Of a stretch of 64,000 nt of DNA, positions 1 to 64,000 are shown one piece after another. Both the position numbers and the translations under genes were made by a program. The stretch's first letter is position 1. Every line of letters begins with the position of its first letter. The DNA lies in NCBI RefSeq assembly GCF_001294205.1, contig NZ_LAQT01000009.1, positions 186,001 through 250,000 on the forward strand. The letters run 5' to 3'. The notes under the pieces were generated by a model. The model did no database searches. It was not told where the DNA came from and saw only the letters and a list, made by a program, of their open reading frames with translations. Source of the stretch: Amantichitinum ursilacus. Its GTDB lineage: Bacteria > Pseudomonadota > Gammaproteobacteria > Burkholderiales > Chitinibacteraceae.

Positions 1-1
1 G

Positions 2-685
2 GAAGCGCACACCGTATCGCAACTGAAAGGGTCGCCGCCCGGTTATGTCGGCTATGGCCAGGGCGGTATGCTGACCGAAGCGGTGCGGCACCGGCCGTAC
101 TCCATCGTCCTGCTCGACGAAGTGGAAAAAGCCCATCGCGATGTGCTGAATCTGTTTTATCAGGTGTTTGATCGCGGTTTTATGCGCGATGGCGAGGGCC
201 GCGAGATTGATTTTCGCAATACTGTGATTCTGATGACCTCCAATCTGGGCAGCGCCGAGCTAATGGCGTTGCATGAGCAAGATCCGCTGTGCGATATCGC
301 CCTGTTGCACGAAGCAATCCGCCCGCAATTAATCGAACACTTTCAGCCCGCCCTGTTGGCGCGCTTTCAGACAGTCATCTATCGGCCATTGGCTCTGGCG
401 CCCATCCGCGACATTGTGCAAATGAAGCTGGCCAAAGTCAGCGCCCGAATGGCGCAGCACTACGCCACCACGCTGACGTTTGCGCCCTCTCTACCGGATT
501 TCATCGCTGCCAGTTGCCTGTTGCCCGACACCGGCGCGCGCAATATTGATCACCTGCTTAATCAACAGATTCTGCCGACCGTGTCGCAAGCGTTGCTGCA
601 ATGGCAGGTGGAGACCGGCGCCGCGCCCGTTAACGTTGATCTGGCGTGGGAAGAGGTGGCGGGCTTGACGTTGGCGATGCGCTAA
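2..685 (+). CDS. clpV: Type VI secretion AAA+ ATPase ClpV/TssH, C-terminal part (5' end outside window)
   Basis: This is the second AAA+ module and C-terminal domain of a Clp/Hsp100 ATPase; the frame is open from base 2. Visible motifs are the pore-loop GYVGYG, the Walker B run IVLLDEVEKAH, sensor 1 (ILMTSN) and a sensor-2-like GARNIDHLL. The segment FDRGFMRDGEGREIDF is typical of ClpV rather than ClpB, which normally has a shorter DGQGRTVDF version. ClpV disassembles the contracted VipA/VipB sheath in the cytoplasm so that the T6SS can be reused. No other T6SS gene follows, so this is probably the right-hand edge of a T6SS locus. ClpB or ClpA is less likely. The N-terminal domain and first AAA module cannot be judged. 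Confidence 0.85.
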   Translation, partial: EAHTVSQLKGSPPGYVGYGQGGMLTEAVRHRPYSIVLLDEVEKAHRDVLNLFYQVFDRGFMRDGEGREIDFRNTVILMTSNLGSAELMALHEQDPLCDIALLHEAIRPQLIEHFQPALLARFQTVIYRPLALAPIRDIVQMKLAKVSARMAQHYATTLTFAPSLPDFIAASCLLPDTGARNIDHLLNQQILPTVSQALLQWQVETGAAPVNVDLAWEEVAGLTLAMR

Positions 686-726
686 ACAGCGCTGCACAAG
701 GCTGTGAAAAGCGGCGGGCTGACGAA

Positions 727-860
727 AATCGATGGCACCGCATCGATTTGTATAAAAAACAGGCAAAATAGCGCTGCTTTTCGGCAAAATCGATGCGTTC
801 GCATCGATTGTATTGTTTTGACCCACCGACATTGCCATAATCGATGCCATCGCATCGATT
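727..860 (+). promoter_or_regulatory. hipBA promoter with three copies of a 22-bp palindromic operator
   Basis: Three 22-bp elements lie at 727-748, 788-809 and 839-860. Each has left arm AATCGATG and right arm CGCATCGATT; the middle copy is a perfect palindrome apart from its central TT. Centres are 61 and 51 bp apart, close to whole helical turns. A promoter fits between copies 2 and 3: TTGTTT at 813-818, a 17-bp spacer, and CATAAT at 836-841, so copy 3 would cover the -10 end and the start site. This is the usual layout for HipB autorepression. The motif differs from the E. coli HipB site (TATCC-N8-GGATA). Confidence 0.75.
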
Positions 861-875
861 TCTGGATTTCAGCTC

Positions 876-1190
876 ATGCTGCATCACGTCCGCACCGTTG
901 AAGAACTTGGCCTGTTAGTCCGTGCAGCGCGCAAACATCAAAGCCTGCGCATGGATGACGTCGCTGGCATGGCGGGGGTTGGGCCGGTGTTCGTGCGCGA
1001 GCTGGAACGCGGCAAGCAAACCGTGCAATTGGGGCGCGTACTGCAATTGCTGGCCGAACTCGGCATCGAACTGAAAGCCGATCTGCCCGACGACTTTGCC
1101 GCCACGGTGGCCAAGGTGCGGGCCACAGGCGTTAAGCCGTTGGCGCCCAGGCGCAAGGCTAAGGCTACGAAGGGCGGACAGCCGCAATGA
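876..1190 (+). CDS. hipB: HipB-like antitoxin, XRE-family DNA-binding protein
   Basis: The 104-residue protein has an XRE/Cro-type helix-turn-helix at about residues 10-70, in the arrangement LGLLVRAARKHQSLRMDDVAGMAG then FVRELERGK. A basic, disordered tail follows (PRRKAKATKGG). HipB proteins bind DNA as dimers, repress their own operon and sequester HipA. The gene starts 15 bp after the third 22-bp operator, has no clear Shine-Dalgarno, and overlaps the next gene by 4 bp (ATGA), so the two are probably translationally coupled. Family and pairing are well supported by position and by the hipA neighbour. DNA target and toxin neutralisation are inferred. Confidence 0.85.
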   Translation: MLHHVRTVEELGLLVRAARKHQSLRMDDVAGMAGVGPVFVRELERGKQTVQLGRVLQLLAELGIELKADLPDDFAATVAKVRATGVKPLAPRRKAKATKGGQPQ

Positions 1191-2518
1191 CGCTGCGCCA
1201 TTTAAGTGTCTTGATCAACGGGCGGCACGTAGGCGATCTGATTGATCGTGACGATTCATGGGCGTTCCAGTATTCCAAAGACTGGACCGATGCGGTCGAC
1301 GGTTTTGATTTATCGCCTGCGCTCAGCCGCCACGATGGCCACGCCGATGGTGGCAGCAAGCGGCCTGTACAGTGGTATTTCGATAACCTGCTACCCGAAG
1401 AATTATTGCGGCAGGTGATTGCGCGCGAAGCAAAGCTCGATGCGAACGACGCGTTCGGCATGTTGGCCTGGTTGGGCGCTGAATCCGCAGGTTCGCTGAT
1501 TCTGCAGGCTGCGGATGCGCCGCCGCTGCAGCAGGGGCTTAAAACGCTGACCCTGTCCGAGCTGGAAACACGTATTCAGCAACTGCCCACACAATCGCTG
1601 ACCCACGATGCGCCCAAGCGCATGTCGCTGGCGGGCGCGCAACACAAGATGTTGCTGGTGCTTAAAGAGGGGCAGATTTATGAGCCGCTGCCCGGCACAC
1701 CGTCCACGCATATTCTTAAGCCCGAGCATCAGAGCGGCGACTACCAGGGCTCGGTTATCAACGAAGTGTTCAGCATGCGTCTGGCCGCGCAAATGGGTCT
1801 GGAAGTGCCGCCCGCGCAATGGTGGTATACGCCGACGCCGGTTTACGTGGTGCAGCGGTTTGACAGGGTGCTACAGGGTGATGAAATCCAGCGCCGCCAT
1901 GTGATCGATACCTGCCAGTTGCTCAACCAGGCGCGCAGCTTCAAATACGCGTCGGCGAATGTCGATGCCTTGGTGAGCACGCTGGACTATTGCCGCTTGA
2001 AAGGCCAAACGCGTCAGCAGTTGTATCAATGGCTGGTGTTTAACGTCTTGATCGGCAATGGCGACAACCACCTTAAGAACCTGTCATTTCTGGTCGACGC
2101 GGCCGGCATTGCACTGGCCCCCGCCTATGATCTGCTGAGCACTGCGGTGTACGCCACGCATGCTCTGGCGGACGGACGTGCCAGCTGGCCGGATACTGCT
2201 TTGGCGATGTCGGTCGCTACGGCCCGCGAAACGGAGGCACCCGCCACGTTTGGTGCGGTGCGGCGCGCGCATCTGCTGCGCGCGGGCCAGGCATTAGGTC
2301 TGAATGCCACCACCGCCGAGCGTGAACTCGACCGGATGCGCCGAATGGCGCTGACCAGTGCCGATGTCGTGATCGCGCAATTGCAGGCGCAAATGCCGGT
2401 GCTGGCCGAGCAAAGCCCGCAGCCCGATCAGGCGCTGCGTTACCAGGCGCGGGAGCAGCGGGTGCTGGCCGCGATTCGCAATATCGTCATTGCCGACATG
2501 GTGCGTACGCTGGCCTGA
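1187..2518 (+). CDS. hipA: HipA-family serine/threonine kinase toxin
   Basis: The 443-residue length matches E. coli HipA (440). An N-terminal HipA domain (about residues 1-110, with WYFDNLLPE) precedes a kinase domain. In order it shows SLAGAQHK near residue 145, THILKPEH, NEVFSMRLAA, VVQRFDR, the catalytic loop GNGDNHLKN near residue 290, and APAYDLLS as the DFG-like metal-binding segment. HipA kinases phosphorylate targets such as glutamyl-tRNA synthetase and induce dormancy; the target here is not known. No truncation or lost catalytic residue is seen. It overlaps hipB by 4 bp and shares its operator-rich promoter. Confidence 0.9.
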   Translation: MTLRHLSVLINGRHVGDLIDRDDSWAFQYSKDWTDAVDGFDLSPALSRHDGHADGGSKRPVQWYFDNLLPEELLRQVIAREAKLDANDAFGMLAWLGAESAGSLILQAADAPPLQQGLKTLTLSELETRIQQLPTQSLTHDAPKRMSLAGAQHKMLLVLKEGQIYEPLPGTPSTHILKPEHQSGDYQGSVINEVFSMRLAAQMGLEVPPAQWWYTPTPVYVVQRFDRVLQGDEIQRRHVIDTCQLLNQARSFKYASANVDALVSTLDYCRLKGQTRQQLYQWLVFNVLIGNGDNHLKNLSFLVDAAGIALAPAYDLLSTAVYATHALADGRASWPDTALAMSVATARETEAPATFGAVRRAHLLRAGQALGLNATTAERELDRMRRMALTSADVVIAQLQAQMPVLAEQSPQPDQALRYQAREQRVLAAIRNIVIADMVRTLA

Positions 2519-2624
2519 ATCCGCTGTGCACCTCCAACCCCGCGCAGGCTGTACCGGTCGGCGCGTGGCCCCGCGCGGTAACATCGCTGTCATTCCCGCA
2601 TCTGCATTTTTCAGGATTGCTCCT

Positions 2625-3809
2625 ATGGCAACGTCCCAAGCCGTGGCAACACGGCGTTTTGTGGTGCCCTTGTCGGCATTGACGGCTGGTTTTGTCACAG
2701 TGCTGGTGGGCTTTACCAGTTCAGTGGCGATTGTGTTTCAGGCGGCCAGCGCCGCGGGCGCGAGTGCGGCCGAGGTGTCGTCGTGGATTGCCGCTTTGGG
2801 CGTGGCCATGGGGGTCAGCTGTATTGGGCTGTCTTTGTATTACCGCAAACCGGTGGTGACGGCGTGGTCGACGCCGGGCGCGGCCTTGCTGGCCACCAGT
2901 CTGGTGGGAGTGCCGATGAGCGCGGCCCTGGGCGCGTTTGTGGTGTGTGGCTTGCTGATCTTGTTATGCGGCGTCACCGGCTGGTTTGAGAAAGCCATCG
3001 ACCATATTCCGTTGCCAGTGGCGGCGGCGATGCTGGCGGGTGTGCTGGTGCGGTTTGGCATGAATGTGTTTACCGCCATGCAGGTCAATGCCGTGTTGGT
3101 GTTGGCGATGTTTGTGGCGTGGCTGCTGCTCAAACGCCTGTCGCCGCGCTATTGCGTGCCGGGCGTGCTGCTGCTGGGTGTGGCGATTGCGGCGGTGCAG
3201 GGCAAGCTCAACTGGGCCGGTTTGCATCTGGCGGTGGCACGGCCGATGTGGATTACCCCCAGCTTTGACATCGCCACCGTCATCGGCGTGGCGGTGCCGT
3301 TGTTTGTCGTGACGATGGCGTCACAAAACGTGCCCGGCGTGGCCGTGATGCGCGGCGCAGGCTACGACACCCCCGTGTCGCCACTGATTAGCTGGACTGG
3401 CGTGCTGACGGCGGTGCTGGCGCCATTTGGCTGTTTCTCGGTCAACCTTGCGGCGATTTCGGCGGCCATCTGTATGGGGCGCGAGGCGCATGAAGACCCG
3501 GCGCAGCGGTATCAGGCGGCGGTGGCCGCTGGCGTCTTCTATCTGATTGCGGGCTTGTTTGGCGCGACCATTGCGGCGTTGTTTGCGGCGTTTCCGCACG
3601 AGCTGGTACTGGCGATTGCCGGCATCGCCTTGTTCGGCACGATCGGCAATAGCCTCAGCAACGCGTTGCGCGAAGAACGCATGCGTGAGCCGGCGTTGAT
3701 TACCTTTCTGGTGACGGCTTCGGGCGTCACCTTGCTGGGCATCGGCGCGGCGTTCTGGGGTTTGGTCGCCGGGGCGCTTACCTTGCTGCTTAACCGCTGG
3801 CGCGCTTGA
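2625..3809 (+). CDS. benE: BenE-family benzoate/H+ symporter-like membrane transporter
   Basis: The 394-residue protein is almost entirely hydrophobic with about 12 membrane segments. It carries BenE-family stretches such as GFTSSVAIVFQAA near the N-terminus, TAWSTPGAALLATS around residue 85 and FVVTMASQNVPGVAV around residue 230. BenE proteins import benzoate with protons across the inner membrane. No benzoate-degradation gene is in the window, so the substrate here is uncertain. The ATG at 2625 is chosen because an AGGA lies about 8 bases upstream; the frame stays open further upstream but without initiation signals. It follows hipA by 106 bp on the same strand. Confidence 0.75.
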   Translation: MATSQAVATRRFVVPLSALTAGFVTVLVGFTSSVAIVFQAASAAGASAAEVSSWIAALGVAMGVSCIGLSLYYRKPVVTAWSTPGAALLATSLVGVPMSAALGAFVVCGLLILLCGVTGWFEKAIDHIPLPVAAAMLAGVLVRFGMNVFTAMQVNAVLVLAMFVAWLLLKRLSPRYCVPGVLLLGVAIAAVQGKLNWAGLHLAVARPMWITPSFDIATVIGVAVPLFVVTMASQNVPGVAVMRGAGYDTPVSPLISWTGVLTAVLAPFGCFSVNLAAISAAICMGREAHEDPAQRYQAAVAAGVFYLIAGLFGATIAALFAAFPHELVLAIAGIALFGTIGNSLSNALREERMREPALITFLVTASGVTLLGIGAAFWGLVAGALTLLLNRWRA

Positions 3810-3921
3810 ATGGCCAGCCCGGGCGGAAAACCTTACCGCTGATGACATCGCACATTGCGGCAATTGCAAGCGTGATCCAGGCTAAAACCGAGCTGCCTGC
3901 TCAGTGGATGCGGAGAGCGCC

Positions 3922-4323
3922 ATGGCCTTGCCCGATGTTGTTGATAACGCCGTTTCGCTGGTGCCGCCACCGCGCGACTTTACTGGCGCGCTGCTGATTG
4001 CGCAGGCGCTGTTCGGGCTGGTGGTGTTCGGGGTGTGGCCGACGTACCAGATGGCGGCACACGCGGTGGTCGCCACGCGCGACCTGGGCCGCGTTACCGG
4101 CTGGCACCGTCTTAGCGATAACCCACCGCGCCGGATCGTGATTACCGAGCAGGGTCGCGTTGCGTTTGCGGATCTATGGCAACCGCAATTGCAGCAACGG
4201 CTGGAATTGCGCTCTTTGCATAATGGCGAGCAGTTGCTCTGCCCCCACGGCGCGCCGTTGTCGGGCGGTGATGTCACCGAGGCCGAAACCGGCTGCGTGC
4301 CCGTGCTGCAGCCGGCGGTCTAA
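3922..4323 (+). CDS. Hypothetical small protein with one hydrophobic segment
   Basis: I do not recognise this 133-residue protein. A hydrophobic segment at about residues 22-46 (ALLIAQALFGLVVFGVW) could be a single membrane anchor, followed by a polar domain of about 85 residues. The ATG at 3922 has GGAGAG just upstream; an in-frame GTG at 3904 is an alternative. Coding is supported by third-position GC bias and by the way the frame fills the space between benE and the convergent GGDEF gene, with a 4-bp tail-to-tail overlap. Antisense frames here are Cys/Arg-rich and look spurious. It could be a lineage-specific gene. Confidence 0.5.
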   Translation: MALPDVVDNAVSLVPPPRDFTGALLIAQALFGLVVFGVWPTYQMAAHAVVATRDLGRVTGWHRLSDNPPRRIVITEQGRVAFADLWQPQLQQRLELRSLHNGEQLLCPHGAPLSGGDVTEAETGCVPVLQPAV

Positions 4324-6422
4324 ATGCCGTTTTCCGGCGCGGGCAAAGGGTTGTGCGAGCGCAGATAGCCTTCCAGTTCGGTGGCCGGGAAGGGCCGGGC
4401 AAAGTGATAACCCTGTAGCGATTCGCAACCCTGCGCCTGCAGCAAATCGCGTTGCGCAATGGTTTCGACGCCTTCGGCCACCACTTCAATCTTCAGTGCA
4501 TGCGCCAGCTGGATGACGGCGTTGACGATGGCGCGCGCGCTCGGGTCGTCTTCGATATCTTCGATAAAACTGCGGTCGATTTTCAGCTCGTGCGGCATGA
4601 ACTGGCGCAACCACGCCAGGCTGGAATGCCCGGTGCCAAAGTCATCAATGGCGATCTTGACGCCCAGCTCGCGCAGCCGTGTCACCATCATCAGCGTGTG
4701 CGTCATGTCATCCATCGCCACCGATTCGGTCAGTTCCAGCGTCAACATATGCGGCGGCAAACCGTGGCGCCGCATGATGCTTTCCACCAGCACTACCAGG
4801 CCTTGCGAGCGAAACTGCACTGCCGACACATTCACCGCCACCGGAATCAACATGCCTTGCTCGCGCCAGATGGCGCATTGGCGGCAGGCGGTATCCAGCA
4901 CCCATTCGCCAATTTCGCTGATCAAGCCAAAGCGTTCGGCCTCTGCAATAAACACGCCCGGCATCAGCAAACCGCGGTGCGGATCTTGCCAGCGGATCAG
5001 CGCTTCCACTGCGTTCAGATGATGCGTGTGATTGCCCGCCACGATGGGCTGGTAGTGCAGCACAAATTCATCATTGGCCAGCGCGCGGCGCAGATCGCGT
5101 TGCAGATCCAGCAAGCGCGCCGCGCCCGCTTCCATGTCGGTGCTGTAATAGCAAAAGGTGCCTTTGCCCGCTTGCTTGGCGTAATACATGGCCACATCAG
5201 CATTGGCGACCAGCCGGTGCGCGGCGCTGTCGTCGGGATAGACCGCGATGCCCACCGAGGCCGACAACAGCACTTCTTGCTGCGCGATGCGGATCGGTGC
5301 GCGGATGGCGTCGATCAAGCGTTCCGCCAGCAACGACGGGCGCGAGCGATCTTCCACTTGCTCCATCAGCACCACGAATTCATCACCGCCCACGCGCGCC
5401 AGCGTGTCAGGCTTGCGCACTGTCACCTTGATGCGTCCCGCGATAATACGCAGCACCTCATCGCCCAGCTTGTGCCCCAGCGAGTCGTTAACCGGCTTGA
5501 AACCATCCAGATCAATAAACAGCACGCACGCGCGTTTGCCATTGCGGTCGACCACTTCCACCGCGTGGCGCAAGCGTTCTTCCAGCAATAAACGACTGCC
5601 GAGTTGCGTCAGCGGGTCTTCAAACGCCGCGCGCGTCAGTGCCTGATTGGCTTCTTGCAGTGATGCGGCCAGGCGCGTGGTTTCGGCCTGGCGGCGTGTA
5701 TCGAGTACGGACGTGAGTAAGGTGGCGGCCAGCAAGGCCAACGTGGCTGAGGCCACCGTAATCGAGATGCCGCTGGCCGAAATATCGTCCGCCGCGCGGC
5801 AGATGCTGTTTAGCGGAAAATGCGCCGCGGCCATCCCGCTATAGTGCATGCCGGCAATGGCCAGACCCATGACCAGCGCGGCCAGCATTTGCCATAGCAC
5901 GCGTCGTTGGCGCGGCAAGCCACGCATCCACACAAAAATCCGCAGCGCCGCCAGCGACGCCACAAAGGCAATCAACGCCGAGAGCGCCACCCAGCGCCAA
6001 TCCCAGGCAATGGCGGGGTCCATTTGCAGGGCGTGCATGCCGATGTAATGCATGCTGCAAATGCCGGCTGCCATGCAAAGGCCGCCGCCGATGAAATGCA
6101 CGCGATCAATATGCGGGCGCGCCGATAAATACAGCGCAATGCTGGACACCGCCACGGCGGCGGCATAACTGGCCAGCGTAATAATCAGATTAAAACCGAG
6201 CGGAATCTGCAGCGAAAACGCCGCCATGCCCACAAAGTGCATCGACCAGATGCCGGTGCCCAAGGCGATGGAGCCGCCCAGCCACCACCAGCGCGCCGCC
6301 AGCGCGGAGGCATTGCCGATGCGTCGCGCCAGGTCCAGCGCCACATACGACGCAAACCATGCGATCAATACAGAAACCACCACGAGAGGCGGCGACCACG
6401 TTACCGGCAGCCAGAGCGTCAT
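4320..6422 (-). CDS. MHYT-GGDEF-EAL protein: membrane-bound cyclic-di-GMP synthase/phosphodiesterase
   Basis: The 700-residue protein has an N-terminal seven-helix MHYT sensor (about residues 1-240) with the three signature motifs SMHFVGM, SMHYIGM and GMHYSGM, proposed to bind copper and sense a diatomic gas. An intact GGDEF domain follows (RVGGDEF), with an inhibitory I-site RKPD five residues before it. The EAL domain keeps its catalytic set: EALIRW, NVS, ELTES, DDFGTGHSS, KIDRS, AEGVE and LQGYHF. Both synthesis and breakdown of c-di-GMP are therefore possible. It lies upstream of no other gene on its strand and is convergent with the small gene at 3922. Confidence 0.9.
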   Translation of the reverse strand: MTLWLPVTWSPPLVVVSVLIAWFASYVALDLARRIGNASALAARWWWLGGSIALGTGIWSMHFVGMAAFSLQIPLGFNLIITLASYAAAVAVSSIALYLSARPHIDRVHFIGGGLCMAAGICSMHYIGMHALQMDPAIAWDWRWVALSALIAFVASLAALRIFVWMRGLPRQRRVLWQMLAALVMGLAIAGMHYSGMAAAHFPLNSICRAADDISASGISITVASATLALLAATLLTSVLDTRRQAETTRLAASLQEANQALTRAAFEDPLTQLGSRLLLEERLRHAVEVVDRNGKRACVLFIDLDGFKPVNDSLGHKLGDEVLRIIAGRIKVTVRKPDTLARVGGDEFVVLMEQVEDRSRPSLLAERLIDAIRAPIRIAQQEVLLSASVGIAVYPDDSAAHRLVANADVAMYYAKQAGKGTFCYYSTDMEAGAARLLDLQRDLRRALANDEFVLHYQPIVAGNHTHHLNAVEALIRWQDPHRGLLMPGVFIAEAERFGLISEIGEWVLDTACRQCAIWREQGMLIPVAVNVSAVQFRSQGLVVLVESIMRRHGLPPHMLTLELTESVAMDDMTHTLMMVTRLRELGVKIAIDDFGTGHSSLAWLRQFMPHELKIDRSFIEDIEDDPSARAIVNAVIQLAHALKIEVVAEGVETIAQRDLLQAQGCESLQGYHFARPFPATELEGYLRSHNPLPAPENGI

Positions 6423-6564
6423 GCCACCACTCCGGCAAACGGAGGGCAGGGGCGGGTTTGCAGACGGGGAGAAGAACGGGGTATCGGCATGCCAGCATCA
6501 TAGAGCTTTTGCGCCGCGCGGTGCAGCCCGATCCAGGCCCGATCCGCTGCGGATGCCCGCGTAA

Positions 6565-8847
6565 TCAGGGCGCGTTGCCCGTGCGTTGCGGCACCAGCGC
6601 GCGGCTGCCTGCCATGATTTCATATTGGCGGAAGGCGTCGCGGATGGCTTCGCGCAGTACTTCGTCTTCCCACGGTTTACCCAGCACTTTGTAGAGATCA
6701 CCGCGATTGACGGCGGCGATCACGCTGGCGAACTCCGAGTAACCGGTCAGCAAAATACGCACGATATCGGGGTAGAGTTTTTTAACCCGATGCAGAAAAT
6801 CAGTGCCTGCCAGCTCGGGCATATTGTGGTCGCAGATCACCACGCCAATCTGGCGCGTGGCCAGCAGATCAAGCGCGGTGTCGGTTCGGGTGGCCTCCAG
6901 CACCTGCCAGCCATCGCGCCGCAAAGTGCGATTCAGGTTGGCCAGGGCGTCAAGGTCGTCATCCACCACCAGCAGCGTAAAGCGCGCCGCGTCGATGTCC
7001 TCTTCCAGATCCAGCTTGCGATCATCGCGCAGCAACTGCAGCAGCTCGTTTTCGGGTAGCGGGCGGCTGAATAAAAAGCCCTGCATTTCGTGGCAGAACT
7101 GCTTGCGCAAATAGCCCAGCTGGCTGTCGTTTTCCACGCCTTCGGCAATGGTGGATAAACCCAGACTGTGCGCCATGGCAACGATGGCGCGCACCAACGC
7201 CGCGCTTTCGGTTTTGATAGCCACATCGCGGATAAACGATTTATCGATCTTGATGCGGTCAATCGGAAAACGTTGCAGATAAGCCAGCGACGAATAACCG
7301 GTGCCGAAGTCATCCAGGCTCAGGCTGACACCCAACGCTTTCAGGTCGTGCATTACCTGGATAATGCGGTCGGCGTTTTCCAGAATCAGCGATTCGGTCA
7401 GTTCCAGCTCCAGCCATTCCGGGGCCAGGCCAGTGTCTTGCAACGCGCGTTTAACTACGTTGACGATGCCGGACAGGCGGAACTGCTGTACCGACATATT
7501 CACCGCAATCTGCACCTGGGGCAGGCCCGCGTCTTGCCAGCCGCGCGCCTTGGCACAAGCGGTGCGCAGCACCCATTCGCCCACGGCCGGCATCATGCCG
7601 CATTCTTCCATCATCGGAATGAACTGGGCCGGGCCGACCAGGCCTTTTTCCGGGTGACGCCAGCGCAACAAGGCCTCAACGCCGACAATGGCGCCGGTTT
7701 TGAGATTCAGTTGCGGCTGGAAGAAGAGCTCGAACTCTTCGCGTTCGAGCGCGCGATGGAGATCAGCCTCCAGTTGCAAGCGTTGTTCCAGACCTTTTTC
7801 GAGATCAGCGCTGTAATAGCGCAGGCCGCCTTCTTGCGCCGCGCGTTCGGCGGCGGCACGGGCGCGACGCAACAGATAGCGCACGTCGCTTTCATGCAGC
7901 GGATAAATCGCCACGCCAATGCCGGCGTTTAAAAACACTTCTTGTCCATCCACCTGCACGCTTTGTTGCAGCACGCTGTGCACATGGTGGATCAGCGCGC
8001 CGACGGCGTTACTGCCCGGAAACCCCGGAAACGCCAGCGCGAATTCGTCCGCACCCAGTTGCGCCAGGATGCCGTCGTAGCCGCGATAGGCCTCCAGCCG
8101 TTGCGCCAGCGTGCGCAAGGCGCCGTCGACGGCCTGGTGGCCCAGAATCTGGATGACCTGATCCAACCGGCGCAGTTTGATATCCAGCAGCGTTAGATAG
8201 CGCGCCTCGCCCGGTGCCCCCGCCGTGATCTGCTGCATGCGTTGTTCCAGCAGGATGCGGTTGGGCAGGCCGGTCTGGGCTTCGTAATAAGCCAGGTAAT
8301 GAATGCGCGATTCGGCGGCCGAGCGCTGCTGAATGCCCAGCATGTGTTCCAGCGCAAACGCAACGTTGTCAGCCACTTCGCGCAGCAGATTGCACAGGGA
8401 GTCGTCGAAAGTGCCGGCATCGGTGGCCAGCAGGTTAAGCACACAACTGATGCGGCCGCTTTCGCGCACCGGAATCGCGGCGGCGGCAAAGATGCCACCG
8501 TCCACCAGCACGCGATATTCCTCGTCCGGCTGCATCGACAGATCATTCTTGAATTGCGCACTGCCTTGTTCGCGTGCGCTGCGCGCTAACTGGCTGGTGG
8601 CGCCAAAGCGGCGCAGCCAGTGATCCTGATCGCCCCAATAAGTGAGCGGCCGCAAGTCTTCCGAATCGGGTTCGACCAGGCCCGCCCAGGCAAACCGGAA
8701 CAGACCGCTCTCGCCAAAGGCTCGGCACAGATTCAACAACAGCTCATCCGGACTATGCGTGTCCAGCGTGATGCGGTTGATGCGGCTCAGCAGGCCAAAC
8801 AGGCCTACGCTGCGCGCCGAGTCAGTGGGTGCGGTCAGTTCAGGCAT
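6565..8847 (-). CDS. GAF-(degenerate GGDEF)-EAL-REC protein, predicted c-di-GMP phosphodiesterase
   Basis: The 760 residues read as a GAF-like domain (about 1-190), a GGDEF domain whose signature is LGADEF, an intact EAL domain (VEALLRW, VNMS, ELTES, DDFGTGYSS, KIDKS, AEGVE, MQGFLFSRP), and a C-terminal receiver domain (about 635-750) with acceptor Asp in VVICDHNMP and Lys in VLGKPW. The Gly-to-Ala change in GGDEF suggests that domain is regulatory, so net phosphodiesterase activity is expected. A receiver at the C-terminus is unusual; most such proteins carry it at the N-terminus. Its start overlaps the end of the upstream REC gene by 8 bp, so the two are probably co-translated. Confidence 0.9.
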   Translation of the reverse strand: MPELTAPTDSARSVGLFGLLSRINRITLDTHSPDELLLNLCRAFGESGLFRFAWAGLVEPDSEDLRPLTYWGDQDHWLRRFGATSQLARSAREQGSAQFKNDLSMQPDEEYRVLVDGGIFAAAAIPVRESGRISCVLNLLATDAGTFDDSLCNLLREVADNVAFALEHMLGIQQRSAAESRIHYLAYYEAQTGLPNRILLEQRMQQITAGAPGEARYLTLLDIKLRRLDQVIQILGHQAVDGALRTLAQRLEAYRGYDGILAQLGADEFALAFPGFPGSNAVGALIHHVHSVLQQSVQVDGQEVFLNAGIGVAIYPLHESDVRYLLRRARAAAERAAQEGGLRYYSADLEKGLEQRLQLEADLHRALEREEFELFFQPQLNLKTGAIVGVEALLRWRHPEKGLVGPAQFIPMMEECGMMPAVGEWVLRTACAKARGWQDAGLPQVQIAVNMSVQQFRLSGIVNVVKRALQDTGLAPEWLELELTESLILENADRIIQVMHDLKALGVSLSLDDFGTGYSSLAYLQRFPIDRIKIDKSFIRDVAIKTESAALVRAIVAMAHSLGLSTIAEGVENDSQLGYLRKQFCHEMQGFLFSRPLPENELLQLLRDDRKLDLEEDIDAARFTLLVVDDDLDALANLNRTLRRDGWQVLEATRTDTALDLLATRQIGVVICDHNMPELAGTDFLHRVKKLYPDIVRILLTGYSEFASVIAAVNRGDLYKVLGKPWEDEVLREAIRDAFRQYEIMAGSRALVPQRTGNAP

Positions 8848-9256
8848 CGGCGTCCGTACCGGGCGCTGCGCCCGCGTCGATCTTTAACAGCTTGTTGACG
8901 GTTTGCAGCAACTGCCAGCGATCCAGCGGCTTTTGCACAAAGCCGTCCACGCCACAGCTGATGGCACGCTGTGCGACGGCGGGGTCGTCCAGTGCGGACA
9001 CCACCACCAACGGGATATCTGCGGTGCGCGGATTCCCTTTTAGCTGTCGGGCCAGTTCAAAACCGTCGACGCCGGGCATCATCAAATCCAGCAAGATGAT
9101 GTCAGGATGGTCGGAATCAGCCAGTTGCAGCGCCTGTTGCGCGCTGCTGGCTTCGATGGGCTTGTGCCCCTCCGTGCTGATAAAGATATTCAGCAATTTA
9201 CGGTTGTATTCATCGTCATCGACGATCAACACATTGGCCCCCGGAATACGTCGCAT
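8840..9256 (-). CDS. Stand-alone receiver (CheY-like) response regulator
   Basis: The 138-residue protein is one receiver domain: acidic pocket VDDDEYN near the N-terminus, phospho-acceptor Asp in ILLDLMMPG, the Ser/Thr switch in VVVSALDD and the conserved Lys in VQKPLDRW. There is no output domain, so it must act through a partner. The overlapping GAF-GGDEF-EAL-REC gene is the obvious candidate. The start at 9256 (MRRIPG) is preferred because AAAGAGAGG lies upstream; a frame start at 9322 has no signal and would add a non-conserved His/Arg-rich stretch. No cognate histidine kinase lies next to it. Confidence 0.85.
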   Translation of the reverse strand: MRRIPGANVLIVDDDEYNRKLLNIFISTEGHKPIEASSAQQALQLADSDHPDIILLDLMMPGVDGFELARQLKGNPRTADIPLVVVSALDDPAVAQRAISCGVDGFVQKPLDRWQLLQTVNKLLKIDAGAAPGTDADA

Positions 9257-9733
9257 ATAGCCTCTCTTTAGGCACCGGTGTGCGCCATGATGGTTGTCGT
9301 GCCGGCAGCGGGCCGGCCGCATGGTCTGCTCACTTCAGTGCTGTATTACGCCCCATTGTTATTGACCCTGCGCCTGGATTGCGCCGCCCGCCGCTGTGAG
9401 GTCGGCGGAACCGTTACCGGTTGGGTCGGCTGCTTCGCGCAATGCACTCTGGCAAATGCTTACGCAAAACATCAGGCATTGCATGCCTATATGAGAGCAG
9501 TTTAGCCACAAAAAATGCCGTTATGACAGTCAAATCATGTTTTGCTGATATTTGGTGAGCGCTTTTTCACAGGTTTGTAGGAAAACACCTGACAGCTTCC
9601 TACGAGTGGCGTCAGGTTTTGTCCGCGCCGGGCTGCAAGCCGCATTAATGCTGGATGTCACATCGGCGCGGGTTGGCGCGTGCTGCGGCGTGCGCCTGTC
9701 GGTTCATGTCTGCCATGTACAAACAAACGTCGC
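9257..9733. other. Long intergenic region, no supported gene
   Basis: About 480 bp between the receiver gene and the terminator of the MFS gene carries no frame I would call coding. The short frames present lack start signals and conserved character. Both genes here are on the minus strand, so this stretch must contain the promoter of the signalling cluster. An A/T-rich patch around 9505-9560 is the likeliest place. I see no tRNA-like fold, direct repeat or mobile-element end. Confidence 0.5.
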
Positions 9734-9759
9734 AAAAATGCCGCGCACGCCCGCGCGGC
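9734..9759 (-). terminator. Rho-independent terminator of the MFS gene
   Basis: Read on the minus strand, a 7-bp GC stem (GCCGCGC/GCGCGGC, 9740-9746 with 9753-9759) and a 6-base loop are followed by a T run. It lies 57 bp past the stop of the MFS gene at 9816. The stem is short but GC-only. Confidence 0.55.
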
Positions 9760-9815
9760 GACGGAAGGAAGGGGCGAACGCCGCGGTCAGCCAGACTGGG
9801 CTGGCCTCGTTATGG

Positions 9816-11078
9816 TCAGGCGCTGGCCCATTGTTTGACAGGCAGGCTGCGCAAGCGCCAGGCGACAGCAATGCTCAGCAACAAAATGACGATCAGCGCG
9901 GTGGCCACACCAGCCCAACCGCCCCGATGCCAGAACAAACCCGAAAGCGAACCAACCAGGCTGCTGCCGAGGTAATACGCGCTTAGATACAAGGCAGAGG
10001 CCAGCGCCTTGGCCGGACCAGCGCGACGGCCTACCCAACTGCTGGCGGTGGTGTGGCCGGCAAAAAATGCGAAGGTAAACAGGCCAATGCCAACCACCAC
10101 CATCGCAAGCCAGTCCGACAAAGTCAGGACCAGGCCCGCCAGCATCAGAATCTTGGTGCCCCACAACACGCGTCGGCGACCAATGCGGTCTGCCAGGCGG
10201 CCTGACCAGGTCGAGGCCACCGTGCCGACGAGGTACAGCGCAAAAATGCAGCCGATGGCGGCGTCGGACAAATTGAACGGCGCGCGTTCCAGTCGAAAAC
10301 CGATGTAGTTATACAGGCTGACAAAGCAGCCCATTAGCAGAAAACCTACGCAAAACAGCCACGGCAAGCCTGCGTCGGCAAACAAGGCGCGGATGGCCTG
10401 CGCCAGGGCCAGGCGGCCGGCGCGGCTGCTGGGTAAAGGGCGGGCGACAAAATGACGCGAGGCGGGCAGATTGCGCCAGAACACGGTGGCCGCAATCAAA
10501 CCGGTGCCGCCCACCAATGCGCCAGCCAGCCGCCACGACGTGAAATCGGCGATAAACGAGGTGGCCAGGCGGCCGCTCATGCCGCCCAGCGCGGTGCCTG
10601 CGATATACACACCCATCGCCGCGCCCAGCGAGGCCGGATCGATCTCTTCGCCCAGATAGGCCATCGCCACTGCGGGCAAGCCCGCCAACACCATGCCCGA
10701 CAGCGCACGCAGCACCAGCATGCTGCTGTAATCGGGCGCGGCGGCGGTCAGCATGGTCAATATCGCGGCGGCAAACATCGCGCAGCACATCACCGGTTTG
10801 CGACCAAAGCGGTCGGCCAACAAGCTGGCGGGGATGAGCGCCAAAGCCAATGCGCCGGTCGCGGCCGACAGCGTAACGCTGCTGGCGGCCGGGCTGATGC
10901 CAAAAACGCGCGCAAACAGTGGTAACAACGGTTGCACCCAGTACAACAACCAGAACGTGGAAAAGCCGCCCAGAAACAAAGCCAGATTGGTGCGTTTGAA
11001 TTCGGGTGTGCCCGCCTGAATGCGATGGATACGGCGATCGGGGCGCGCTGCGGCGGGAATGACTAACTCGCTGGGCAT
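9816..11078 (-). CDS. ynfM: MFS transporter of the YnfM type
   Basis: The 420-residue protein has about 12 membrane segments and the MFS loop motif LLADRFGRKPV near residue 88. It matches the pattern of E. coli YnfM closely: TPEFKRTNLALFLGGF at the start, YLGEEIDPASLGAAMG after helix 4, and LPASRHF before the central loop. YnfM-type carriers are presumed drug or metabolite exporters, with substrate mostly unknown. It is divergent from a LysR gene across 107 bp, as ynfM and ynfL are in E. coli, which suggests the LysR protein controls it. Confidence 0.85.
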   Translation of the reverse strand: MPSELVIPAAARPDRRIHRIQAGTPEFKRTNLALFLGGFSTFWLLYWVQPLLPLFARVFGISPAASSVTLSAATGALALALIPASLLADRFGRKPVMCCAMFAAAILTMLTAAAPDYSSMLVLRALSGMVLAGLPAVAMAYLGEEIDPASLGAAMGVYIAGTALGGMSGRLATSFIADFTSWRLAGALVGGTGLIAATVFWRNLPASRHFVARPLPSSRAGRLALAQAIRALFADAGLPWLFCVGFLLMGCFVSLYNYIGFRLERAPFNLSDAAIGCIFALYLVGTVASTWSGRLADRIGRRRVLWGTKILMLAGLVLTLSDWLAMVVVGIGLFTFAFFAGHTTASSWVGRRAGPAKALASALYLSAYYLGSSLVGSLSGLFWHRGGWAGVATALIVILLLSIAVAWRLRSLPVKQWASA

Positions 11079-11117
11079 GATGCTAACGGCATGGTTTTAA
11101 ACGATGCAGCGATGTTA

Positions 11118-11139
11118 GGACTGCACTAACTGGCAGTCC
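11118..11139. promoter_or_regulatory. Candidate LysR-type operator between ynfM-like and lysR-like genes
   Basis: A 22-bp dyad, GGACTGC (11118-11124) and GCAGTCC (11133-11139) around an 8-base centre, lies in the shared 107-bp promoter region. It is followed by an AT-rich block (ATATATATTTAT) suitable for a -10 element. Position and TGC...GCA symmetry fit a LysR-type activator site. Binding is inferred. Confidence 0.5.
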
Positions 11140-11185
11140 AATATATATTTATGGCTGTTCTGATTGGTTTGAGATATTTGTCAAA

Positions 11186-12073
11186 ATGGAATTACGACAT
11201 CTGCGTTATTTCGTGACGGTAGCGGAAGAACTGCATTTCACCCGCGCCGCCGCGCGCCTGCATATCGGCCAGCCGCCGCTTAGCCAGCAAATCCAGGCGC
11301 TGGAAGACGAGCTGGGCGTGGCCTTGTTTGCACGTACCAAACGGCGCGTCGCCTTAACCGCTGCGGGCGAACGTTTTTTAACGCATGCGCGCCAGATCCT
11401 GCAGCAAACGCGCGATGCGGTAGAAGACGCCCGGCGGGCCGCGCGCGGCGAAGTGGGCGAACTGCGCATAGGCTTTACGCCGTCTTTGCCGTTTACCACG
11501 CTGCTGCCCGCGCTGATTCACGCCTTCCGCGAGCGCCATCCGCACGTCACGCTCACCCTGCGCGAGATGATGACGCTGGACCAGCTGCGCGCTGTGGCGG
11601 CGGGCAAACTCGATATCGGCATGGTGCGCGGCGGCGATGTGGAAGCGCCGCCCAATATCACGCTGCTGCCGTTCCTGTCCGATCCGCTGGTGGCGGTATT
11701 GCGGCGTGATGACCCGTTGGCGCGCCAGGATACGGTAACGCTGGTGCAATTACGCGAGCGTCCATTTGTGACGTACCCCGCCAGCGCGGGTACCGGGATT
11801 CACCGGCAGATTCTGCGTCTGTGCCAGCAAGCCGGTTATGCACCGCATGTGGTGCAAGAGGCGCGCGAGGGGACCACCCTGATCGGTTTGGTGGCGGCCG
11901 GGCTGGGGGTGTCGATCTTGCCAGGGCCGCTGTCCTGCATTCAGGTGGAAGGCGTGTGTTATCGGCCGATTGCGGACGAGGGCGCGATCAGCGTGGCCTC
12001 GCTGGCGACGCGTACGGATGATGTTTCGCCACTGATTGCACGCTTTAAAGAGGTAATGCAAACCAGCGCCTGA
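11186..12073 (+). CDS. LysR-family transcriptional regulator (YnfL-like position)
   Basis: The 295-residue protein starts with the typical winged helix-turn-helix ([14 protein letters not shown], then [27 protein letters not shown]). The effector-binding domain starts near residue 90 ([11 protein letters not shown]). Length and domain order are normal for the family. It is divergent from the YnfM-like carrier and probably regulates that gene and itself through the dyad between them. The inducer cannot be told from sequence. The start is at 11186, the only ATG giving a standard LysR N-terminus; the Shine-Dalgarno is poor. Confidence 0.9.
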
Positions 12074-12183
12074 CGCATATCGCGGCATGACGCCATCCGT
12101 ATTCCGATGAATAGCAAGCAATAGTTGTATGAGCCGGGCTCATTTCTGCGAAAATGCTCGATTGCTCGCAACAAGACCGCATC

Positions 12184-14412
12184 ATGAATCCGTCGTCCGC
12201 CCCCACGCCTATTTATCAACTGCCCCAAGGCATGCAGCCGCGCAAGCCGGCGCAATTTTTGCCGATGAGCCGCGCCGAGATGGACGTGCTGGGCTGGGAC
12301 GAGTGCGACATCATTCTGGTGACGGGCGACGCCTATATTGATCACCCCAGCTTTGGCATGGCGCTGATCGGGCGTTTGCTGGAAGCGCAAGGCTTTCGCG
12401 TCGGCATTATCAGCCAGCCCGATTGGCATTCGGCCGAGGGCTTTAAAGTGCTGGGCAAGCCGCGTCTGTTCTTTGGCGTGACGGCGGGCAATATGGATTC
12501 GATGATCAACCGCTATACGGCCGATAAAAAGCCGCGTTCGGATGATGCATATACGGCAGGCGGCGAGGGCGGCAAACGCCCCGATCGTGCCCTCACCGTC
12601 TACAGCCAGCGCTGCCGCGAGGCCTATCCGGGCGTTGAGATTATGGCCGGTGGCATTGAAGGCAGCCTGCGCCGCATCGCGCAATATGATTACTGGAGCG
12701 ACAAGGTGCGCCAGTCCGCCCTGGTGTATGCCAAGGCCGACATCCTGTTGTTTGGTAATGCCGAACGCGCGTTGGTGGAAGTGGCGCAACGCGCTGCTGC
12801 CGGTGAACGGCTATCGCAAATCCGCGATGTGCGCGGCACCGCATTCTTGACGCAGCACGGCTGGATGCCCGGTGCGGACTGGACCGAACTGGATTCGACC
12901 ACCGTCGACACGCCGGGTCGCGTGGAGCCGCATCCCGATCCGTATGCCATGGAGCCGGAAAAATCGAACGAGCCGGTGACGCCGCCCGATGCCGTGCAGC
13001 CGATCCGTATTGTCTCGAAAGCCGAGCGTCTGGCCGCCAAGCAGGCGCAGCGCCAGAAAACCGTGGTGCGCATTCCGGCGTACGAGGCCGTGGCGTATGA
13101 CCCCGTGCTGTACGCGCACGCCAGCCGCACGCTGCATCTGGAATCCAACCCCGGCAATGCGCGCGCCATGGTGCAAACGCACGGCGAACGCGACGTGTGG
13201 CTGAACCCACCGCCGATTCCGCTGACCACCGAAGAAATGGATTACGTCTACGGCCTGTTTTATGCGCGTAACCCGCATCCGGCCTATAACGGCGCGCGGA
13301 TTCCGGCGTGGGAAATGATCCGTTTTTCGATCAACATCATGCGCGGCTGTTTTGGCGGCTGTACCTTCTGTTCGATTACCGAACACGAAGGTCGCATTAT
13401 CCAGAGCCGTTCGGAAGAATCGATTCTTAACGAGATTGTGGAGATTCGCGACAAGACCAAGGGCTTTACCGGCCATATTTCTGATCTGGGTGGCCCGACC
13501 GCCAATATGTATCGTCTGGCCTGCAAAGACCCCAAGATCGAACAGTCCTGTCGTCGCTTGTCCTGTGTTTACCCAGGCATTTGCGAAAACCTGAACACCG
13601 ATCACGCGCCGCTGATCCAGCTTTATCGCAAGGCGCGCGCAATTCCGGGCGTTAAAAAAATCACCATCGGTTCGGGTTTGCGTTATGACCTCGCCGTGGA
13701 AAACCCGGAATACATCAAAGAACTGGTGACGCACCACGTAAGCGGTTATCTGAAGATTGCGCCCGAGCATACCGAAGACGGCCCGCTCTCCAAGATGATG
13801 AAGCCAGGCATCGGCACGTTTGAAAAGTTTAAGCAGCTGTTCGACAAGTTCTCGGCGCAGGCGGGCAAAAAGCAATATCTGATTCCGTATTTCATCGCGG
13901 CGCATCCGGGCACCACCGACGAAGACATGCTTAATCTAGCGTTATGGCTCAAGTCGAATAACTTCAAACCTGATCAGGTGCAGGCGTTTACGCCCACGCC
14001 GATGGCGATGGCCACCACCATGTGGCACACGCGACGTAACCCGCTGCGCAAACTGGCGCGGAGTTCGGAGAAGGTGGAGATTATTCGCGATGCGCATCAA
14101 CGCAAGGTACATAAGGCGTTTCTGCGTTACCACGATCCGGCCAACTGGCCGATTCTGCGTGAAGCACTGGTCGCGATGGGCCGCGCTGAATTGATCGGCA
14201 ACAGCCCGCAGCATCTGATTCCGGCGCAGCAGCCTGGCGAGCGGCCCGTGGCGCCGCCGCGTAATGCGGTGCCGCAGAAACCCCGCCACGGCGATGCGCA
14301 ACGCCCCCGCAGCGAAGGCGCGGCCGCGGCGCCTGCCACCCGCAAAAAGATCGTCGGGCCCGGCCAGGGGAAGGGCAAGAAGACCATGGCCGGCAAATCG
14401 CGCGCGCGTTAA
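12184..14412 (+). CDS. ygiQ: YgiQ-family radical SAM protein
   Basis: This 742-residue protein follows the YgiQ pattern throughout: [19 protein letters not shown] near the start, [32 protein letters not shown], and a radical-SAM cluster motif CFGGCTFC (CX3CX2C) near residue 390. [16 protein letters not shown] and [18 protein letters not shown] follow. The C-terminal 80 residues are Lys/Arg/Pro/Ala-rich and disordered, as in E. coli YgiQ. Family function is not established; the [4Fe-4S] cluster and SAM cleavage are expected. I prefer the ATG at 12184; an in-frame ATG at 12154 would add ten residues. It is monocistronic. Confidence 0.93.
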
Positions 14413-14418
14413 AAGCCA

Positions 14419-14443
14419 GCGCGCCGCCTTGGTGGCGGCGCGC
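14419..14443 (-). terminator. GC-rich hairpin between ygiQ and cytochrome c peroxidase gene
   Basis: A perfect 10-bp stem (14419-14428 with 14434-14443) has a 5-base loop. On the minus strand a TTTT follows a few bases after the stem, so it best serves the peroxidase gene ending at 14464. It may also stop ygiQ transcripts, although no T run is present on the plus side. Confidence 0.6.
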
Positions 14444-14463
14444 GGTGCAATCGGGTGGATCGA

Positions 14464-15537
14464 TTAATTAAAGTCGGGTTTTGGCGTGCTGGGTCCGTCA
14501 GGCGGTAGTTGCGGCAGTTCGCGTGCGGCGCGCGGCACCTCGCCATTCAGGCTGGTCAGAAAGGCCTCGATAGTGTCGAGGTCAGTGGCGGTGAGCGTGG
14601 TGCCTAACTGCGTTTCGCCCATGATGCGGATGGCGTCGCGCAGCGACCACACGCTGCCATCATGAAAATACGGCGCGGTCTGCGCCACATTGCGTAATCC
14701 TGGCACTTTAAACAGATCGGTATCGGCTGCCTTTTTGCTGACTTCGGCCACGCCATGGTCACGCCCCTTGCTGCCGGTATATTTCCAGTACGGCCCCTTG
14801 GCCAGACCAAACTTCATAAACTGCGTGCCACCCAAAGCCACACCGCTATGGCAGGCGATACAACCGGTTTCCATAAAGCGCCGCAGACCGGTTTGCTCCG
14901 TATCGGTGAGCGCTGCCGGATTGCTGGTCAGATATTGATCAAAGCGCGACGGGGTAACCAGCGTGCGCTCAAAGCTGGCGATGGCGCTGGCGATATTGTC
15001 ATACGACAGCGGGCTTTTGCTGTCCGGAAAGGCCTTGGCAAACAGCGGCGGATAACCGGGAATGCTGTTCAGCCGGCGCACTGCGGTGGCCGGGTCCGCC
15101 AACGCCATTTCCACCGGATTGGTGATCGGGCCCTTGGCCTGGTCTTCCAGCGTCACCGCCCGGCCATCCCAGAACTGTTTGCTGTGGTAGGTCGCGTTCA
15201 GCACCGTGGGCGAATTGCGCGTGCCTTTGGTCCAGCGATGGCCCAGCGACACCGGCGTGTTGTCGACGCCCGCCCGCGCCAGGTTGTGGCAGCTACTGCA
15301 ACTTTGCGTGCCCGACCTGGACAGCCGCGCATCAAAAAACAGCATCTTGCCCAAGGCAATGCGGCCCGTCGGATCGGGATTGGGGGTCGCGATGATGGGC
15401 TTGAACAGGGTTTGCGCCTGCTTGCGCAAGGCGGGGTCGGGCGTGGCTGGCGCGCCGGTAGCGCCTGCCTGATGCAGAACAGCGCCTGCCAGCAAACAGG
15501 CCGCCAACGTGCGGAAAGTGGATCGATCAAACAACAT
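14464..15537 (-). CDS. Di-heme cytochrome c peroxidase (CcpA/MauG family)
   Basis: The 357-residue protein has an N-terminal signal peptide (about residues 1-28) and two CXXCH heme motifs: CSSCH near residue 80 and CIACH near residue 225. Conserved blocks include GKMLFFDARLSRSGTQ, NSPTVLNATYHSKQFWDGRA and VPGLRNVAQTAPYFHDGSVWSL. Bacterial enzymes of this family reduce H2O2 in the periplasm with electrons from small cytochromes or cupredoxins. Length is normal. The C-terminal tail is Pro-rich. Some family members have other roles (MauG-type oxidation), so the exact substrate stays open. Confidence 0.88.
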   Translation of the reverse strand: MLFDRSTFRTLAACLLAGAVLHQAGATGAPATPDPALRKQAQTLFKPIIATPNPDPTGRIALGKMLFFDARLSRSGTQSCSSCHNLARAGVDNTPVSLGHRWTKGTRNSPTVLNATYHSKQFWDGRAVTLEDQAKGPITNPVEMALADPATAVRRLNSIPGYPPLFAKAFPDSKSPLSYDNIASAIASFERTLVTPSRFDQYLTSNPAALTDTEQTGLRRFMETGCIACHSGVALGGTQFMKFGLAKGPYWKYTGSKGRDHGVAEVSKKAADTDLFKVPGLRNVAQTAPYFHDGSVWSLRDAIRIMGETQLGTTLTATDLDTIEAFLTSLNGEVPRAARELPQLPPDGPSTPKPDFN

Positions 15538-15621
15538 GGATAACCTCGGGGACGGGGCGAAAATCCGCTATTACAGTCCGCCCCGCGGCGGTGTCATTTG
15601 ATCGATATCAGTCGTTACTGT

Positions 15622-16839
15622 TTATTTGTATGCAGCAAGCATATCGGTGCGATGTTTTTGCGCAGACGGCGCGTAGAACTGCGCCAGCGTCTTGCCCAGC
15701 AACGCCAGACCGGTCTCGATTTCGGCAGCCGTGGTATTGAGCGCGGGCATGATGCGCAGACAATGTGGGCGCGGATTGTTAATCAGCAAGCCGTTGTCGC
15801 GCGCAGCCCGCATGACCGCTTCAGCGCGCTCATCGCCCAGTTCGATGGCCCACAGCAAGCCTGCGCCGCGTACTTCGCCCAGCCCGAAGCGGGCGCTGAG
15901 TTCGATCAGCCCGCTTTGCAATTGCGCGCCACGCGCCACCACATTGGCCAGAAACGCCGGTTGCGCCACATGCTGCATCACCGCCAGCCCCACCGCAGCG
16001 GTGAGCGGGTTGCCGCAAAAGGTTCCGCCCTGATCGCCGTGCTCGAATACGCTGCAGGCGGCTTTGGCCAGCAGCGCCGAAATCGGTACGCCCGCGCCCA
16101 GGCCTTTGCCCAGGGTCATGATATCGGGCTCGATGCCGCTGGCTTGATAGGCAAACAGCGGGCCGGTACGGCCGCAGCCGGTTTGCACTTCATCAAAAAT
16201 CAGCAGCAGTTGATGTTCGTCGCACAAGGCGCGCAGTGCCTGCAGAAATGCGCGGCTGGCCGCATTAACGCCGCCTTCGCCCTGGATGGGTTCCAGCATG
16301 ATGCCCACCGTGTGCGGGCCGATCAGCCGCCGGACGCTTTCGATATCGTTGAGTGTGGCTTTGGGAAAGCCCGGCACTTGCGGCGGAAAATACACATCCC
16401 AGCCCGGCTTGCCCGAGGCCGACATCGCGGCGATGGTGCGGCCATGAAACGCGCTGGTAAAGGTGATGATTTCAAATGCGCCGTCCTTATGCAGGCGGCC
16501 CCATTTGCGCGCCAGCTTGATCGCGCCTTCGTTGGCTTCCGCGCCGGTGTTGGCCAGAAACACCTGGTCCATGCAGCTGTGGTCTACCAGCCATTGCGCC
16601 AGTTGCGTGGCGGGCGTGTTGTTGAAGGCGGGGCTGGGGGTAATCAGCGTGCAGGCTTGCTGATACAACGTATCGGCCACCAGCTTGGGTGCGTGGCCCA
16701 GGCTGTTGACGGCCCAGCCTTGTAACCAGTCCAGCCAGGCTCGTCCCGCCGCGTCATACAGCCACGCGCCTTCGCCGCGCTCGAATTGCAGCTGCGGACG
16801 CGGGGTGATGGACATCAGCGGATTGGACTGGCTGGTCAT
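15622..16839 (-). CDS. argD: Acetylornithine/succinyldiaminopimelate aminotransferase family
   Basis: This class-III PLP aminotransferase has 405 residues. Visible motifs are NTGAEANEGAIKLARKW (phosphate binding), FHGRTIAAMSASGKP, EPIQGEGGVNAA, the cofactor Asp in IFDEVQTGCGRTG, and the Schiff-base Lys in TLGKGLGAGVPISA. The set fits ArgD, which makes N-acetylornithine in arginine synthesis and can act in lysine synthesis; a catabolic relative (AstC type) cannot be excluded. AAGGAG lies about 10 bases before the ATG at 16839. The 5' region contains a strong terminator hairpin and a short Arg-rich reading frame, suggesting attenuation control. It has no arg neighbours. Confidence 0.85.
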   Translation of the reverse strand: MTSQSNPLMSITPRPQLQFERGEGAWLYDAAGRAWLDWLQGWAVNSLGHAPKLVADTLYQQACTLITPSPAFNNTPATQLAQWLVDHSCMDQVFLANTGAEANEGAIKLARKWGRLHKDGAFEIITFTSAFHGRTIAAMSASGKPGWDVYFPPQVPGFPKATLNDIESVRRLIGPHTVGIMLEPIQGEGGVNAASRAFLQALRALCDEHQLLLIFDEVQTGCGRTGPLFAYQASGIEPDIMTLGKGLGAGVPISALLAKAACSVFEHGDQGGTFCGNPLTAAVGLAVMQHVAQPAFLANVVARGAQLQSGLIELSARFGLGEVRGAGLLWAIELGDERAEAVMRAARDNGLLINNPRPHCLRIMPALNTTAAEIETGLALLGKTLAQFYAPSAQKHRTDMLAAYK

Positions 16840-16881
16840 GCTGGTTTACTCCTTGGGGTTGGATGCCGGAATCGATCGGCG

Positions 16882-16917
16882 AAAAAAAACGGGCCGCGAA
16901 GTGTTTCGCGGCCCGTT
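16882..16917 (-). terminator. Strong intrinsic terminator just upstream of argD (candidate attenuator)
   Basis: On the minus strand a 13-bp stem (arms 16905-16917 and 16888-16900, loop of 4) is followed directly by eight T residues. It ends only about 43 bases before the argD start codon. No convincing promoter fits in that gap, so transcripts for argD probably have to read through it. That makes it a candidate attenuator as well as a stop for the upstream gst operon. Confidence 0.8.
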
Positions 16918-16950
16918 GGTCTGGTGTGTGTTTTCTGGAGCAGGGTTGCG

Positions 16951-17064
16951 TCAGGGCAACCCGTCCTTGTCACACGCCCATGGCAACGCGCCACGGCCCG
17001 CCGCCGCGGCTGCGGCTCGGCGGGCCGCGTTGCGTCGGCCTTGAGCGTGTGTGTAGGAATTCAT
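16951..17064 (-). CDS. Candidate Arg-rich leader peptide upstream of argD
   Basis: A 37-codon frame begins MNSYTHAQGRRNAARR and ends GALPWACDKDGLP. Two Arg-Arg pairs (codons 10-11 and 15-16) and Arg24 stand out. Codons 15-16 fall inside the first arm of a hairpin (17018-17027 with 16994-17003). The second arm of that hairpin can pair, with one mismatch in nine, with the 5' arm of the terminator at 16905-16917. This is the arrangement of ribosome-controlled attenuation by arginine. Against it, the predicted start site is nearly at the ATG, so translation would be leaderless, and the Ala-rich centre could be a by-product of the GC-rich hairpin. Confidence 0.4.
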   Translation of the reverse strand: MNSYTHAQGRRNAARRAAAAAAGRGALPWACDKDGLP

Positions 17065-17101
17065 GCTTTTTAGAGTGCCGGACAATTTGCCGTTATGTCA
17101 A
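17065..17101 (-). promoter_or_regulatory. Candidate promoter of the argD leader transcript
   Basis: On the minus strand a consensus -35 TTGACA (17096-17101) is followed 18 bases later by a weak -10 CACTCT (17072-17077). The start site would fall near 17065, at or just before the leader ATG. The -35 is perfect; the -10 is poor. Confidence 0.45.
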
Positions 17102-17132
17102 CGGCGTTTTCCAGGGCCGGCTTTGCGCGCCC

Positions 17133-17393
17133 TTATTCGAGCAACAGACCTGCTTTGGCCAGCCGTTGCGCCAGCGCATCCATGCCGCCTTTGTATTCCC
17201 AATACATCAGCCGACCCTGGCCACCGGAAACCAGCAGATAACGTTCGCTGATGGACTGAATACGCTCGATGGCGACCAGTTTGGTGACATAGACGTCCTC
17301 GTTGACTTCTTCGACGATCTCGACATTTTGCGCGTCAAATCCGTGCACGATACGTGCAGTTCGAACCTTGAGCCGGATAAATCGAGCGCTCAT
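17133..17393 (-). CDS. Hypothetical 86-residue protein
   Basis: This small acidic-basic protein has no motif I recognise. It has no signal peptide or membrane segment and looks like a compact beta-rich fold (VRTARIVHGFDAQNVEIVEEV), ending in a short Leu-rich helix (LAQRLAKAGLLLE). Its start overlaps the stop of the GST gene by 4 bp, so it is translated from the same transcript, which argues that it is real. Codon use matches its neighbours. A role linked to the GST is possible but not shown. Confidence 0.7.
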   Translation of the reverse strand: MSARFIRLKVRTARIVHGFDAQNVEIVEEVNEDVYVTKLVAIERIQSISERYLLVSGGQGRLMYWEYKGGMDALAQRLAKAGLLLE

Positions 17394-18088
17394 ACGCGGG
17401 CTCCGCCGTGTTGGTGGATCAGCTCATCCTGTCCAGGATTACGCCATGTGCTGGCCTCGGCAGCGGCTTGCCATTCGCGCATGGCGGGCAGCGCCAACAT
17501 CGTGTCGCGGTAGGCCGCGGCATCAGCTGGCAGCGCCACGTTGTAGCTATAAAAGCGCCAGACTACCGGTGCGAACATGGCGTCGGCGATGCTGAAAGCG
17601 CCAAACAGAAACGGGCCATCGCCGCTGGCAAAGTATGTGCGAGCGTCACGCCAGGCCAGACAGATGCGGTCCACTTCTTTCTGCACGGCAGCAGGCAGCG
17701 CGGTGCCGCGCGCCCGCAAGCGGATATTCATTGGCAGTTGGTTGCGTACCTGGCCAAAGCCACTGTGCATTTCGGCGGCAATGCTGCGGGCCCGGGCGCG
17801 GGCGGTGCGCTCGGCGGGCCACAGTTGCGGATGACGTTCAGCCAGATATTCGCAGATTGCCAGGCTATCAAACACTTGCAGATCGCCATCATGCAGACAG
17901 GGCACCAGCCCGTTGGGCGAATACGCCAGATGGCGCTCGTTTACGCCCGTGCCGCCCAGTGGTACTTCGACTTCCGTAAATGCAATCCCCAGCTGTCGCA
18001 GCGCCAACCATGGCCGCAATGACCACGAAGAATAATTCTTGTCGCCCAGATACAACGTGTACTGCGCTTGTCCGTCCGTAGAGCCCAT
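17390..18088 (-). CDS. Glutathione S-transferase family protein
   Basis: The 232-residue protein has a thioredoxin-like N-terminal half opening with YLGDKNYSSWSLRPWLALRQLG, where Ser residues supply the likely glutathione-activating hydroxyl. The segment GLVPCLHDGDLQVFDSLAICEYLAE contains the cis-Pro and the gamma-glutamyl-binding Asp-Ser. The helical C-terminal half follows from about residue 90. GSTs conjugate or isomerise substrates with glutathione in the cytosol. Start 18088 is chosen because AAGGA lies 7 bases upstream; the longer frame to 18322 reads through the upstream gene. It is the middle gene of a three-gene minus-strand operon. Confidence 0.85.
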   Translation of the reverse strand: MGSTDGQAQYTLYLGDKNYSSWSLRPWLALRQLGIAFTEVEVPLGGTGVNERHLAYSPNGLVPCLHDGDLQVFDSLAICEYLAERHPQLWPAERTARARARSIAAEMHSGFGQVRNQLPMNIRLRARGTALPAAVQKEVDRICLAWRDARTYFASGDGPFLFGAFSIADAMFAPVVWRFYSYNVALPADAAAYRDTMLALPAMREWQAAAEASTWRNPGQDELIHQHGGARV

Positions 18089-18414
18089 CAAGCTTTCCTT
18101 GTGATTGAGATATGCACGTGCTGCGCGCGCCGTTCGCGCTGGCGGCGGATAAGGCCCCACAACGCGCCCACCAGCCGTGCGGCCTGCCGATACAGCCAGC
18201 CGGGCTGCGCACGCAGGCGCAAACTGCCGTGGCCTTCCACCAGCACATTGCCCGGCCCGACGATGGCGCTTTCCTGTGCTTTCAGAATAATGTCGCGCGC
18301 CTGGCCATTTACAGTAATCCACATCTCGCCTGTTTCACAAACCATGCTCCAACGCTCGTGCGCATCCAGCCGCATCAGCTCGCTTTTTAGTATGAGTCGG
18401 ACGTCTTGTGTCAT
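18088..18414 (-). CDS. DUF2917 domain protein
   Basis: The 108-residue protein carries the DUF2917 pattern: HERWSMVCETGEMWITVNGQARDIIL, then an AIVGPGNVLVEGHGSLRLR segment, a cupin-like beta roll. A basic C-terminal tail follows. The family has no assigned function and is often found beside a divergent LysR-type regulator, as here. Start 18414 is preferred because of GGAG upstream; the frame to 18513 has no signal. Its stop overlaps the GST start (TGATG), so this gene leads the operon of DUF2917, GST and the 86-residue protein. Confidence 0.75.
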   Translation of the reverse strand: MTQDVRLILKSELMRLDAHERWSMVCETGEMWITVNGQARDIILKAQESAIVGPGNVLVEGHGSLRLRAQPGWLYRQAARLVGALWGLIRRQRERRAQHVHISITRKA

Positions 18415-18445
18415 CTCGCTTGCTCCTGTCTCCGTGATGGCTTGT

Positions 18446-18484
18446 AATATATCGGCACACAAACTTAAGAAAAATCGATATATT
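18446..18484. promoter_or_regulatory. Dyad in the DUF2917/LysR divergent promoter region
   Basis: A 9-bp inverted repeat, AATATATCG (18446-18454) and CGATATATT (18476-18484), lies in the 108-bp AT-rich space between the divergent genes. It probably holds overlapping promoters and a LysR site. Binding is inferred from position only. Confidence 0.45.
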
Positions 18485-18522
18485 TTTACGCTTTTCGTGA
18501 ATAAAACTAACAAGAGGCGCTG

Positions 18523-19422
18523 ATGCGTAACCTTCCTCCGTTACCGGCCTTGCGCGCGTTTGAAGCGGTGTCGCGTTTGGGTAGCATGGTGCAGGCCGCT
18601 GAAGAACTGCATGTGACGCACAGCGCCATCAGTCATCAGATCAAGGCGCTGGAAGAAGAACTGGCCGTGCTGCTGTTTACCCGTCAGGGCAAGCGGCTGT
18701 TGCTGACCGAAGAGGGCCGCATTTACGCCATGCAGGTGCGCGCCGCCATGCGCGATCTGCAAACCGCCACCGAGATGGTGCTTAACCGCCCGCGCGGTGA
18801 CGAGCTGGTGCTGTCGGTTATCCCGTCCTTTGCCACGCATTGGCTCATCCCGCGCCTGCCGCGTTTTAACGCGCAATTTCCGCATTACAAGATGCGACTG
18901 CGCGCGGGTCTGGCGCTCGATGATCTGAAGACGGGCATGGTCGATCTGGCCATCCGTATCGGCGCGCGGCAATGGCCCGATGTGCAGACGCAATTGCTGA
19001 TGCCCGAACGCGCCATCGGCGTAGCGGCTCCGCATTTCAACGGCGGCGTATTGCCGCAAACCATTGAGGAATTCGTCAGTTGCCCGGTCATCCGCTCGTA
19101 TGACAGTGGCCGCGACTGGTGCCGCGCGGCGGGGCTGGATCAATCTTTGCCGCCGGGGCTTAACTGCAATGATTCCAACTTGCTGGTGCAGGCGGTGTTG
19201 CTCGGGCAGGGAGTGGCGGTGACGCGGCGTTCTTTGGCGGATGGTTTGATTCGCGAAGGCAGGCTGGTGCAGCTGCTGGGCGTGGAAGTGCCGTTTGATC
19301 GCGATTACTGGCTGGCCTGGCCGCAGCGCAGTGAGGGCTCGGCCAAGCTGGATGATTTTATGGGGTGGCTGTTGCGCGAGGCGGCGGATTACCAGGCGGG
19401 CTTGCCGCCGCTAGCAGGCTGA
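18523..19422 (+). CDS. LysR-family regulator, GcvA type
   Basis: This 299-residue protein has the GcvA-like N-terminus LPPLPALRAFEAVSRLGSMVQAAEELHVTHSAISHQIKALEE. The effector domain follows from about residue 90, with the subgroup's SVIPSFATHWLIPRLPRF. It is divergent from the DUF2917-GST operon, which it most likely regulates, and ends 18 bp before a convergent MarR gene. The effector is unknown; no glycine-cleavage gene is nearby, so I give no gcvA symbol. Length and domain order are normal. Confidence 0.9.
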   Translation: MRNLPPLPALRAFEAVSRLGSMVQAAEELHVTHSAISHQIKALEEELAVLLFTRQGKRLLLTEEGRIYAMQVRAAMRDLQTATEMVLNRPRGDELVLSVIPSFATHWLIPRLPRFNAQFPHYKMRLRAGLALDDLKTGMVDLAIRIGARQWPDVQTQLLMPERAIGVAAPHFNGGVLPQTIEEFVSCPVIRSYDSGRDWCRAAGLDQSLPPGLNCNDSNLLVQAVLLGQGVAVTRRSLADGLIREGRLVQLLGVEVPFDRDYWLAWPQRSEGSAKLDDFMGWLLREAADYQAGLPPLAG

Positions 19423-19440
19423 AGCGCAGACTGGCGTGGT

Positions 19441-19926
19441 TTAGCAGCCGTTTTCGTTACTGTGATCGCGCTGACGCGGATCAGCTTGCGCCAGTACTTG
19501 CACAAAGTCCTGCAACTGCGCGCGCAGCGTAACGATGTCATCGGCGGGCATCGGAAATGCACAAATCAGGCGGGCAGGAATCGACGCCGCCTGGGTTTTC
19601 ATCTCGCGCGCCCGCGCGGTCAGATTGATCACCACGCGGCGTTCATCGTCCGGATCGCGTTCACGCGTGACCAGATCATTTTGTTGCATGCGCTTGAGTA
19701 ACGGCGTCAGCGTGCCACTGTCCAGATGCAGCAAGCGCCCCAGTTCGCCCACGCTTTGTGGCGCGTTTTGCCACAGCGCCATCAACACCAGATATTGCGG
19801 ATACGTCAGCCCCAGCTCGTCCAGCAACGGGCGATACAAGCGCGTCAGCATATTGCTGGCGGCGTACAACGGAAAACACAGTTGTTGCTCAAGCGAAAGC
19901 GGATCAGCGGGGTTGGGCTGCGTCAT
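19441..19926 (-). CDS. MarR-family regulator, OhrR-like with N-terminal redox cysteine
   Basis: The 161-residue protein begins with LSLEQQLCFPLYAASN, in which Cys17 corresponds to the peroxide-sensing Cys of OhrR. The MarR winged helix follows (YPQYLVLMALWQNAPQSVGELGRLLHLDSGTLTPLLKRMQ, then VTRERDPDDERRVVINLT). OhrR proteins lose DNA binding when this Cys is oxidised by organic hydroperoxides and normally control an adjacent ohr gene. No ohr is present in the window; the nearest divergent gene is a citrate symporter. The start is set at 19926, with AGGA upstream. Confidence 0.85.
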   Translation of the reverse strand: MTQPNPADPLSLEQQLCFPLYAASNMLTRLYRPLLDELGLTYPQYLVLMALWQNAPQSVGELGRLLHLDSGTLTPLLKRMQQNDLVTRERDPDDERRVVINLTARAREMKTQAASIPARLICAFPMPADDIVTLRAQLQDFVQVLAQADPRQRDHSNENGC

Positions 19927-20018
19927 GTCTGGCGTCCTTAGTAAGCGACATAAGATAACACGCATGTACGGTGTAGCGCCTGTGACGGCCTCGGCATTAG
20001 GGCGGATTTGTGACGAAT

Positions 20019-20040
20019 GTAGTCAACTGGTTGAGACTAC
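20019..20040. promoter_or_regulatory. Candidate MarR operator between ohrR-like gene and citA-like gene
   Basis: The 22-bp sequence starts GTAGTCAAC and ends GTTGAGACTAC. It contains TCAAC-TG-GTTGA symmetry and flanking GTAG...CTAC. It is placed between the divergent MarR and MFS genes. An adjacent 8-bp hairpin (20050-20071) may lie in the 5' leader of the MFS gene. Confidence 0.45.
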
Positions 20041-20134
20041 GCGGCGTTAAAGCCGGACCGCGTTCCGGCTTGCACGTCCCCGCGTACCCCGCCGGGCGCG
20101 GATTCTTATAACCGCACACGGATGAGGTTTTGCC

Positions 20135-21463
20135 ATGTCAGCCACTCCCATGCAGCAAAAACCGCAAAGCCTGGCCGGCGCTGTATTACGCGTCACCAGC
20201 GGCAATTTTCTCGAAATGTATGACTTTATGGTGTACGGCTATTACGCCAGCAATATCGCCAAAACCTTCTTTCCTTCCGATAGCGAATTCCTGTCCCTGA
20301 TGTTGGCGCTGATGACCTTCGGCGCGGGGTTCTTGATGCGGCCACTGGGCGCCATTGTGCTGGGCGCCTATATCGATCATCACGGCCGCCGCGCGGGCTT
20401 GATGCTGACTCTGGGCTTGATGGCCTGTGGCACCTTGTTGGTGGCGTGTGTGCCCGCCTATAGCACGATCGGCCTGGCGGCGCCGTTGCTGGTGGTGATT
20501 GGCCGCCTGTTGCAAGGATTCTCGGCCGGGGTGGAGTTGGGCGGCGCGTCGGTTTATCTGTCCGAGATTGCGCCACCGGGCCGCAAAGGCTTTTTTGTGG
20601 CATGGCAATCGGCCAGCCAGCAAGTGGCGGTGGTATTTGCCGCACTGTTGGGCGTCATCCTGCACGCCAGTCTGAGCACGCAGCAAATGGATGATTACGG
20701 CTGGCGCGTGCCGTTTTTGATTGGCTGCATGATCGTGCCGTTCCTGTTTATCCTGCGCGCGTCGTTGCGCGAAACCGAAGCCTTTGCCGCTCGCAAAACG
20801 CGGCCAACGCCCAAACAGATTCTGGCGTCGGTGCTGCAAAACTGGCAGCTGGTGGGCATTGCCACGCTGTTGGTGGTCACCACCACCGTCTCGTTTTATC
20901 TGATTACCGCTTACACGCCGACCTTTGGCAAAACCGTGCTCAAACTGGGCGAGAGCGACAACTTTATCGTCACCGTCTGCATCGGCTTATCCAATCTGTT
21001 CTGGCTGCCGGTAATGGGCGCGTTGTCGGATCGCGTCGGGCGCAAGCCGCTGTTGCTCACGTTTACGGTGCTGAGCTTGCTCACTGCGTATCCGGTGTTG
21101 TCGTGGCTGGTGCAAGCGCCGTCGTTTACCCATCTGCTGCTAGTGGAGCTGTGGTTGTCGTTTCTCTACGGCAGCTATAACGGCGCGATGGTGGTGGCGC
21201 TGACCGAGATCATGCCGGTGGAAGTGCGTACCACCGGTTTCTCGATGGCATATAGCCTGGCGGCCGCCATTTTTGGTGGGTTTACGCCCGCGATTTCCAC
21301 CTGGTTGATCCACCTGACCGGCAACAAGGCGATGCCGGGCGTATGGCTGAGTTTTGCCGCCGCCTGCGGGCTGGTGGCCACGCTGGTGTTGTGGAAGACC
21401 GGACGCTTCGAGATTCGCGTCAAGCCAATATCCACACCGGCGGAACAACTGTACGCCAAGTAA
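20135..21463 (+). CDS. citA: Citrate:H+ symporter-like MFS transporter (MHS family)
   Basis: This 442-residue, 12-helix carrier strongly resembles plasmid CitA. It opens [18 protein letters not shown] and has [24 protein letters not shown] as the loop 2-3 motif, then [23 protein letters not shown] and [21 protein letters not shown]. CitA imports citrate, and relatives (TcuC) import tricarballylate, with protons. GAGG lies 7 bases before the ATG. It stands alone on its strand behind a 169-bp region with a dyad, so the neighbouring MarR protein may control it. Substrate choice between citrate and related tricarboxylates is inference. Confidence 0.85.
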
Positions 21464-21507
21464 ACCGATCTATTCACCTTGCAGCTATGGCGGCCAAAAA
21501 ACCATTA

Positions 21508-21563
21508 TGAATCAATCCTGAATCTTGTTAGTATCTATTCATTATCTATTCATGATTGATTCA
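21508..21563 (+). promoter_or_regulatory. yjjJ-like promoter with inverted repeats and tandem 11-bp repeat
   Basis: A 10-bp inverted repeat TGAATCAATC (21508-21517) and GATTGATTCA (21554-21563) encloses two perfect head-to-tail copies of TATCTATTCAT (21532-21542, 21543-21553), one helical turn apart. A promoter reading TTGTTA (21525-21530), 16-bp spacer, TATTCA (21547-21552) lies within it, so a protein on the repeats would block initiation. Confidence 0.65.
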
Positions 21564-21573
21564 GGTGGCCGCG

Positions 21574-22950
21574 ATGGCGGAGGCATCCAGCCCGGGTTTG
21601 ACGGGGCTTTTACTCGATACATTGCAGCGTGGCGCGGCCGATGCGGCCACGCTGTGCCGCGTTTTGGGCGTTAGCCAGCCTACCTTGTCGCGTCAGCTAC
21701 GCGCGGCCGGGGTGGCCGTGGTGCGCACGGGCCAGGCGCGTAGCACGCGTTATCTGGCCAGCCGCGCAATCGACGGCCAACGCGTGCTGCCGCTGTTTCG
21801 CGTAACACCAGCGGGCCAGGTGCAGCAGTGGGGCGAGCTGTTGCCGGTTTACCCCAATCCGCATGTGCTGGTGCGCTTTACGGATGGCAGCGCTGACGAA
21901 CTGTTCGAAGGCCTGCCCTGGTGGCTGCAGGATATGCGTCCGCAAGGTTTTCTGGGGCGGACGTGGGTGCAGCGTCGCGCCGTGCCGTTGGGCTTGCCTG
22001 CCGATCTGACCACGTGGGACGACAATCACGTGCTGCGCGCGTTGGCGGCGGGCGAGCAAGACAATATCGGCAATCTGTTGCTGGGCGAAGCCGCGCGCAC
22101 TGCGTGGCTGGCGCGCCCCGACGGTGAGGTGGTGCAAATGGCGGCGCGCGCCACGCGCTACCCACAGTTAGCGAGCCTGGTGCTGGCGGGTGAGCCAGTG
22201 GGCTCGTCGGCGGCTGGCGAACAACCCAAGTTTGCCTGCACCTTGCGCGATGGCGACGCGGCCGATGCCTGGCAGCAGCCGGTGCTGGTCAAGTTCAGCG
22301 TGGCCGCCGATACGTCCAGCACGCAACGCTGGCGCGATTTGCTGCTGGCCGAACACCATGCACTGGAAACCCTGCGAGCCCACGGTTTACCGGCTGCGGA
22401 AAGCAATGTGCTCGATACGCCGGAGCAACGCTTTTTGCAGCTAACACGCTTTGATCGTCTGGGCGCGGCGGGGCGCTGCGGTTTGATTTCGCTGGCGGCG
22501 CTGGAGGCCGGTGTGATCGGCCAGGCGCAACATGCGTGGCCCGAGCTGACGCGCCAGTTGGCGGCCAACGGTTATATCACTGCGCAAGCGGCTGAACAGG
22601 CGGCGCAGTTTTATGCCTTCGGCCGTTTGATTGGCAACTGCGACATGCATCACGGCAACATCGCGTTTCTGCATCACGGCCAACTGCCGCTGCCCTTGGC
22701 GCCGTGTTACGACATGCTGCCGATGGCGCTCGCGCCTGATCGCAACGGTCTGATGCGTGATGAGCTGCCGCCGCTGATCGTGCCCAGCCAACCGGTGCCC
22801 GCAGTGTGGCGCGCGATGTTGCCGCTGGCGCGCGCGTATTGGCGGAACGTGGCCGCCGATGCGCGCTTTAGCGCGGGTTTTATCGCGATCGCCGCCGCGC
22901 AAAGCGGCTGGTTGGACCAGATCGAGAACCAGCTTTCACGGCTGATCTAG
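21574..22950 (+). CDS. yjjJ: Orphan HipA-family kinase of the YjjJ type
   Basis: The 458-residue protein has its own N-terminal winged helix (about residues 10-65: DAATLCRVLGVSQPTLSRQL, then GQARSTRYLA) instead of a separate HipB. A HipA-like kinase follows: VGSSAAGEQPKF as the ATP loop, FLQLTRFDRLG, the catalytic loop LIGNCDMHHGN and metal-binding LAPCYDMLPM. E. coli YjjJ has the same layout and has been linked to toxicity and persistence. All kinase motifs appear intact. The ATG at 21574 follows AGGTGG; in-frame TTG/GTG starts lie at 21556 and 21565. No antitoxin gene adjoins it. Confidence 0.88.
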   Translation: MAEASSPGLTGLLLDTLQRGAADAATLCRVLGVSQPTLSRQLRAAGVAVVRTGQARSTRYLASRAIDGQRVLPLFRVTPAGQVQQWGELLPVYPNPHVLVRFTDGSADELFEGLPWWLQDMRPQGFLGRTWVQRRAVPLGLPADLTTWDDNHVLRALAAGEQDNIGNLLLGEAARTAWLARPDGEVVQMAARATRYPQLASLVLAGEPVGSSAAGEQPKFACTLRDGDAADAWQQPVLVKFSVAADTSSTQRWRDLLLAEHHALETLRAHGLPAAESNVLDTPEQRFLQLTRFDRLGAAGRCGLISLAALEAGVIGQAQHAWPELTRQLAANGYITAQAAEQAAQFYAFGRLIGNCDMHHGNIAFLHHGQLPLPLAPCYDMLPMALAPDRNGLMRDELPPLIVPSQPVPAVWRAMLPLARAYWRNVAADARFSAGFIAIAAAQSGWLDQIENQLSRLI

Positions 22951-23003
22951 CTTGTGGTCCAGGTACCGCAGCGGCCGCCACGGCACAAGCACCGCAGCTA
23001 TCG

Positions 23004-24152
23004 CTACGACGTCAGTGCGGTCCACTGACTATCGTTGCGATGGCTGCGCAGCACGGCGTCGATAAACTGCATGCCGCGCACGCCATCCTCCACCGTCGTC
23101 AAGAAGCTGCTTTCCGGCGGCAAGGGCAGGCCCGCGTCGACGGCCAGAATCTGCAAGGCCGCATCCTGGTACAGCTGGGCAAAAGCTTCCAGATAGCCTT
23201 CCGGATGGCCCGGCGGCACGCGCGTGGCGTGCGCGGCGGCTTCACTCTGCGCGCGGCCGCGCGTAATGCGGCGGGTTTCGCCCGCCAGCGGGGTCACCAG
23301 CAGTTCGTTGGGGTTTTGCTGGTCAAACGCCAGCCCGGCTTTCGTGCCATAGACGCGTAATTTCAGCGCGTTTTCTTCGCCGGCCGCCACCTGACTGGCC
23401 CACAACATTCCGCGCGCGCCATTGGCATAGCGCAGCATGGCCTGCACGTGATCATCCAGTTGCCGCCCCGGCACAAACGTATGCAGCTCGGCCGCGATGC
23501 GGGTTGGCTGCATGCCGCTGACATAGCTGGCCAGATGATACGCATGCGTGCCGATATCACCCAGGCAGCCCGCCGGTCCGGCGCGTTGTGGATCGGCGCG
23601 CCAGCCCGCTTGTTTACTGCCGGCCAGCTCCAGCGGTTCGGACAACCAGTCCTGCGCATATTCCACCTGGATTACCCGGATGTCGCCCAGGCCGCCGCTG
23701 GTCACCATCTCGCGCGCGTGCCGCACCATGGGATAGCCGGAATAGGTGTGCGTTAATGCAAACACCTTGTTGTGCAAGCGCGCCAGGCGCTGCAATTCCA
23801 GCCCTTCCTGCAACGAAATCGCCAGCGGTTTATCGCAAATAACGTGGATACCCGCTTCCAGAAACGCGGTCGCTACCGGCGCATGCAAATGATTGGGCGT
23901 AACGATGGCGACCACATCAATCCCGTCCTCGCGCTCAGCTTCGGCCTGCGCCATGGTGTGGTAGTCGGCGTAACTGCGCAGGGGGTCGATACGGGCGGCG
24001 GCGGCGCTGGCGGCGGCGCGGTCGGGGTCCGCCGATAACGCGCCCGCCACCAGTTCGTAGCAATCATCGATGCGCGCCGCCAGCCGATGCACTGCGCCGA
24101 TAAACGCGCCTTGTCCGCCACCCACCATGCCCAAGCGTAAACGTCTCTGCAT
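23004..24152 (-). CDS. Gfo/Idh/MocA-family NAD(P)-dependent oxidoreductase
   Basis: The 382-residue enzyme has an N-terminal Rossmann fold (LGMVGGGQGAFIGAVHR) and the family's catalytic Lys in ICDKPLA near residue 108. The substrate-site motif GCLGDIGTHAYHL lies near residue 205. Members oxidise a sugar or inositol hydroxyl, often at C3. It is the last gene of the LacI/ABC operon and overlaps the upstream isomerase stop by 1 bp. The substrate is not deducible; pairing with a TIM-barrel isomerase suggests work on a keto-sugar or keto-inositol. Confidence 0.88.
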   Translation of the reverse strand: MQRRLRLGMVGGGQGAFIGAVHRLAARIDDCYELVAGALSADPDRAAASAAAARIDPLRSYADYHTMAQAEAEREDGIDVVAIVTPNHLHAPVATAFLEAGIHVICDKPLAISLQEGLELQRLARLHNKVFALTHTYSGYPMVRHAREMVTSGGLGDIRVIQVEYAQDWLSEPLELAGSKQAGWRADPQRAGPAGCLGDIGTHAYHLASYVSGMQPTRIAAELHTFVPGRQLDDHVQAMLRYANGARGMLWASQVAAGEENALKLRVYGTKAGLAFDQQNPNELLVTPLAGETRRITRGRAQSEAAAHATRVPPGHPEGYLEAFAQLYQDAALQILAVDAGLPLPPESSFLTTVEDGVRGMQFIDAVLRSHRNDSQWTALTS

Positions 24153-25210
24153 TAACGGCCTCCCAGGCGTAGTAGTTGCTGGATTTGTGCTGCGTTAACG
24201 CCGCTGCCGGCAAAGTCGTCAAACGCGCGTTCTGCCACCACGATGATGTGTTCGCGGATAAATTCGGCGCCCTGGCGCGCCCCTTCTTGCGGGTGCTTGA
24301 GACAACATTCCCACTCCAGCACCGCCCAGCCAGGGAAATCGTATTGCGCCATTTTCGAGAAGATGGCGCGAAAGTCGATCTGGCCATCGCCCAGCGATCT
24401 AAACCGCCCGGCGCGATCAATCCAGTTGCTGTAACCGCCATAGACCCCTTGGCGGCCATTGGGACGAAACTCAGCGTCCTTGACGTGAAACGCCTTGATG
24501 CGTGCGTGGTAGAAGTCAATAAACTCAAGATAATCCAGCTGTTGCAGCACCATATGGCTGGGGTCGTACAGGATGTTGGCGCGCGGATGATGTTCCACGC
24601 CCTGCAGAAAGCGCTCAAAGGTGATGCCATCGTGCAGATCTTCGCCCGGGTGCAACTCGTAGCAGACATCGACGCCAGCCGCGTCAAATTCATCCAGAAT
24701 CGGCCGCCAGCGTGTGCATAAGGTGTCAAACGCGGTTTCGATCAGCCCTTCGGGCCGTTGCGGCCATGGATAAAGATACGGCCAGGCCAGCGCGCCAGAA
24801 AAAGTGACATGCGCGCGCAAGCCCAGCCTTTTGGAAGCCTGCGCCGCCAGCTTTAATTGCTCCGTCGCCCAAGCCGTGCGCGCGGGCGGGTTGCCACGCA
24901 CGGCTACAGGCGCAAAGCCATCAAACAGACTGTCGTACGCGGGATGCACCGCCACCAGCTGGCCTTGCAAATGCGTGGATAGCTCGGAAATCTGCATGCC
25001 GTAACCGGCCAGCATGTCCAGTAAATCATCGCAATAGGCCTGGCTGGTGGCGGCTTGCTGCAAGTCAATCAAGCGCGGGTCGGCGGGGATTTGCACTGCG
25101 GCAAAGCCGTAGCCCGCCGCCCATTGCGCCAGATTTGCCAGGCTATCAAATGGCGTGGCTTCGCCCATGTATTGCGCCAGAAAAATCGCCGGGCCTTTGA
25201 TCGTGATCAT
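24152..25210 (-). CDS. Xylose-isomerase-like TIM-barrel sugar isomerase/epimerase
   Basis: This 352-residue AP-endonuclease-2/xylose-isomerase-like barrel has metal-site segments: CYELHPGEDLHDG (Glu and His), NILYDPSHMVLQ (Asp, His), IKAFHVKDAEF (His, Asp) and the late Glu in WAVLEWECC. Relatives include 2-keto-inositol dehydratases, 3-keto-sugar epimerases and enzymes that cleave 3-keto-glycosides. No signal peptide is present, so it acts in the cytosol on imported substrate. It lies between the binding-protein gene (71 bp) and the oxidoreductase (1-bp overlap) in one operon. Confidence 0.85.
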   Translation of the reverse strand: MITIKGPAIFLAQYMGEATPFDSLANLAQWAAGYGFAAVQIPADPRLIDLQQAATSQAYCDDLLDMLAGYGMQISELSTHLQGQLVAVHPAYDSLFDGFAPVAVRGNPPARTAWATEQLKLAAQASKRLGLRAHVTFSGALAWPYLYPWPQRPEGLIETAFDTLCTRWRPILDEFDAAGVDVCYELHPGEDLHDGITFERFLQGVEHHPRANILYDPSHMVLQQLDYLEFIDFYHARIKAFHVKDAEFRPNGRQGVYGGYSNWIDRAGRFRSLGDGQIDFRAIFSKMAQYDFPGWAVLEWECCLKHPQEGARQGAEFIREHIIVVAERAFDDFAGSGVNAAQIQQLLRLGGR

Positions 25211-25281
25211 CGTGCAGTCTCCGCGTGCAACGTCTTAAAGCTATACCAGATGGCGCCGCCTTGTGGGCGGCCTGGGCAAAA

Positions 25282-26232
25282 TCAGAAAGGCGAATCCGGA
25301 AAATAGAACTGTTTGGCGTTGTCTTTGGTAATCAATACCGAGGGGATAATGGTATTGGCGGGCAATTTCTCACCTTTTAGCCGCGCTTCTGCCGTCAATT
25401 TAATCGCGTCATAAATAAACTTGGGCGAATACGACACGTCGGCTTTAATCAGCGGATTGCTGCCATCCATAATGGTTTTGACCGCCCCTTTGGCGCCCGC
25501 GCCGCCAAACACTTCTTTGATGTCGGTGCGCTTGGCCTGGCTGATGGCTTTCAGCACGCCCACCGCCATATCGTCGTCGGCGGCCCAGACGGCATCAATA
25601 TGTTTAAAGCGCGTCAGATAATCCTGCATTACCTTGAAGGCGTCATCACGGTTCCAGTTGCCGTATTTGGCATCAAGAATTTTCATGTCCGGATGGGTTT
25701 TGATCACGCCATTAAAGGCATCAAAGCGTTCGTTATCCAGCGTGGTGGGAATGCCACGCAACACCACGATGTCGCCCTTGCCATTGAATTGTTTGGCCAG
25801 ATATTCGGCGGGCAATTTGCCGAAGGCGGTATTGTCGCCCGCCACATAAGCATCTTGCGCGCTGGTATCCGTCAAGCCGCGGTCCACCACCGTCACATAC
25901 ACGCCTTTGGCTTTGACTTGCGCCACCGGCTTGGTTAACGACGCCGATTCAAACGGAAACACCACCAGCGCATTGATCTTGTTAACGGTCAGCAAGTCCT
26001 GCAGCTGGTTGGCTTGCTCGGGTGCAGCGCTGGCGGTTTTGACGATCACTTTCAGATCGGGATGTTGCTTTTCCAGTTCTTTTTTCGCCTCGTTGGCCCA
26101 CCACACAATGCCGGCGGTAAAGCTGTGGGTGGCCGTAGGAATCGACACGCCCAGCGTTACTTTTTCGGCCGCGTGGGCGAGGGTGGACAAGGCCAGCAAG
26201 CTGGCGCTGATCACGCACATCAAGCGTTTCAT
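25282..26232 (-). CDS. Periplasmic sugar-binding protein of a ribose-type ABC transporter
   Basis: This 316-residue type-I periplasmic binding protein (RbsB family) has signal peptide [21 protein letters not shown]. The mature domain opens [19 protein letters not shown], and the hinge/ligand segments [34 protein letters not shown] and [11 protein letters not shown] resemble those of ribose/inositol-binding proteins. It delivers substrate to the RbsC/RbsA-like permease and ATPase encoded just upstream. The ligand is unknown. Confidence 0.9.
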
Positions 26233-26289
26233 GGTGGGTCTCCAAGGGCGCTGTCTGCGCGCCCGGGCAGGAAGGCGGGGATGCCTTCG

Positions 26290-27291
26290 TTAACGACGTG
26301 AGCGCTGCAAAAACGCGACCACGATAATTACCCCACCTTGCACGGCGGCGTTGAGATACACGCTGATGATGCTGGTGAGATTAAGAATATTGCTGATCAC
26401 CGACAGCAGAATGGCGCCGATGACCGTACCGAATACGCGGCCTTCGCCACCTTTCAGCGCGGTGCCGCCCACCACGACAGCGGCAATGGCTTCCAGCTCC
26501 CACAGCAAGCCGGTGGTGGGGGTGGCCGAGCCCAGCCGTGGCACATACAACAAGGTGGCAATGCCCACGCACAGGCCCAGCAAGGCATGGGTGAGCGTCT
26601 TGACCAGATCGACGCGGATGGCGGCATAGCGCGCCACTTGTTCGTTGGAACCGATTGCTTGCACGTGGCGGCCAAAGGCGGTGCGGTTCAGCAATAGCGC
26701 GCCCAGCAGCGCCACCAGTACAAAAATCCACACAGGTATCGGCACGCCCAACACCGCGCCGTAATACACCGGGCTGTAGACATCGGTGAGCGTGTTTTCG
26801 AGCGTCAGCGCGCCGCCATCGGCCAGCCACGTCAGCACCGCACGAAAGATGCCGAGCGTGCCCAGCGTGACAATAAACGGCTCGATGCGGCCGCGCGTAA
26901 TCAGCAATCCGTGGATAGCGCCAAACACTGCGCCCAGCACCAGGGCCAGTGTGATCCCCAAACCCACGACCGCGACCGGATGCGCCGCCAATGTTCCGGT
27001 GCCCAGTTTGTTCATCAGCAAGATCATGCTGCCGGCAATCAACGCCGCCATCGAACCGACCGACAAATCGATGCCGCCGGACATGATCACAAACGTCATG
27101 CCCACCGCGATAATTCCGATAAAAGCGGTGCGCGTCAGCACGTTCATCATGTTGTCGAACGTGGCGAAATCGCTGTTGAGCAACGTGCCCGCCACACACA
27201 GCACCAGCAGCCCCAACAGCGGCCCGACCGCATGCAGTTTGCCCAGCCAGCGCAGGCTGGCGCGCGGCGTTTCAGTGGGTGCCAGTGGCAT
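26290..27291 (-). CDS. Ribose-type ABC transporter permease (RbsC family)
   Basis: The 333-residue membrane protein has about 8-10 helices and RbsC-family stretches: [23 protein letters not shown] near residue 65, [20 protein letters not shown] near 135, [18 protein letters not shown] near 205 and [24 protein letters not shown] near 260. It forms the channel for the binding protein's ligand. Its start overlaps the end of the ATPase gene by 20 bp, so the two are tightly coupled. Confidence 0.9.
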
Positions 27292-28759
27292 AGCCGATCA
27301 AAGCCTCTTCAGTCAGTTGGTCTGCATCCAGCGTGGTCTGCAACTGGCCACCGCGTAATACCGCTACGCGATGGCACAGGCCGATCAACTCCAGTAATTC
27401 GCTGGAAATGACGATCACCGCGCGGCCTTGCTGCGCCAGCGCCTGGATCAGGAAATAGATATCGCGCTTGGCCCCGACATCCACGCCACGCGTGGGCTCG
27501 TCCAGCACCACCACCTTGGGGTCGGGATGCAGAAATTTGGCCAGCGCCAGCTTTTGCTGATTGCCGCCCGACAGCATGCGCGCCTTGCTGTTAATGTCGC
27601 CGGTACGGATGCCAAAGTCATGGACGGCACGCGTCAGCGCGGCAGTTTCGGCGGCCACGTCCAGCAAGGGGTGGGCATAGCGTTCCAGCGTCATCAAGGT
27701 CAGGTTTTGCCGCAGGCCCAGGTCGACATGCAGGCCTTTGCCTTTGCGGTCTTCGCTCAGATAGGTCAGGCCGTGGCGCATGGCCGCGCGCGGGTTGTTC
27801 AGACGCACCGGCTGGCCGTTGATGGCAAAGTCGCCGCCGCTGCGGGCACGCAAACCGATGATGGCCTCAAACGCCTCGGTACGGCCCGCGCCAACCAGAC
27901 CGGCAAAGCCGAGGATCTCGCCCGCCCGCACGCTAAAACTCAGATCCTGCATCCAGCCCGGCACCTTGAGATGGTTAACGGCAAACACCTCCGGCGCATC
28001 AGTGGCAGGGGGCAAGCGCGGCGGAAACAGCTCGGACACATCGCGCCCCACCATCAGATTGGCCATCTGCTGCCGCGTGACGCTGGCGGTGGGCGCGCGG
28101 GTGACAAAGCGGCCATCGCGCATCACCACAATCTCGTCGGTGATGCGTTCCACCTCGTCCAGCTTGTGCGAGATATACAACAGCGTGACGCCATCGGCGC
28201 GCAGCTTGCGCATCAGCGTAAACAAGCGCTCGGTTTCGCCAGGCGTGAGCGTGGCAGTAGGTTCGTCCATGATCAGCAAGCGCGCATTACGCGACAAAGC
28301 CTTGGCGATTTCCACCAACTGCTTCTCGGCGACGATCAGCCGCCGCACCGGCGTAGCCGGGTCGGCGCTCAGCCCCACCTGGTCCAGATAATGGCGCGTG
28401 GCAGCGTGCATGGCGCGGTCATCCAGCAAGCCGTGGCGCTTGATTTCGTGGCCGAGAAAAATGTTCTGCGCAATGCTCAGATGCTCGGCCAGGTTGAATT
28501 CCTGGTGGATCAGCACGATGCCGTTAGCCTCGGCCTGGCGCGGGCCGGTAAAGGTCTGTGCGTGGTCATCCACCCATAGTTGCCCTGCGCTGGCTTGCTC
28601 GTAGCCGGCCAGAATCTTCATCAGCGTGGATTTGCCCGCGCCGTTTTCGCCCAGCAAGCCGTAAATGCGGCCGGGCGCCACGCCAAAGCTGACCTCGTGC
28701 AGTACTTCCACCGGGCCGAAGCGTTTGCTGATTTGTTCAAAGCGTATCTTCAGGCTCAT
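27272..28759 (-). CDS. Ribose-type ABC transporter ATP-binding protein (RbsA family, two ATPase domains)
   Basis: The 495-residue protein has two nucleotide-binding domains. The first has Walker [10 protein letters not shown] and Walker [13 protein letters not shown]. The second has a degenerate P-loop region ([17 protein letters not shown]), signature [14 protein letters not shown] and Walker [17 protein letters not shown]. This matches the RbsA/MglA type, in which the second P-loop is altered. It powers import of the sugar or polyol bound by the periplasmic protein. It starts 2 bp after the LacI-type regulator ends. Confidence 0.92.
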
Positions 28760-28761
28760 GT

Positions 28762-29796
28762 TCAGGCGCTCGCGCGGAGGGCTAGCCGGTGCGGCAGCAG
28801 TACATGGGCGGGCGGGCGGCCGCGGTCAGCCAGCAAATCCAGCAGCAATTGCACGGCGGTTTCGCCCAGTTGTCGCATCGGCTGCGCCACGGTGGTCAGC
28901 GGCGGATCGGTCTGCGCGGCCAGCGCGATATCGTCGAAACCGACCACGGCCACATCGTGCGGAATGCGCTTGCCCAGGCTGCGCGCACCGGCCAGCGCGC
29001 CGATGGCCAACGTGTCGGATACCGCAAACACGGCGGTGGGCGGCGCGGCCAGCGCGAGCAGTTGCGTCATCGCCGCGTTGCCGGCCGCGTAATCCAGGCT
29101 ATGCGTGTTGATGCACCAATCGGCCCGCGGCGTGATGCCCGCTTCGGTCAGCGCATCGTGCCAACCTTGCTTGCGTTGCCGCGCGTACAGCCAGGTTTCG
29201 TCCGTGTTGATCAACCCGATACGGCGATGGCCGCGTTCCAGCAAATGCTGCACGGCATCGCGCGCGGCCAGACGGTTGTCGATGCCCACATACGGCACGG
29301 CCATGGCGGGGTCGAACTCGGCGCAGGCCACCCAGGCCAGATGGGCGTTGTCGTGCGCCAGCGCGTGCTGCACGGTATCCGGGTCGAGGCAAATCGCGCC
29401 GTCCGCGCGCCGGCGGCGTAACAGATCAAACCAGGTGTGCTCGCGTTCCACATCGGCGCCGGTGTCGCACAGCACCACCAGATAACCATGCTGGCGCGCC
29501 ACGCTATCGATGCCGCGCATGATCTCGGCATAAAATGGATTGCCTACGTCCGGCACCAGCACCAACAGCAAGCGGCTTTCGGCGGTGCGCAGATTGCGCG
29601 CCATTTCGTTAACGCGATAACCCAGCGTTTGCACCGCGGCCATCACCGCGTCACGCGTGGCGGGTTTCACCACCTGCTGGCCGTTCAGCACGCGTGATAC
29701 CGTGGCCACCGACACATTGGCGTGGCGCGCCACGGCGGCAATCGATACCGACGGCGCAGGGGCAGGGCGGGGTAGGTTAGCGCGGGGTTCGGACAT
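28762..29796 (-). CDS. LacI-family transcriptional repressor of the sugar operon
   Basis: The 344-residue repressor has a LacI headpiece (SIAAVARHANVSVATVSRVLNG, hinge VNEMARNLRTAESRLL). A periplasmic-binding-protein-like effector domain follows (VLVPDVGNPFYAEIMRGID to VVGFDDIALAAQTDPPLTTV). It is the first gene of the operon it very likely controls. An operator of the standard LacI type lies 13 bp before its start, at the promoter. Start 29796 (MSEPRAN) is preferred over the 5' extension to 29946, which crosses the promoter and operator. Confidence 0.9.
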   Translation of the reverse strand: MSEPRANLPRPAPAPSVSIAAVARHANVSVATVSRVLNGQQVVKPATRDAVMAAVQTLGYRVNEMARNLRTAESRLLLVLVPDVGNPFYAEIMRGIDSVARQHGYLVVLCDTGADVEREHTWFDLLRRRRADGAICLDPDTVQHALAHDNAHLAWVACAEFDPAMAVPYVGIDNRLAARDAVQHLLERGHRRIGLINTDETWLYARQRKQGWHDALTEAGITPRADWCINTHSLDYAAGNAAMTQLLALAAPPTAVFAVSDTLAIGALAGARSLGKRIPHDVAVVGFDDIALAAQTDPPLTTVAQPMRQLGETAVQLLLDLLADRGRPPAHVLLPHRLALRASA

Positions 29797-29808
29797 GAAT
29801 GTAGTCGA

Positions 29809-29854
29809 ATGTAAACGATTACATTTTTGTAGGGTGTCGCTGCGGCAGGCGCAA
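29809..29854 (-). promoter_or_regulatory. Promoter and LacI-type operator of the sugar ABC operon
   Basis: On the minus strand: -35 TTGCGC (29849-29854), 17-bp spacer, -10 TACAAA (29826-29831). Directly downstream, over the expected start site, is the palindrome ATGTAA-ACGA-TTACAT (29809-29824) with the central CG of LacI-family operators. Repressor bound there would block initiation of its own operon. Confidence 0.8.
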
Positions 29855-29916
29855 GAAGTTTCGATGTTGCGGCGCGCCAATGCATGCGTGCGGTGGCAAT
29901 GCCTAAGCAATCCTGA

Positions 29917-29970
29917 ATTACAAACAAAAAAGAATAACAATCGCACTTATTATTCTTTTTGGTTTGTAAT
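29917..29970. promoter_or_regulatory. 54-bp AT-rich interrupted palindrome upstream of tauA
   Basis: The outer arms ATTACAAAC (29917-29925) and GTTTGTAAT (29962-29970) are followed inward by an 11-bp A-rich/T-rich match (29927-29937 with 29950-29960). This gives 20 paired bases out of 21 with a single mismatch at 29926/29961. It lies 70 bp before tauA and about 60 bp from the divergent operon's -35. It could be a dimer-of-dimers operator or a cruciform. It is not a typical terminator. Confidence 0.7.
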
Positions 29971-30039
29971 GTGCTTTGCTAGATTGGCCGCTCACGTCAG
30001 CAGGCGTGCCTACAACAAACACACGAACGGGGACTGAAT

Positions 30040-31029
30040 ATGAGCACATTGAACAAAGCGCGCTGGCTGGGCTGGTTGGCGCCGTTGACGCTGGCCGTTG
30101 CGGCCACCGGCGTACACGCAGCGGACGACGTGACCGTGGCGTATCAAACCACCGTGGAGCCCGCCAAAGTGGCGCAGGCGGACGGCGTGTATGAGAAAGC
30201 CACGCACAGCAAAATCAACTGGCGCAAATTTGAAAGTGGCGCGGAAGTGATAGCCGCGGTGGCGTCCGGCGATGTGCAAGTGGGTTATGTGGGTTCCAGC
30301 CCGCTGGCCGCTGCGGCCAGCCGGGGCTTGCCGGTGGAAACGTTCTTGATCGCTATCCAGATTGGTTCGGCCGAAGCGCTGGTGGTGCGGCCCAGCATCA
30401 ATAAACCGGCCGATCTGATCGGTAAAAAGATCGCCGTGCCGTTTGTTTCGACTACGCATTACAGCCTGCTGGCCGCGCTGAAACACTGGCAGATTGATCC
30501 GTCCAAAGTGCAGATCATCAATCTGCGTCCGTCCGAAATCACCGCCGCCTGGCAACGTGGCGACATCGATGCCGCTTACGTGTGGGACCCGGCTTTGGGC
30601 AAAGCCAAAGAAACCGGCAAGCTGCTGGTGACGTCGGCGGACGTGGGCAAGTGGGGCGCGCCGACGTTTGATGCGTGGATCGTGCGCAAGGATTTCGCCA
30701 GCAAGAATCCCGACTTTGTTACCGCCTTTGCCAAGGTCACGCTGAAAGCCTATGCCGATTACAACGCCAATCCGAAAGCCTGGATTGCCAATCAAGCCAA
30801 CCTGGACAAGGTGTCGCGTCTCACCGGCGCCAAGCCCGAAGAAATTGCCGGTTTGCTGGAAGGCAATGGCTACCCGGATGCGACCCAACAAAGTAACTTG
30901 CTGGGCGCCAATACCGTCAAGGCCGTGGCCGCCACATCGGCGTTTCTGAAAGAACAAGGCAAAGTGGACAGCGTGCAGCCCGACTACGCGCCGTGGGTGG
31001 AAGGCAAGTTTGTGCGTGCCGCCCGATAA
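30040..31029 (+). CDS. tauA: Taurine ABC transporter periplasmic binding protein
   Basis: This 329-residue protein has a signal peptide ending at VHA near residue 27. The mature part follows TauA closely: VTVAYQTTVEPAKVAQADGVYE, the INWRKFESGAEV segment, LIGKKIAVPFVSTTHYSLLAALKHW, ITAAWQRGDIDAAYVWDPA and a KEQGKVDSVQPDYAPWV end. TauA captures taurine (2-aminoethanesulfonate) for TauBC. It starts the operon tauABC. Related sulfonates are possible ligands. Confidence 0.9.
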   Translation: MSTLNKARWLGWLAPLTLAVAATGVHAADDVTVAYQTTVEPAKVAQADGVYEKATHSKINWRKFESGAEVIAAVASGDVQVGYVGSSPLAAAASRGLPVETFLIAIQIGSAEALVVRPSINKPADLIGKKIAVPFVSTTHYSLLAALKHWQIDPSKVQIINLRPSEITAAWQRGDIDAAYVWDPALGKAKETGKLLVTSADVGKWGAPTFDAWIVRKDFASKNPDFVTAFAKVTLKAYADYNANPKAWIANQANLDKVSRLTGAKPEEIAGLLEGNGYPDATQQSNLLGANTVKAVAATSAFLKEQGKVDSVQPDYAPWVEGKFVRAAR

Positions 31030-31056
31030 TCCCAACCTGTTGCCGGAGCGCGCCCC

Positions 31057-31845
31057 ATGAGCCCCACGCAAGGTCTGCAATTTGAAGCCGCCAGTGTGAT
31101 CTATCCGGGCCAGAGCCAACCCGCGTTGCATAACGTCACGCTGCGGGTGGCTGACGATGATGTGGTGGTGGCGCTGGGGCCGTCCGGCTGCGGCAAAACC
31201 ACGCTGCTGAATCTGGCGGCGGGGTTTTTGCAGCCCAGCCAGGGCGTGGTGCGCTTTAACGGCGAGCGCATCAGCGCGCCCTCGGCCGCGCGCGGCGTGG
31301 TGTTCCAGGACAACGCGCTGCTGCCCTGGCTGAATGTGCTCGATAACGTGGCATTTGGCCTCAAGTTGCAGCGCGTGCCCAAGGCCGAGCGCGAACAACG
31401 TGCGCGCGCCGTACTGGCGCAAGTCGATCTGCAAGACTTTGCCAGCCAACACGTGTGGCAATTGTCGGGCGGCATGCGCCAGCGCGTTGGGCTGGCGCGG
31501 GCGCTGGCGGCGGACCCACAATTGCTGCTGATGGATGAGCCGTTTGCCGCGCTGGACGCCTTTACGCGCGAGCAGATGCAGGAGCTGTTGCTGCAACTGT
31601 GGCGGCGCAACGGCAAACGCATTTTGCTGATTACGCATGACATCGAAGAAGCCGTGTTTCTGGCCACGCATCTGGTGCTGATGTCGCCGCGGCCAGGCCG
31701 CATTGTCGAGCGGCTGCCGCTGGATTTTGGCCGGCGTTACGCCGCAGGCGAATCGGCGCGCAGCATCAAATCCGACCCGTCTTTTATCGCCACGCGCGAA
31801 CACGTGCTGGCGCGCATCTTTGCCCATCGCGGTCAGGAGCAATGA
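31057..31845 (+). CDS. tauB: Taurine ABC transporter ATP-binding protein
   Basis: This 262-residue ABC ATPase has Walker [10 protein letters not shown] near residue 45, Q-loop [21 protein letters not shown], signature [16 protein letters not shown] and Walker [17 protein letters not shown], followed by [12 protein letters not shown]. The pattern is that of the nitrate/sulfonate/taurine subfamily. It energises sulfonate uptake by TauC. It is 27 bp downstream of tauA, and its stop is separated from the tauC start by one base. Confidence 0.92.
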
Positions 31846-31846
31846 T

Positions 31847-32716
31847 ATGGAGCAAACGCTATTGACCACCGAACTGGATGTGACCGAAGCGGCCAGCGTG
31901 GAGTGCGCCAGTTGCGCTGCAGGCGTGCGGCCGTTGCCGGAGCAGCGGGTCTTTAAACCGTGGGTATCAAGCGCCACAACCGTGGGCGTGCTGCTGTTGA
32001 TCTGGTGGGCGGTGACGACTGCGGGGCTGATCCAGCCGGTGTTTTTGCCGTCGCCGCAAGCCGTGGTGGGCAAAGCCTGGACAGTAAGCACCACCGGGTT
32101 TATGGACGCCACCTTGTGGCAGCATCTGGGCGCCAGCCTGGGCCGCATGCTGGTGGCGTTGCTGGCCGCAGTGGTGCTGGCGGTGCCGGTGGGCGTGGCG
32201 ATGGGCTTGTCGCGGCGCGCGCATGCGATTCTTGATCCGCTGATCGAGTTTTATCGGCCGATTCCGCCGTTGGCTTATTTGCCGCTGATTGTGATCTGGT
32301 TTGGTATCGGCGAGTTATCGAAAGTCTTGCTGATCTATCTGGCGATTTTTGCGCCGATTGCGATTGCCACTGCGGCGGGCGTGCGCCATGTCGACCCGGC
32401 GCGTTTGCGCGCGGCGCAAGCGCTGGGCGCGACACGCTGGCAGAGCGTGCTCTACGTGGTGCTGCCGAATGCGCTGCCCGACATTCTGACGGGCATCCGC
32501 ATCGGCTTGGGCAGTGGCTGGTCGACGCTGGTGGCGGCCGAGCTGATCGCCGCCACGCGCGGGCTGGGCTTTATGGTGCAATCGGCGGCGCAATTTCTGG
32601 TGACCGATGTGGTGGTGCTGGGCATTGCCGTCATCGCCATCATCGCCTTTGCGCTGGAACTGGGCCTGCGCTGGTTGCAACGCCGCCTGACGCCTTGGAA
32701 GAGCATGGCGTCCTGA
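31847..32716 (+). CDS. tauC: Taurine ABC transporter permease
   Basis: The 289-residue inner-membrane permease has about six helices. A Cys-containing cytoplasmic N-terminus (VECASCAAG) precedes helix 1. The EAA-type loop reads ALGATRWQSVLYVVLPNALPDILTGIRIGLGSGWSTLVAAEL. The ATG at 31847 follows CAGGAG. In E. coli the next gene is the taurine dioxygenase tauD; here the operon stops and a REP-like hairpin cluster follows, so another desulfonation enzyme must be encoded elsewhere or the substrate differs. Confidence 0.9.
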   Translation: MEQTLLTTELDVTEAASVECASCAAGVRPLPEQRVFKPWVSSATTVGVLLLIWWAVTTAGLIQPVFLPSPQAVVGKAWTVSTTGFMDATLWQHLGASLGRMLVALLAAVVLAVPVGVAMGLSRRAHAILDPLIEFYRPIPPLAYLPLIVIWFGIGELSKVLLIYLAIFAPIAIATAAGVRHVDPARLRAAQALGATRWQSVLYVVLPNALPDILTGIRIGLGSGWSTLVAAELIAATRGLGFMVQSAAQFLVTDVVVLGIAVIAIIAFALELGLRWLQRRLTPWKSMAS

Positions 32717-32786
32717 TGGGGCCGACAGCAGGGAGCGCCGGTCAGTGAGACGCTGATCGGGCAGCCAGTTGGGATTGCTTTGGGGT

Positions 32787-32869
32787 GGTGGGTCTCGACC
32801 CACCCTATCAAAGCGTGGCGGTTACCGCGCCACGGCAGCGCCAAGCCATACGGTGGGTCAAGACCCACC
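32787..32869. repeat. REP-like hairpin cluster downstream of tauC
   Basis: Two copies of GGTGGGTC-NN-GACCCACC (32787-32804, 32852-32869) flank a third hairpin, CGTGGCG/CGCCACG (32814-32820 with 32828-32834). Both GGTGGGTC copies are followed by CAAAGCG a few bases on. The same hairpin recurs at 38688. No T run follows, so it is a repeat rather than a plain terminator, though it could stop or stabilise the tau mRNA. Confidence 0.7.
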
Positions 32870-32922
32870 CAGCAAAGCGGCATGCCCATATCGCCGTCAA
32901 TTGAAATGCATTGTGGCCGGGT

Positions 32923-34389
32923 TTATGCGGCGGCCAGCGGTAGTTGCACAATCGCCACCATGCCGTGGCCGGTGTTTTCCAGCCGGATGTTGCCGCCGTG
33001 GCGTTGCACGATATTGCGCGCAATCGCCAGTCCCAGACCCACGCCGCCGGTTTCGCGCGAGCGCGAGCTTTCCATGCGGTAGAACGGCTCAAACACTTTA
33101 TCCAGATAATCGTCGGGCAAGCCCGGGCCGTGGTCTTCGATGCGGATATCCACCAGGCGGCCGCGCCGTTCGGTGCTGACGATGGCGACGTCACCGTATT
33201 TGATGGCGTTGTCGATCAGATTGGTCATGCAGCGTTGTAGCGATGCCGGATTGGCGCGGATGGCCACGCCGCTGCGGTTGCGCAATGTCACGTCCTGGCC
33301 CGCGTCGGCGGCATCGATGCACACCGTTTCCAGCAGCGAATCCAGATCGAGATTCTGCATATGATCGGCCGTGGTGCTGCGGGCAAAATCGAGGCCTTCG
33401 CGCACCAGTTGCTGCATCGCCGCCAGATCATTGAGCAATTGCGCGCGCAGTTCGGGGTTTTCGACTTTTTCCAGGCGCAGGCGGATGCGCGTCAGCGGCG
33501 TTTGCAGGTCATGCGCGATGGCCGCCAGCATGAATACGCGTTGCTGGATATGGACGCGAATCTGCGCCTGCATGGTGTTGAACGCGGCGATGGCGCGGCG
33601 GATTTCCCACGGGCCTTCTTCGCGCAGCGGTTGGCGCTCGATATCGGCGCCCAGTTCGCTGGCCGCGCGCGACAAGCGCCGCAATGGCGAAATCACCATG
33701 CGGGCCGCTACCCACGCCAACGCGGCAATCAGCGCAAAGAACACCAATAGATGCACGGGAAACGGGCGGCCAGCGGCGAACGGGCCGAATGGCGGCGGGC
33801 CGCCAAACGCTGAACCGATCGCGATATGCACCGGCGTGGCGTCGCTTAGCTGCAGATCAACGCGCATGCACGGAATTTCGGTTTGCGGCCCAGGGTTGCC
33901 GGTATTGATGCCGCCGGGGCCAGGATCAGGTCGTCCTTCTTGCGGGCCAAAGCCGTCCTCGGGGCGCGGTCCAAACGGGCGGTCATCCGAGCTGCGCGGA
34001 AAGCGCACGCAGCGTTCCTGTGCGCTGGCGTGCATCACCTGGACATCCGCAGGCAAACGGGCGCGCAACGACGCCATCAGGGCGCGGTCATCGTCGCCGC
34101 GCACCGTGGCGTCACCGCCCAGCGTGGCGCGCAAGCCCACGTGGCCACTGGACGTGACAATCTTCGGCCGCACTTCGGCTGGAATGCCGTTGAGCAAATG
34201 CATGAACTGCGCCACGCGTTCGGTATCGTGTTGCGCGCGCAGTTGTTGCATGGATTGCTGTTCTTCGCGCCGCGCCAGTTCCAGCGTCAGCAGAATCGAC
34301 AGCACCACACCCGCCGCCAGCAGCAGAAAGATGCGATTGGTCATCGAGCCCGTCAGCTTGTGCCAACGGCGGGTGAGGCGTGCTTTCAA
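32923..34389 (-). CDS. EnvZ-type sensor histidine kinase
   Basis: The 488-residue kinase has a TM segment near residue 20-40, a periplasmic domain (to about 215) with a Pro/Gly-rich stretch (DGFGPQEGRPDPGPGG), and a second TM. A HAMP segment (ISPLRRLSRAASELG), HisKA with AAIAHDLQTPLTRIRLRLE, and an ATPase domain (NLIDNAIKYGD, EDHGPGLPDDY, GGVGLGLAIARNI) follow. It autophosphorylates on the H-box His and passes phosphate to the regulator encoded upstream, which it overlaps by 4 bp. The signal is unknown. Confidence 0.92.
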   Translation of the reverse strand: MKARLTRRWHKLTGSMTNRIFLLLAAGVVLSILLTLELARREEQQSMQQLRAQHDTERVAQFMHLLNGIPAEVRPKIVTSSGHVGLRATLGGDATVRGDDDRALMASLRARLPADVQVMHASAQERCVRFPRSSDDRPFGPRPEDGFGPQEGRPDPGPGGINTGNPGPQTEIPCMRVDLQLSDATPVHIAIGSAFGGPPPFGPFAAGRPFPVHLLVFFALIAALAWVAARMVISPLRRLSRAASELGADIERQPLREEGPWEIRRAIAAFNTMQAQIRVHIQQRVFMLAAIAHDLQTPLTRIRLRLEKVENPELRAQLLNDLAAMQQLVREGLDFARSTTADHMQNLDLDSLLETVCIDAADAGQDVTLRNRSGVAIRANPASLQRCMTNLIDNAIKYGDVAIVSTERRGRLVDIRIEDHGPGLPDDYLDKVFEPFYRMESSRSRETGGVGLGLAIARNIVQRHGGNIRLENTGHGMVAIVQLPLAAA

Positions 34390-35114
34390 TGGTCGACCGT
34401 CACTACGGCGGCAAGCACGTAGCCTTCGTTACGAACGGTTTTGATCAGTTGCGGCGACTTGGCGTCGTCGTCCAGCTTTTGCCGCAAGCGGCTGATCTGC
34501 AGATCAATGGAGCGCTCGAACGGCTCGGCGTCGCGGCCTTGCGTCAGGTTGAGAATCTGGTCGCGGTTGAGCACGCGTTGCGGGTGTTCCAGCAGCGTTT
34601 TAAGCAGGCGGAATTCGCCGCCCGACAGCATTACCAGCACGCCATCGGGGCGCACCAGATGGCGCGCACGCAGATCGAGCGTCCAGCCGGCAAAGCGCAT
34701 GGCGGTGGCGTCCGGCGTATCGAGGTTGGGCGGCAGCGCCCAGGTGCGGCGTAGTACGGTGCGGATGCGGGCCACCAGTTCGCGCGGTTCAAACGGCTTG
34801 GTCAGATAGTCGTCCGCGCCCATTTCCAGGCCCAGAATGCGGTCCACCGGATCGCCGCGGGCGGTCAGAATAATGACCGGCAGGTTGGAGTCGGACCGCA
34901 GATTGCGGCACAGCGTAAGGCCGTCTTCGCCCGGCAGCGTTAAATCCAGCACCACCAGATCGACCTTGTTGGCGTCCAGCATACGTTGCATGCCTGCGCC
35001 GTCACTGGCGGTAAAGGCGCGAAAGCCGTGGGTATCCAGGTAATCGGCCAGCAGGCTGCGGATTTCGTGGTCGTCATCAACGACGAGAACGCGGGTGGGG
35101 GTCTGGTTTTCCAT
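34386..35114 (-). CDS. OmpR-family response regulator
   Basis: The 242-residue protein has a receiver domain (VLVVDDDHEIRSLL; acceptor Asp in LVVLDLTLPGEDG; Lys in YLTKPFEPRELV). An OmpR-type winged-helix output domain follows from about residue 140 (LSGGEFRLLKTLLEHPQRVLNRDQILNLTQGRDAEPFERSIDLQISRLRQKL). It is encoded first, with the kinase coupled by ATGA overlap. I take the ATG at 35114; one at 35123 is also possible, and neither has a clear Shine-Dalgarno. The region upstream has repeated TTGTATC motifs that may be its own binding sites. Confidence 0.92.
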   Translation of the reverse strand: MENQTPTRVLVVDDDHEIRSLLADYLDTHGFRAFTASDGAGMQRMLDANKVDLVVLDLTLPGEDGLTLCRNLRSDSNLPVIILTARGDPVDRILGLEMGADDYLTKPFEPRELVARIRTVLRRTWALPPNLDTPDATAMRFAGWTLDLRARHLVRPDGVLVMLSGGEFRLLKTLLEHPQRVLNRDQILNLTQGRDAEPFERSIDLQISRLRQKLDDDAKSPQLIKTVRNEGYVLAAVVTVDH

Positions 35115-35170
35115 AAGCGCCATCAAGAGTTACGCGCACATTAGCGTGCGGAGCGGGTTATCACCGTGCC

Positions 35171-35281
35171 ATTTGTATCAAGCCGGGTTGCCAGCGAATG
35201 TATGTGAATCACCCCTGCGCCGAAAGCCGGTTTTGTATCTCAACGTATCAGGCGCGCGCCCAAACTTGCATTGATACAAAT
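35171..35281 (-). promoter_or_regulatory. Repeated TTGTATC motifs upstream of the OmpR-type operon
   Basis: An 11-bp inverted pair, ATTTGTATCAA (35171-35181) and TTGATACAAAT (35271-35281), brackets a tandem GTATC pair 10 bp apart (35235, 35245). Ten-base-pair tandem half-sites are typical of OmpR-family binding. The motifs sit 57-167 bp before the regulator's start, suggesting autoregulation. Confidence 0.5.
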
Positions 35282-35364
35282 CTTTTGCAGGCTCGCTGTC
35301 ATTGTCAAAGTGGCGTAGGCCGCATGTAACCCGGGCCGACCGGCGGCGGCCGCGTGGGACGTTG

Positions 35365-37233
35365 TCAGGGAAGCAGTGCAAACTCGCGCGCGCCTGGCTC
35401 ACGGCGTAAGTCGGGTACGGTAAAGAACAGCGTGGTGCCTTCGTTGGCTTTGCTGCGCGCCCAGATGCGGCCGTCATGACGGTGGATGGCACGTTGGGCG
35501 ATGGCCAGACCGATGCCATTGCCCGCCGCTTCGCCGGGGCCATGCAGGCGGTGGAAGGGTGTAAACAGTTTGCCGGCCTGGCTCATGTCAAAGCCGACAC
35601 CGTTATCGCGCACATAAAACACCGGTTGGCCGCCGGTGGGGTTCATGCCGAACTCGATATCGGCATGGTCGCGCGTGGCAGTAAATTTCCACGCGTTGTG
35701 CAGCAGGTTATGCAGCACCACGCGCAGCAAACGCGGGTCGGCCCAGGCGGTGAGGCCGGGGCGCACGCGCACGCTGACTTTACGCTCGGGCTCCAGCGCT
35801 TCCAGTTCTTCGATCACATCCTGCGCCAGCGCGCTGACATCCACTTCTTGCCGCCGTACTTCGCTGCGCGAGATACGCGTCAACGCAATCAGGTCTTCGA
35901 TCAGCATCGACATATTCAGCACGGCCGTGCGGATGCGCGACAGATAGTTGCGCGCGTTGATATCGAGCTTTTCGCCGTAGTCTTCCTGCAGCACCTGGCT
36001 AAAGCCGTCGATGGTGCGCAGTGGCGTGCGCAAATCGTGCGAAATCGACCACGACAAGGCATCACTTTCATGCTGCACCGTGGCCATCGCGCGGGTGCGC
36101 TGTTCGATCGCTTCTTCCAGATGGTTGCGATAGTTTTCCAGCTCTTGCGCGGTATGGCGGCGCGCGCTGATATCCACCAGATAGCCTTGCAGATGCTTGC
36201 TGCCATCCGCGTTGACCGTGGCACTGGCCGCCAGCCACACCCACACCACCCGGCCGTCATGGCCAATAAAGCGGCATTCGACCTGGCTGTGGCGGGTCTG
36301 CGTAAACTCGGAAAAGACCGGATAAAGCAGATGGCGGTCATCCGGGTGCAGCACGTTAACCAGAAAGTTTTCCTGATACCAACTGGCCAGCGGATAACCG
36401 AGCAGATCTTCGGCTTGCGGGCCGACGTAGGTAAAACTCCAGGCCTCGGGGTGGGCATCCCAGGGGATGACCTGGGTGTTTTCCACCAGCCGCCGATAGC
36501 GATCTTCGCTGGCGCGCAAGGCGGATTCGATCTGGCGCCGGCTGAGCAGGTCAGCTTCGAGCTGCAGGTTTTTTTGTTCCAGCGCCTGGATCAACTGGCG
36601 CAAGGACAAACGCGTGTGTTCCAGATTGCGGCCCAGCGTGCCCAGTTCGTCATTGCGTTGCCATTCAAAGCCTTCGGTCAGGTCTTGCTGCGCCAGTTTG
36701 AGCGACTGGCGCGTGAGTTTGTGCACCGGCCGCAGCAGACGCGATTCCAGCAGGAACAAGATCAGCCCCATGCTGATCGCCACCTGCAAAGCCACCGCAA
36801 TAATATAAAAGCGTTGATTGGCGTGGATTTGCGCCACCACATAACCGTCGTCGAGTTCTACCGTGACGGTGCCAATATTGTTGCCTTGCTTGCTGACGAT
36901 GCGGGAGAGCTTGTACAGATGGCCGGTAACGCGATCGGGCCGATTGGCGCTAAGAAAATTACCCAGCGTGGCGTCGTTAACGCTGATGCGCACCACGCGT
37001 TCATCGCTCATAAACGATTGCAATAGCGGCCGGCCCGCTTCGGGCGACAGATTCCACAACGGTTCCTGCATGCCCAGCGCCAACACATCGGCTATGCGCG
37101 CATGGGCGGCGTGCAGATCGGCTTCGGCCTTGTCCAGTTGACGGTTAAGGCTGAAATAGCCGTTGATGCTGGCGGGCAACAGCGTGCCGAGCAACAAGGC
37201 GAGGATCAGAGCGGTACGGAGAGAAAGATTCAT
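35365..37233 (-). CDS. Membrane-bound HAMP-PAS sensor histidine kinase (orphan)
   Basis: The 622 residues contain TM1 (about 7-25), a periplasmic sensor to about 145, TM2 (IIAVALQVAISMGLILFLL), HAMP (RPVHKLTRQSLKLAQQDL) and a coiled coil. A PAS/PAC domain (about 250-375, with FTYVGPQAEDLLGYPLASW) precedes a phytochrome-type HisKA (SWSISHDLRTPLRTIDGFSQVL) and an ATPase domain (NLLHNAWKFT, VRDNGVGFDM, GNGIGLAIAQRAI). It has no receiver domain or adjacent cognate regulator, and lies 250 bp from the OmpR-type pair with the divergent dadA-like gene on the other side. The partner and signal are unknown. Confidence 0.9.
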   Translation of the reverse strand: MNLSLRTALILALLLGTLLPASINGYFSLNRQLDKAEADLHAAHARIADVLALGMQEPLWNLSPEAGRPLLQSFMSDERVVRISVNDATLGNFLSANRPDRVTGHLYKLSRIVSKQGNNIGTVTVELDDGYVVAQIHANQRFYIIAVALQVAISMGLILFLLESRLLRPVHKLTRQSLKLAQQDLTEGFEWQRNDELGTLGRNLEHTRLSLRQLIQALEQKNLQLEADLLSRRQIESALRASEDRYRRLVENTQVIPWDAHPEAWSFTYVGPQAEDLLGYPLASWYQENFLVNVLHPDDRHLLYPVFSEFTQTRHSQVECRFIGHDGRVVWVWLAASATVNADGSKHLQGYLVDISARRHTAQELENYRNHLEEAIEQRTRAMATVQHESDALSWSISHDLRTPLRTIDGFSQVLQEDYGEKLDINARNYLSRIRTAVLNMSMLIEDLIALTRISRSEVRRQEVDVSALAQDVIEELEALEPERKVSVRVRPGLTAWADPRLLRVVLHNLLHNAWKFTATRDHADIEFGMNPTGGQPVFYVRDNGVGFDMSQAGKLFTPFHRLHGPGEAAGNGIGLAIAQRAIHRHDGRIWARSKANEGTTLFFTVPDLRREPGAREFALLP

Positions 37234-37425
37234 TCGGCCCGGGCATGAATGTTAAAGGTGATGCGCTTGCCCACGTGCGCCGAGGCGGGCGTTTGATTTC
37301 ATCTTACATGATGGCGCCACGGCTGCTGTCGGCACGGTTGCCGCACTTGCCTTGCGCGCAACACACGCTGCAGCTGTGGCCAGGATAGCGGCATAATACG
37401 GGCTCGCAAAGAAAGGTGATCCAGC

Positions 37426-38679
37426 ATGCGGGTAGCGGTGTTAGGGGCGGGGATAGCGGGGGTGACGTCGGCGTGGTATCTGGCACAAGCCGGCCACGAG
37501 GTGACGGTGCTGGAGCGCGGCGATGCAGCGGCGCTGGAAACCAGTTTTGCCAATGGCGGGCAGATTTCGGTGTGCCATGCCGAGCCATGGGCCAATCTCA
37601 AAGCGCCCTGGAAGATATTGCAATGGCTGGCCGAAGACGACGCGCCCTTGCTGTGGCGTATGCAGGCCGACGTGGCGCAATGGCGTTGGGGTTTACGGTT
37701 TTTGCGTGAGTGCGCGCCAGGCCGGGCGCGCCGCAATCTGCAGGCGCTGGTGCGCCTGGGCTTGTATAGCCGACAGGCGCTGCAGGAATTGCGCGGTCAG
37801 CTGGGTCTGGATTACGACCAGTCCACCCGCGGCATCCTGCATTACTACACCGATCCACGCGAATTTGAAGCTGCTTTGCCCGCTGCGGCTGCCATGCGCC
37901 AGATGGGCTTGCAGCGCACACCGGCTACGCCCGCCCAATGCGTGACGATAGAGCCGGCCCTGGCGCACAGTCATCGGCCCATCGTTGGCGGCACCTACAC
38001 CGAGAGTGATGAATCGGGCGACGCGCACCGGTTTACCCAGCTTTTGGCGGCGCGCTGCCAGCAGGCAGGTGTGCGCTTTCGCTACGGCGTAAACATTGCG
38101 CGCATCGTTCCCGCAGCGGACGGCGTGGCGGGCGTGCAATTGGCGGGCGAGGATGAGCTGGTGACGGCCGACGCGTATGTGGTTTGCCTGGGCAGCTACA
38201 CGCCGCACGCGCTACGCCCGCTGGGCATTACCCTCGACATCTATCCGGCCAAGGGCTATTCGGTGACGGTGCCGGTGGAAGCAGGCGATATCGCACCCGA
38301 AGTCAGCCTGACTGACGATGGGCAAAAGCTGGTGTTCTCGCGTTTGGGGCAGCGCTTGCGTGTGGCCGGGATGGCGGAATTTGCGGGCTACGATTTGCAG
38401 ATTGATCAGGCGCGCTGCCAGGCGTTGCTGCGGCGCGTGCGCGAGATTTTTCCGCATCTGGCGCGCTATAAGGATGCGCAATTCTGGACAGGTTTGCGGC
38501 CTTCAACGCCGGGCAATCTGCCCTATATCGGCAAGACGCGGGTTGCGGGTCTGTTTGTGAATAGCGGGCACGGTACGCTGGGCTGGACCGAAGGCTGCGG
38601 TAGCGGGCGTGCGCTGGCGGATCTGCTGGGCGGTCGGCGGCCCGAGGTGGATTACCCGTTTATGCTGAACGCCGCATAA
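37426..38679 (+). CDS. dadA: D-amino-acid dehydrogenase (DadA family)
   Basis: The 417-residue FAD enzyme opens with the dinucleotide fold VAVLGAGIAGVTSAWYLAQAGHEVTVLER. Family blocks include TSFANGGQISVCHAEPWA, STRGILHYYTDPREFE, PAKGYSVTVPV, FWTGLRPSTPGNLPYIGKT and the C-terminal FAD site NSGHGTLGWTEGCGSG. DadA oxidises D-amino acids, notably D-alanine, to keto acids and ammonia and feeds electrons to the membrane quinone pool. No alr/dadX racemase gene adjoins it. Just past its stop is a palindromic REP-type repeat. Confidence 0.88.
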   Translation: MRVAVLGAGIAGVTSAWYLAQAGHEVTVLERGDAAALETSFANGGQISVCHAEPWANLKAPWKILQWLAEDDAPLLWRMQADVAQWRWGLRFLRECAPGRARRNLQALVRLGLYSRQALQELRGQLGLDYDQSTRGILHYYTDPREFEAALPAAAAMRQMGLQRTPATPAQCVTIEPALAHSHRPIVGGTYTESDESGDAHRFTQLLAARCQQAGVRFRYGVNIARIVPAADGVAGVQLAGEDELVTADAYVVCLGSYTPHALRPLGITLDIYPAKGYSVTVPVEAGDIAPEVSLTDDGQKLVFSRLGQRLRVAGMAEFAGYDLQIDQARCQALLRRVREIFPHLARYKDAQFWTGLRPSTPGNLPYIGKTRVAGLFVNSGHGTLGWTEGCGSGRALADLLGGRRPEVDYPFMLNAA

Positions 38680-38681
38680 AA

Positions 38682-38795
38682 ATATAGGGTGGGTCGAGAC
38701 CCACCATTCAAAACCGCAGAGAAGTACATATAAGCGTGCTTCTCGTTGCCTTTGAATGGTGGATCTAGACGGGGACGCCCAGTCCCACCCTATAT
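38682..38795. repeat. 114-bp palindromic REP-pair (REPIN/MITE-like) element
   Basis: Terminal inverted repeats ATATAGGGTGGG (38682-38693) and CCCACCCTATAT (38784-38795) enclose nested matches: ACCATTCAAA (38703-38712) with TTTGAATGGT (38751-38760), and GAGAAG (38719-38724) with CTTCTC (38739-38744). The left half contains GGTGGGTC-GA-GACCCACC (38688-38705), the hairpin also found at 32787. It fills the 123-bp gap between the dadA and guaB stop codons. No coding potential is seen. Confidence 0.8.
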
Positions 38796-38802
38796 GTTCA
38801 GG

Positions 38803-40269
38803 TTATTCCACGCGGTAGTTCGGTGCTTCCTTGGTGATCTGCACGTCATGCACATGCGATTCGCGGATACCGGCCGAGGTGATCTCGACAAATTCCGCTT
38901 TCTTGTGCATCTCGTCGATCGTGGCGCAACCGAGGTAGCCCATCGAAGAGCGCAGGCCGCCAATCAGCTGATGCACGATAGCGGTGACCGAGCCCTTGTA
39001 CGGCACGCGGCCTTCAATGCCTTCCGGCACCAGTTTGTCGGCGTTGGCGGTGTTTTCTTCCTGGAAGTACCGATCGCTGGAGCCTTGTTGCATTGCGCCC
39101 AACGAACCCATACCGCGGTAGCTCTTGTACGAACGACCCTGGTACAGCTCGACTTCACCCGGCGCTTCTTCGGTGCCGGCCAGCAAGCCACCCAACATCA
39201 CGGTGTGTGCGCCTGCCGCGATGGCCTTGGAGATGTCGCCCGAGAAGCGGATGCCACCGTCGGCAATCAGCGGCACGCCGCTGCCTGCCAGTTCGTCAGC
39301 CACGTTGGCGACGGCGGAAATTTGCGGCACGCCCACGCCAGCCACGATACGCGTGGTGCAGATCGAGCCCGGGCCGATACCGACCTTGACCGCATCCGCG
39401 CCCGCATCAACCAGCGCACGCGCTGCGGCGGCGGTGGCGATGTTGCCGCCAATGACCTGCACGTTGGGGAAGTTGCGTTTAACCCAGTTAACGCGATCGA
39501 TTACGCCTTTGCTGTGGCCATGCGCGGTATCGACCACGATGACATCAACTCCGGCTTCGGCCAGCAGCGTAACGCGGTCTTCGGTGCCGTCGCCGGTGCC
39601 GACTGCCGCGCCCACGCGCAAACGGCCCAGTTCGTCTTTCGACGCAAACGGGTGTTCGCTGGTCTTGATAATGTCTTTTACGGTAATCAGGCCGCGCAGC
39701 TGGAAACTGTCGTTAACCACCAGCACGCGTTCGAGCTTGTGGTCGTGCATCAGATTACGTGCTTCGTCAATCGAGCCGCCTTCGCGCACAATCACCAGAC
39801 GCTCTTTCGGGGTCATGATGCTGGCGACAGGCACGTCGAGACGGGTTTCGAAACGCAGATCACGGTTGGTGACAATGCCGACCACCACGCCGCGGCTGTC
39901 AATGACCGGGAAGCCGGAGATGCGATGTTGACGCGTCAGCGCCAGCACATCACGCACCAGCATTTCGGGCGCTACGGTCAGCGGATCTTTAACGATGCCG
40001 GATTCGTAACGTTTGACTTTGGAGACTTCCTTGGCTTGCAGCCGGGCCGACATGTTTTTGTGCACGATGCCGATGCCGCCTTCTTGCGCAAGCGCAATGG
40101 CCAGCGGGGCCTCGGTGACTGTATCCATGGCGGCGGAGATCAGCGGCAGGTTAAGCCGGATGTCGCGCGTAAATTGCGTAGTGAGGCTTACATCACGCGG
40201 GAGAACTTCAGAATGAGCCGGGACGAGCAGGACGTCGTCGAAGGTAAGGGCTTTTTGTACGATGCGCAT
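38803..40269 (-). CDS. guaB: Inosine-5'-monophosphate dehydrogenase
   Basis: The 488-residue enzyme opens [27 protein letters not shown]. It carries two CBS repeats between residues about 90 and 205, [14 protein letters not shown], the catalytic loop [18 protein letters not shown], and the flap [11 protein letters not shown]. It converts IMP to XMP with NAD+, the committed step to GMP. AAAGGA lies 8 bases before the start at 40269, and a TACAAT -10 (minus strand, 40299-40304) lies upstream. guaA is not next to it; the space after its stop is occupied by the palindromic repeat. Confidence 0.96.
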
Positions 40270-40470
40270 TTGTGCGAATCCTTTCACGCCAAAAGTCGAT
40301 TGTACCGAAAGAATCGCCGTACGCCTATCCTGTTGTCATGTCTAGCAGTAACTGATGGGTGTGGCGGTAGGCGTCACGGGCTGTGCGGCGGTTTATGCCT
40401 ATGATGCACAAGATTGAGAAAGCTCTTATCCATCCAGCATGTTGACTCTATCCGCAGTGAGCGCCCTTGC

Positions 40471-41667
40471 ATGACTTCACCCATCCCGGAAACCTCGTCT
40501 GCGGCGCAAGCCGCCGTCTGTAAAGCGCAGCCTGCCGCGCTGATCTTGTCTGGCGGTGGCGCACGCGCCGCATATCAAGTGGGCGTATTACTGGCGATTG
40601 CACGCTTGTGGCCGGTGGGTGCGGGTAATCCGTTTCCAATCGTCTGTGGTACGTCGGCGGGCGCGATCAACGCAGCGGCGCTGGCGGCGCGCGCGGGGGA
40701 TTTCCATGGCGCGGTGCGGCATCTGGGCAATTCGTGGCTCAAGCTGACGCCGGACCAGGTTTATCTCTCCAGCGCATGGGCCTTGGGTAAAAGCGCGCTG
40801 CATTGGGCTGCATCTTTATTGCTGGGTGGGCTGGGCAAGCGCAATCCGCGTTCTTTGCTGGATAACCAACCGCTGCGGCAAATGCTGGCGGCGCTGGTGG
40901 ATTTTCCCGGTATCGGCGCGGCGGTGCAGCGTGGCGATTTATCGGCGCTGTCGATTACGGTGTCGGGCTACACCTCGGGCCAGTCAGTGAGTTTTTTCGA
41001 GGGCGCAGCTGACCACGCTAACTGGCAGCGCGCCTCCCGGCTGGGCGTGCGCGAAAAAATCGAGCTGGATCATCTGATGGCATCCAGCGCCATTCCGCTG
41101 GTGTTTCCGGCGGTGCGTTTGCATCGCGAATATTTTGGCGATGGTTCGGTGCGGCAGATTGCGCCGATCAGCCCGGCGATTCATCTGGGTGCGCAACGCA
41201 TTCTGGTGATCGGCGTGGCGCCGCAACGCGAACTGCCGCCGCGCGAGAAGGTGCAGGATTATCCGTCGCTGGCCCAAGTGGCAGGGCACTTATTAAATAG
41301 CGTATTTCTGGATGCAATGGAGACCGATCTGGAGCGCGTGCAGCGCGTCAACCGCACCGTGGGTTTATTGCCCGAACACGCGCTGGCGGCGCATCAAACC
41401 GATCTGCACGCGCTGGATGTGCTCACCATTGCGCCATCACGCCCGCTGGAAAAACTGGCGATGCCGCATCGCAACACGTTTCCGCCCGGCTTGCGGTTTA
41501 TGTTGCGCGGCCTGGGCGCCTTTCGACGCAATGGGTCGGTGTTGGCCAGTTATCTGCTGTTTCATCATGACTATGTGCGTCAACTGATCCGGTTGGGCTA
41601 TCGAGATGCCATGCATCAGCGCCATGCATTGCGTGAATTTTTGGGAATTGCTGCGCGCAGCGATTGA
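40471..41667 (+). CDS. Patatin-like phospholipase
   Basis: The 398-residue protein has the patatin fold: oxyanion loop LSGGGARAAYQVG near residue 30, nucleophile in GTSAGAI near residue 60, and the Asp of the Ser-Asp dyad in FGDGSVRQ near residue 225. The last motif is DGS where DGG/DGA is usual. Family members hydrolyse acyl esters of phospholipids at membranes. No signal peptide is present. The C-terminal 120 residues have several basic and amphipathic segments. The ATG at 40471 is preferred over an upstream start at 40414. Confidence 0.85.
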   Translation: MTSPIPETSSAAQAAVCKAQPAALILSGGGARAAYQVGVLLAIARLWPVGAGNPFPIVCGTSAGAINAAALAARAGDFHGAVRHLGNSWLKLTPDQVYLSSAWALGKSALHWAASLLLGGLGKRNPRSLLDNQPLRQMLAALVDFPGIGAAVQRGDLSALSITVSGYTSGQSVSFFEGAADHANWQRASRLGVREKIELDHLMASSAIPLVFPAVRLHREYFGDGSVRQIAPISPAIHLGAQRILVIGVAPQRELPPREKVQDYPSLAQVAGHLLNSVFLDAMETDLERVQRVNRTVGLLPEHALAAHQTDLHALDVLTIAPSRPLEKLAMPHRNTFPPGLRFMLRGLGAFRRNGSVLASYLLFHHDYVRQLIRLGYRDAMHQRHALREFLGIAARSD

Positions 41668-41802
41668 ACAGGCGTCAGGGCGGGGTGCGCCTGGAACAAA
41701 TTGCCAGCGCGTCAGTCTTCCGCTGGTGCTTGACGGCACTTACAATGGCGATTGATAAAAACAATCGCAGCATAATATTCAATAAATCAACAGGTGGCAG
41801 AC

Positions 41803-42294
41803 ATGGTCAAGTGGCGGCTCGGTTTTCTGGGACTGGCGTTGGTGTGTGCGGGGTGCATGGCTTATGCACTGTATGAACAATATTACGAATTCTTGAGTCC
41901 GTGCCCGCTGTGTATTTTCCAGCGCATTGTGATCATTACGTTTGGGGTGCTGTCGCTGCTGGCAGCATTGTTGCCGGCGCGCGGTAGTCGTTTCTGGCCT
42001 GTCGTGCTCACGCTGGTGGGCTTGTCCGGTATGGGCGTGGCGGGCCGACATATCTATATCCAGTATTTTATGGATACCAGCAAATTGGCGTCCTGCGGTC
42101 CCGGTCTGGAAATGATGCTGCAAAAGCAGCCGTGGCTGGAGGTGTTCCGTGCTGTGTTGGTGGGCCACGGCGAATGTGCAGTCATCGACTGGAAATTCCT
42201 GGGCCTCAGCATGCCGTGCTGGACCTTCATTCTGTTTGTGGCATTGACCGTCGGCGCATGGCTGGTGTGGAAATGCCAGGGAAAGCGTAAATGA
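41803..42294 (+). CDS. dsbB: Disulfide bond formation protein DsbB
   Basis: The 163-residue protein has four membrane helices. The first redox pair is in SPCPLC (Cys34, Cys37). The second pair consists of Cys in LASCGPG and Cys in GHGEC in the second periplasmic loop, followed by the MPCWTF segment. DsbB reoxidises DsbA and passes electrons to quinone. The start at 41803 is preceded by CAGGTGG; a GTG at 41794 is in frame. Its stop overlaps oxyR by 4 bp, joining disulfide formation with peroxide sensing in one transcript. Confidence 0.95.
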   Translation: MVKWRLGFLGLALVCAGCMAYALYEQYYEFLSPCPLCIFQRIVIITFGVLSLLAALLPARGSRFWPVVLTLVGLSGMGVAGRHIYIQYFMDTSKLASCGPGLEMMLQKQPWLEVFRAVLVGHGECAVIDWKFLGLSMPCWTFILFVALTVGAWLVWKCQGKRK

Positions 42295-43229
42295 CGTTGA
42301 CTGAACTGAGATACATCGTGGCCGTGGCGCGCGAGCGCCATTTTGGCCGCGCCGCCAACAGTTGTTTTGTGTCGCAGCCGACCTTGTCGGTGGCGGTCAA
42401 AAAGCTGGAAGACGAACTCGGCATCACTTTGTTTGAGCGCGCCGCGGGCGAAGTCACGTTGACGCCGATTGGTGATCGCGTGGTCGAGCAGGCACAACGC
42501 GTGCTGGAAGAAGTGCAGGTGATCAAACAATTGGCCGAGCAGGGCAAAGACCCGCTGGCCGGGCCGCTGAAGCTGGGCATTATCTATACGATCAGCCCGT
42601 ATCTGCTGCCGCATCTGATTCCGCAAATGCGTGAAATTGCGCCGCAAATGCAGATTCTGCTGGAAGAAAACTACACCGGCCGCCTGGCCGAGATGCTGAA
42701 GCAGGGCGAAATTGATCTGGCTATCCTGGCCGAGCCTTTCCACGAGCCGGGGATCGCCACCCGCGCCATCTACGACGAACCGTTTGTGGTAGCGACGCCC
42801 AAAGGGCACGCCTGGGAGAAGTTTGAGCAGATCGATTCGGCGCAACTGGCCGATGAAAACGTGTTGTTGCTGTCGCCCGGCAATTGCTTTCGCGATCACG
42901 TGCTGCAAACCTGCCCCGACCTGAACCGCGAAAGTCTGCCCGCCGGTAGCCTGCAGCGGACGCTGCAAGGCTCCTCGCTGACGACCATCCGGCATATGGT
43001 GGCGGGTGGCATCGGTGTGACGGTGCTGCCGGTCACGTCGATTTCGGCAGGGGATTCGTCGCTACTTACTATCCGCCCGTTTGCTGCGCCGGTGCCGACA
43101 CGCCGCGTGGTACTGGCGTGGCGGCGTAATTTTCCGAGGCTGGGCGCGGTTGAGGCGGTACAGGAGGCCATCCTTAACAGCGATTTGCCGGGCGTGCAGT
43201 TTCTGGAAGAAGAGCCCGCCGCAGCCTGA
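42291..43229 (+). CDS. oxyR: Hydrogen peroxide-sensing regulator OxyR
   Basis: The 312-residue LysR-family protein has the OxyR N-terminus (TLTELRYIVAVARERHFGRAANSCFVSQPTLSVAVKKLE). The redox-cysteine pair is at exactly the E. coli positions, Cys199 and Cys208, in GNCFRDHVLQTC. The regulatory domain blocks LKLGIIYTISPYLLPHLIP and RHMVAGGIGVTVLPVTS are present. Oxidation to a disulfide switches it to activate peroxide-defence genes. It is translationally coupled to dsbB, and the following flavoprotein gene is 102 bp away on the same strand. Confidence 0.96.
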   Translation: MTLTELRYIVAVARERHFGRAANSCFVSQPTLSVAVKKLEDELGITLFERAAGEVTLTPIGDRVVEQAQRVLEEVQVIKQLAEQGKDPLAGPLKLGIIYTISPYLLPHLIPQMREIAPQMQILLEENYTGRLAEMLKQGEIDLAILAEPFHEPGIATRAIYDEPFVVATPKGHAWEKFEQIDSAQLADENVLLLSPGNCFRDHVLQTCPDLNRESLPAGSLQRTLQGSSLTTIRHMVAGGIGVTVLPVTSISAGDSSLLTIRPFAAPVPTRRVVLAWRRNFPRLGAVEAVQEAILNSDLPGVQFLEEEPAAA

Positions 43230-43331
43230 TGGTTGCGCAGTGCTGCCCGACATCCATCGCAATTCAATCAGTCAGTAGGTCAATAAATAGAAAGTGCGCG
43301 CCGATCAGGCTGCGTCTGGAGAACACGTTTT

Positions 43332-44486
43332 ATGGCATCCCCTGTAGTCATCATCGGCGCGGGCCTGGCCGGCTATAACCTGGCGCGCGAATTCCGCAAG
43401 CTGGACCCCACTTTTCCGCTGGTGATCATCGCCAACGACAAAGCGGGCTTCTATTCCAAGCCGATGTTGTCGAATGCGTTGGCGGGCAAAAAGACCGCCG
43501 AAACGCTGGTTATGAAGTCCGCCGAAAAAATGGCGGAAGAACTCAATGCCATTATTCGTGCTGATACCGAAGTGGTGGGCGTCGATCTGGCTTCCAAACT
43601 CTTGTTGCTGTCCGATGGCCAGGCCCAGCCGTACCGTGATCTGGTGCTGGCGGTCGGCGCGCAACCGGTGCGCTTGCGCCTGGGCGGCGACGCTGCTGAT
43701 GAAGTGCTGTCGGTCAACCATATCGAAGACTTTGCGGTCTTTGCGCAAAGCCTGGAAGGTGCCAAGCGCATTGCCGTCATTGGTGGCGGCCTGATTGGCT
43801 GCGAATTTGCCAATGATTTGCTGGCGCGTGAGATTGCGCCGGTCGTCGTTGAGGCGGGTGCATGGCCGTTGCCGGGTTTGCTGCCTGATGTGGCGGGCGC
43901 CTGGTTTGCCGCACGCTTGACGCAATCCGGCGTGCGCTTTGTATTGAACACCACCGCCAAGGCTGTCGACAAAGCGGGCGCGGGCTACAAAGTCACCTTG
44001 TCCACTGGTGAAGTATTGGAAGTGGATTGCGTATTGTCGGCGGTCGGCCTGCACCCAAATACGGCGCTCGCCGAAGCGGCGGGTCTGCACGTCAATAAGG
44101 GTGTGGCTGTGGACCGTCAGTTGCGCACCAGCAATCCCAATGTGTTTGCGTTGGGCGATTGCGCCGAAGTGGAAACCATCCACCTGCCGTATGTCATGCC
44201 GCTGATGCATGCCGCGCGGACGCTGGCCCAGGTGTTGGCGGGCAAGGATGATGTGGCGCTGGCTTATCCGGCGATGCCGGTGCTGGTAAAAACGCCATCC
44301 TGCGCGACGATCGTCGCGCCGCCGGCGCATGGCGCATTGGGCGAGTGGCAAGTGCAGACCGCCGAAGACGCAATGGAAGCGCATTTTGTCGGTGCGGATG
44401 GGCAGCTGCTGGGCTTTGCGTTGCTGGGCGCGGCCACCAAACAGCGGCAGATTCTGAGTGCGAAACTGCCGCCGGTACTGGCCTGA
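43332..44486 (+). CDS. FAD-dependent NAD(P)H oxidoreductase, rubredoxin reductase-like
   Basis: The 384-residue flavoprotein has the FAD-binding motif VVIIGAGLAGYNLAREFRKL at the N-terminus and the NAD(P)H-binding motif IAVIGGGLIGCEFANDLL near residue 150. The second FAD motif is SNPNVFALGDCAEV near residue 270. The layout matches rubredoxin-NAD+ reductases (RubB/AlkT group), which pass electrons from NADH to rubredoxin. No rubredoxin gene is in view, so the electron acceptor is open. Its place after oxyR suggests a link to oxidative stress. Confidence 0.82.
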   Translation: MASPVVIIGAGLAGYNLAREFRKLDPTFPLVIIANDKAGFYSKPMLSNALAGKKTAETLVMKSAEKMAEELNAIIRADTEVVGVDLASKLLLLSDGQAQPYRDLVLAVGAQPVRLRLGGDAADEVLSVNHIEDFAVFAQSLEGAKRIAVIGGGLIGCEFANDLLAREIAPVVVEAGAWPLPGLLPDVAGAWFAARLTQSGVRFVLNTTAKAVDKAGAGYKVTLSTGEVLEVDCVLSAVGLHPNTALAEAAGLHVNKGVAVDRQLRTSNPNVFALGDCAEVETIHLPYVMPLMHAARTLAQVLAGKDDVALAYPAMPVLVKTPSCATIVAPPAHGALGEWQVQTAEDAMEAHFVGADGQLLGFALLGAATKQRQILSAKLPPVLA

Positions 44487-44496
44487 GCGTTGCTCG

Positions 44497-44522
44497 CGGG
44501 GTTGATGTGGTCAGCCCCGTTT
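44497..44522 (+). terminator. Intrinsic terminator after the rubredoxin reductase-like gene
   Basis: A 9-bp stem with one G-T wobble (CGGGGTTGA 44497-44505 with TCAGCCCCG 44511-44519) and a 5-base loop is followed by TTT. It lies 10 bp past the stop and overlaps the end of the convergent SPOR gene by two bases. Confidence 0.6.
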
Positions 44523-45438
44523 AATCCGCTGTGTGCACCACGGGTTCAATGCCGAGGGCACGCAGCTTTTTAATCGCCGCATCGGCCTCGGCTTTGGTTT
44601 TGAAGGGGCCGATTTGTACGCGCGTTTCCAGGTAGGCCGGCACGCCCGCATTCTGTAGCTGACGCAGCATCTTGTCGGCATTGCTCTGATGCAAGAAAAC
44701 ACCTGCCTGCACGGCATAACCATTGGCGACGGCATGTGTTTCGAAATTGCGCGCTGCCGTCGTGGGCGTGGCGGCAGGTGGCGTGGTGGCGGATGCTGTC
44801 GCGCCGGTGTCATACAGCGGTGCCAGACTCAAAGCGGGTTCGGTGCGCGTCGGATTTTTGTTGCCGCCTGCAGACGTAGGGCGGGTCGCGTTCTGGATGG
44901 TCGGCGTTGCGGGTGTCGCCAGCGCATTGCTGGTCGATTTGCTGGGTGACGTTGCAACAGGCTGCACATTGGCAGTGGGTGTTGGGTTAACCAGTGGCGC
45001 ATTCGGTACATAACGCGGTGCGGCCTCGGCTTTTCGGCCCGTCACCGGCGCCACGCCGGGCGGCTCGGTAGCGACGGCGGCTATCGGCGTTATGGGCGCG
45101 CTGGTCGGGGTTGCAATGGGGGTCGGTTCGCTAGTAACGGCGGGCGAACTGGCGGCAACCGCGCTGGCGATCACCTCACTGGCAGTGATGGTGCTGGCAA
45201 TCATTGCAGGGGCGCTGGCGGCCGAGCTGGATGCCGGTGTGCTGGCAATCCGGGTAGGAGCGGGGCGGGGCGTGCTGGGCAGGATCACATCCTGACTGGC
45301 GTCGGGGCGATCCAGCAGCCAGATGCCGCCCAGTACAATAATGATCAGCCCGGCGGCAATACCCAGTCGCCAGAACAGTTGTTCTTTAAGCCGGTTTTGC
45401 TCCGCCTGCTGCAGGATGGGGTCCAGTTGGTCGCTCAT
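44521..45438 (-). CDS. SPOR domain membrane protein
   Basis: The 305-residue protein has a short cytoplasmic start, one TM helix (about residues 27-44, LGIAAGLIIIVLGGIWLL), and a long Ala/Thr/Pro/Ser-rich periplasmic linker (about 45-220). A C-terminal SPOR domain follows (GYAVQAGVFLHQSNADKMLRQL to VQIGPFKTKAEADAAIKKL). SPOR domains bind denuded septal peptidoglycan, so a role at the division site (FtsN or DedD-like) is likely. Start 45438 (MSDQLDPI) is preferred to the frame extension at 45513. It is divergent from ndk. Confidence 0.88.
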   Translation of the reverse strand: MSDQLDPILQQAEQNRLKEQLFWRLGIAAGLIIIVLGGIWLLDRPDASQDVILPSTPRPAPTRIASTPASSSAASAPAMIASTITASEVIASAVAASSPAVTSEPTPIATPTSAPITPIAAVATEPPGVAPVTGRKAEAAPRYVPNAPLVNPTPTANVQPVATSPSKSTSNALATPATPTIQNATRPTSAGGNKNPTRTEPALSLAPLYDTGATASATTPPAATPTTAARNFETHAVANGYAVQAGVFLHQSNADKMLRQLQNAGVPAYLETRVQIGPFKTKAEADAAIKKLRALGIEPVVHTAD

Positions 45439-45459
45439 CTGCCGAATCGGGGTTGAGTT

Positions 45460-45468
45460 TGTTATAAT
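45460..45468 (+). promoter_or_regulatory. Extended -10 promoter of ndk
   Basis: TGT followed by TATAAT gives an extended -10 (TG at 45460-45461, hexamer 45463-45468) with no matching -35. It implies a 5' leader of about 125 bases before ndk, in which I see no conserved fold. Confidence 0.65.
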
Positions 45469-45599
45469 GCCCGGCTGTCTGGCTGCAAGACGCCCTCGGC
45501 GTGCACCGATCATGAGCCGCGATGCCGTGTTTATCAGGTGTCGCAGGCACGCAGTAAATCATCAGCAATCCTCGCAAGTCAATCACACTGGAGCAATAA

Positions 45600-46025
45600 A
45601 TGGCTATTGAACGCACCCTGTCCATCATCAAACCTGACGCAGTTGCCAAGAACGTTGTGGGCAAGATCGTTGACCGCTTCGAAACCGCTGGCCTGAAGGT
45701 TGTGGCTGCCAAGCTGGTGCAACTGTCGCGCGCTGAAGCTGAAGGCTTTTACGCCGTGCACGCTGCTCGCCCGTTCTTCAAAGACCTGGTTGACTTCATG
45801 GTTTCCGGCCCCGTGTTTGTACAGGTTCTGGAAGGCGAAGGCGCCGTTCTGAAAAATCGTGACCTGATGGGCGCGACCGATCCGAAGAAAGCCGACAAGG
45901 GCACCATCCGCGCTGACTTCGCTGAGTCGATCGACGCCAACGCCGTGCACGGTTCCGACAGCGCCGAAAACGCTGCAATTGAAATCGCTTACTTCTTCCC
46001 GGCTAGCCAGGTTTACAGCCGCTAA
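45600..46025 (+). CDS. ndk: Nucleoside diphosphate kinase
   Basis: The 141-residue protein is full length for the family. It starts [22 protein letters not shown], has [16 protein letters not shown], and ends with the active-site His in [20 protein letters not shown]. The enzyme moves the gamma phosphate from ATP to NDPs through phospho-His. GGAG is 8 bases upstream. Codon use is strongly biased toward C/G endings and a few preferred codons, as expected for a highly expressed gene. It leads the core run ndk-rlmN-pilW-rodZ-ispG-hisS. Confidence 0.97.
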
Positions 46026-46051
46026 GCGGGCAGATTGCGGGAGCTCTGGAT

Positions 46052-47173
46052 ATGTCGGTCAATTTGATGGATTACGATGCGGAAGGCCTTGCCGAGCTGA
46101 TGATCAGCTACGGTGAGAAGCCGTTTCGCGCCAAACAGTTAATGAAGTGGATCCACCAACGCGGTGAAACCGACTTCGGCAACATGACCGACATCGCTAA
46201 GGGCTTTCGCGAAAAGCTGCAGGCCGGCGCCATCGTCAAGGCGCCCGGCATGCTGGCCGAACATGTGGCCAGCGACGGCACCACCAAGTGGCTGCTGGAT
46301 GTGAATGTCGGCAACGGCATCGAAACCGTGTTCATCCCCGAGGATGATCGCGGTACCTTGTGTATTTCTTCGCAAGTAGGTTGCGCGCTGGAGTGTTCGT
46401 TCTGTTCGACGGGCCGCCAGGGCTTCAACCGCAATTTGTCGGTCGGCGAAATCATCGGTCAGCTGTGGTGGGCCAATAACCGCCTCAGCGCCGAACAAGC
46501 GCGCGTGGGTGCGCCGGTAAACGATGATGGCCGCATCGTCACCAATGTGGTGATGATGGGTATGGGCGAGCCGCTCGCCAATTTTGATAACGTGGTTTCC
46601 GCGCTGCAAATGATGCTCGACGACAATATGTATGGTCTGTCGCGTCGCCGCGTAACCCTGTCCACCTCGGGCATGGTGCCGGCCATGGACCGCTTGCGCG
46701 ACGCTTGTCCGGTGGCGCTGGCTGTGAGCTTGCATGCGTCCAATGACCGTATCCGTGACGAAATCGTCCCGCTGAATAAAAAATATCCGCTAGCCCAGTT
46801 GCTGGCGGCCTGCAATCGCTACCTTGAAAAAGCCCCGCGCGACTTCATCACGTTTGAATACGTGATGCTTGAAGGCGTGAATGATCAGCCCGAGCACGCG
46901 CGCGAGCTGGTAGCGCTGTTGCGCGATACCCCTTGTAAGCTGAATCTCATTCCTTTCAATCCCTTCCCGAATTCGGGCTACAACCGATCGGGCCGTGATG
47001 CTATTCTCGCGTTCCGTGACATCCTGGTGAATGCGGGCTACATCTGTACCGTGCGCAAGACGCGCGGTGACGACATCGATGCAGCCTGCGGCCAGTTGGC
47101 AGGGCAAGTGAAGGACAAGACGCGCCGCACCGCGCGCCTGGCCGCGGAGACCCGGCCGATTACATTCAGATAA
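46052..47173 (+). CDS. rlmN: Dual-specificity rRNA/tRNA A2503/A37 methyltransferase RlmN
   Basis: The 373-residue radical-SAM enzyme has the cluster motif [11 protein letters not shown] (CX3CX2C) near residue 112. The RlmN pattern [19 protein letters not shown] lies near the start, [14 protein letters not shown] near 170, and the catalytic C-terminal Cys in [20 protein letters not shown]. It methylates C2 of A2503 in 23S rRNA and of A37 in some tRNAs. It is 26 bp from ndk, and pilW follows after 21 bp. Confidence 0.96.
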
Positions 47174-47194
47174 AACCACACAGAGGGGAAGTGC

Positions 47195-47953
47195 ATGATC
47201 CGGCGGTATCCGCTTTTGATGTTCTGCCTGGCAATGTCATGCTTGAGCGCCCAGCGCGCACTGGCCGATGACAGCACTTCTTCCGGTGATCGCCGCGCTG
47301 CGGTGCACACCCAACTGGCGGGTGAGTACCTGAAGCGTGGCCAATACAACGTGGCGGTGCAGGAAGTGCGCGAGGCGCTGACCACCAGCCCGCGTTATCC
47401 GGCCGCCTTTGGCATGCTGGGCCTGATCTACGCCGAGTTGCGCGATGACGCCCAGGCCACGGCCAACTTCAAACAAGCGCTTGAATATGCGCCCAATGAT
47501 CCTGACCTGAACAACAATTATGGTTGGTATCTGTGCGGGCATGGCAAGCCGAAAGAGGGCGTGCAGTATTATCTGAATGCACTGAAGAATCCCTTATATC
47601 CCACGCCCGATAAAACCCTGCTTAGCGCCGGCCAGTGTGCGGCAACAGCGGGTGACTACGACAACGCCAAAGATTATTTCACCCGGGTAATGCGTTATCG
47701 CCCGGACAGCGTCGATGCACGTTTCCAGTTGGCCGAACTGGGTCTGAAGACCAAGGATTACGTGCTGACCCGGCAAAACTACAACGAAGTGCAACGTATG
47801 GCGCAGCCCAGCGCACAAGTCACCTTTCTGGGCTTGCGGCTGGAACACGCACTCGGCAACAAAGAGGCCGAGGCGCGCCTGTCCGAGATCCTGAAGCGTC
47901 AATATCCGGATTCCATTGAAACCACCCGGTTGTTGAGCGGTCAGCTTGACTGA
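47195..47953 (+). CDS. pilW: Type IV pilus biogenesis TPR protein PilW/PilF
   Basis: The 252-residue protein has an N-terminal secretion signal (MIRRYPLLMFCLAMSC). Cleavage could be at Cys16 as a lipoprotein or after ALA at about residue 23; the lipobox is weak. About five TPR repeats follow (AGEYLKRGQYNVAVQEVREAL, PAAFGMLGLIYAELRDDAQATANF, PDLNNNYGWYLC). PilF/PilW is the pilotin that places the PilQ secretin in the outer membrane. The rlmN-pilW-rodZ order is common in proteobacteria, so other pilus genes need not be close. Confidence 0.9.
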   Translation: MIRRYPLLMFCLAMSCLSAQRALADDSTSSGDRRAAVHTQLAGEYLKRGQYNVAVQEVREALTTSPRYPAAFGMLGLIYAELRDDAQATANFKQALEYAPNDPDLNNNYGWYLCGHGKPKEGVQYYLNALKNPLYPTPDKTLLSAGQCAATAGDYDNAKDYFTRVMRYRPDSVDARFQLAELGLKTKDYVLTRQNYNEVQRMAQPSAQVTFLGLRLEHALGNKEAEARLSEILKRQYPDSIETTRLLSGQLD

Positions 47954-47997
47954 GCCCGCTAACATCAAGGCAAGCCGGAACACCGGCGGACGATGCA

Positions 47998-48906
47998 ATG
48001 AGTGAACAAGAACAGAACCTGCGTGTGCATGGGCCCGGTGCGGCCCTGAAGGCGCGGCGCGAAGAGTTGGGCCTGGATGTTGATTACGTGGCCACGCAAC
48101 TGAAGTTGTCGCAGCGCCAGATCGATTCGATTGAAAGCGACCGCTTTGATCAATTGCCAGGCAATACCTTTGCGCGCGGCTTTGTGCGCAACTATGCCCG
48201 CATGCTGCAACTGGATCCGGCGCCGATCATGGCCGACCTGGAAAGCCGTTTGCCGCACGAACGCACGCAAGCGGCGCTGCCGCATGTGGCCGAAGAGTCG
48301 TCGGCTTTCAATCTGAGCAGCGGTAGTGGCTCGGGTGGGCGCTGGATGGTCGGTCTTGGTTTTGTGGTGGCGTTTATCGGCGCGGTAGGTGCGATCCTGT
48401 GGTACTTGCAGCAACCGGCTTCGCCCGAACTGGCCACCTCGGGCGCTGCGGCCTCCGCGGTTGCACTGGAAACACCGCCCGCCATCGCCAGTGACACGGC
48501 CGCCAGTGATAGCGCCGCAGCAACGGTGGCCAGCGCGACAACGCCTGCTGCCCCCGCAGCGCTTGCGACGGCGGCAACGCCAACGCCCGCGCCCGCTGCA
48601 ACGCCGACCCCTAAGCCCGCCGCCACGCCGACCCCCGCGCCCGCGGTAGTCGCCAGTGCGCCGCAAGGTGAAGGTCCGGTGCGGCTGATTGTGGCGGAAG
48701 ATTCCTGGGTGCAGATTACCGATGCCAATGGCACGCGCCTGGTAGGCAATCTGCTCAAGTCAGGCACCGATCGCAGTTTTGCCGGCACCGGTCCCTATCG
48801 AATCAAGATCGGCAATGCACCCGGCACCAAGCTGTATCTGCATGGCCAGGAAGTCGATCTGGCCCCGTATATCAAGAACAATGTGGCAACGCTGGAACTG
48901 AAATAA
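47998..48906 (+). CDS. rodZ: Cytoskeletal protein RodZ
   Basis: The 302-residue protein has an N-terminal helix-turn-helix (about 12-85: LKARREELGLDVDYVATQLKLSQRQIDSIESDRFDQLPG), one TM helix (about 118-138), and a low-complexity linker of Ala/Pro/Thr repeats (TPAPAATPTPKP). A C-terminal beta domain (DUF4115, about 220-302) ends the protein. RodZ ties the MreB cytoskeleton to the cell wall elongation machinery. The length of the TP repeat may vary between strains. Confidence 0.92.
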   Translation: MSEQEQNLRVHGPGAALKARREELGLDVDYVATQLKLSQRQIDSIESDRFDQLPGNTFARGFVRNYARMLQLDPAPIMADLESRLPHERTQAALPHVAEESSAFNLSSGSGSGGRWMVGLGFVVAFIGAVGAILWYLQQPASPELATSGAAASAVALETPPAIASDTAASDSAAATVASATTPAAPAALATAATPTPAPAATPTPKPAATPTPAPAVVASAPQGEGPVRLIVAEDSWVQITDANGTRLVGNLLKSGTDRSFAGTGPYRIKIGNAPGTKLYLHGQEVDLAPYIKNNVATLELK

Positions 48907-48927
48907 GCGGTTCTTCTCCAGGCAGAA

Positions 48928-50211
48928 ATGATGATTACCGATAGTATTCCCCGTCGTCCCACGCGCCAGGTGCGCGTGGGCAATGTCTGGATTGGTAGCG
49001 ATCACCCGATCGTGGTCCAGTCCATGACCAACACCGACACCGTCGATGCCGTCGGCACCGCCCAGCAGATTTACGATCTATGGCGGGCTGGCTCGGAGAT
49101 GGTCCGCATTACCGTCAACAGCCCCGAGGCCGCCTCGCAAGTGGCGCGCATTCGTGACATCCTGGCCGCCAAAGGCTGTGATGTACCGATCGTGGGTGAC
49201 TTTCACTTTAACGGTGATCGTTTGCTGCGTGACTATCCGGAATGTGCGGAGGCGTTAGCTAAATACCGTATCAATCCGGGCAACGTCGGCAAGGGCTCGA
49301 AGAAGGACGAGAAGTTTGCGTTCATGATCGAGAAGGCCATCGAGTACGACAAACCGGTGCGCATTGGCGTTAACTGGGGTTCGCTCGATCAAGCGTTGGC
49401 CGTGCGGCTGATGGACGAAAACTCGAAGCTGGCGCAGCCGCTGCCTGCCGATGCCGTGATGCGCGAAGCGCTGATCCGCTCCGCGCTGGATTCGGCCGCG
49501 CAAGCGGTCAGCTGGGGTCTGGCGCAAGACAAGATCATCCTGTCGTGCAAAGTGTCGCACGTACAGGATCTGATCAAGGTCTACCGCGATCTGGCAGGCC
49601 GTTGCGATTATCCGTTGCACCTGGGTCTGACCGAAGCGGGCATGGGCTCGAAAGGCATCGTGGCTTCGTCGGCGGCGTTGGCCGTGCTGATGCAAGACGG
49701 CTTTGGCGACACCATCCGTATTTCGTTGACGCCGGAGCCCGGTGGCGATCGGGCGCGCGAAGTGATTGTGGCGCAAGAATTGCTGCAGACGATGGGCTTG
49801 CGCTCGTTTACGCCGCTGGTAACGGCCTGCCCCGGCTGTGGTCGCACCACCTCCACCGTTTTCCAGGAACTGGCGCAAGGCATCCAGCAATATCTGCGCG
49901 AACAAATGCCGATCTGGCGTCTGCAATATCCAGGCGTCGAAGACCTGAAAGTGGCGGTGATGGGCTGCGTGGTCAATGGTCCGGGTGAATCCAAACTGGC
50001 CGATATCGGCATCAGCCTGCCTGGCACGGGTGAAGTGCCGGTCTGTCCGGTGTATGTGGACGGTGAAAAAACGGTCACGCTGAAGGGCGATCGGGTCACC
50101 GAAGAGTTTCTGGCCATCGTGCAGGACTATGTGGTGACGCGTTATCAGGAAGGCGGCGCCAAGCGTCGCGAAACCGCCGCACCCCGCAGTATTCCGCTTA
50201 AACAAATCTGA
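48928..50211 (+). CDS. ispG: 4-hydroxy-3-methylbut-2-enyl-diphosphate synthase
   Basis: The 427-residue enzyme of the non-mevalonate isoprenoid path shows [28 protein letters not shown] near the start and [11 protein letters not shown]. Cluster cysteines are in [10 protein letters not shown] near residue 297 and in [11 protein letters not shown] near 345. It reduces MEcPP to HMBPP using a [4Fe-4S] cluster and flavodoxin/ferredoxin. ATG at 48928 or 48931 would serve. It is 21 bp downstream of rodZ, in the usual order. Confidence 0.96.
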
Positions 50212-50217
50212 CCGCTG

Positions 50218-50243
50218 CGCGCCGCCTTGCAACAGGCGGCGCG
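50218..50243 (+). terminator. Hairpin between ispG and hisS
   Basis: A 10-bp GC stem (CGCGCCGCCT 50218-50227 with AGGCGGCGCG 50234-50243) and a 6-base loop are followed by TGTCTTT. The T content is weak, so partial termination or mRNA processing is more likely than a full stop. Confidence 0.45.
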
Positions 50244-50270
50244 TGTCTTTACCCATACCGGATTGATCAA

Positions 50271-51557
50271 ATGAGTAAAAATATCGAGGGCGTCCGCGGC
50301 ATGAATGACGCGCTGCCCGTCGTTACCAAGGGCGCACCGATCGCCACCCCGGCCTGGCTGTATCTGGAAAAGGTGGCGCGTGAATGGCTCAATGCTTATG
50401 GCTATAAGCAGATTCGCACCCCGATCGTCGAATCGACCGATCTGTTTGTGCGCGGCGTAGGTGAGCACACCGATATCGTCGAAAAAGAGATGTATTCGTT
50501 TGAGGACAAGCTCAACGGCGAACGCCTGACGTTGCGCCCGGAAGGTACGGCCGGCACGGTGCGGGCGTGTATCGAACACGGCTTGTTGTACAACCAGACC
50601 CAGCGTCTGTGGTACATCGGCCAGATGTATCGCCACGAGCGTCCGCAGAAAGGTCGTTATCGTCAATTCCATCAGATTGGCGCGGAAGCATTTGGCTTCG
50701 AAGGACCCGATGTCGATGCTGAGCAGATCGTTATGCTGGCCGATTTCTTCAAGCGGCTGGGCCTGACTGGTTTGACGCTGGAGCTGAACACGTTGGGCGA
50801 AGCCAGTGAACGCGCCGCGCATCGCGCCGAGCTGATCAAGTATCTGGAAGGCTTTAAAGAGCAGCTGGATGAAGATGGCCAGCGCCGTTTGTACACCAAC
50901 CCGTTGCGCGTGCTGGATACCAAAAACCCGGCACTGCAAGAGATGGCCAACAATGCGCCGCGTTTGCTCGACTTTCTGGGCGAAAAATCGCGCGCGCATT
51001 TCGAGGGTTTAAAGGCGCTGCTGGACGCGGCGGGCGTGGCGTATGTGATCAATCCGCGGCTGGTGCGTGGCCTGGATTATTACAATCTGACGGTATTTGA
51101 GTGGACCACCACCGAACTCGGCACGCAAGCCACCGTGGGTGGTGGCGGCCGGTACGATGGCCTGGTCGAGCAGCTGGGCGGCAAGCCTTGCCCCGGGGTC
51201 GGTTTTGGCCTCGGCATCGAACGCATGTTGCTGCTGCTCGAAGCACAAAACATCGTCGCGCCTGCGGCGGTGCCCGATGTGTATCTGGTGCACAGCGGCG
51301 AAACCACCAGCACAGCGGCGTTTACGTTGGCGCATGCTTTGCGCCAACAGGGGCTGGCGGTAGTGCTCAATTGCGGCGGGGGTAGCTTTAAGTCGCAGTT
51401 TAAAAAAGCCGATGCCAGCGGCGCGCGTTTTGCGGTGGTGCTGGGCGATGAAGAAGTGGCCAATGGCACCGCCAACCTCAAAACCTTGACCGGCGCGGAT
51501 GCTGGTGCGCAGGTGACGCTGCCGAGCGCGGACTTGCTGGGCAGAATTCGGGCATAA
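50271..51557 (+). CDS. hisS: Histidyl-tRNA synthetase
   Basis: The 428-residue class-II synthetase opens [14 protein letters not shown]. Motif 2 is seen in [26 protein letters not shown], the His-specific loops in [15 protein letters not shown] (residues about 262-276), and motif 3 in [13 protein letters not shown]. The C-terminal anticodon domain starts near residue 330. It charges tRNA-His and sits in the conserved ispG-hisS-yfgM-bamB-der order. Confidence 0.97.
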
Positions 51558-51626
51558 TCCCGAGAGTTTGCGGTCTCTACAGAATAACGACGGGCGATCC
51601 AGGTATCGCTGATACAGGAATTGATG

Positions 51627-52256
51627 ATGGCTTTTGATCTGCAAGAACAAGAACAGATTGCCCAGTTGAAAGGTTGGTGGGCGGATTGGGGCAAATACCT
51701 GACCACGGCCGCCGCCATTGCGCTGATCGCCTATGGCGGCTGGACCGGTTACAACAGCTGGCGCGATAGCCAGGCCGCTGCCGCAGCGGATCTATATGGC
51801 CAACTGGAAACCCAATTGGGTGGCGATGCCGCCAAGGTGCGTGACAGCGCTGACAAGATCAAGGCGCAATATGGCGACAGCGCTTATGCTCCACGCGCCG
51901 CCTTGCTGGCCGCCAAAGCCAGCGTGCGCGCCAATGATTTCAAATCGGCGCAGACGCAACTGGAGTGGGTGGTAGCGCATGCCAAAGAAGCCGAAGTCCG
52001 CGATGCCGGCCGTTTGCGCCTCTCCGCGGTGCTGCTGGACCAGAAAGCGTATGACGAGGCCGTGAAGGCGCTGGGTGGTCGCGAAGTGGACGCCAACGCG
52101 GGCTTGTTTGCTGAATCGCGCGGCGATGTACTGGCCGCTAAAGGCGATAACAATGCGGCACGTGACGCATACAAAGAAGCGCTAGCCAAGTTAGCCAAAG
52201 ACGCGCCCAATGCGAAGTTCGTCCAAGTCAAACTTGAAGCTCTCGGAAACGCCTGA
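51627..52256 (+). CDS. yfgM: YfgM-family ancillary SecYEG translocon subunit (TPR protein)
   Basis: The 209-residue protein has a short cytoplasmic start (FDLQEQEQIAQLKGWWADWGKYL), one TM helix (about 24-42), and a periplasmic TPR-like domain (GDSAYAPRAALLAAKASVRANDF, VRDAGRLRLSAVLLDQKAYDEAVKAL). YfgM interacts with PpiD and SecYEG and helps periplasmic folding. The start is set at 51627, with AGGAA 6 bases before it; ATG at 51624 is adjacent. It ends 2 bp before bamB. Confidence 0.92.
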   Translation: MAFDLQEQEQIAQLKGWWADWGKYLTTAAAIALIAYGGWTGYNSWRDSQAAAAADLYGQLETQLGGDAAKVRDSADKIKAQYGDSAYAPRAALLAAKASVRANDFKSAQTQLEWVVAHAKEAEVRDAGRLRLSAVLLDQKAYDEAVKALGGREVDANAGLFAESRGDVLAAKGDNNAARDAYKEALAKLAKDAPNAKFVQVKLEALGNA

Positions 52257-52258
52257 TC

Positions 52259-53404
52259 ATGTCTTTGCACCGTAGAAACACCCTTCGAAGCGCGGCGCTG
52301 GCTGCGCTGACCGCCGCATTGCTGGCCGCGTGCGCCGCACCGAGCAATGCGCCGGAACCGTCGAAACTGCCCGTGGTCACCAACTCGGTAAACGTGGCGG
52401 TGCAGTGGAAACTGAGTGCCGGTAGCAGCACTGATTACCGCTTTCTGCCCGCGCGTCTGGGTGATAGCCTGGTGGTAGCGGGTGGCCCCGATCGGCTTGG
52501 TATGTATCAACTGGCTGATGGTCGTCGCGAATGGGAAGTTCGCCTGCCGCAAGCGATTGCTGGCGGCGTAGGTGCTGGCGAGGGCGTGGTTGCTGTAGGT
52601 ACGCTCAAGGGTGTGCTGCTGGCATATGACGCGCAGGGCAAAGTGCTGTGGCAAGGCCAGGCGTCCAGCGAAATCATCGCGCCGCCAGCGGTGGGCCATG
52701 GTGTAGTGCTGGTGCGGACTGGCGATGGCAAGATTGCCGCGTTCGATGCTGCAGATGGCAAGCTTAAATGGCAGTTCCAGCGCCAGATGCCGTCGCTGAC
52801 ACTGCGCAACTATGCGCCTATCGTTATCGACAACGGTTTCGCCTACGCCGGCATGCCGGGCGGGCGTCTCGTGGCACTGGCTACAGGCGATGGTCGCGTA
52901 TTGTGGGATAGCCCGGTGGCCATACCCAAGGGTGCCACTGAAGTCGAGCGCGTATCTGACGTCGTCGCAGCGCCCGTCGTGGCCGGCGGCACCGTTTGCG
53001 CCGTATCGTACCAGGGCCGCGTAACCTGCTTTGACAAAGTCAATGGCTCGGTGCAATGGTCGCGCGAGACCTCCAGCTTTGCCGGTCTGGCCATCGACGG
53101 CGGTCATGTGTACGTGACCAACGATCAAGGTCACGTGCTGGCCTATGAACGCGACACCGGCCGCAATGTGTGGACGCAAGAAAAGTTGTATGCCCGCACA
53201 GTAGGCGCGCCCGCCCTGCTGGCAGGTAATGTGGCGGTGGCCGACTATCAAGGCTATATCCACCTTCTGAACACCGATACTGGTGAATTTGTGGCTCAGC
53301 TCCGTACGGATGACAGCCGCATTGCCGCCGCTCCTCAAACCTGGGAAGACCATCTGATCGTACAGTCACAAAAAGGTGACGTATTTTCGGTGGGCGTTAA
53401 GTAA
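52259..53404 (+). CDS. bamB: Outer membrane assembly lipoprotein BamB
   Basis: The 381-residue lipoprotein has lipobox LLAAC (Cys25) after a signal peptide. The mature part is an eight-bladed beta-propeller of PQQ-like repeats, for example REWEVRLPQ, AYDAQGKVLWQGQ, FDAADGKLKWQF and CFDKVNGSVQWS. BamB is a non-essential BAM subunit that helps insert beta-barrel proteins into the outer membrane. It lies between yfgM and der, as in most proteobacteria, and is separated from der by 13 bp. Confidence 0.95.
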   Translation: MSLHRRNTLRSAALAALTAALLAACAAPSNAPEPSKLPVVTNSVNVAVQWKLSAGSSTDYRFLPARLGDSLVVAGGPDRLGMYQLADGRREWEVRLPQAIAGGVGAGEGVVAVGTLKGVLLAYDAQGKVLWQGQASSEIIAPPAVGHGVVLVRTGDGKIAAFDAADGKLKWQFQRQMPSLTLRNYAPIVIDNGFAYAGMPGGRLVALATGDGRVLWDSPVAIPKGATEVERVSDVVAAPVVAGGTVCAVSYQGRVTCFDKVNGSVQWSRETSSFAGLAIDGGHVYVTNDQGHVLAYERDTGRNVWTQEKLYARTVGAPALLAGNVAVADYQGYIHLLNTDTGEFVAQLRTDDSRIAAAPQTWEDHLIVQSQKGDVFSVGVK

Positions 53405-53417
53405 ATAAAGTAGAAGC

Positions 53418-54839
53418 ATGAAGCCAACCATTGCCCTCGTCGGGCGCCCGAATGTGGGTAAATCCACGCTGTTCAACCGGCTGACCAAAACGCGTGATGC
53501 GCTGGTCGCCGACTATCCGGGCCTGACCCGTGATCGCCACTACGGCCATGGCCGTGTGGGCGATCGGCCGTATCTGGTCGTCGATACCGGGGGCTTCGAG
53601 CCCGTGGTCGACGACGGCATCATGCATGAGATGGCCCGCCAGACGCTGCAAGCCATCGACGAAGCCGACGCGATTATCTTTATCGTCGATGGCCGTTCGG
53701 GTTTGACGCCGCAAGACAAGATCATTGCGCAGCGCCTGCGCCAGACGCAGCGTCCGGTGTATGTGGCCGTCAACAAGGTCGAAGGCATGACGCGCTCGGT
53801 GGTGACCGCTGAGTTCTTCGAATTGGGCCTGGGCGATCCTGGCGCGATCTCCGCCTCGCATGGCGAAGGCGTGCGCGAGATGATCAACGAAGTGCTCGAA
53901 CTGTTCCCGGTGGAAGAGGAAGAGGAAGAAGCCAATCATCCCAAATTTGCCGTGATCGGCCGGCCCAATGTGGGCAAGTCGACGCTGGTCAATGCGGTGC
54001 TCGGCGAAGAGCGTGTCATCGCGTTTGACGAGCCTGGGACTACACGCGATTCGGTGTATATCGATTTTGATCGCGGCGAAAAAAAGTACACCATCATCGA
54101 TACGGCTGGTGTGCGTCGTCGCGGCAAGATCGACGAGGCCATCGAGAAATTCTCGGTGGTTAAAACCATGCAGGCGATTGAAGACGCCAACGTCGTGGTG
54201 CTGGTACTGGATGCTACGCAAGAGGTGTCGGATCAGGATGCGCGTCTGGCCAGTTTCGCACTGGAAGCCGGTCGCGCCATGGTGGTGGCCGTCAATAAAT
54301 GGGAGGCTGCCAACCTGGAGCAGCGCGAAATCATCAAGCGCGAAGTCCTGCGCAAGGTGGGTTTTCTGTCGTTTGCACAATTCCATTACATCTCGGCGCT
54401 ACAGGGGCAGGGTCTGGCGGAGTTGTTCAAGTCGATCGATCAGGCTTACCACGCCGCAATGATCAAGATTCCGACACCAAAACTGACTCGCGCACTGCAA
54501 TTGGCCATTGAACGGCAACAGCCCCCTTTGGCTGGCAAGATTCGCCCCAAGTTACGTTATGCCCACCAGGGTGGCACCAACCCGCCGGTGGTGGTGATTC
54601 ACGGCAATGCGCTCGAAAAAGTGCCCGCCGTGTACTGGCGTTATCTGGAATCCACGTTTGTGAAGACGTTCAAGCTGCAAGGCACGCCGTTGCGCGTGCA
54701 GTTCAAGCTGGGCGACAACCCGTATCAAGAGAAAGAAGAAGTATCTCGCTCCAAGCCGGGTCTGGTGGCGACGCGTAAGGCAAAAGTCGCAGAGAAAGCG
54801 AAGTTCAAACAACGCTTGGCGGCAAAGAAAGGGCAGTAA
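53418..54839 (+). CDS. der: Ribosome assembly GTPase Der (EngA)
   Basis: The 473-residue protein has two tandem G domains. The first has P-loop [15 protein letters not shown] (near residue 8) and DTGGFE. The second has [16 protein letters not shown] (near 180), [10 protein letters not shown] and NKWE. A KH-like C-terminal domain with a Lys-rich tail ([20 protein letters not shown]) follows. It is needed for 50S assembly. An acidic linker ([10 protein letters not shown]) joins the G domains. Confidence 0.97.
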
Positions 54840-55110
54840 GCGGTAAGGCGCGGCCTGACATGCCCAGGGCGCGCCGATGCTGCGATGTAGCACGTGATCA
54901 AGTCGTCCTGGCATAAGCGGGGCGGACTGCAAGACCGGTTGCATTGCAGCGCAGCATGGCTTCCGATGGACGGGCGGCGCGGTTGCTCCGGCTATTGGCA
55001 GCTAACGCATTTTGTACTATAAGCGTAAGACAGGCTTTAGAAAGCAGAGCAATCAGGCTGATACACACAGTCCTTTGACCGCCAAACAATAACGCATCGG
55101 AGAAAAAACA
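54840..55110 (+). promoter_or_regulatory. der-hfq intergenic region with hfq promoter
   Basis: A good promoter precedes hfq: TTGGCA (54995-55000), 17-bp spacer, TATAAG (55018-55023). The transcript would have a leader of about 80 bases ending in AUCGGAG before hfq. The rest of the 271-bp space shows no coding frame or clear repeat. Confidence 0.6.
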
Positions 55111-55374
55111 ATGAGTACCAAGGGGCAAATGCTACAAGACCCGTTTTTGAACATCCTTCGTAAAGAACACGTGCCGGTTTACATCTACCTGGTTAACGGC
55201 ATCAAGCTGCAGGGCCAGATCGAATCGTTTGACCAATATGTGGTGCTGCTGCGCAATAACGTCACCCAGATGGTCTACAAGCATGCGATTTCGACTGTGG
55301 TGCCGTCGCGCCCGGTCAATATCCCGCATGAGCATCCGCAGCAGGCCAGTGTCGCGGCCACGCCGGAAGCCTGA
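55111..55374 (+). CDS. hfq: RNA chaperone Hfq
   Basis: The 87-residue Sm-like protein opens [34 protein letters not shown] (Sm1). Sm2 contains the conserved [14 protein letters not shown]. The C-terminal tail is short, as in betaproteobacteria. Hfq hexamers bring sRNAs and mRNAs together. CGGAG is 8 bases upstream. It begins the hfq-hflX-hflK-hflC cluster and has its own promoter and a hairpin after the stop. Confidence 0.97.
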
Positions 55375-55399
55375 TCCTCCGTTACGGTGATCAGACCAG

Positions 55400-55427
55400 A
55401 GCCCCGGTGGTTGCCGCCGGGGCTTTG
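55400..55427 (+). terminator. Hairpin terminator after hfq
   Basis: An 8-bp GC stem (AGCCCCGG 55400-55407 with CCGGGGCT 55417-55424) is followed by TTTG. With a short T run it probably gives partial termination, lowering hflX relative to hfq. Confidence 0.6.
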
Positions 55428-55499
55428 TCGTCCACGGGCTTCGCTATCATTATCCAATGCGCGCGTTACACGCCGCTTTCATGAGACATATACCCACCT

Positions 55500-56603
55500 A
55501 TGTTTGATCGCCACAAGGGCGGAGATCGCGCCGTCCTGGTTTGTCTTGATTTTGGCGAGCCGGATTACCGGGACGGCCAGGAAGAGTTTGTCCAGTTAGT
55601 CACCTCTGCAGGCGTTACGCCGCTGGCGGTCGTTGAGGGCAAGCGCAGTCGCCCGGATCCGGCTTATTTTGCTGGCACGGGCAAGGTGGAAGAGATCGCC
55701 GAGGCCGTGCGCGCCCAAGAAGCGGAACTGGTGATTTTTAATCATCAGTTGTCGCCCGCGCAGGAGCGTAACCTTGAGCGCGCCATGCAGTGCCGCGTGA
55801 TCGACCGCACCACGCTCATCCTCGATATCTTTGCGCAACGCGCACGCACTGCGGAAGGCAAGCTGCAGGTTGAACTGGCGCAGTTGTCCCATATTGCTAC
55901 GCGCCTCGTGCGCGGCTGGACTCACCTGGAGCGGCAAAAAGGCGGTATCGGTTTGCGCGGACCGGGTGAAACCCAGCTGGAAACAGACCGTCGTTTACTG
56001 GGTATTCGCGTCAAGCGCCTGAAGGCGCAGCTGGAAACCGTGCAGCGCCAACGCGCTACCCAGCGCCGCGCGCGCGAACGTCGTAACGAGTTTTCGGTGT
56101 CGATTGTCGGCTATACCAACGCGGGCAAATCGACATTGTTCAACACGCTGACCAAGGCGCGCGCCTATGCGGCGGACCAGCTGTTTGCCACACTGGACAC
56201 CACCTCGCGCAAGCTGTTTCTGGATCACGAACACTCAGTCGTCATTTCGGATACAGTCGGCTTCATCCGCGCCTTGCCGCACACGCTGGTCGCGGCATTT
56301 CGGGCCACGCTGGAAGAAACCATTCAGGCTGATCTGTTGTTGCACGTGGTTGACGTCAACCATCCGCTGCGCGAGATGCAGGTGGCGGAAGTCAACAAGG
56401 TTTTATCTGAAATTGGTGCGGAACGCATTCCGCAATTGATGGTCTGGAACAAGATCGACCTGAAAGGGCTTACGCCCGCAGTTGAGCCTGACGAGTATGG
56501 TAGAATCCGCGCCGTGCGGGTAAGTGCTGCGCAAGGCTTGGGGCTGGATTTGCTGCGTGGCGCACTGGTCGATTCAATGAGTCAACCCATCGAGGAACAA
56601 TAA
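55500..56603 (+). CDS. hflX: Ribosome-associated GTPase HflX
   Basis: The 367-residue GTPase has an N-terminal HflX domain (LVTSAGVTPLAVVEGKRSRPDPAYFAGTGKVEE), then a helical linker (GPGETQLETDRRLLGIRVKRL). A G domain follows: P-loop GYTNAGKSTLFN near residue 208, DTVGFIRALPH and NKIDL. HflX splits stalled ribosomes during stress. It is 125 bp from hfq and 6 bp before hflK. The E. coli protein is longer at its C-terminus (426). Confidence 0.95.
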   Translation: MFDRHKGGDRAVLVCLDFGEPDYRDGQEEFVQLVTSAGVTPLAVVEGKRSRPDPAYFAGTGKVEEIAEAVRAQEAELVIFNHQLSPAQERNLERAMQCRVIDRTTLILDIFAQRARTAEGKLQVELAQLSHIATRLVRGWTHLERQKGGIGLRGPGETQLETDRRLLGIRVKRLKAQLETVQRQRATQRRARERRNEFSVSIVGYTNAGKSTLFNTLTKARAYAADQLFATLDTTSRKLFLDHEHSVVISDTVGFIRALPHTLVAAFRATLEETIQADLLLHVVDVNHPLREMQVAEVNKVLSEIGAERIPQLMVWNKIDLKGLTPAVEPDEYGRIRAVRVSAAQGLGLDLLRGALVDSMSQPIEEQ

Positions 56604-56609
56604 AAATCC

Positions 56610-57806
56610 ATGAGTCAGAACGATCCGCAGTGGGGCGGTGGCCGCAAAGACGGCCCGCCCGATCTGGACGAAATCCTTCGCAACATTGGCAACCGAGTCT
56701 CCCGCTTTTTCGGCGGCGGCAATGGTAACCGGCCGCCCGCATCGGGTGGCGGCGGGCGCATGCCGGGCGGCTCTACCGGCGTACTGGCGATTGTCGGCGT
56801 GGTGGTCGTGTTGTGGCTCGCGTCGGGCTTTTACGTGGTCGACGAGCGCGAGAACGCACTGATCCTGCGCTTTGGCCGCTACGTTGAAACCGTCAACAAA
56901 TCCGGCCTGAAATGGCACTTTCCGTATCCGATTGAAAGTCGTGAAATCGTCAATGTCACCGAAATCCGCAGTCTGGAAGTGGGTGCGGGTGGCGACGGTA
57001 GCGGTGATGAATCGATCATGTTGTCGGGCGATCAGAACATCATTCAGGTGCAGCTAGAGGTGCAATACACGCTCAAGTCGGCACAGGACTTTTCGTTCGA
57101 TAACCGCTTTACCGATCGCGACGGCAAGGACATGGTCAAGCAAGCCGCCGAAACCGCGATTCGTGAAGTGATCGGCCGCAACAAGGTTGATTACGTGCTT
57201 AACGAAGGCCGCGGCAAAATCGCTGAAGATACCAAAGAGCTGATCCAGCAATTGCTGGATAAATACGGCGCAGGTATTTCGGTATCGCGCGTCAACATCA
57301 AGGATGTGCAACCGCCTGAGCAGGTGCAGGCCGCGTTTGCCGATGCAGTGAAGGCGCGCCAGGACAAGGCCCGCCTGATCAACGAAGGCACGGCTTATGC
57401 CAATGACGTGATCCCGAAGGCTAGTGGTACCGCTTCGCGCCTGCTGGAAGAAGCCCAAGGCTATCAGCAGCGTGTCGTGGCGCAAGCCGAGGGTGATGCA
57501 TCGCGCTTCAAGCAAGTGGAAGCCGAGTATTCCAAGGCGCCGCAAGTAACGCGTGATCGCATGTACCTGGACACGATGCAACAGCTGTTTGCCAACACCA
57601 CCAAGGTGCTGGTGGACCAGAAAGCGAGCGGCAACCTGCTGTATCTGCCGCTGGATAAACTGATTCAATCGACCAACCCCGGCCAGTCTGCTGACGTCGC
57701 GACCACACGTGCGGCTGATTCTCCGGCAACGACTGATTCTGCACCCGTGACTCCCGCCAATCCGCTGGCTGCGCCAGCTGAGCGTGGTTCACGAGACGGC
57801 CGTTAA
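56610..57806 (+). CDS. hflK: FtsH modulator HflK
   Basis: The 398-residue SPFH/prohibitin protein has a Gly/Pro-rich cytoplasmic start (WGGGRKDGPPDLDEIL), one TM helix (about 60-78) and an SPFH domain (VDERENALILRFGRYVETVNKSGLKWHFPYPIE). A long coiled coil and a disordered Ala/Thr/Pro tail follow. With HflC it forms a cage around the FtsH protease in the inner membrane and limits its activity. hflC follows 12 bp after the stop. Confidence 0.95.
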   Translation: MSQNDPQWGGGRKDGPPDLDEILRNIGNRVSRFFGGGNGNRPPASGGGGRMPGGSTGVLAIVGVVVVLWLASGFYVVDERENALILRFGRYVETVNKSGLKWHFPYPIESREIVNVTEIRSLEVGAGGDGSGDESIMLSGDQNIIQVQLEVQYTLKSAQDFSFDNRFTDRDGKDMVKQAAETAIREVIGRNKVDYVLNEGRGKIAEDTKELIQQLLDKYGAGISVSRVNIKDVQPPEQVQAAFADAVKARQDKARLINEGTAYANDVIPKASGTASRLLEEAQGYQQRVVAQAEGDASRFKQVEAEYSKAPQVTRDRMYLDTMQQLFANTTKVLVDQKASGNLLYLPLDKLIQSTNPGQSADVATTRAADSPATTDSAPVTPANPLAAPAERGSRDGR

Positions 57807-57818
57807 CAGGGGATGGCA

Positions 57819-58715
57819 ATGAACAGAATTATTCCAACAATCGCGGTAATCCTCGTCGTTTTGTTTGTGTTGAGCTTGTCGCTGTTTACGGTGGACCAGC
57901 GCCAGTCGGCTGTCGTGTTCCAGTTCTCGGAATTCCGCCGCGTGCTGGCTGAGCCGGGCATCTATTTCAAGGTGCCGTTGCTGCAGGATGTGCGTTATTT
58001 CGATAAACGCATCCAGAGCATCGACGAAGCCGAGCCTGCTCGCATTCAGACCATCGAAAAGATGAACGTAAAGGTCGACAGCTATATCAAATGGCAAATC
58101 GTTGACGTCGAGCGTTACTACCGTGCTGTCGGTCTGGATGAGTCCAAAGCGGTAGATCGCCTGCGCAATACCGTCAACAACATGCTGCGCGACGAGTTCG
58201 GCAAGCGTACGGTGCAGGACGTGATTTCCGGCCAGCGTGATGCCGTGATGGCGCGCGTGCAGCAAGTGGCCGATGCCGATGCCGCGCGCATTGGTGTGCG
58301 TGTGGTCGATGTGCGCATCAAGCGGGTGGAACTGGAAGACAGCACACTGAGCTCGGTGTACGAGCGTATGCAATCCGAGCGGAAAGCCGTGGCCAATCAG
58401 CTGCGCGCCGAGGGTTCGGCCGCTGCCGAGAAGATCAAGGCGGATGCGGATCGCCAGCGCGAGGTCATTCTGGCCGATGCCTACAACCAGGCACAGCAAT
58501 TGAAGGGTGAGGGTGACGGTAAAGCGGCGGCCATTTATGGTGCGGCTTATGGCAAAAACCCCGAGTTCTATTCCTTCTATCGCAGCATGGACGCGTACAA
58601 GCAAAGCTTTAACCGCAAGAGCGACGTGATGGTGGTGGACCCTAGCTCGGCCTTCTTCAAGTACATGAAGAGCCCATTGGGTAAAGAAGCGCCGGCCGCC
58701 AAAGCCGGCAAATAA
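57819..58715 (+). CDS. hflC: FtsH modulator HflC
   Basis: The 298-residue prohibitin-family partner of HflK has an N-terminal TM helix (IIPTIAVILVVLFVLSLSLF), then SPFH segments (VDQRQSAVVFQFSEFRRVLAEPGIYFKVP) and a coiled coil (GSAAAEKIKADADRQREVILADAY). The ATG at 57819 is preferred because AGGGG lies 6 bases before it; an ATG at 57813 has no room for a site. Transcription probably ends at the strong terminator 34 bp downstream. Confidence 0.95.
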   Translation: MNRIIPTIAVILVVLFVLSLSLFTVDQRQSAVVFQFSEFRRVLAEPGIYFKVPLLQDVRYFDKRIQSIDEAEPARIQTIEKMNVKVDSYIKWQIVDVERYYRAVGLDESKAVDRLRNTVNNMLRDEFGKRTVQDVISGQRDAVMARVQQVADADAARIGVRVVDVRIKRVELEDSTLSSVYERMQSERKAVANQLRAEGSAAAEKIKADADRQREVILADAYNQAQQLKGEGDGKAAAIYGAAYGKNPEFYSFYRSMDAYKQSFNRKSDVMVVDPSSAFFKYMKSPLGKEAPAAKAGK

Positions 58716-58748
58716 GCCTCGCCAATCAACGCGCTACAAGCGGCTACA

Positions 58749-58781
58749 AAACGCCTGGTCTAACCCGCCAGGCGTTTTTTT
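58749..58781 (+). terminator. Rho-independent terminator after hflC
   Basis: A 10-bp stem (58749-58758 with 58768-58777) and a 9-base loop lead into seven T residues (58775-58781). Its position closes the hfq-hflC cluster and separates it from hisZ. Confidence 0.9.
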
Positions 58782-58935
58782 GTGCATGACATGCGCGTAA
58801 TGCACCGTTTTGCGCTCGGCGTATCGGCATTATCGTGAGATAATGCGCCCTTGCTTTTTTACGGCCCAGGCACGCGTTGCGCGCCCGGGCGTCCGTTTGT
58901 CCGGGCTGGCCGCAAGCCCGCCAACAGGTGATGGA

Positions 58936-60084
58936 ATGCGTAACTGGATATTGCCGGAATACATTTCCGACGTACTGCCGCGAGAAGCTCGGCAAATTGA
59001 AAGCATGCGTCGTGGCATGCTTGATCTGTTTGCCTGCTATGGCTATGAACTGGTGTTGCCGCCGCTGGTGGAATACGTGGAATCGTTGTTTCTGCATGAC
59101 GATCCTGCGCTCGACCTCAAGACGTTCAAGCTGGTGGATGAACTGACCGGCCGCCAGATGGGCCTGCGCGCCGATATCACGCCGCAAGTGGCGCGCATCG
59201 ACGCACATATCCTCAACCGCCAGGGCACCACGCGCTTGTGTTATTCCGGCTCCGTGGTCAACACGCGCCCCGATGGCATTTTGTCGACGCGCGAGCCGCG
59301 CCAGATTGGCGCTGAGATCTATGGCTGCGCCGACATTGCCGCAGATGTCGAGATTATCGAGCTGATGTTTGAAAGCCTGGCGCTGGCCGGGCTGAAACAA
59401 GTGCGGCTGGATATTGGCCACATTGGTTTGTTCCACGCGCTGGCCGATGCGGCGGGTCTGAAAGACGATGCACGCGACCAGACTTTCTCGGCGCTGCAAC
59501 AAAAAGATATTCCGACGCTGCGTGCAGTAACGGCGCATCTGGCGCCCGAACTGGCCGCCGGTTTACAAGCGCTGCCGGGTCTTTATGGCAACAGCAATGA
59601 CGTGCTGGCTCGCGCCGGCAGTTTGCTGCCCGCTGTGCCGGGCGTAACCGAGGCCTTGACCGCATTGCAGCAGTTGGCTGGTGCGCTGGCGGTGCGTGGC
59701 ATTGGCGTGCGCTTTGATCTGGCTGAAGTGCGCAGTAGCGATTACCACACGGGTCTGGTATTTGCCGCCTATGCGCAAGGCTTTGCCAATGCCGTGGCGC
59801 GAGGGGGTCGTTATGATCGCGTCGGTGAAAAATTTGGTCGCTCGCGTCCGGCAACCGGTTTCAGTCTGGATTTGCGCGAGCTAAGTCGCTTGCCGTTTCC
59901 GACCGCGCAAAGCGCGATCCTTGCACCCGCGGGCGATGATCGTGCACTGATTGATGCGGTGCGCGCACTGCGTAAGTCAGGTGAGACCGTGGTGATCGAT
60001 CTGGGCGTGCAGCCTGCAGAGGCCCATGTGGATCGGGTGCTGCGTCTGGAACAAGGCAACTGGGTGGTGCGTCCGCTTGTCTGA
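58936..60084 (+). CDS. hisZ: ATP phosphoribosyltransferase regulatory subunit HisZ
   Basis: The 382-residue HisRS paralogue opens NWILPEYISDVLPREARQIES. Class-II-like segments include KLVDELTGRQMGLRADITPQVARI and the late GGRYDRVGEKFGRSRPATGFSLDL. It lacks the anticodon domain and activates a short-form HisG in histidine synthesis. The start at 58936 (AGGTGA upstream) is preferred; the frame stays open to 58810 but reads through a promoter-like TGAGATAAT at 58836-58844. hisG is not in the window. Confidence 0.93.
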   Translation: MRNWILPEYISDVLPREARQIESMRRGMLDLFACYGYELVLPPLVEYVESLFLHDDPALDLKTFKLVDELTGRQMGLRADITPQVARIDAHILNRQGTTRLCYSGSVVNTRPDGILSTREPRQIGAEIYGCADIAADVEIIELMFESLALAGLKQVRLDIGHIGLFHALADAAGLKDDARDQTFSALQQKDIPTLRAVTAHLAPELAAGLQALPGLYGNSNDVLARAGSLLPAVPGVTEALTALQQLAGALAVRGIGVRFDLAEVRSSDYHTGLVFAAYAQGFANAVARGGRYDRVGEKFGRSRPATGFSLDLRELSRLPFPTAQSAILAPAGDDRALIDAVRALRKSGETVVIDLGVQPAEAHVDRVLRLEQGNWVVRPLV

Positions 60085-60179
60085 GCGGATGGGCGCATTG
60101 GCGGTAGTCTGCTAAAAGGTGGGCTGCCTTTTGGCAGCACGGGTTAACAGTCGTTATTTTTGGTAAATCGAGGTTTTGA

Positions 60180-61475
<1,296 letters not shown>

Positions 61476-61496
61476 GGCGACTCGGTGTGTTTCGAT

Positions 61497-61526
61497 AAAA
61501 AAACCTCGCTGCGGCGAGGTTTTTTT
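61497..61526. terminator. Bidirectional terminator between purA and the radical-SAM gene
   Basis: Seven As, a 6-bp GC stem (CCTCGC 61504-61509 with GCGAGG 61514-61519, loop TGCG) and seven Ts make a symmetrical terminator. It serves purA on the plus strand and the convergent gene ending at 61550. Confidence 0.92.
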
Positions 61527-61549
61527 ATATGCGCGAGGGGACGCGGTAT

Positions 61550-62596
61550 CTAAAACAGATGCCCTTGCTGCCCCGGTGCACGAAATAACGTGCAGTCCAG
61601 TTCCGGCCGGCCTTTGTTCAATCCGAGTTTCTGAATTGCCAATCTAAAACGTTGCGTAATCATCTGTGCGTATTGGCCGGTGCCTTTCATGCGCTGGCCC
61701 CAATCGCTGTTATACAAAGCGCCGTCGCGAGTGTCGCGCACCAGGTTCAGTACATGGTCAGCGCGATCCGGGTAGTGGTTGCGCAACCAGTCTTCAAACA
61801 ATTGCGTCAACTCATGGGGCAGTCGCAGCAAGGTATAGCCGGCCGAAGTCGCGCCCGCTTCTTTGGCTGCGGTCAGAATTTTCTCCAGCTCGTGGTCATT
61901 AAGCGCCGGGATCATGGGCGCGGCCAATACTCCCGTCGGAATGCCCGCGTCGACCAAAGTGCGCACTGTTTCCAATCGCCGCAGCGGCTGACTGGCCCGC
62001 GGCTCCATCACGCGCGCCAGTTGCCGATCCAGCGTGGTGATGCTCACATTCACCGACACCAGGTTGTGCCCCGCCAGTTCCTGCAGTAGATCAATGTCGC
62101 GTTCGATCAGTGCATTCTTGGTCAGCATATACACGGGGTGGCGCGCCTCCAGCAGCACTTCCAGAATCGCGCGCGACAGCTTGGCATCGCGCTCCAGTGG
62201 CTGATAGGCATCCGTATTCGAGCCCAAACAGAGTGGGGCGGGTTGATAGCCGCGTTGCTGAAAACGCTCGCGCAGCAACTGCGCAGCATTAGGCTTGGCG
62301 ATCAGTCTGGTCTCAAAATCGAGGCCCGGACTCATATCCCAGTAGGCGTGGCTGGGGCGCGCAAAGCAATAGATGCAGCCGTGCTCGCAACCTTGATAGG
62401 GATTAACCGAGCGATCAAACGGAATATCAGGCGAGGTATTGCGCGTCAGGATATTGCGCGCAGGCAGCCACTGCACGGTGGTGGCGGGGCGGCCCGGTTC
62501 TTCTTGCAGCCAGCCGTCATCCTCAGTCTGGTGCGTCTGGCTTTGATAACGATTGTGCGGATTGATGGCGGTGCCGCGGCCGCGCTGGATGCTCAT
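61550..62596 (-). CDS. PA0069-type radical SAM protein (spore photoproduct lyase-like superfamily)
   Basis: The 348-residue protein has SVNPYQGCEHGCIYCFARPSHAYWD, giving the cluster motif CEHGCIYC (CX3CX2C). KPNAAQLLRERF and LGSNTDAYQPLERDAKLSR follow, as in the PA0069 family, with a barrel up to LRLPHELTQLFEDWL. It lacks the C-terminal Cys arrangement that would prove DNA repair activity, and the family's function is unassigned. Start 62596 has an AGG upstream; the extension to 62662 crosses the promoter palindrome. Confidence 0.85.
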   Translation of the reverse strand: MSIQRGRGTAINPHNRYQSQTHQTEDDGWLQEEPGRPATTVQWLPARNILTRNTSPDIPFDRSVNPYQGCEHGCIYCFARPSHAYWDMSPGLDFETRLIAKPNAAQLLRERFQQRGYQPAPLCLGSNTDAYQPLERDAKLSRAILEVLLEARHPVYMLTKNALIERDIDLLQELAGHNLVSVNVSITTLDRQLARVMEPRASQPLRRLETVRTLVDAGIPTGVLAAPMIPALNDHELEKILTAAKEAGATSAGYTLLRLPHELTQLFEDWLRNHYPDRADHVLNLVRDTRDGALYNSDWGQRMKGTGQYAQMITQRFRLAIQKLGLNKGRPELDCTLFRAPGQQGHLF

Positions 62597-62611
62597 GACC
62601 AGGCCTGCAAG

Positions 62612-62635
62612 GATATAGAACGATCGTACTATATC
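62612..62635. promoter_or_regulatory. 24-bp palindrome over the radical-SAM gene promoter
   Basis: Arms GATATAG (62612-62618) and CTATATC (62629-62635) flank the self-complementary core ACGATCGT, with only the two joining bases unpaired. Its minus strand contains TATAGT, a likely -10. It lies 16 bp upstream of the start codon. Confidence 0.6.
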
Positions 62636-62764
62636 ATTCGGCCGGGGCATTGCCATGCGCATTTCATGAACGGACCTGTTGCAAATGGTAAGCCGGTTCG
62701 TAGAAAGTGTGGCCCGATTAATATAATCGTAATCCGTTTATCGGCAGCAACGGATCCAGTGCTA

Positions 62765-62783
62765 GATTGAGAATCGTTCTTGC
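62765..62783 (+). promoter_or_regulatory. Candidate Fur box upstream of bfd
   Basis: The core TGAGAATCGTTCTT (62768-62781), with dyad AGAA-TCG-TTCT, resembles the GAGAATCATTCTC form of Fur sites. It overlaps a likely promoter (-10 CATAAT at 62786-62791) 33 bp before bfd. Confidence 0.55.
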
Positions 62784-62823
62784 TACATAATGCGAACAGT
62801 TCTCAGTAAACGGCGAATCGTGC

Positions 62824-63027
62824 ATGTACATCTGCATTTGCAACAGCGTTAACCAGAAAGCCATTCATGCCGCGGTTGAAGACGGCGTGCAGACCTTTGC
62901 GCAATTGCAAATGGCCACGCGCGCCGCAACCTGCTGCGGGCAATGCACCAGCTGTGCCAAAGAAGCGCTGTACGAAGCACTCGAAGCCAAAGCCATCCGC
63001 GAATGGGATGAGGCAGAAGCCGCCTGA
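62824..63027 (+). CDS. bfd: Bacterioferritin-associated ferredoxin Bfd
   Basis: The 67-residue [2Fe-2S] protein opens MYICICNSVNQKAIHAAVEDG and carries its four cluster cysteines in CIC and CCGQCTSC. Bfd docks on bacterioferritin and gives electrons to its heme to release stored iron. The acidic C-terminal tail is usual. A Fur-like site upstream fits induction on iron limitation. It converges with the bacterioferritin genes, which end 90 bp away. Confidence 0.95.
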   Translation: MYICICNSVNQKAIHAAVEDGVQTFAQLQMATRAATCCGQCTSCAKEALYEALEAKAIREWDEAEAA

Positions 63028-63116
63028 GCGCTTTTTACGCGTAGCAGCCTGCCCAGCCTCGGATTCGACCGAAAGCGCGTTCTACCTCTTCCGCGTTGCT
63101 GTCTACAAAATGCCGC

Positions 63117-63605
63117 TTAAGCTGCGGTGCTGTCTTCGCCCAACTGCGATTGCAGATAGTTGCTCAGACCAATCACCCTGATCAGATTCAGCTGCTGTTC
63201 CAGCCAATGCGCATGGTCGACTTCGGTGTCATCGAGCAGGTCGGTCAGCATTTCGCGCGTCACGTAATCCTGTTCTTGCTCCGCAATCGCGATCACGCTC
63301 TTCAGCGCAGCCGCCACGTCGTATTCGGTTTCCAGATCATATTGCAGCATCGTCGGCACGTCGTTACCGATGCGCAGCGGTGTACGCGCAGCCACATTGG
63401 GCGTGCCATTCAGAAACAGAATGCGGGCGATCAGACGGCGTGCGTGGCCAATCTCGTCCTGATGTTCATGCGCGATGCGAGCATACAGGCGCTCAAAGCC
63501 CCAGTTGTGATACATCTCGCTATGCAGAAAGTACTGGTCGATTGAGGTCAGTTCCGCCGCCAACAGGCTGTTCAGGCCATCGATTACATTTTGTTTGCCT
63601 TGCAT
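63117..63605 (-). CDS. bfr: Bacterioferritin subunit with ferroxidase site but no heme methionine
   Basis: The 162-residue four-helix protein keeps the di-iron ligands Glu18, Glu51, His54, Glu94 and the E-x-x-H pair (Glu128, His131; one-residue shift from E. coli). The heme-binding Met52 is Ile52, in the context DEIGHARR. It should oxidise Fe(II) but not bind heme on its own. It is 14 bp downstream of a second bfr gene and is probably co-transcribed with it. Confidence 0.93.
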   Translation of the reverse strand: MQGKQNVIDGLNSLLAAELTSIDQYFLHSEMYHNWGFERLYARIAHEHQDEIGHARRLIARILFLNGTPNVAARTPLRIGNDVPTMLQYDLETEYDVAAALKSVIAIAEQEQDYVTREMLTDLLDDTEVDHAHWLEQQLNLIRVIGLSNYLQSQLGEDSTAA

Positions 63606-63619
63606 GGTGCCTCGCTTGT

Positions 63620-64000
63620 TCAGTCTTCAATCTGCGCTTGCAGATAATTGCCAATGCCCATGGCCGGGATCTGGTCGAGCTGGGTTTCTACCCAATCCAG
63701 GTATTCTTCTTCGTCTTCCAGCAGATCAGTCAGGATGTCGCGGGTGACATAATCCTGCGCGGTTTCTGCGTTTTCTACTGCCTGGCGCAAGACCAACAGA
63801 TGCTCGCCGACCAGCTTCAGATCGCATTCCAGCATTTCCTGCGGGTTTTCGCCGATCAGCAATTTGCCCAGTTGTTGCAGATTGGGCAGGCCTTCCAGAA
63901 ACAGAATGCGTTCGATCAATTTGTCGGCCCGTTTCATGGCGTGGATCGACTCGTGATACACCGCATCATTCAGCCGCTTGAATCCCCAGTTTTTATACAT
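63620..64000 (-). CDS. bfr: Bacterioferritin subunit with heme methionine but lost ferroxidase ligands (N-terminus outside window)
   Basis: The 126 residues seen start at the position of Met31 in the family numbering, so about 30 residues lie beyond the window edge; the first Met is not the true start. Met52 (HAMKRADK) is present for heme binding. Of the di-iron ligands, Glu51 is Ala, His54 is Arg, Glu94 is Val and His130 is Tyr; Glu127 remains. It therefore looks like a heme-carrying, catalytically silent partner for the next subunit. Residue assignments assume no indel between residues 31 and 130, which the matching motifs support. Confidence 0.9.
   Translation of the reverse strand: MYKNWGFKRLNDAVYHESIHAMKRADKLIERILFLEGLPNLQQLGKLLIGENPQEMLECDLKLVGEHLLVLRQAVENAETAQDYVTRDILTDLLEDEEEYLDWVETQLDQIPAMGIGNYLQAQIED

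Follow-up and report, generated by a model that had tools for sequence, protein, structure and literature searches.

The leader in front of argD in the window, that is, in the whole 64,000-nt stretch of DNA that was analysed, is very probably a ribosome-mediated attenuator of transcription through which argD responds to charged arginine tRNA. It is most likely an arginine class of the ribosome-mediated attenuators, and this reading is drawn from its parts, their order and conservation, their codon bias and their base-pairing potential, all of which are found in the DNA sequences compared here. On the minus strand TTGACA, a weak −10 box, an ATG open reading frame (ORF), an intrinsic terminator and argD follow each other in this order, and the features are as follows:

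17096–17101, minus strand: −35 box TTGACA of the leader promoter, read from the sequence, six of six consensus positions.
17072–17077, minus strand: −10 box CACTCT, two of six consensus positions, 18-nt spacer, 7 nt before the leader ATG.
16951–17064, minus strand: leader ORF of 37 codons plus stop, starting with ATG, peptide MNSYTHAQGRRNAARRAAAAAAGRGALPWACDKDGLP; frame and Arg cluster conserved in relatives.
17017–17037, minus strand: regulatory Arg codons 10–11 (CGA CGC, 17037–17032) and 15–16 (CGC CGA, 17022–17017), read from the sequence.
17018–17027, minus strand: segment 1, the protector arm, perfect complement of 16994–17003 and paired in the full-leader fold.
16985–16995, minus strand: predicted antiterminator segment, pairing with the terminator 5′ arm (16907–16917) in the stalled-ribosome fold, with a corresponding segment in relatives.
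16888–16917, minus strand: intrinsic terminator with a 13-bp stem and a 4-nt loop, eight Ts at 16889–16882.
15622–16839, minus strand: argD, acetylornithine transaminase, NF002985/PRK03715 equivalog at 577 bits versus a cut-off of 568.

The argD start codon ATG at 16839 has AAGGAG in front of it and lies ∼43 nt downstream of the T-run. The leader peptide has Arg at codons 10, 11, 15, 16 and 24, and the fold of the 281-nt upstream region is 8.7 SD below that of its own shuffles (z −8.7). An earlier note on this DNA had described TTGACA, a 37-codon frame with two Arg-Arg pairs, a 13-bp terminator with eight Ts and a gap of ∼43 bases to argD, and all of these are present in the sequence, as is the perfect 10-bp complementarity that it gave between segment 1 and a segment 2 at 16994–17003. 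It had also held that no promoter fits between the terminator and argD. A consensus scan finds no sigma-70-type promoter in 15500–18500 and thus none in this gap, but because the same scan also misses the leader's own promoter with its weak −10 box, its negative result is nearly uninformative there. Directly 3′ of argD lies a gene for a MauG-like di-haem cytochrome c peroxidase (window 14464–15537, minus strand), which was not found as an argD neighbour in the other loci looked at.

The same unit was then found to be a regular companion of this type of argD in relatives. Among 43 same-family genomes, 13 (window included) encode it, called at E 1e-100, and in each of the 13 a promoter, an Arg-rich ORF and a terminator precede the gene in this order. 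Eighty further loci came from named records: 3 repeat same-family genomes, 54 (L047–L100, at 37–45% identity and mostly from Planctomycetes) were left out, and the remaining 23 (L023–L046 without L032, at 58–68% identity) were read and all carry the leader unit. These 23 include Ideonella, Pelomonas, Thiomonas, Limnohabitans, Polaromonas and Dechloromonas, and many are metagenome-assembled. In 300 genomes of the same order, 40 places outside the family score above the NF002985 cut-off; with one of them left out (an interrupted second copy in G238), the leader unit is present in 18 of 39 loci and absent within 420 nt in 21, these counts being among the matches listed. Seven loci from other orders of the class comprise one with the leader unit (L189), one with a looser version (L188) and five with none within 700 nt. 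Hence 54 leaders were analysed (13 same-family, 23 named and 18 same-order), which were selected for having a terminator. No leader was found at any of 11 lower-scoring argD-like loci, the paralogue of the window genome included, and nine of these had no terminator-like site of any kind. At L129 there was no terminator over 700 nt upstream, and L118, with a weak 5-bp terminator-like site and a GTG ORF holding RR, was scored as being without the unit. The earlier note had looked to related genomes for conservation of the frame and of its Arg codons, and this holds, in the form of an Arg cluster, in the 13 same-family genomes and 41 further loci. The distance from the T-run to the start of the argD match is 28–112 nt in the 54 loci. 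Because the other neighbours of leader and argD, looked at by eye, differ among 18 loci, the conserved unit seems to be the leader plus argD.

Several other loci are recorded here in their own right. The looser leader of L188 (MNNLKPMALRMRFMLRLRGVNTVLCVLGKG), from another order, looks leaderless and has RMR and RLR, a TTGACA promoter and a terminator, and it is placed about 215–390 nt before argD, at some distance from the gene. L031 is a leader–argD unit in a metagenome-assembled ‘Methylomonas’, by name outside the main order, where transfer or misbinning is possible. The second ArgD-like enzyme of the window genome (L181, 3448–4758; G000:C4), of the AstC or bifunctional type, is encoded between the genes of PEP synthase and typA and has no leader. 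An RNA model of the leader, R1, matched in 152 of 300 genomes at E 0.01, a figure which was rejected as a prevalence, many of the listed matches covering the terminator end alone.

The Arg cluster is far more frequent than composition predicts: of 57 terminator-bearing upstream regions, 54 contain an ORF that starts with ATG, spans 14 codons or more and carries RR or RAR between residues 5 and 25, versus 5.9 expected from dinucleotide shuffles; the ORFs in this comparison were not picked by content, and the loci are related, hence the trials are not independent. RR is found in 49 of the 54 chosen leaders and RAR alone in the remaining five. Beyond what the earlier note had described, the codons of the cluster are biased to CGA. 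In 48 loci the 180 codons are CGA (86), CGC (60), CGT (31), CGG (2) and AGA (1), so that CGA makes up 48% of them, versus 3.2% of the 1135 Arg codons in the argD genes of the same loci, and CGA, CGC and CGT together account for 177/180 versus 853/1135. In Escherichia coli these three codons have one inosine-bearing tRNA in common. In some loci CGA also lies within a possible hairpin arm (CGAGC/GCTCG), and structure may be an added contributor to the bias. The third-position substitution bias is weak except in one group. Changes in Arg codons are nonsynonymous in nearly the same proportion as changes in other codons (0.61 versus 0.66); this pattern would be compatible with selection acting on codons and helices and not on the peptide, and by itself lends no support. 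The peptide of the window leader has no NCBIfam or Pfam match at E 0.001, and thus no match to DUF2618.

Transcription of the leader is predicted to start at the A of its ATG or within a base or two of it, which would make the ORF leaderless. The prediction follows from the −10 box: in 48 of 54 loci its end lies 6–8 nt upstream of the leader ATG. The predicted start adds to what the earlier note had proposed. The −35 box is kept in all 12 same-family relatives (TTGACA in ten and TTGACG in two), and their −10 boxes, for example CACGAT, CAGGAT, TACTAT and TATATT, are at equal distance from the ATG. The leaders have a mean promoter score of 8.2 of 12; the mean is 5.4 at 299 further ATGs of this DNA, and there the best boxes are scattered across all distances. 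At −1, just before the leader ATG, 52 of the 54 loci have a pyrimidine (45 C and 7 T) and the other two have A. A strict −10 match at 6–8 nt is seen in just 36 of 66 scanned leader copies, some loci being counted more than once.

When 161 sequences (1.64 Mb, both strands) were scanned for terminators, 66 of 151 strong terminators stood behind known leaders, some loci again being counted more than once, and 13 other strong terminators followed an RR/RAR ORF, four of which also had a strict −10 match at 6–8 nt. The units at L166, L168 and L170 are among these four and lie upstream of EamA-like genes. Units of that kind, with a leaderless-looking upstream ORF (uORF) and a terminator in front of EamA-like transporter genes, were seen in other same-order genomes at L159, L160, L162–L168, L170 and L171 (match at about locus position 1500). 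Their terminators are mostly of the AAAGGCC type and their peptides are such as MNSLPLIHLFRVRPVACLRKAWAMACRGRESQR, some with RR; Pfam EamA was confirmed downstream in three (L159, L162 and L170). A similar uORF and terminator at L161 (G117; match at about locus position 1500) is upstream of a transglutaminase-like gene (Pfam PF01841).

For the switch itself, the earlier note had named segment 2 as the antiterminator, pairing at 8 of 9 positions with the terminator 5′ arm. The best pairing of this segment is 7 of 9 ungapped, or 7 of 8 in a shorter stretch; it was dropped and replaced by 16985–16995, ∼9 nt further downstream. Segment 1 was likewise rejected as antiterminator: the strongest single duplex with the arm in the window is largely formed by it, but it would be covered by a ribosome at codons 10–16. 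In our model of stalling the ribosome is taken to cover 14 nt, and the RNA transcribed up to the 3′ arm of the terminator is taken to fold at equilibrium. In the window leader, a ribosome stalled at codon 10, 11 or 15 lets 16985–16995 form ten pairs with 16907–16917, and one at codon 16 lets it form nine; the helix is absent with the ribosome at codon 24 or at the stop codon. Over the 54 loci, mean sequestration of the terminator 5′ arm is 0.72 for a stall in the Arg cluster, 0.48 without a ribosome and 0.32 with a ribosome at the stop codon. The most effective stall within the Arg cluster is more than 0.1 above the stop-codon state in 51 loci and more than 0.1 above the no-ribosome state in 40. 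With the ribosome at the first Arg of the cluster, sequestration is 0.76 versus 0.58 in shuffled leaders; 53 of 54 loci are above their shuffle mean, and the fraction of shuffles that match or exceed the real leader has a median of 0.10. Thus the proposal that stalling at Arg frees an antiterminator agrees with the folding, with its segment corrected to 16985–16995. In the fold models a stall ahead of the Arg cluster likewise leaves the antiterminator free in most loci; therefore folding alone is insufficient, and Arg as the trigger rests on the codons.

Tested singly, the antiterminator duplex is better than shuffles at p < 0.05 in just 19 of 54 loci, and a leader's own terminator arm is a better pairing partner than foreign arms in 9 of 15 groups (p 0.064), most clearly in f22, f22b, f3, Ox and ChitC. 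Of the antiterminator cells in the family 87% pair, and at most 50% do so when the segment is slid, and covariation of the antiterminator within the family is not above that of shuffles. The earlier note had looked for compensatory changes in both hairpins: they occur in the terminator stem, where double compensatory changes are seen among relatives, but the antiterminator is conserved and not covarying within the family. The protector (1:2) hairpin over the Arg codons is clear in the window and shows few covarying pairs across relatives, and an RNAalifold consensus of a 31-sequence alignment retained the terminator alone.

From this arrangement we infer stalling, read-through and a response to arginine, together with the exact start site. 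Transcription would start at the leader ATG or no more than two bases away, and a ribosome would load on the bare 5′ AUG. With ample Arg-tRNA, the ribosome would pass the Arg cluster and reach the stop codon, where the antiterminator segment would be covered or re-paired in the leader hairpin, so that the terminator could form and transcription would end before argD. With scarce Arg-tRNA, the ribosome would stall in the Arg cluster (codons 10–16 in the window; mostly CGA, CGC and CGT) and hold segment 1, and the freed antiterminator segment would pair with the terminator 5′ arm, allowing argD to be transcribed.

SpeFL and the fungal arginine attenuator peptide are examples of nascent-peptide arrest, and a similar arrest, in which the ribosome would be stalled by the leader peptide acting together with arginine or some other small molecule, and the stall would set the terminator, is an improbable explanation of the argD leader. 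Inside one locus cluster the peptides are indeed strongly alike (ARAARARRS then PCAARE), but little beyond the Arg cluster is conserved across clades, where peptides of 16–39 residues have different flanks, and the CGA bias suits tRNA supply and not peptide chemistry. Moreover, the arginine sensor of Salmonella orf34 is described as two Arg codons, rare or frequent (PMC6386406). We consider it very unlikely that the leader RNA, once terminated, serves chiefly as a small RNA acting in trans, or that the terminator merely ends another transcript, with argD having a start of its own. The position of the unit close to argD in all 54 loci while other neighbours vary in 18, and the leader's possession of its own promoter, argue against both versions, which moreover leave the Arg codons unexplained, although Sinorhizobium meliloti rnTrpL, an RNA that starts with the trpL ATG, is described as acting on other mRNAs (PMC7298713).

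It is extremely unlikely that the region is an arginine-binding riboswitch or a protein-binding attenuator with an ORF overlapping it by chance. The high degree of structure in the region would agree with such an element; however, the consensus fold keeps nothing besides the terminator, no Rfam family reaches its gathering score in the window (the best match in 16780–17180 has E 0.41, far below gathering scores), and the Arg cluster and the start position are conserved while much else drifts. Attenuation by a translating ribosome is therefore preferred to these explanations.

Bacterial arginine synthesis has mostly been described as controlled by the repressor ArgR, and sensing at the RNA level is known through T-boxes. 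No match to ArgR (TIGR01529) was found at E 1e-10 in the 300 same-order genomes, and 8 of 14 control genomes match. ArgR is described in Neisseria, and therefore a divergent repressor could escape this search. According to a regulon survey, ArgR is highly conserved in many gammaproteobacterial groups and absent in other classes (PMC5343134). A tentative and rather doubtful extension is that bacteria without detected ArgR would control arginine synthesis by a leaderless attenuator that reads only the CGA/CGC/CGT isoacceptor of tRNA-Arg and is tuned by slow CGA, and that the leaderless uORF–terminator units before EamA-type exporters may share the same or a parallel translation-sensing network. 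If the attenuator reading is true, it would show how bacteria without detected ArgR sense arginine, the classical set of attenuators would gain an amino acid, and the leaders would make it possible to test, in natural sequences, the theory that sensitivity to tRNA charging governs the choice of regulatory codons; the leaderless start, if true, would be a simple model of transcription–translation coupling.

A 2004 survey of proteobacterial attenuators reportedly does not list arginine, and the main text of a terminator survey contains neither ‘arginine’ nor ‘argD’ (PMC2965389). Among the matches listed, the open-access literature describes no arginine attenuator, whether in front of argD or in betaproteobacteria, and no arginine member of the ribosome-mediated attenuators.

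Ribosome-mediated attenuators of amino-acid operons are known for trp, his, leu, ilv, thr and phe. T-boxes work without an ORF, by direct binding of tRNA. With the attenuators of amino-acid operons the argD leader shares a short ORF with cognate codons, a terminator, a competing structure and a biosynthetic gene downstream (PMC1183508). Unlike them, its cognate amino acid is arginine, its ORF is predicted to be leaderless, its codons are strongly biased to CGA, and it serves the single gene argD. With Arg T-boxes it shares control of arginine genes at the RNA level (PMC1262725). The nearest system is orf34 (DUF2618) in the Salmonella speF leader, where consecutive Arg codons 12–13 of a short ORF are described as sensing arginine; it works by Rho-dependent termination, masking of the ribosome-binding site and RNase G decay, and it controls a polyamine gene (PMC6386406), whereas the argD leader, whose peptide is without a Pfam match, has an intrinsic terminator and precedes an arginine-synthesis gene. 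The cysS uORF motif uORFC-8-2 also has two tandem cognate codons, usually at positions 14–15 of the uORF, for which attenuation has been proposed, but these are for cysteine, before a tRNA-synthetase gene and in Rhodobacterales (PMC8632094). The trpL attenuator of S. meliloti, the transcript of which begins at the ATG of the leader ORF (PMC7298713), resembles the predicted argD leader in its start position, and it responds to tryptophan in front of another gene.
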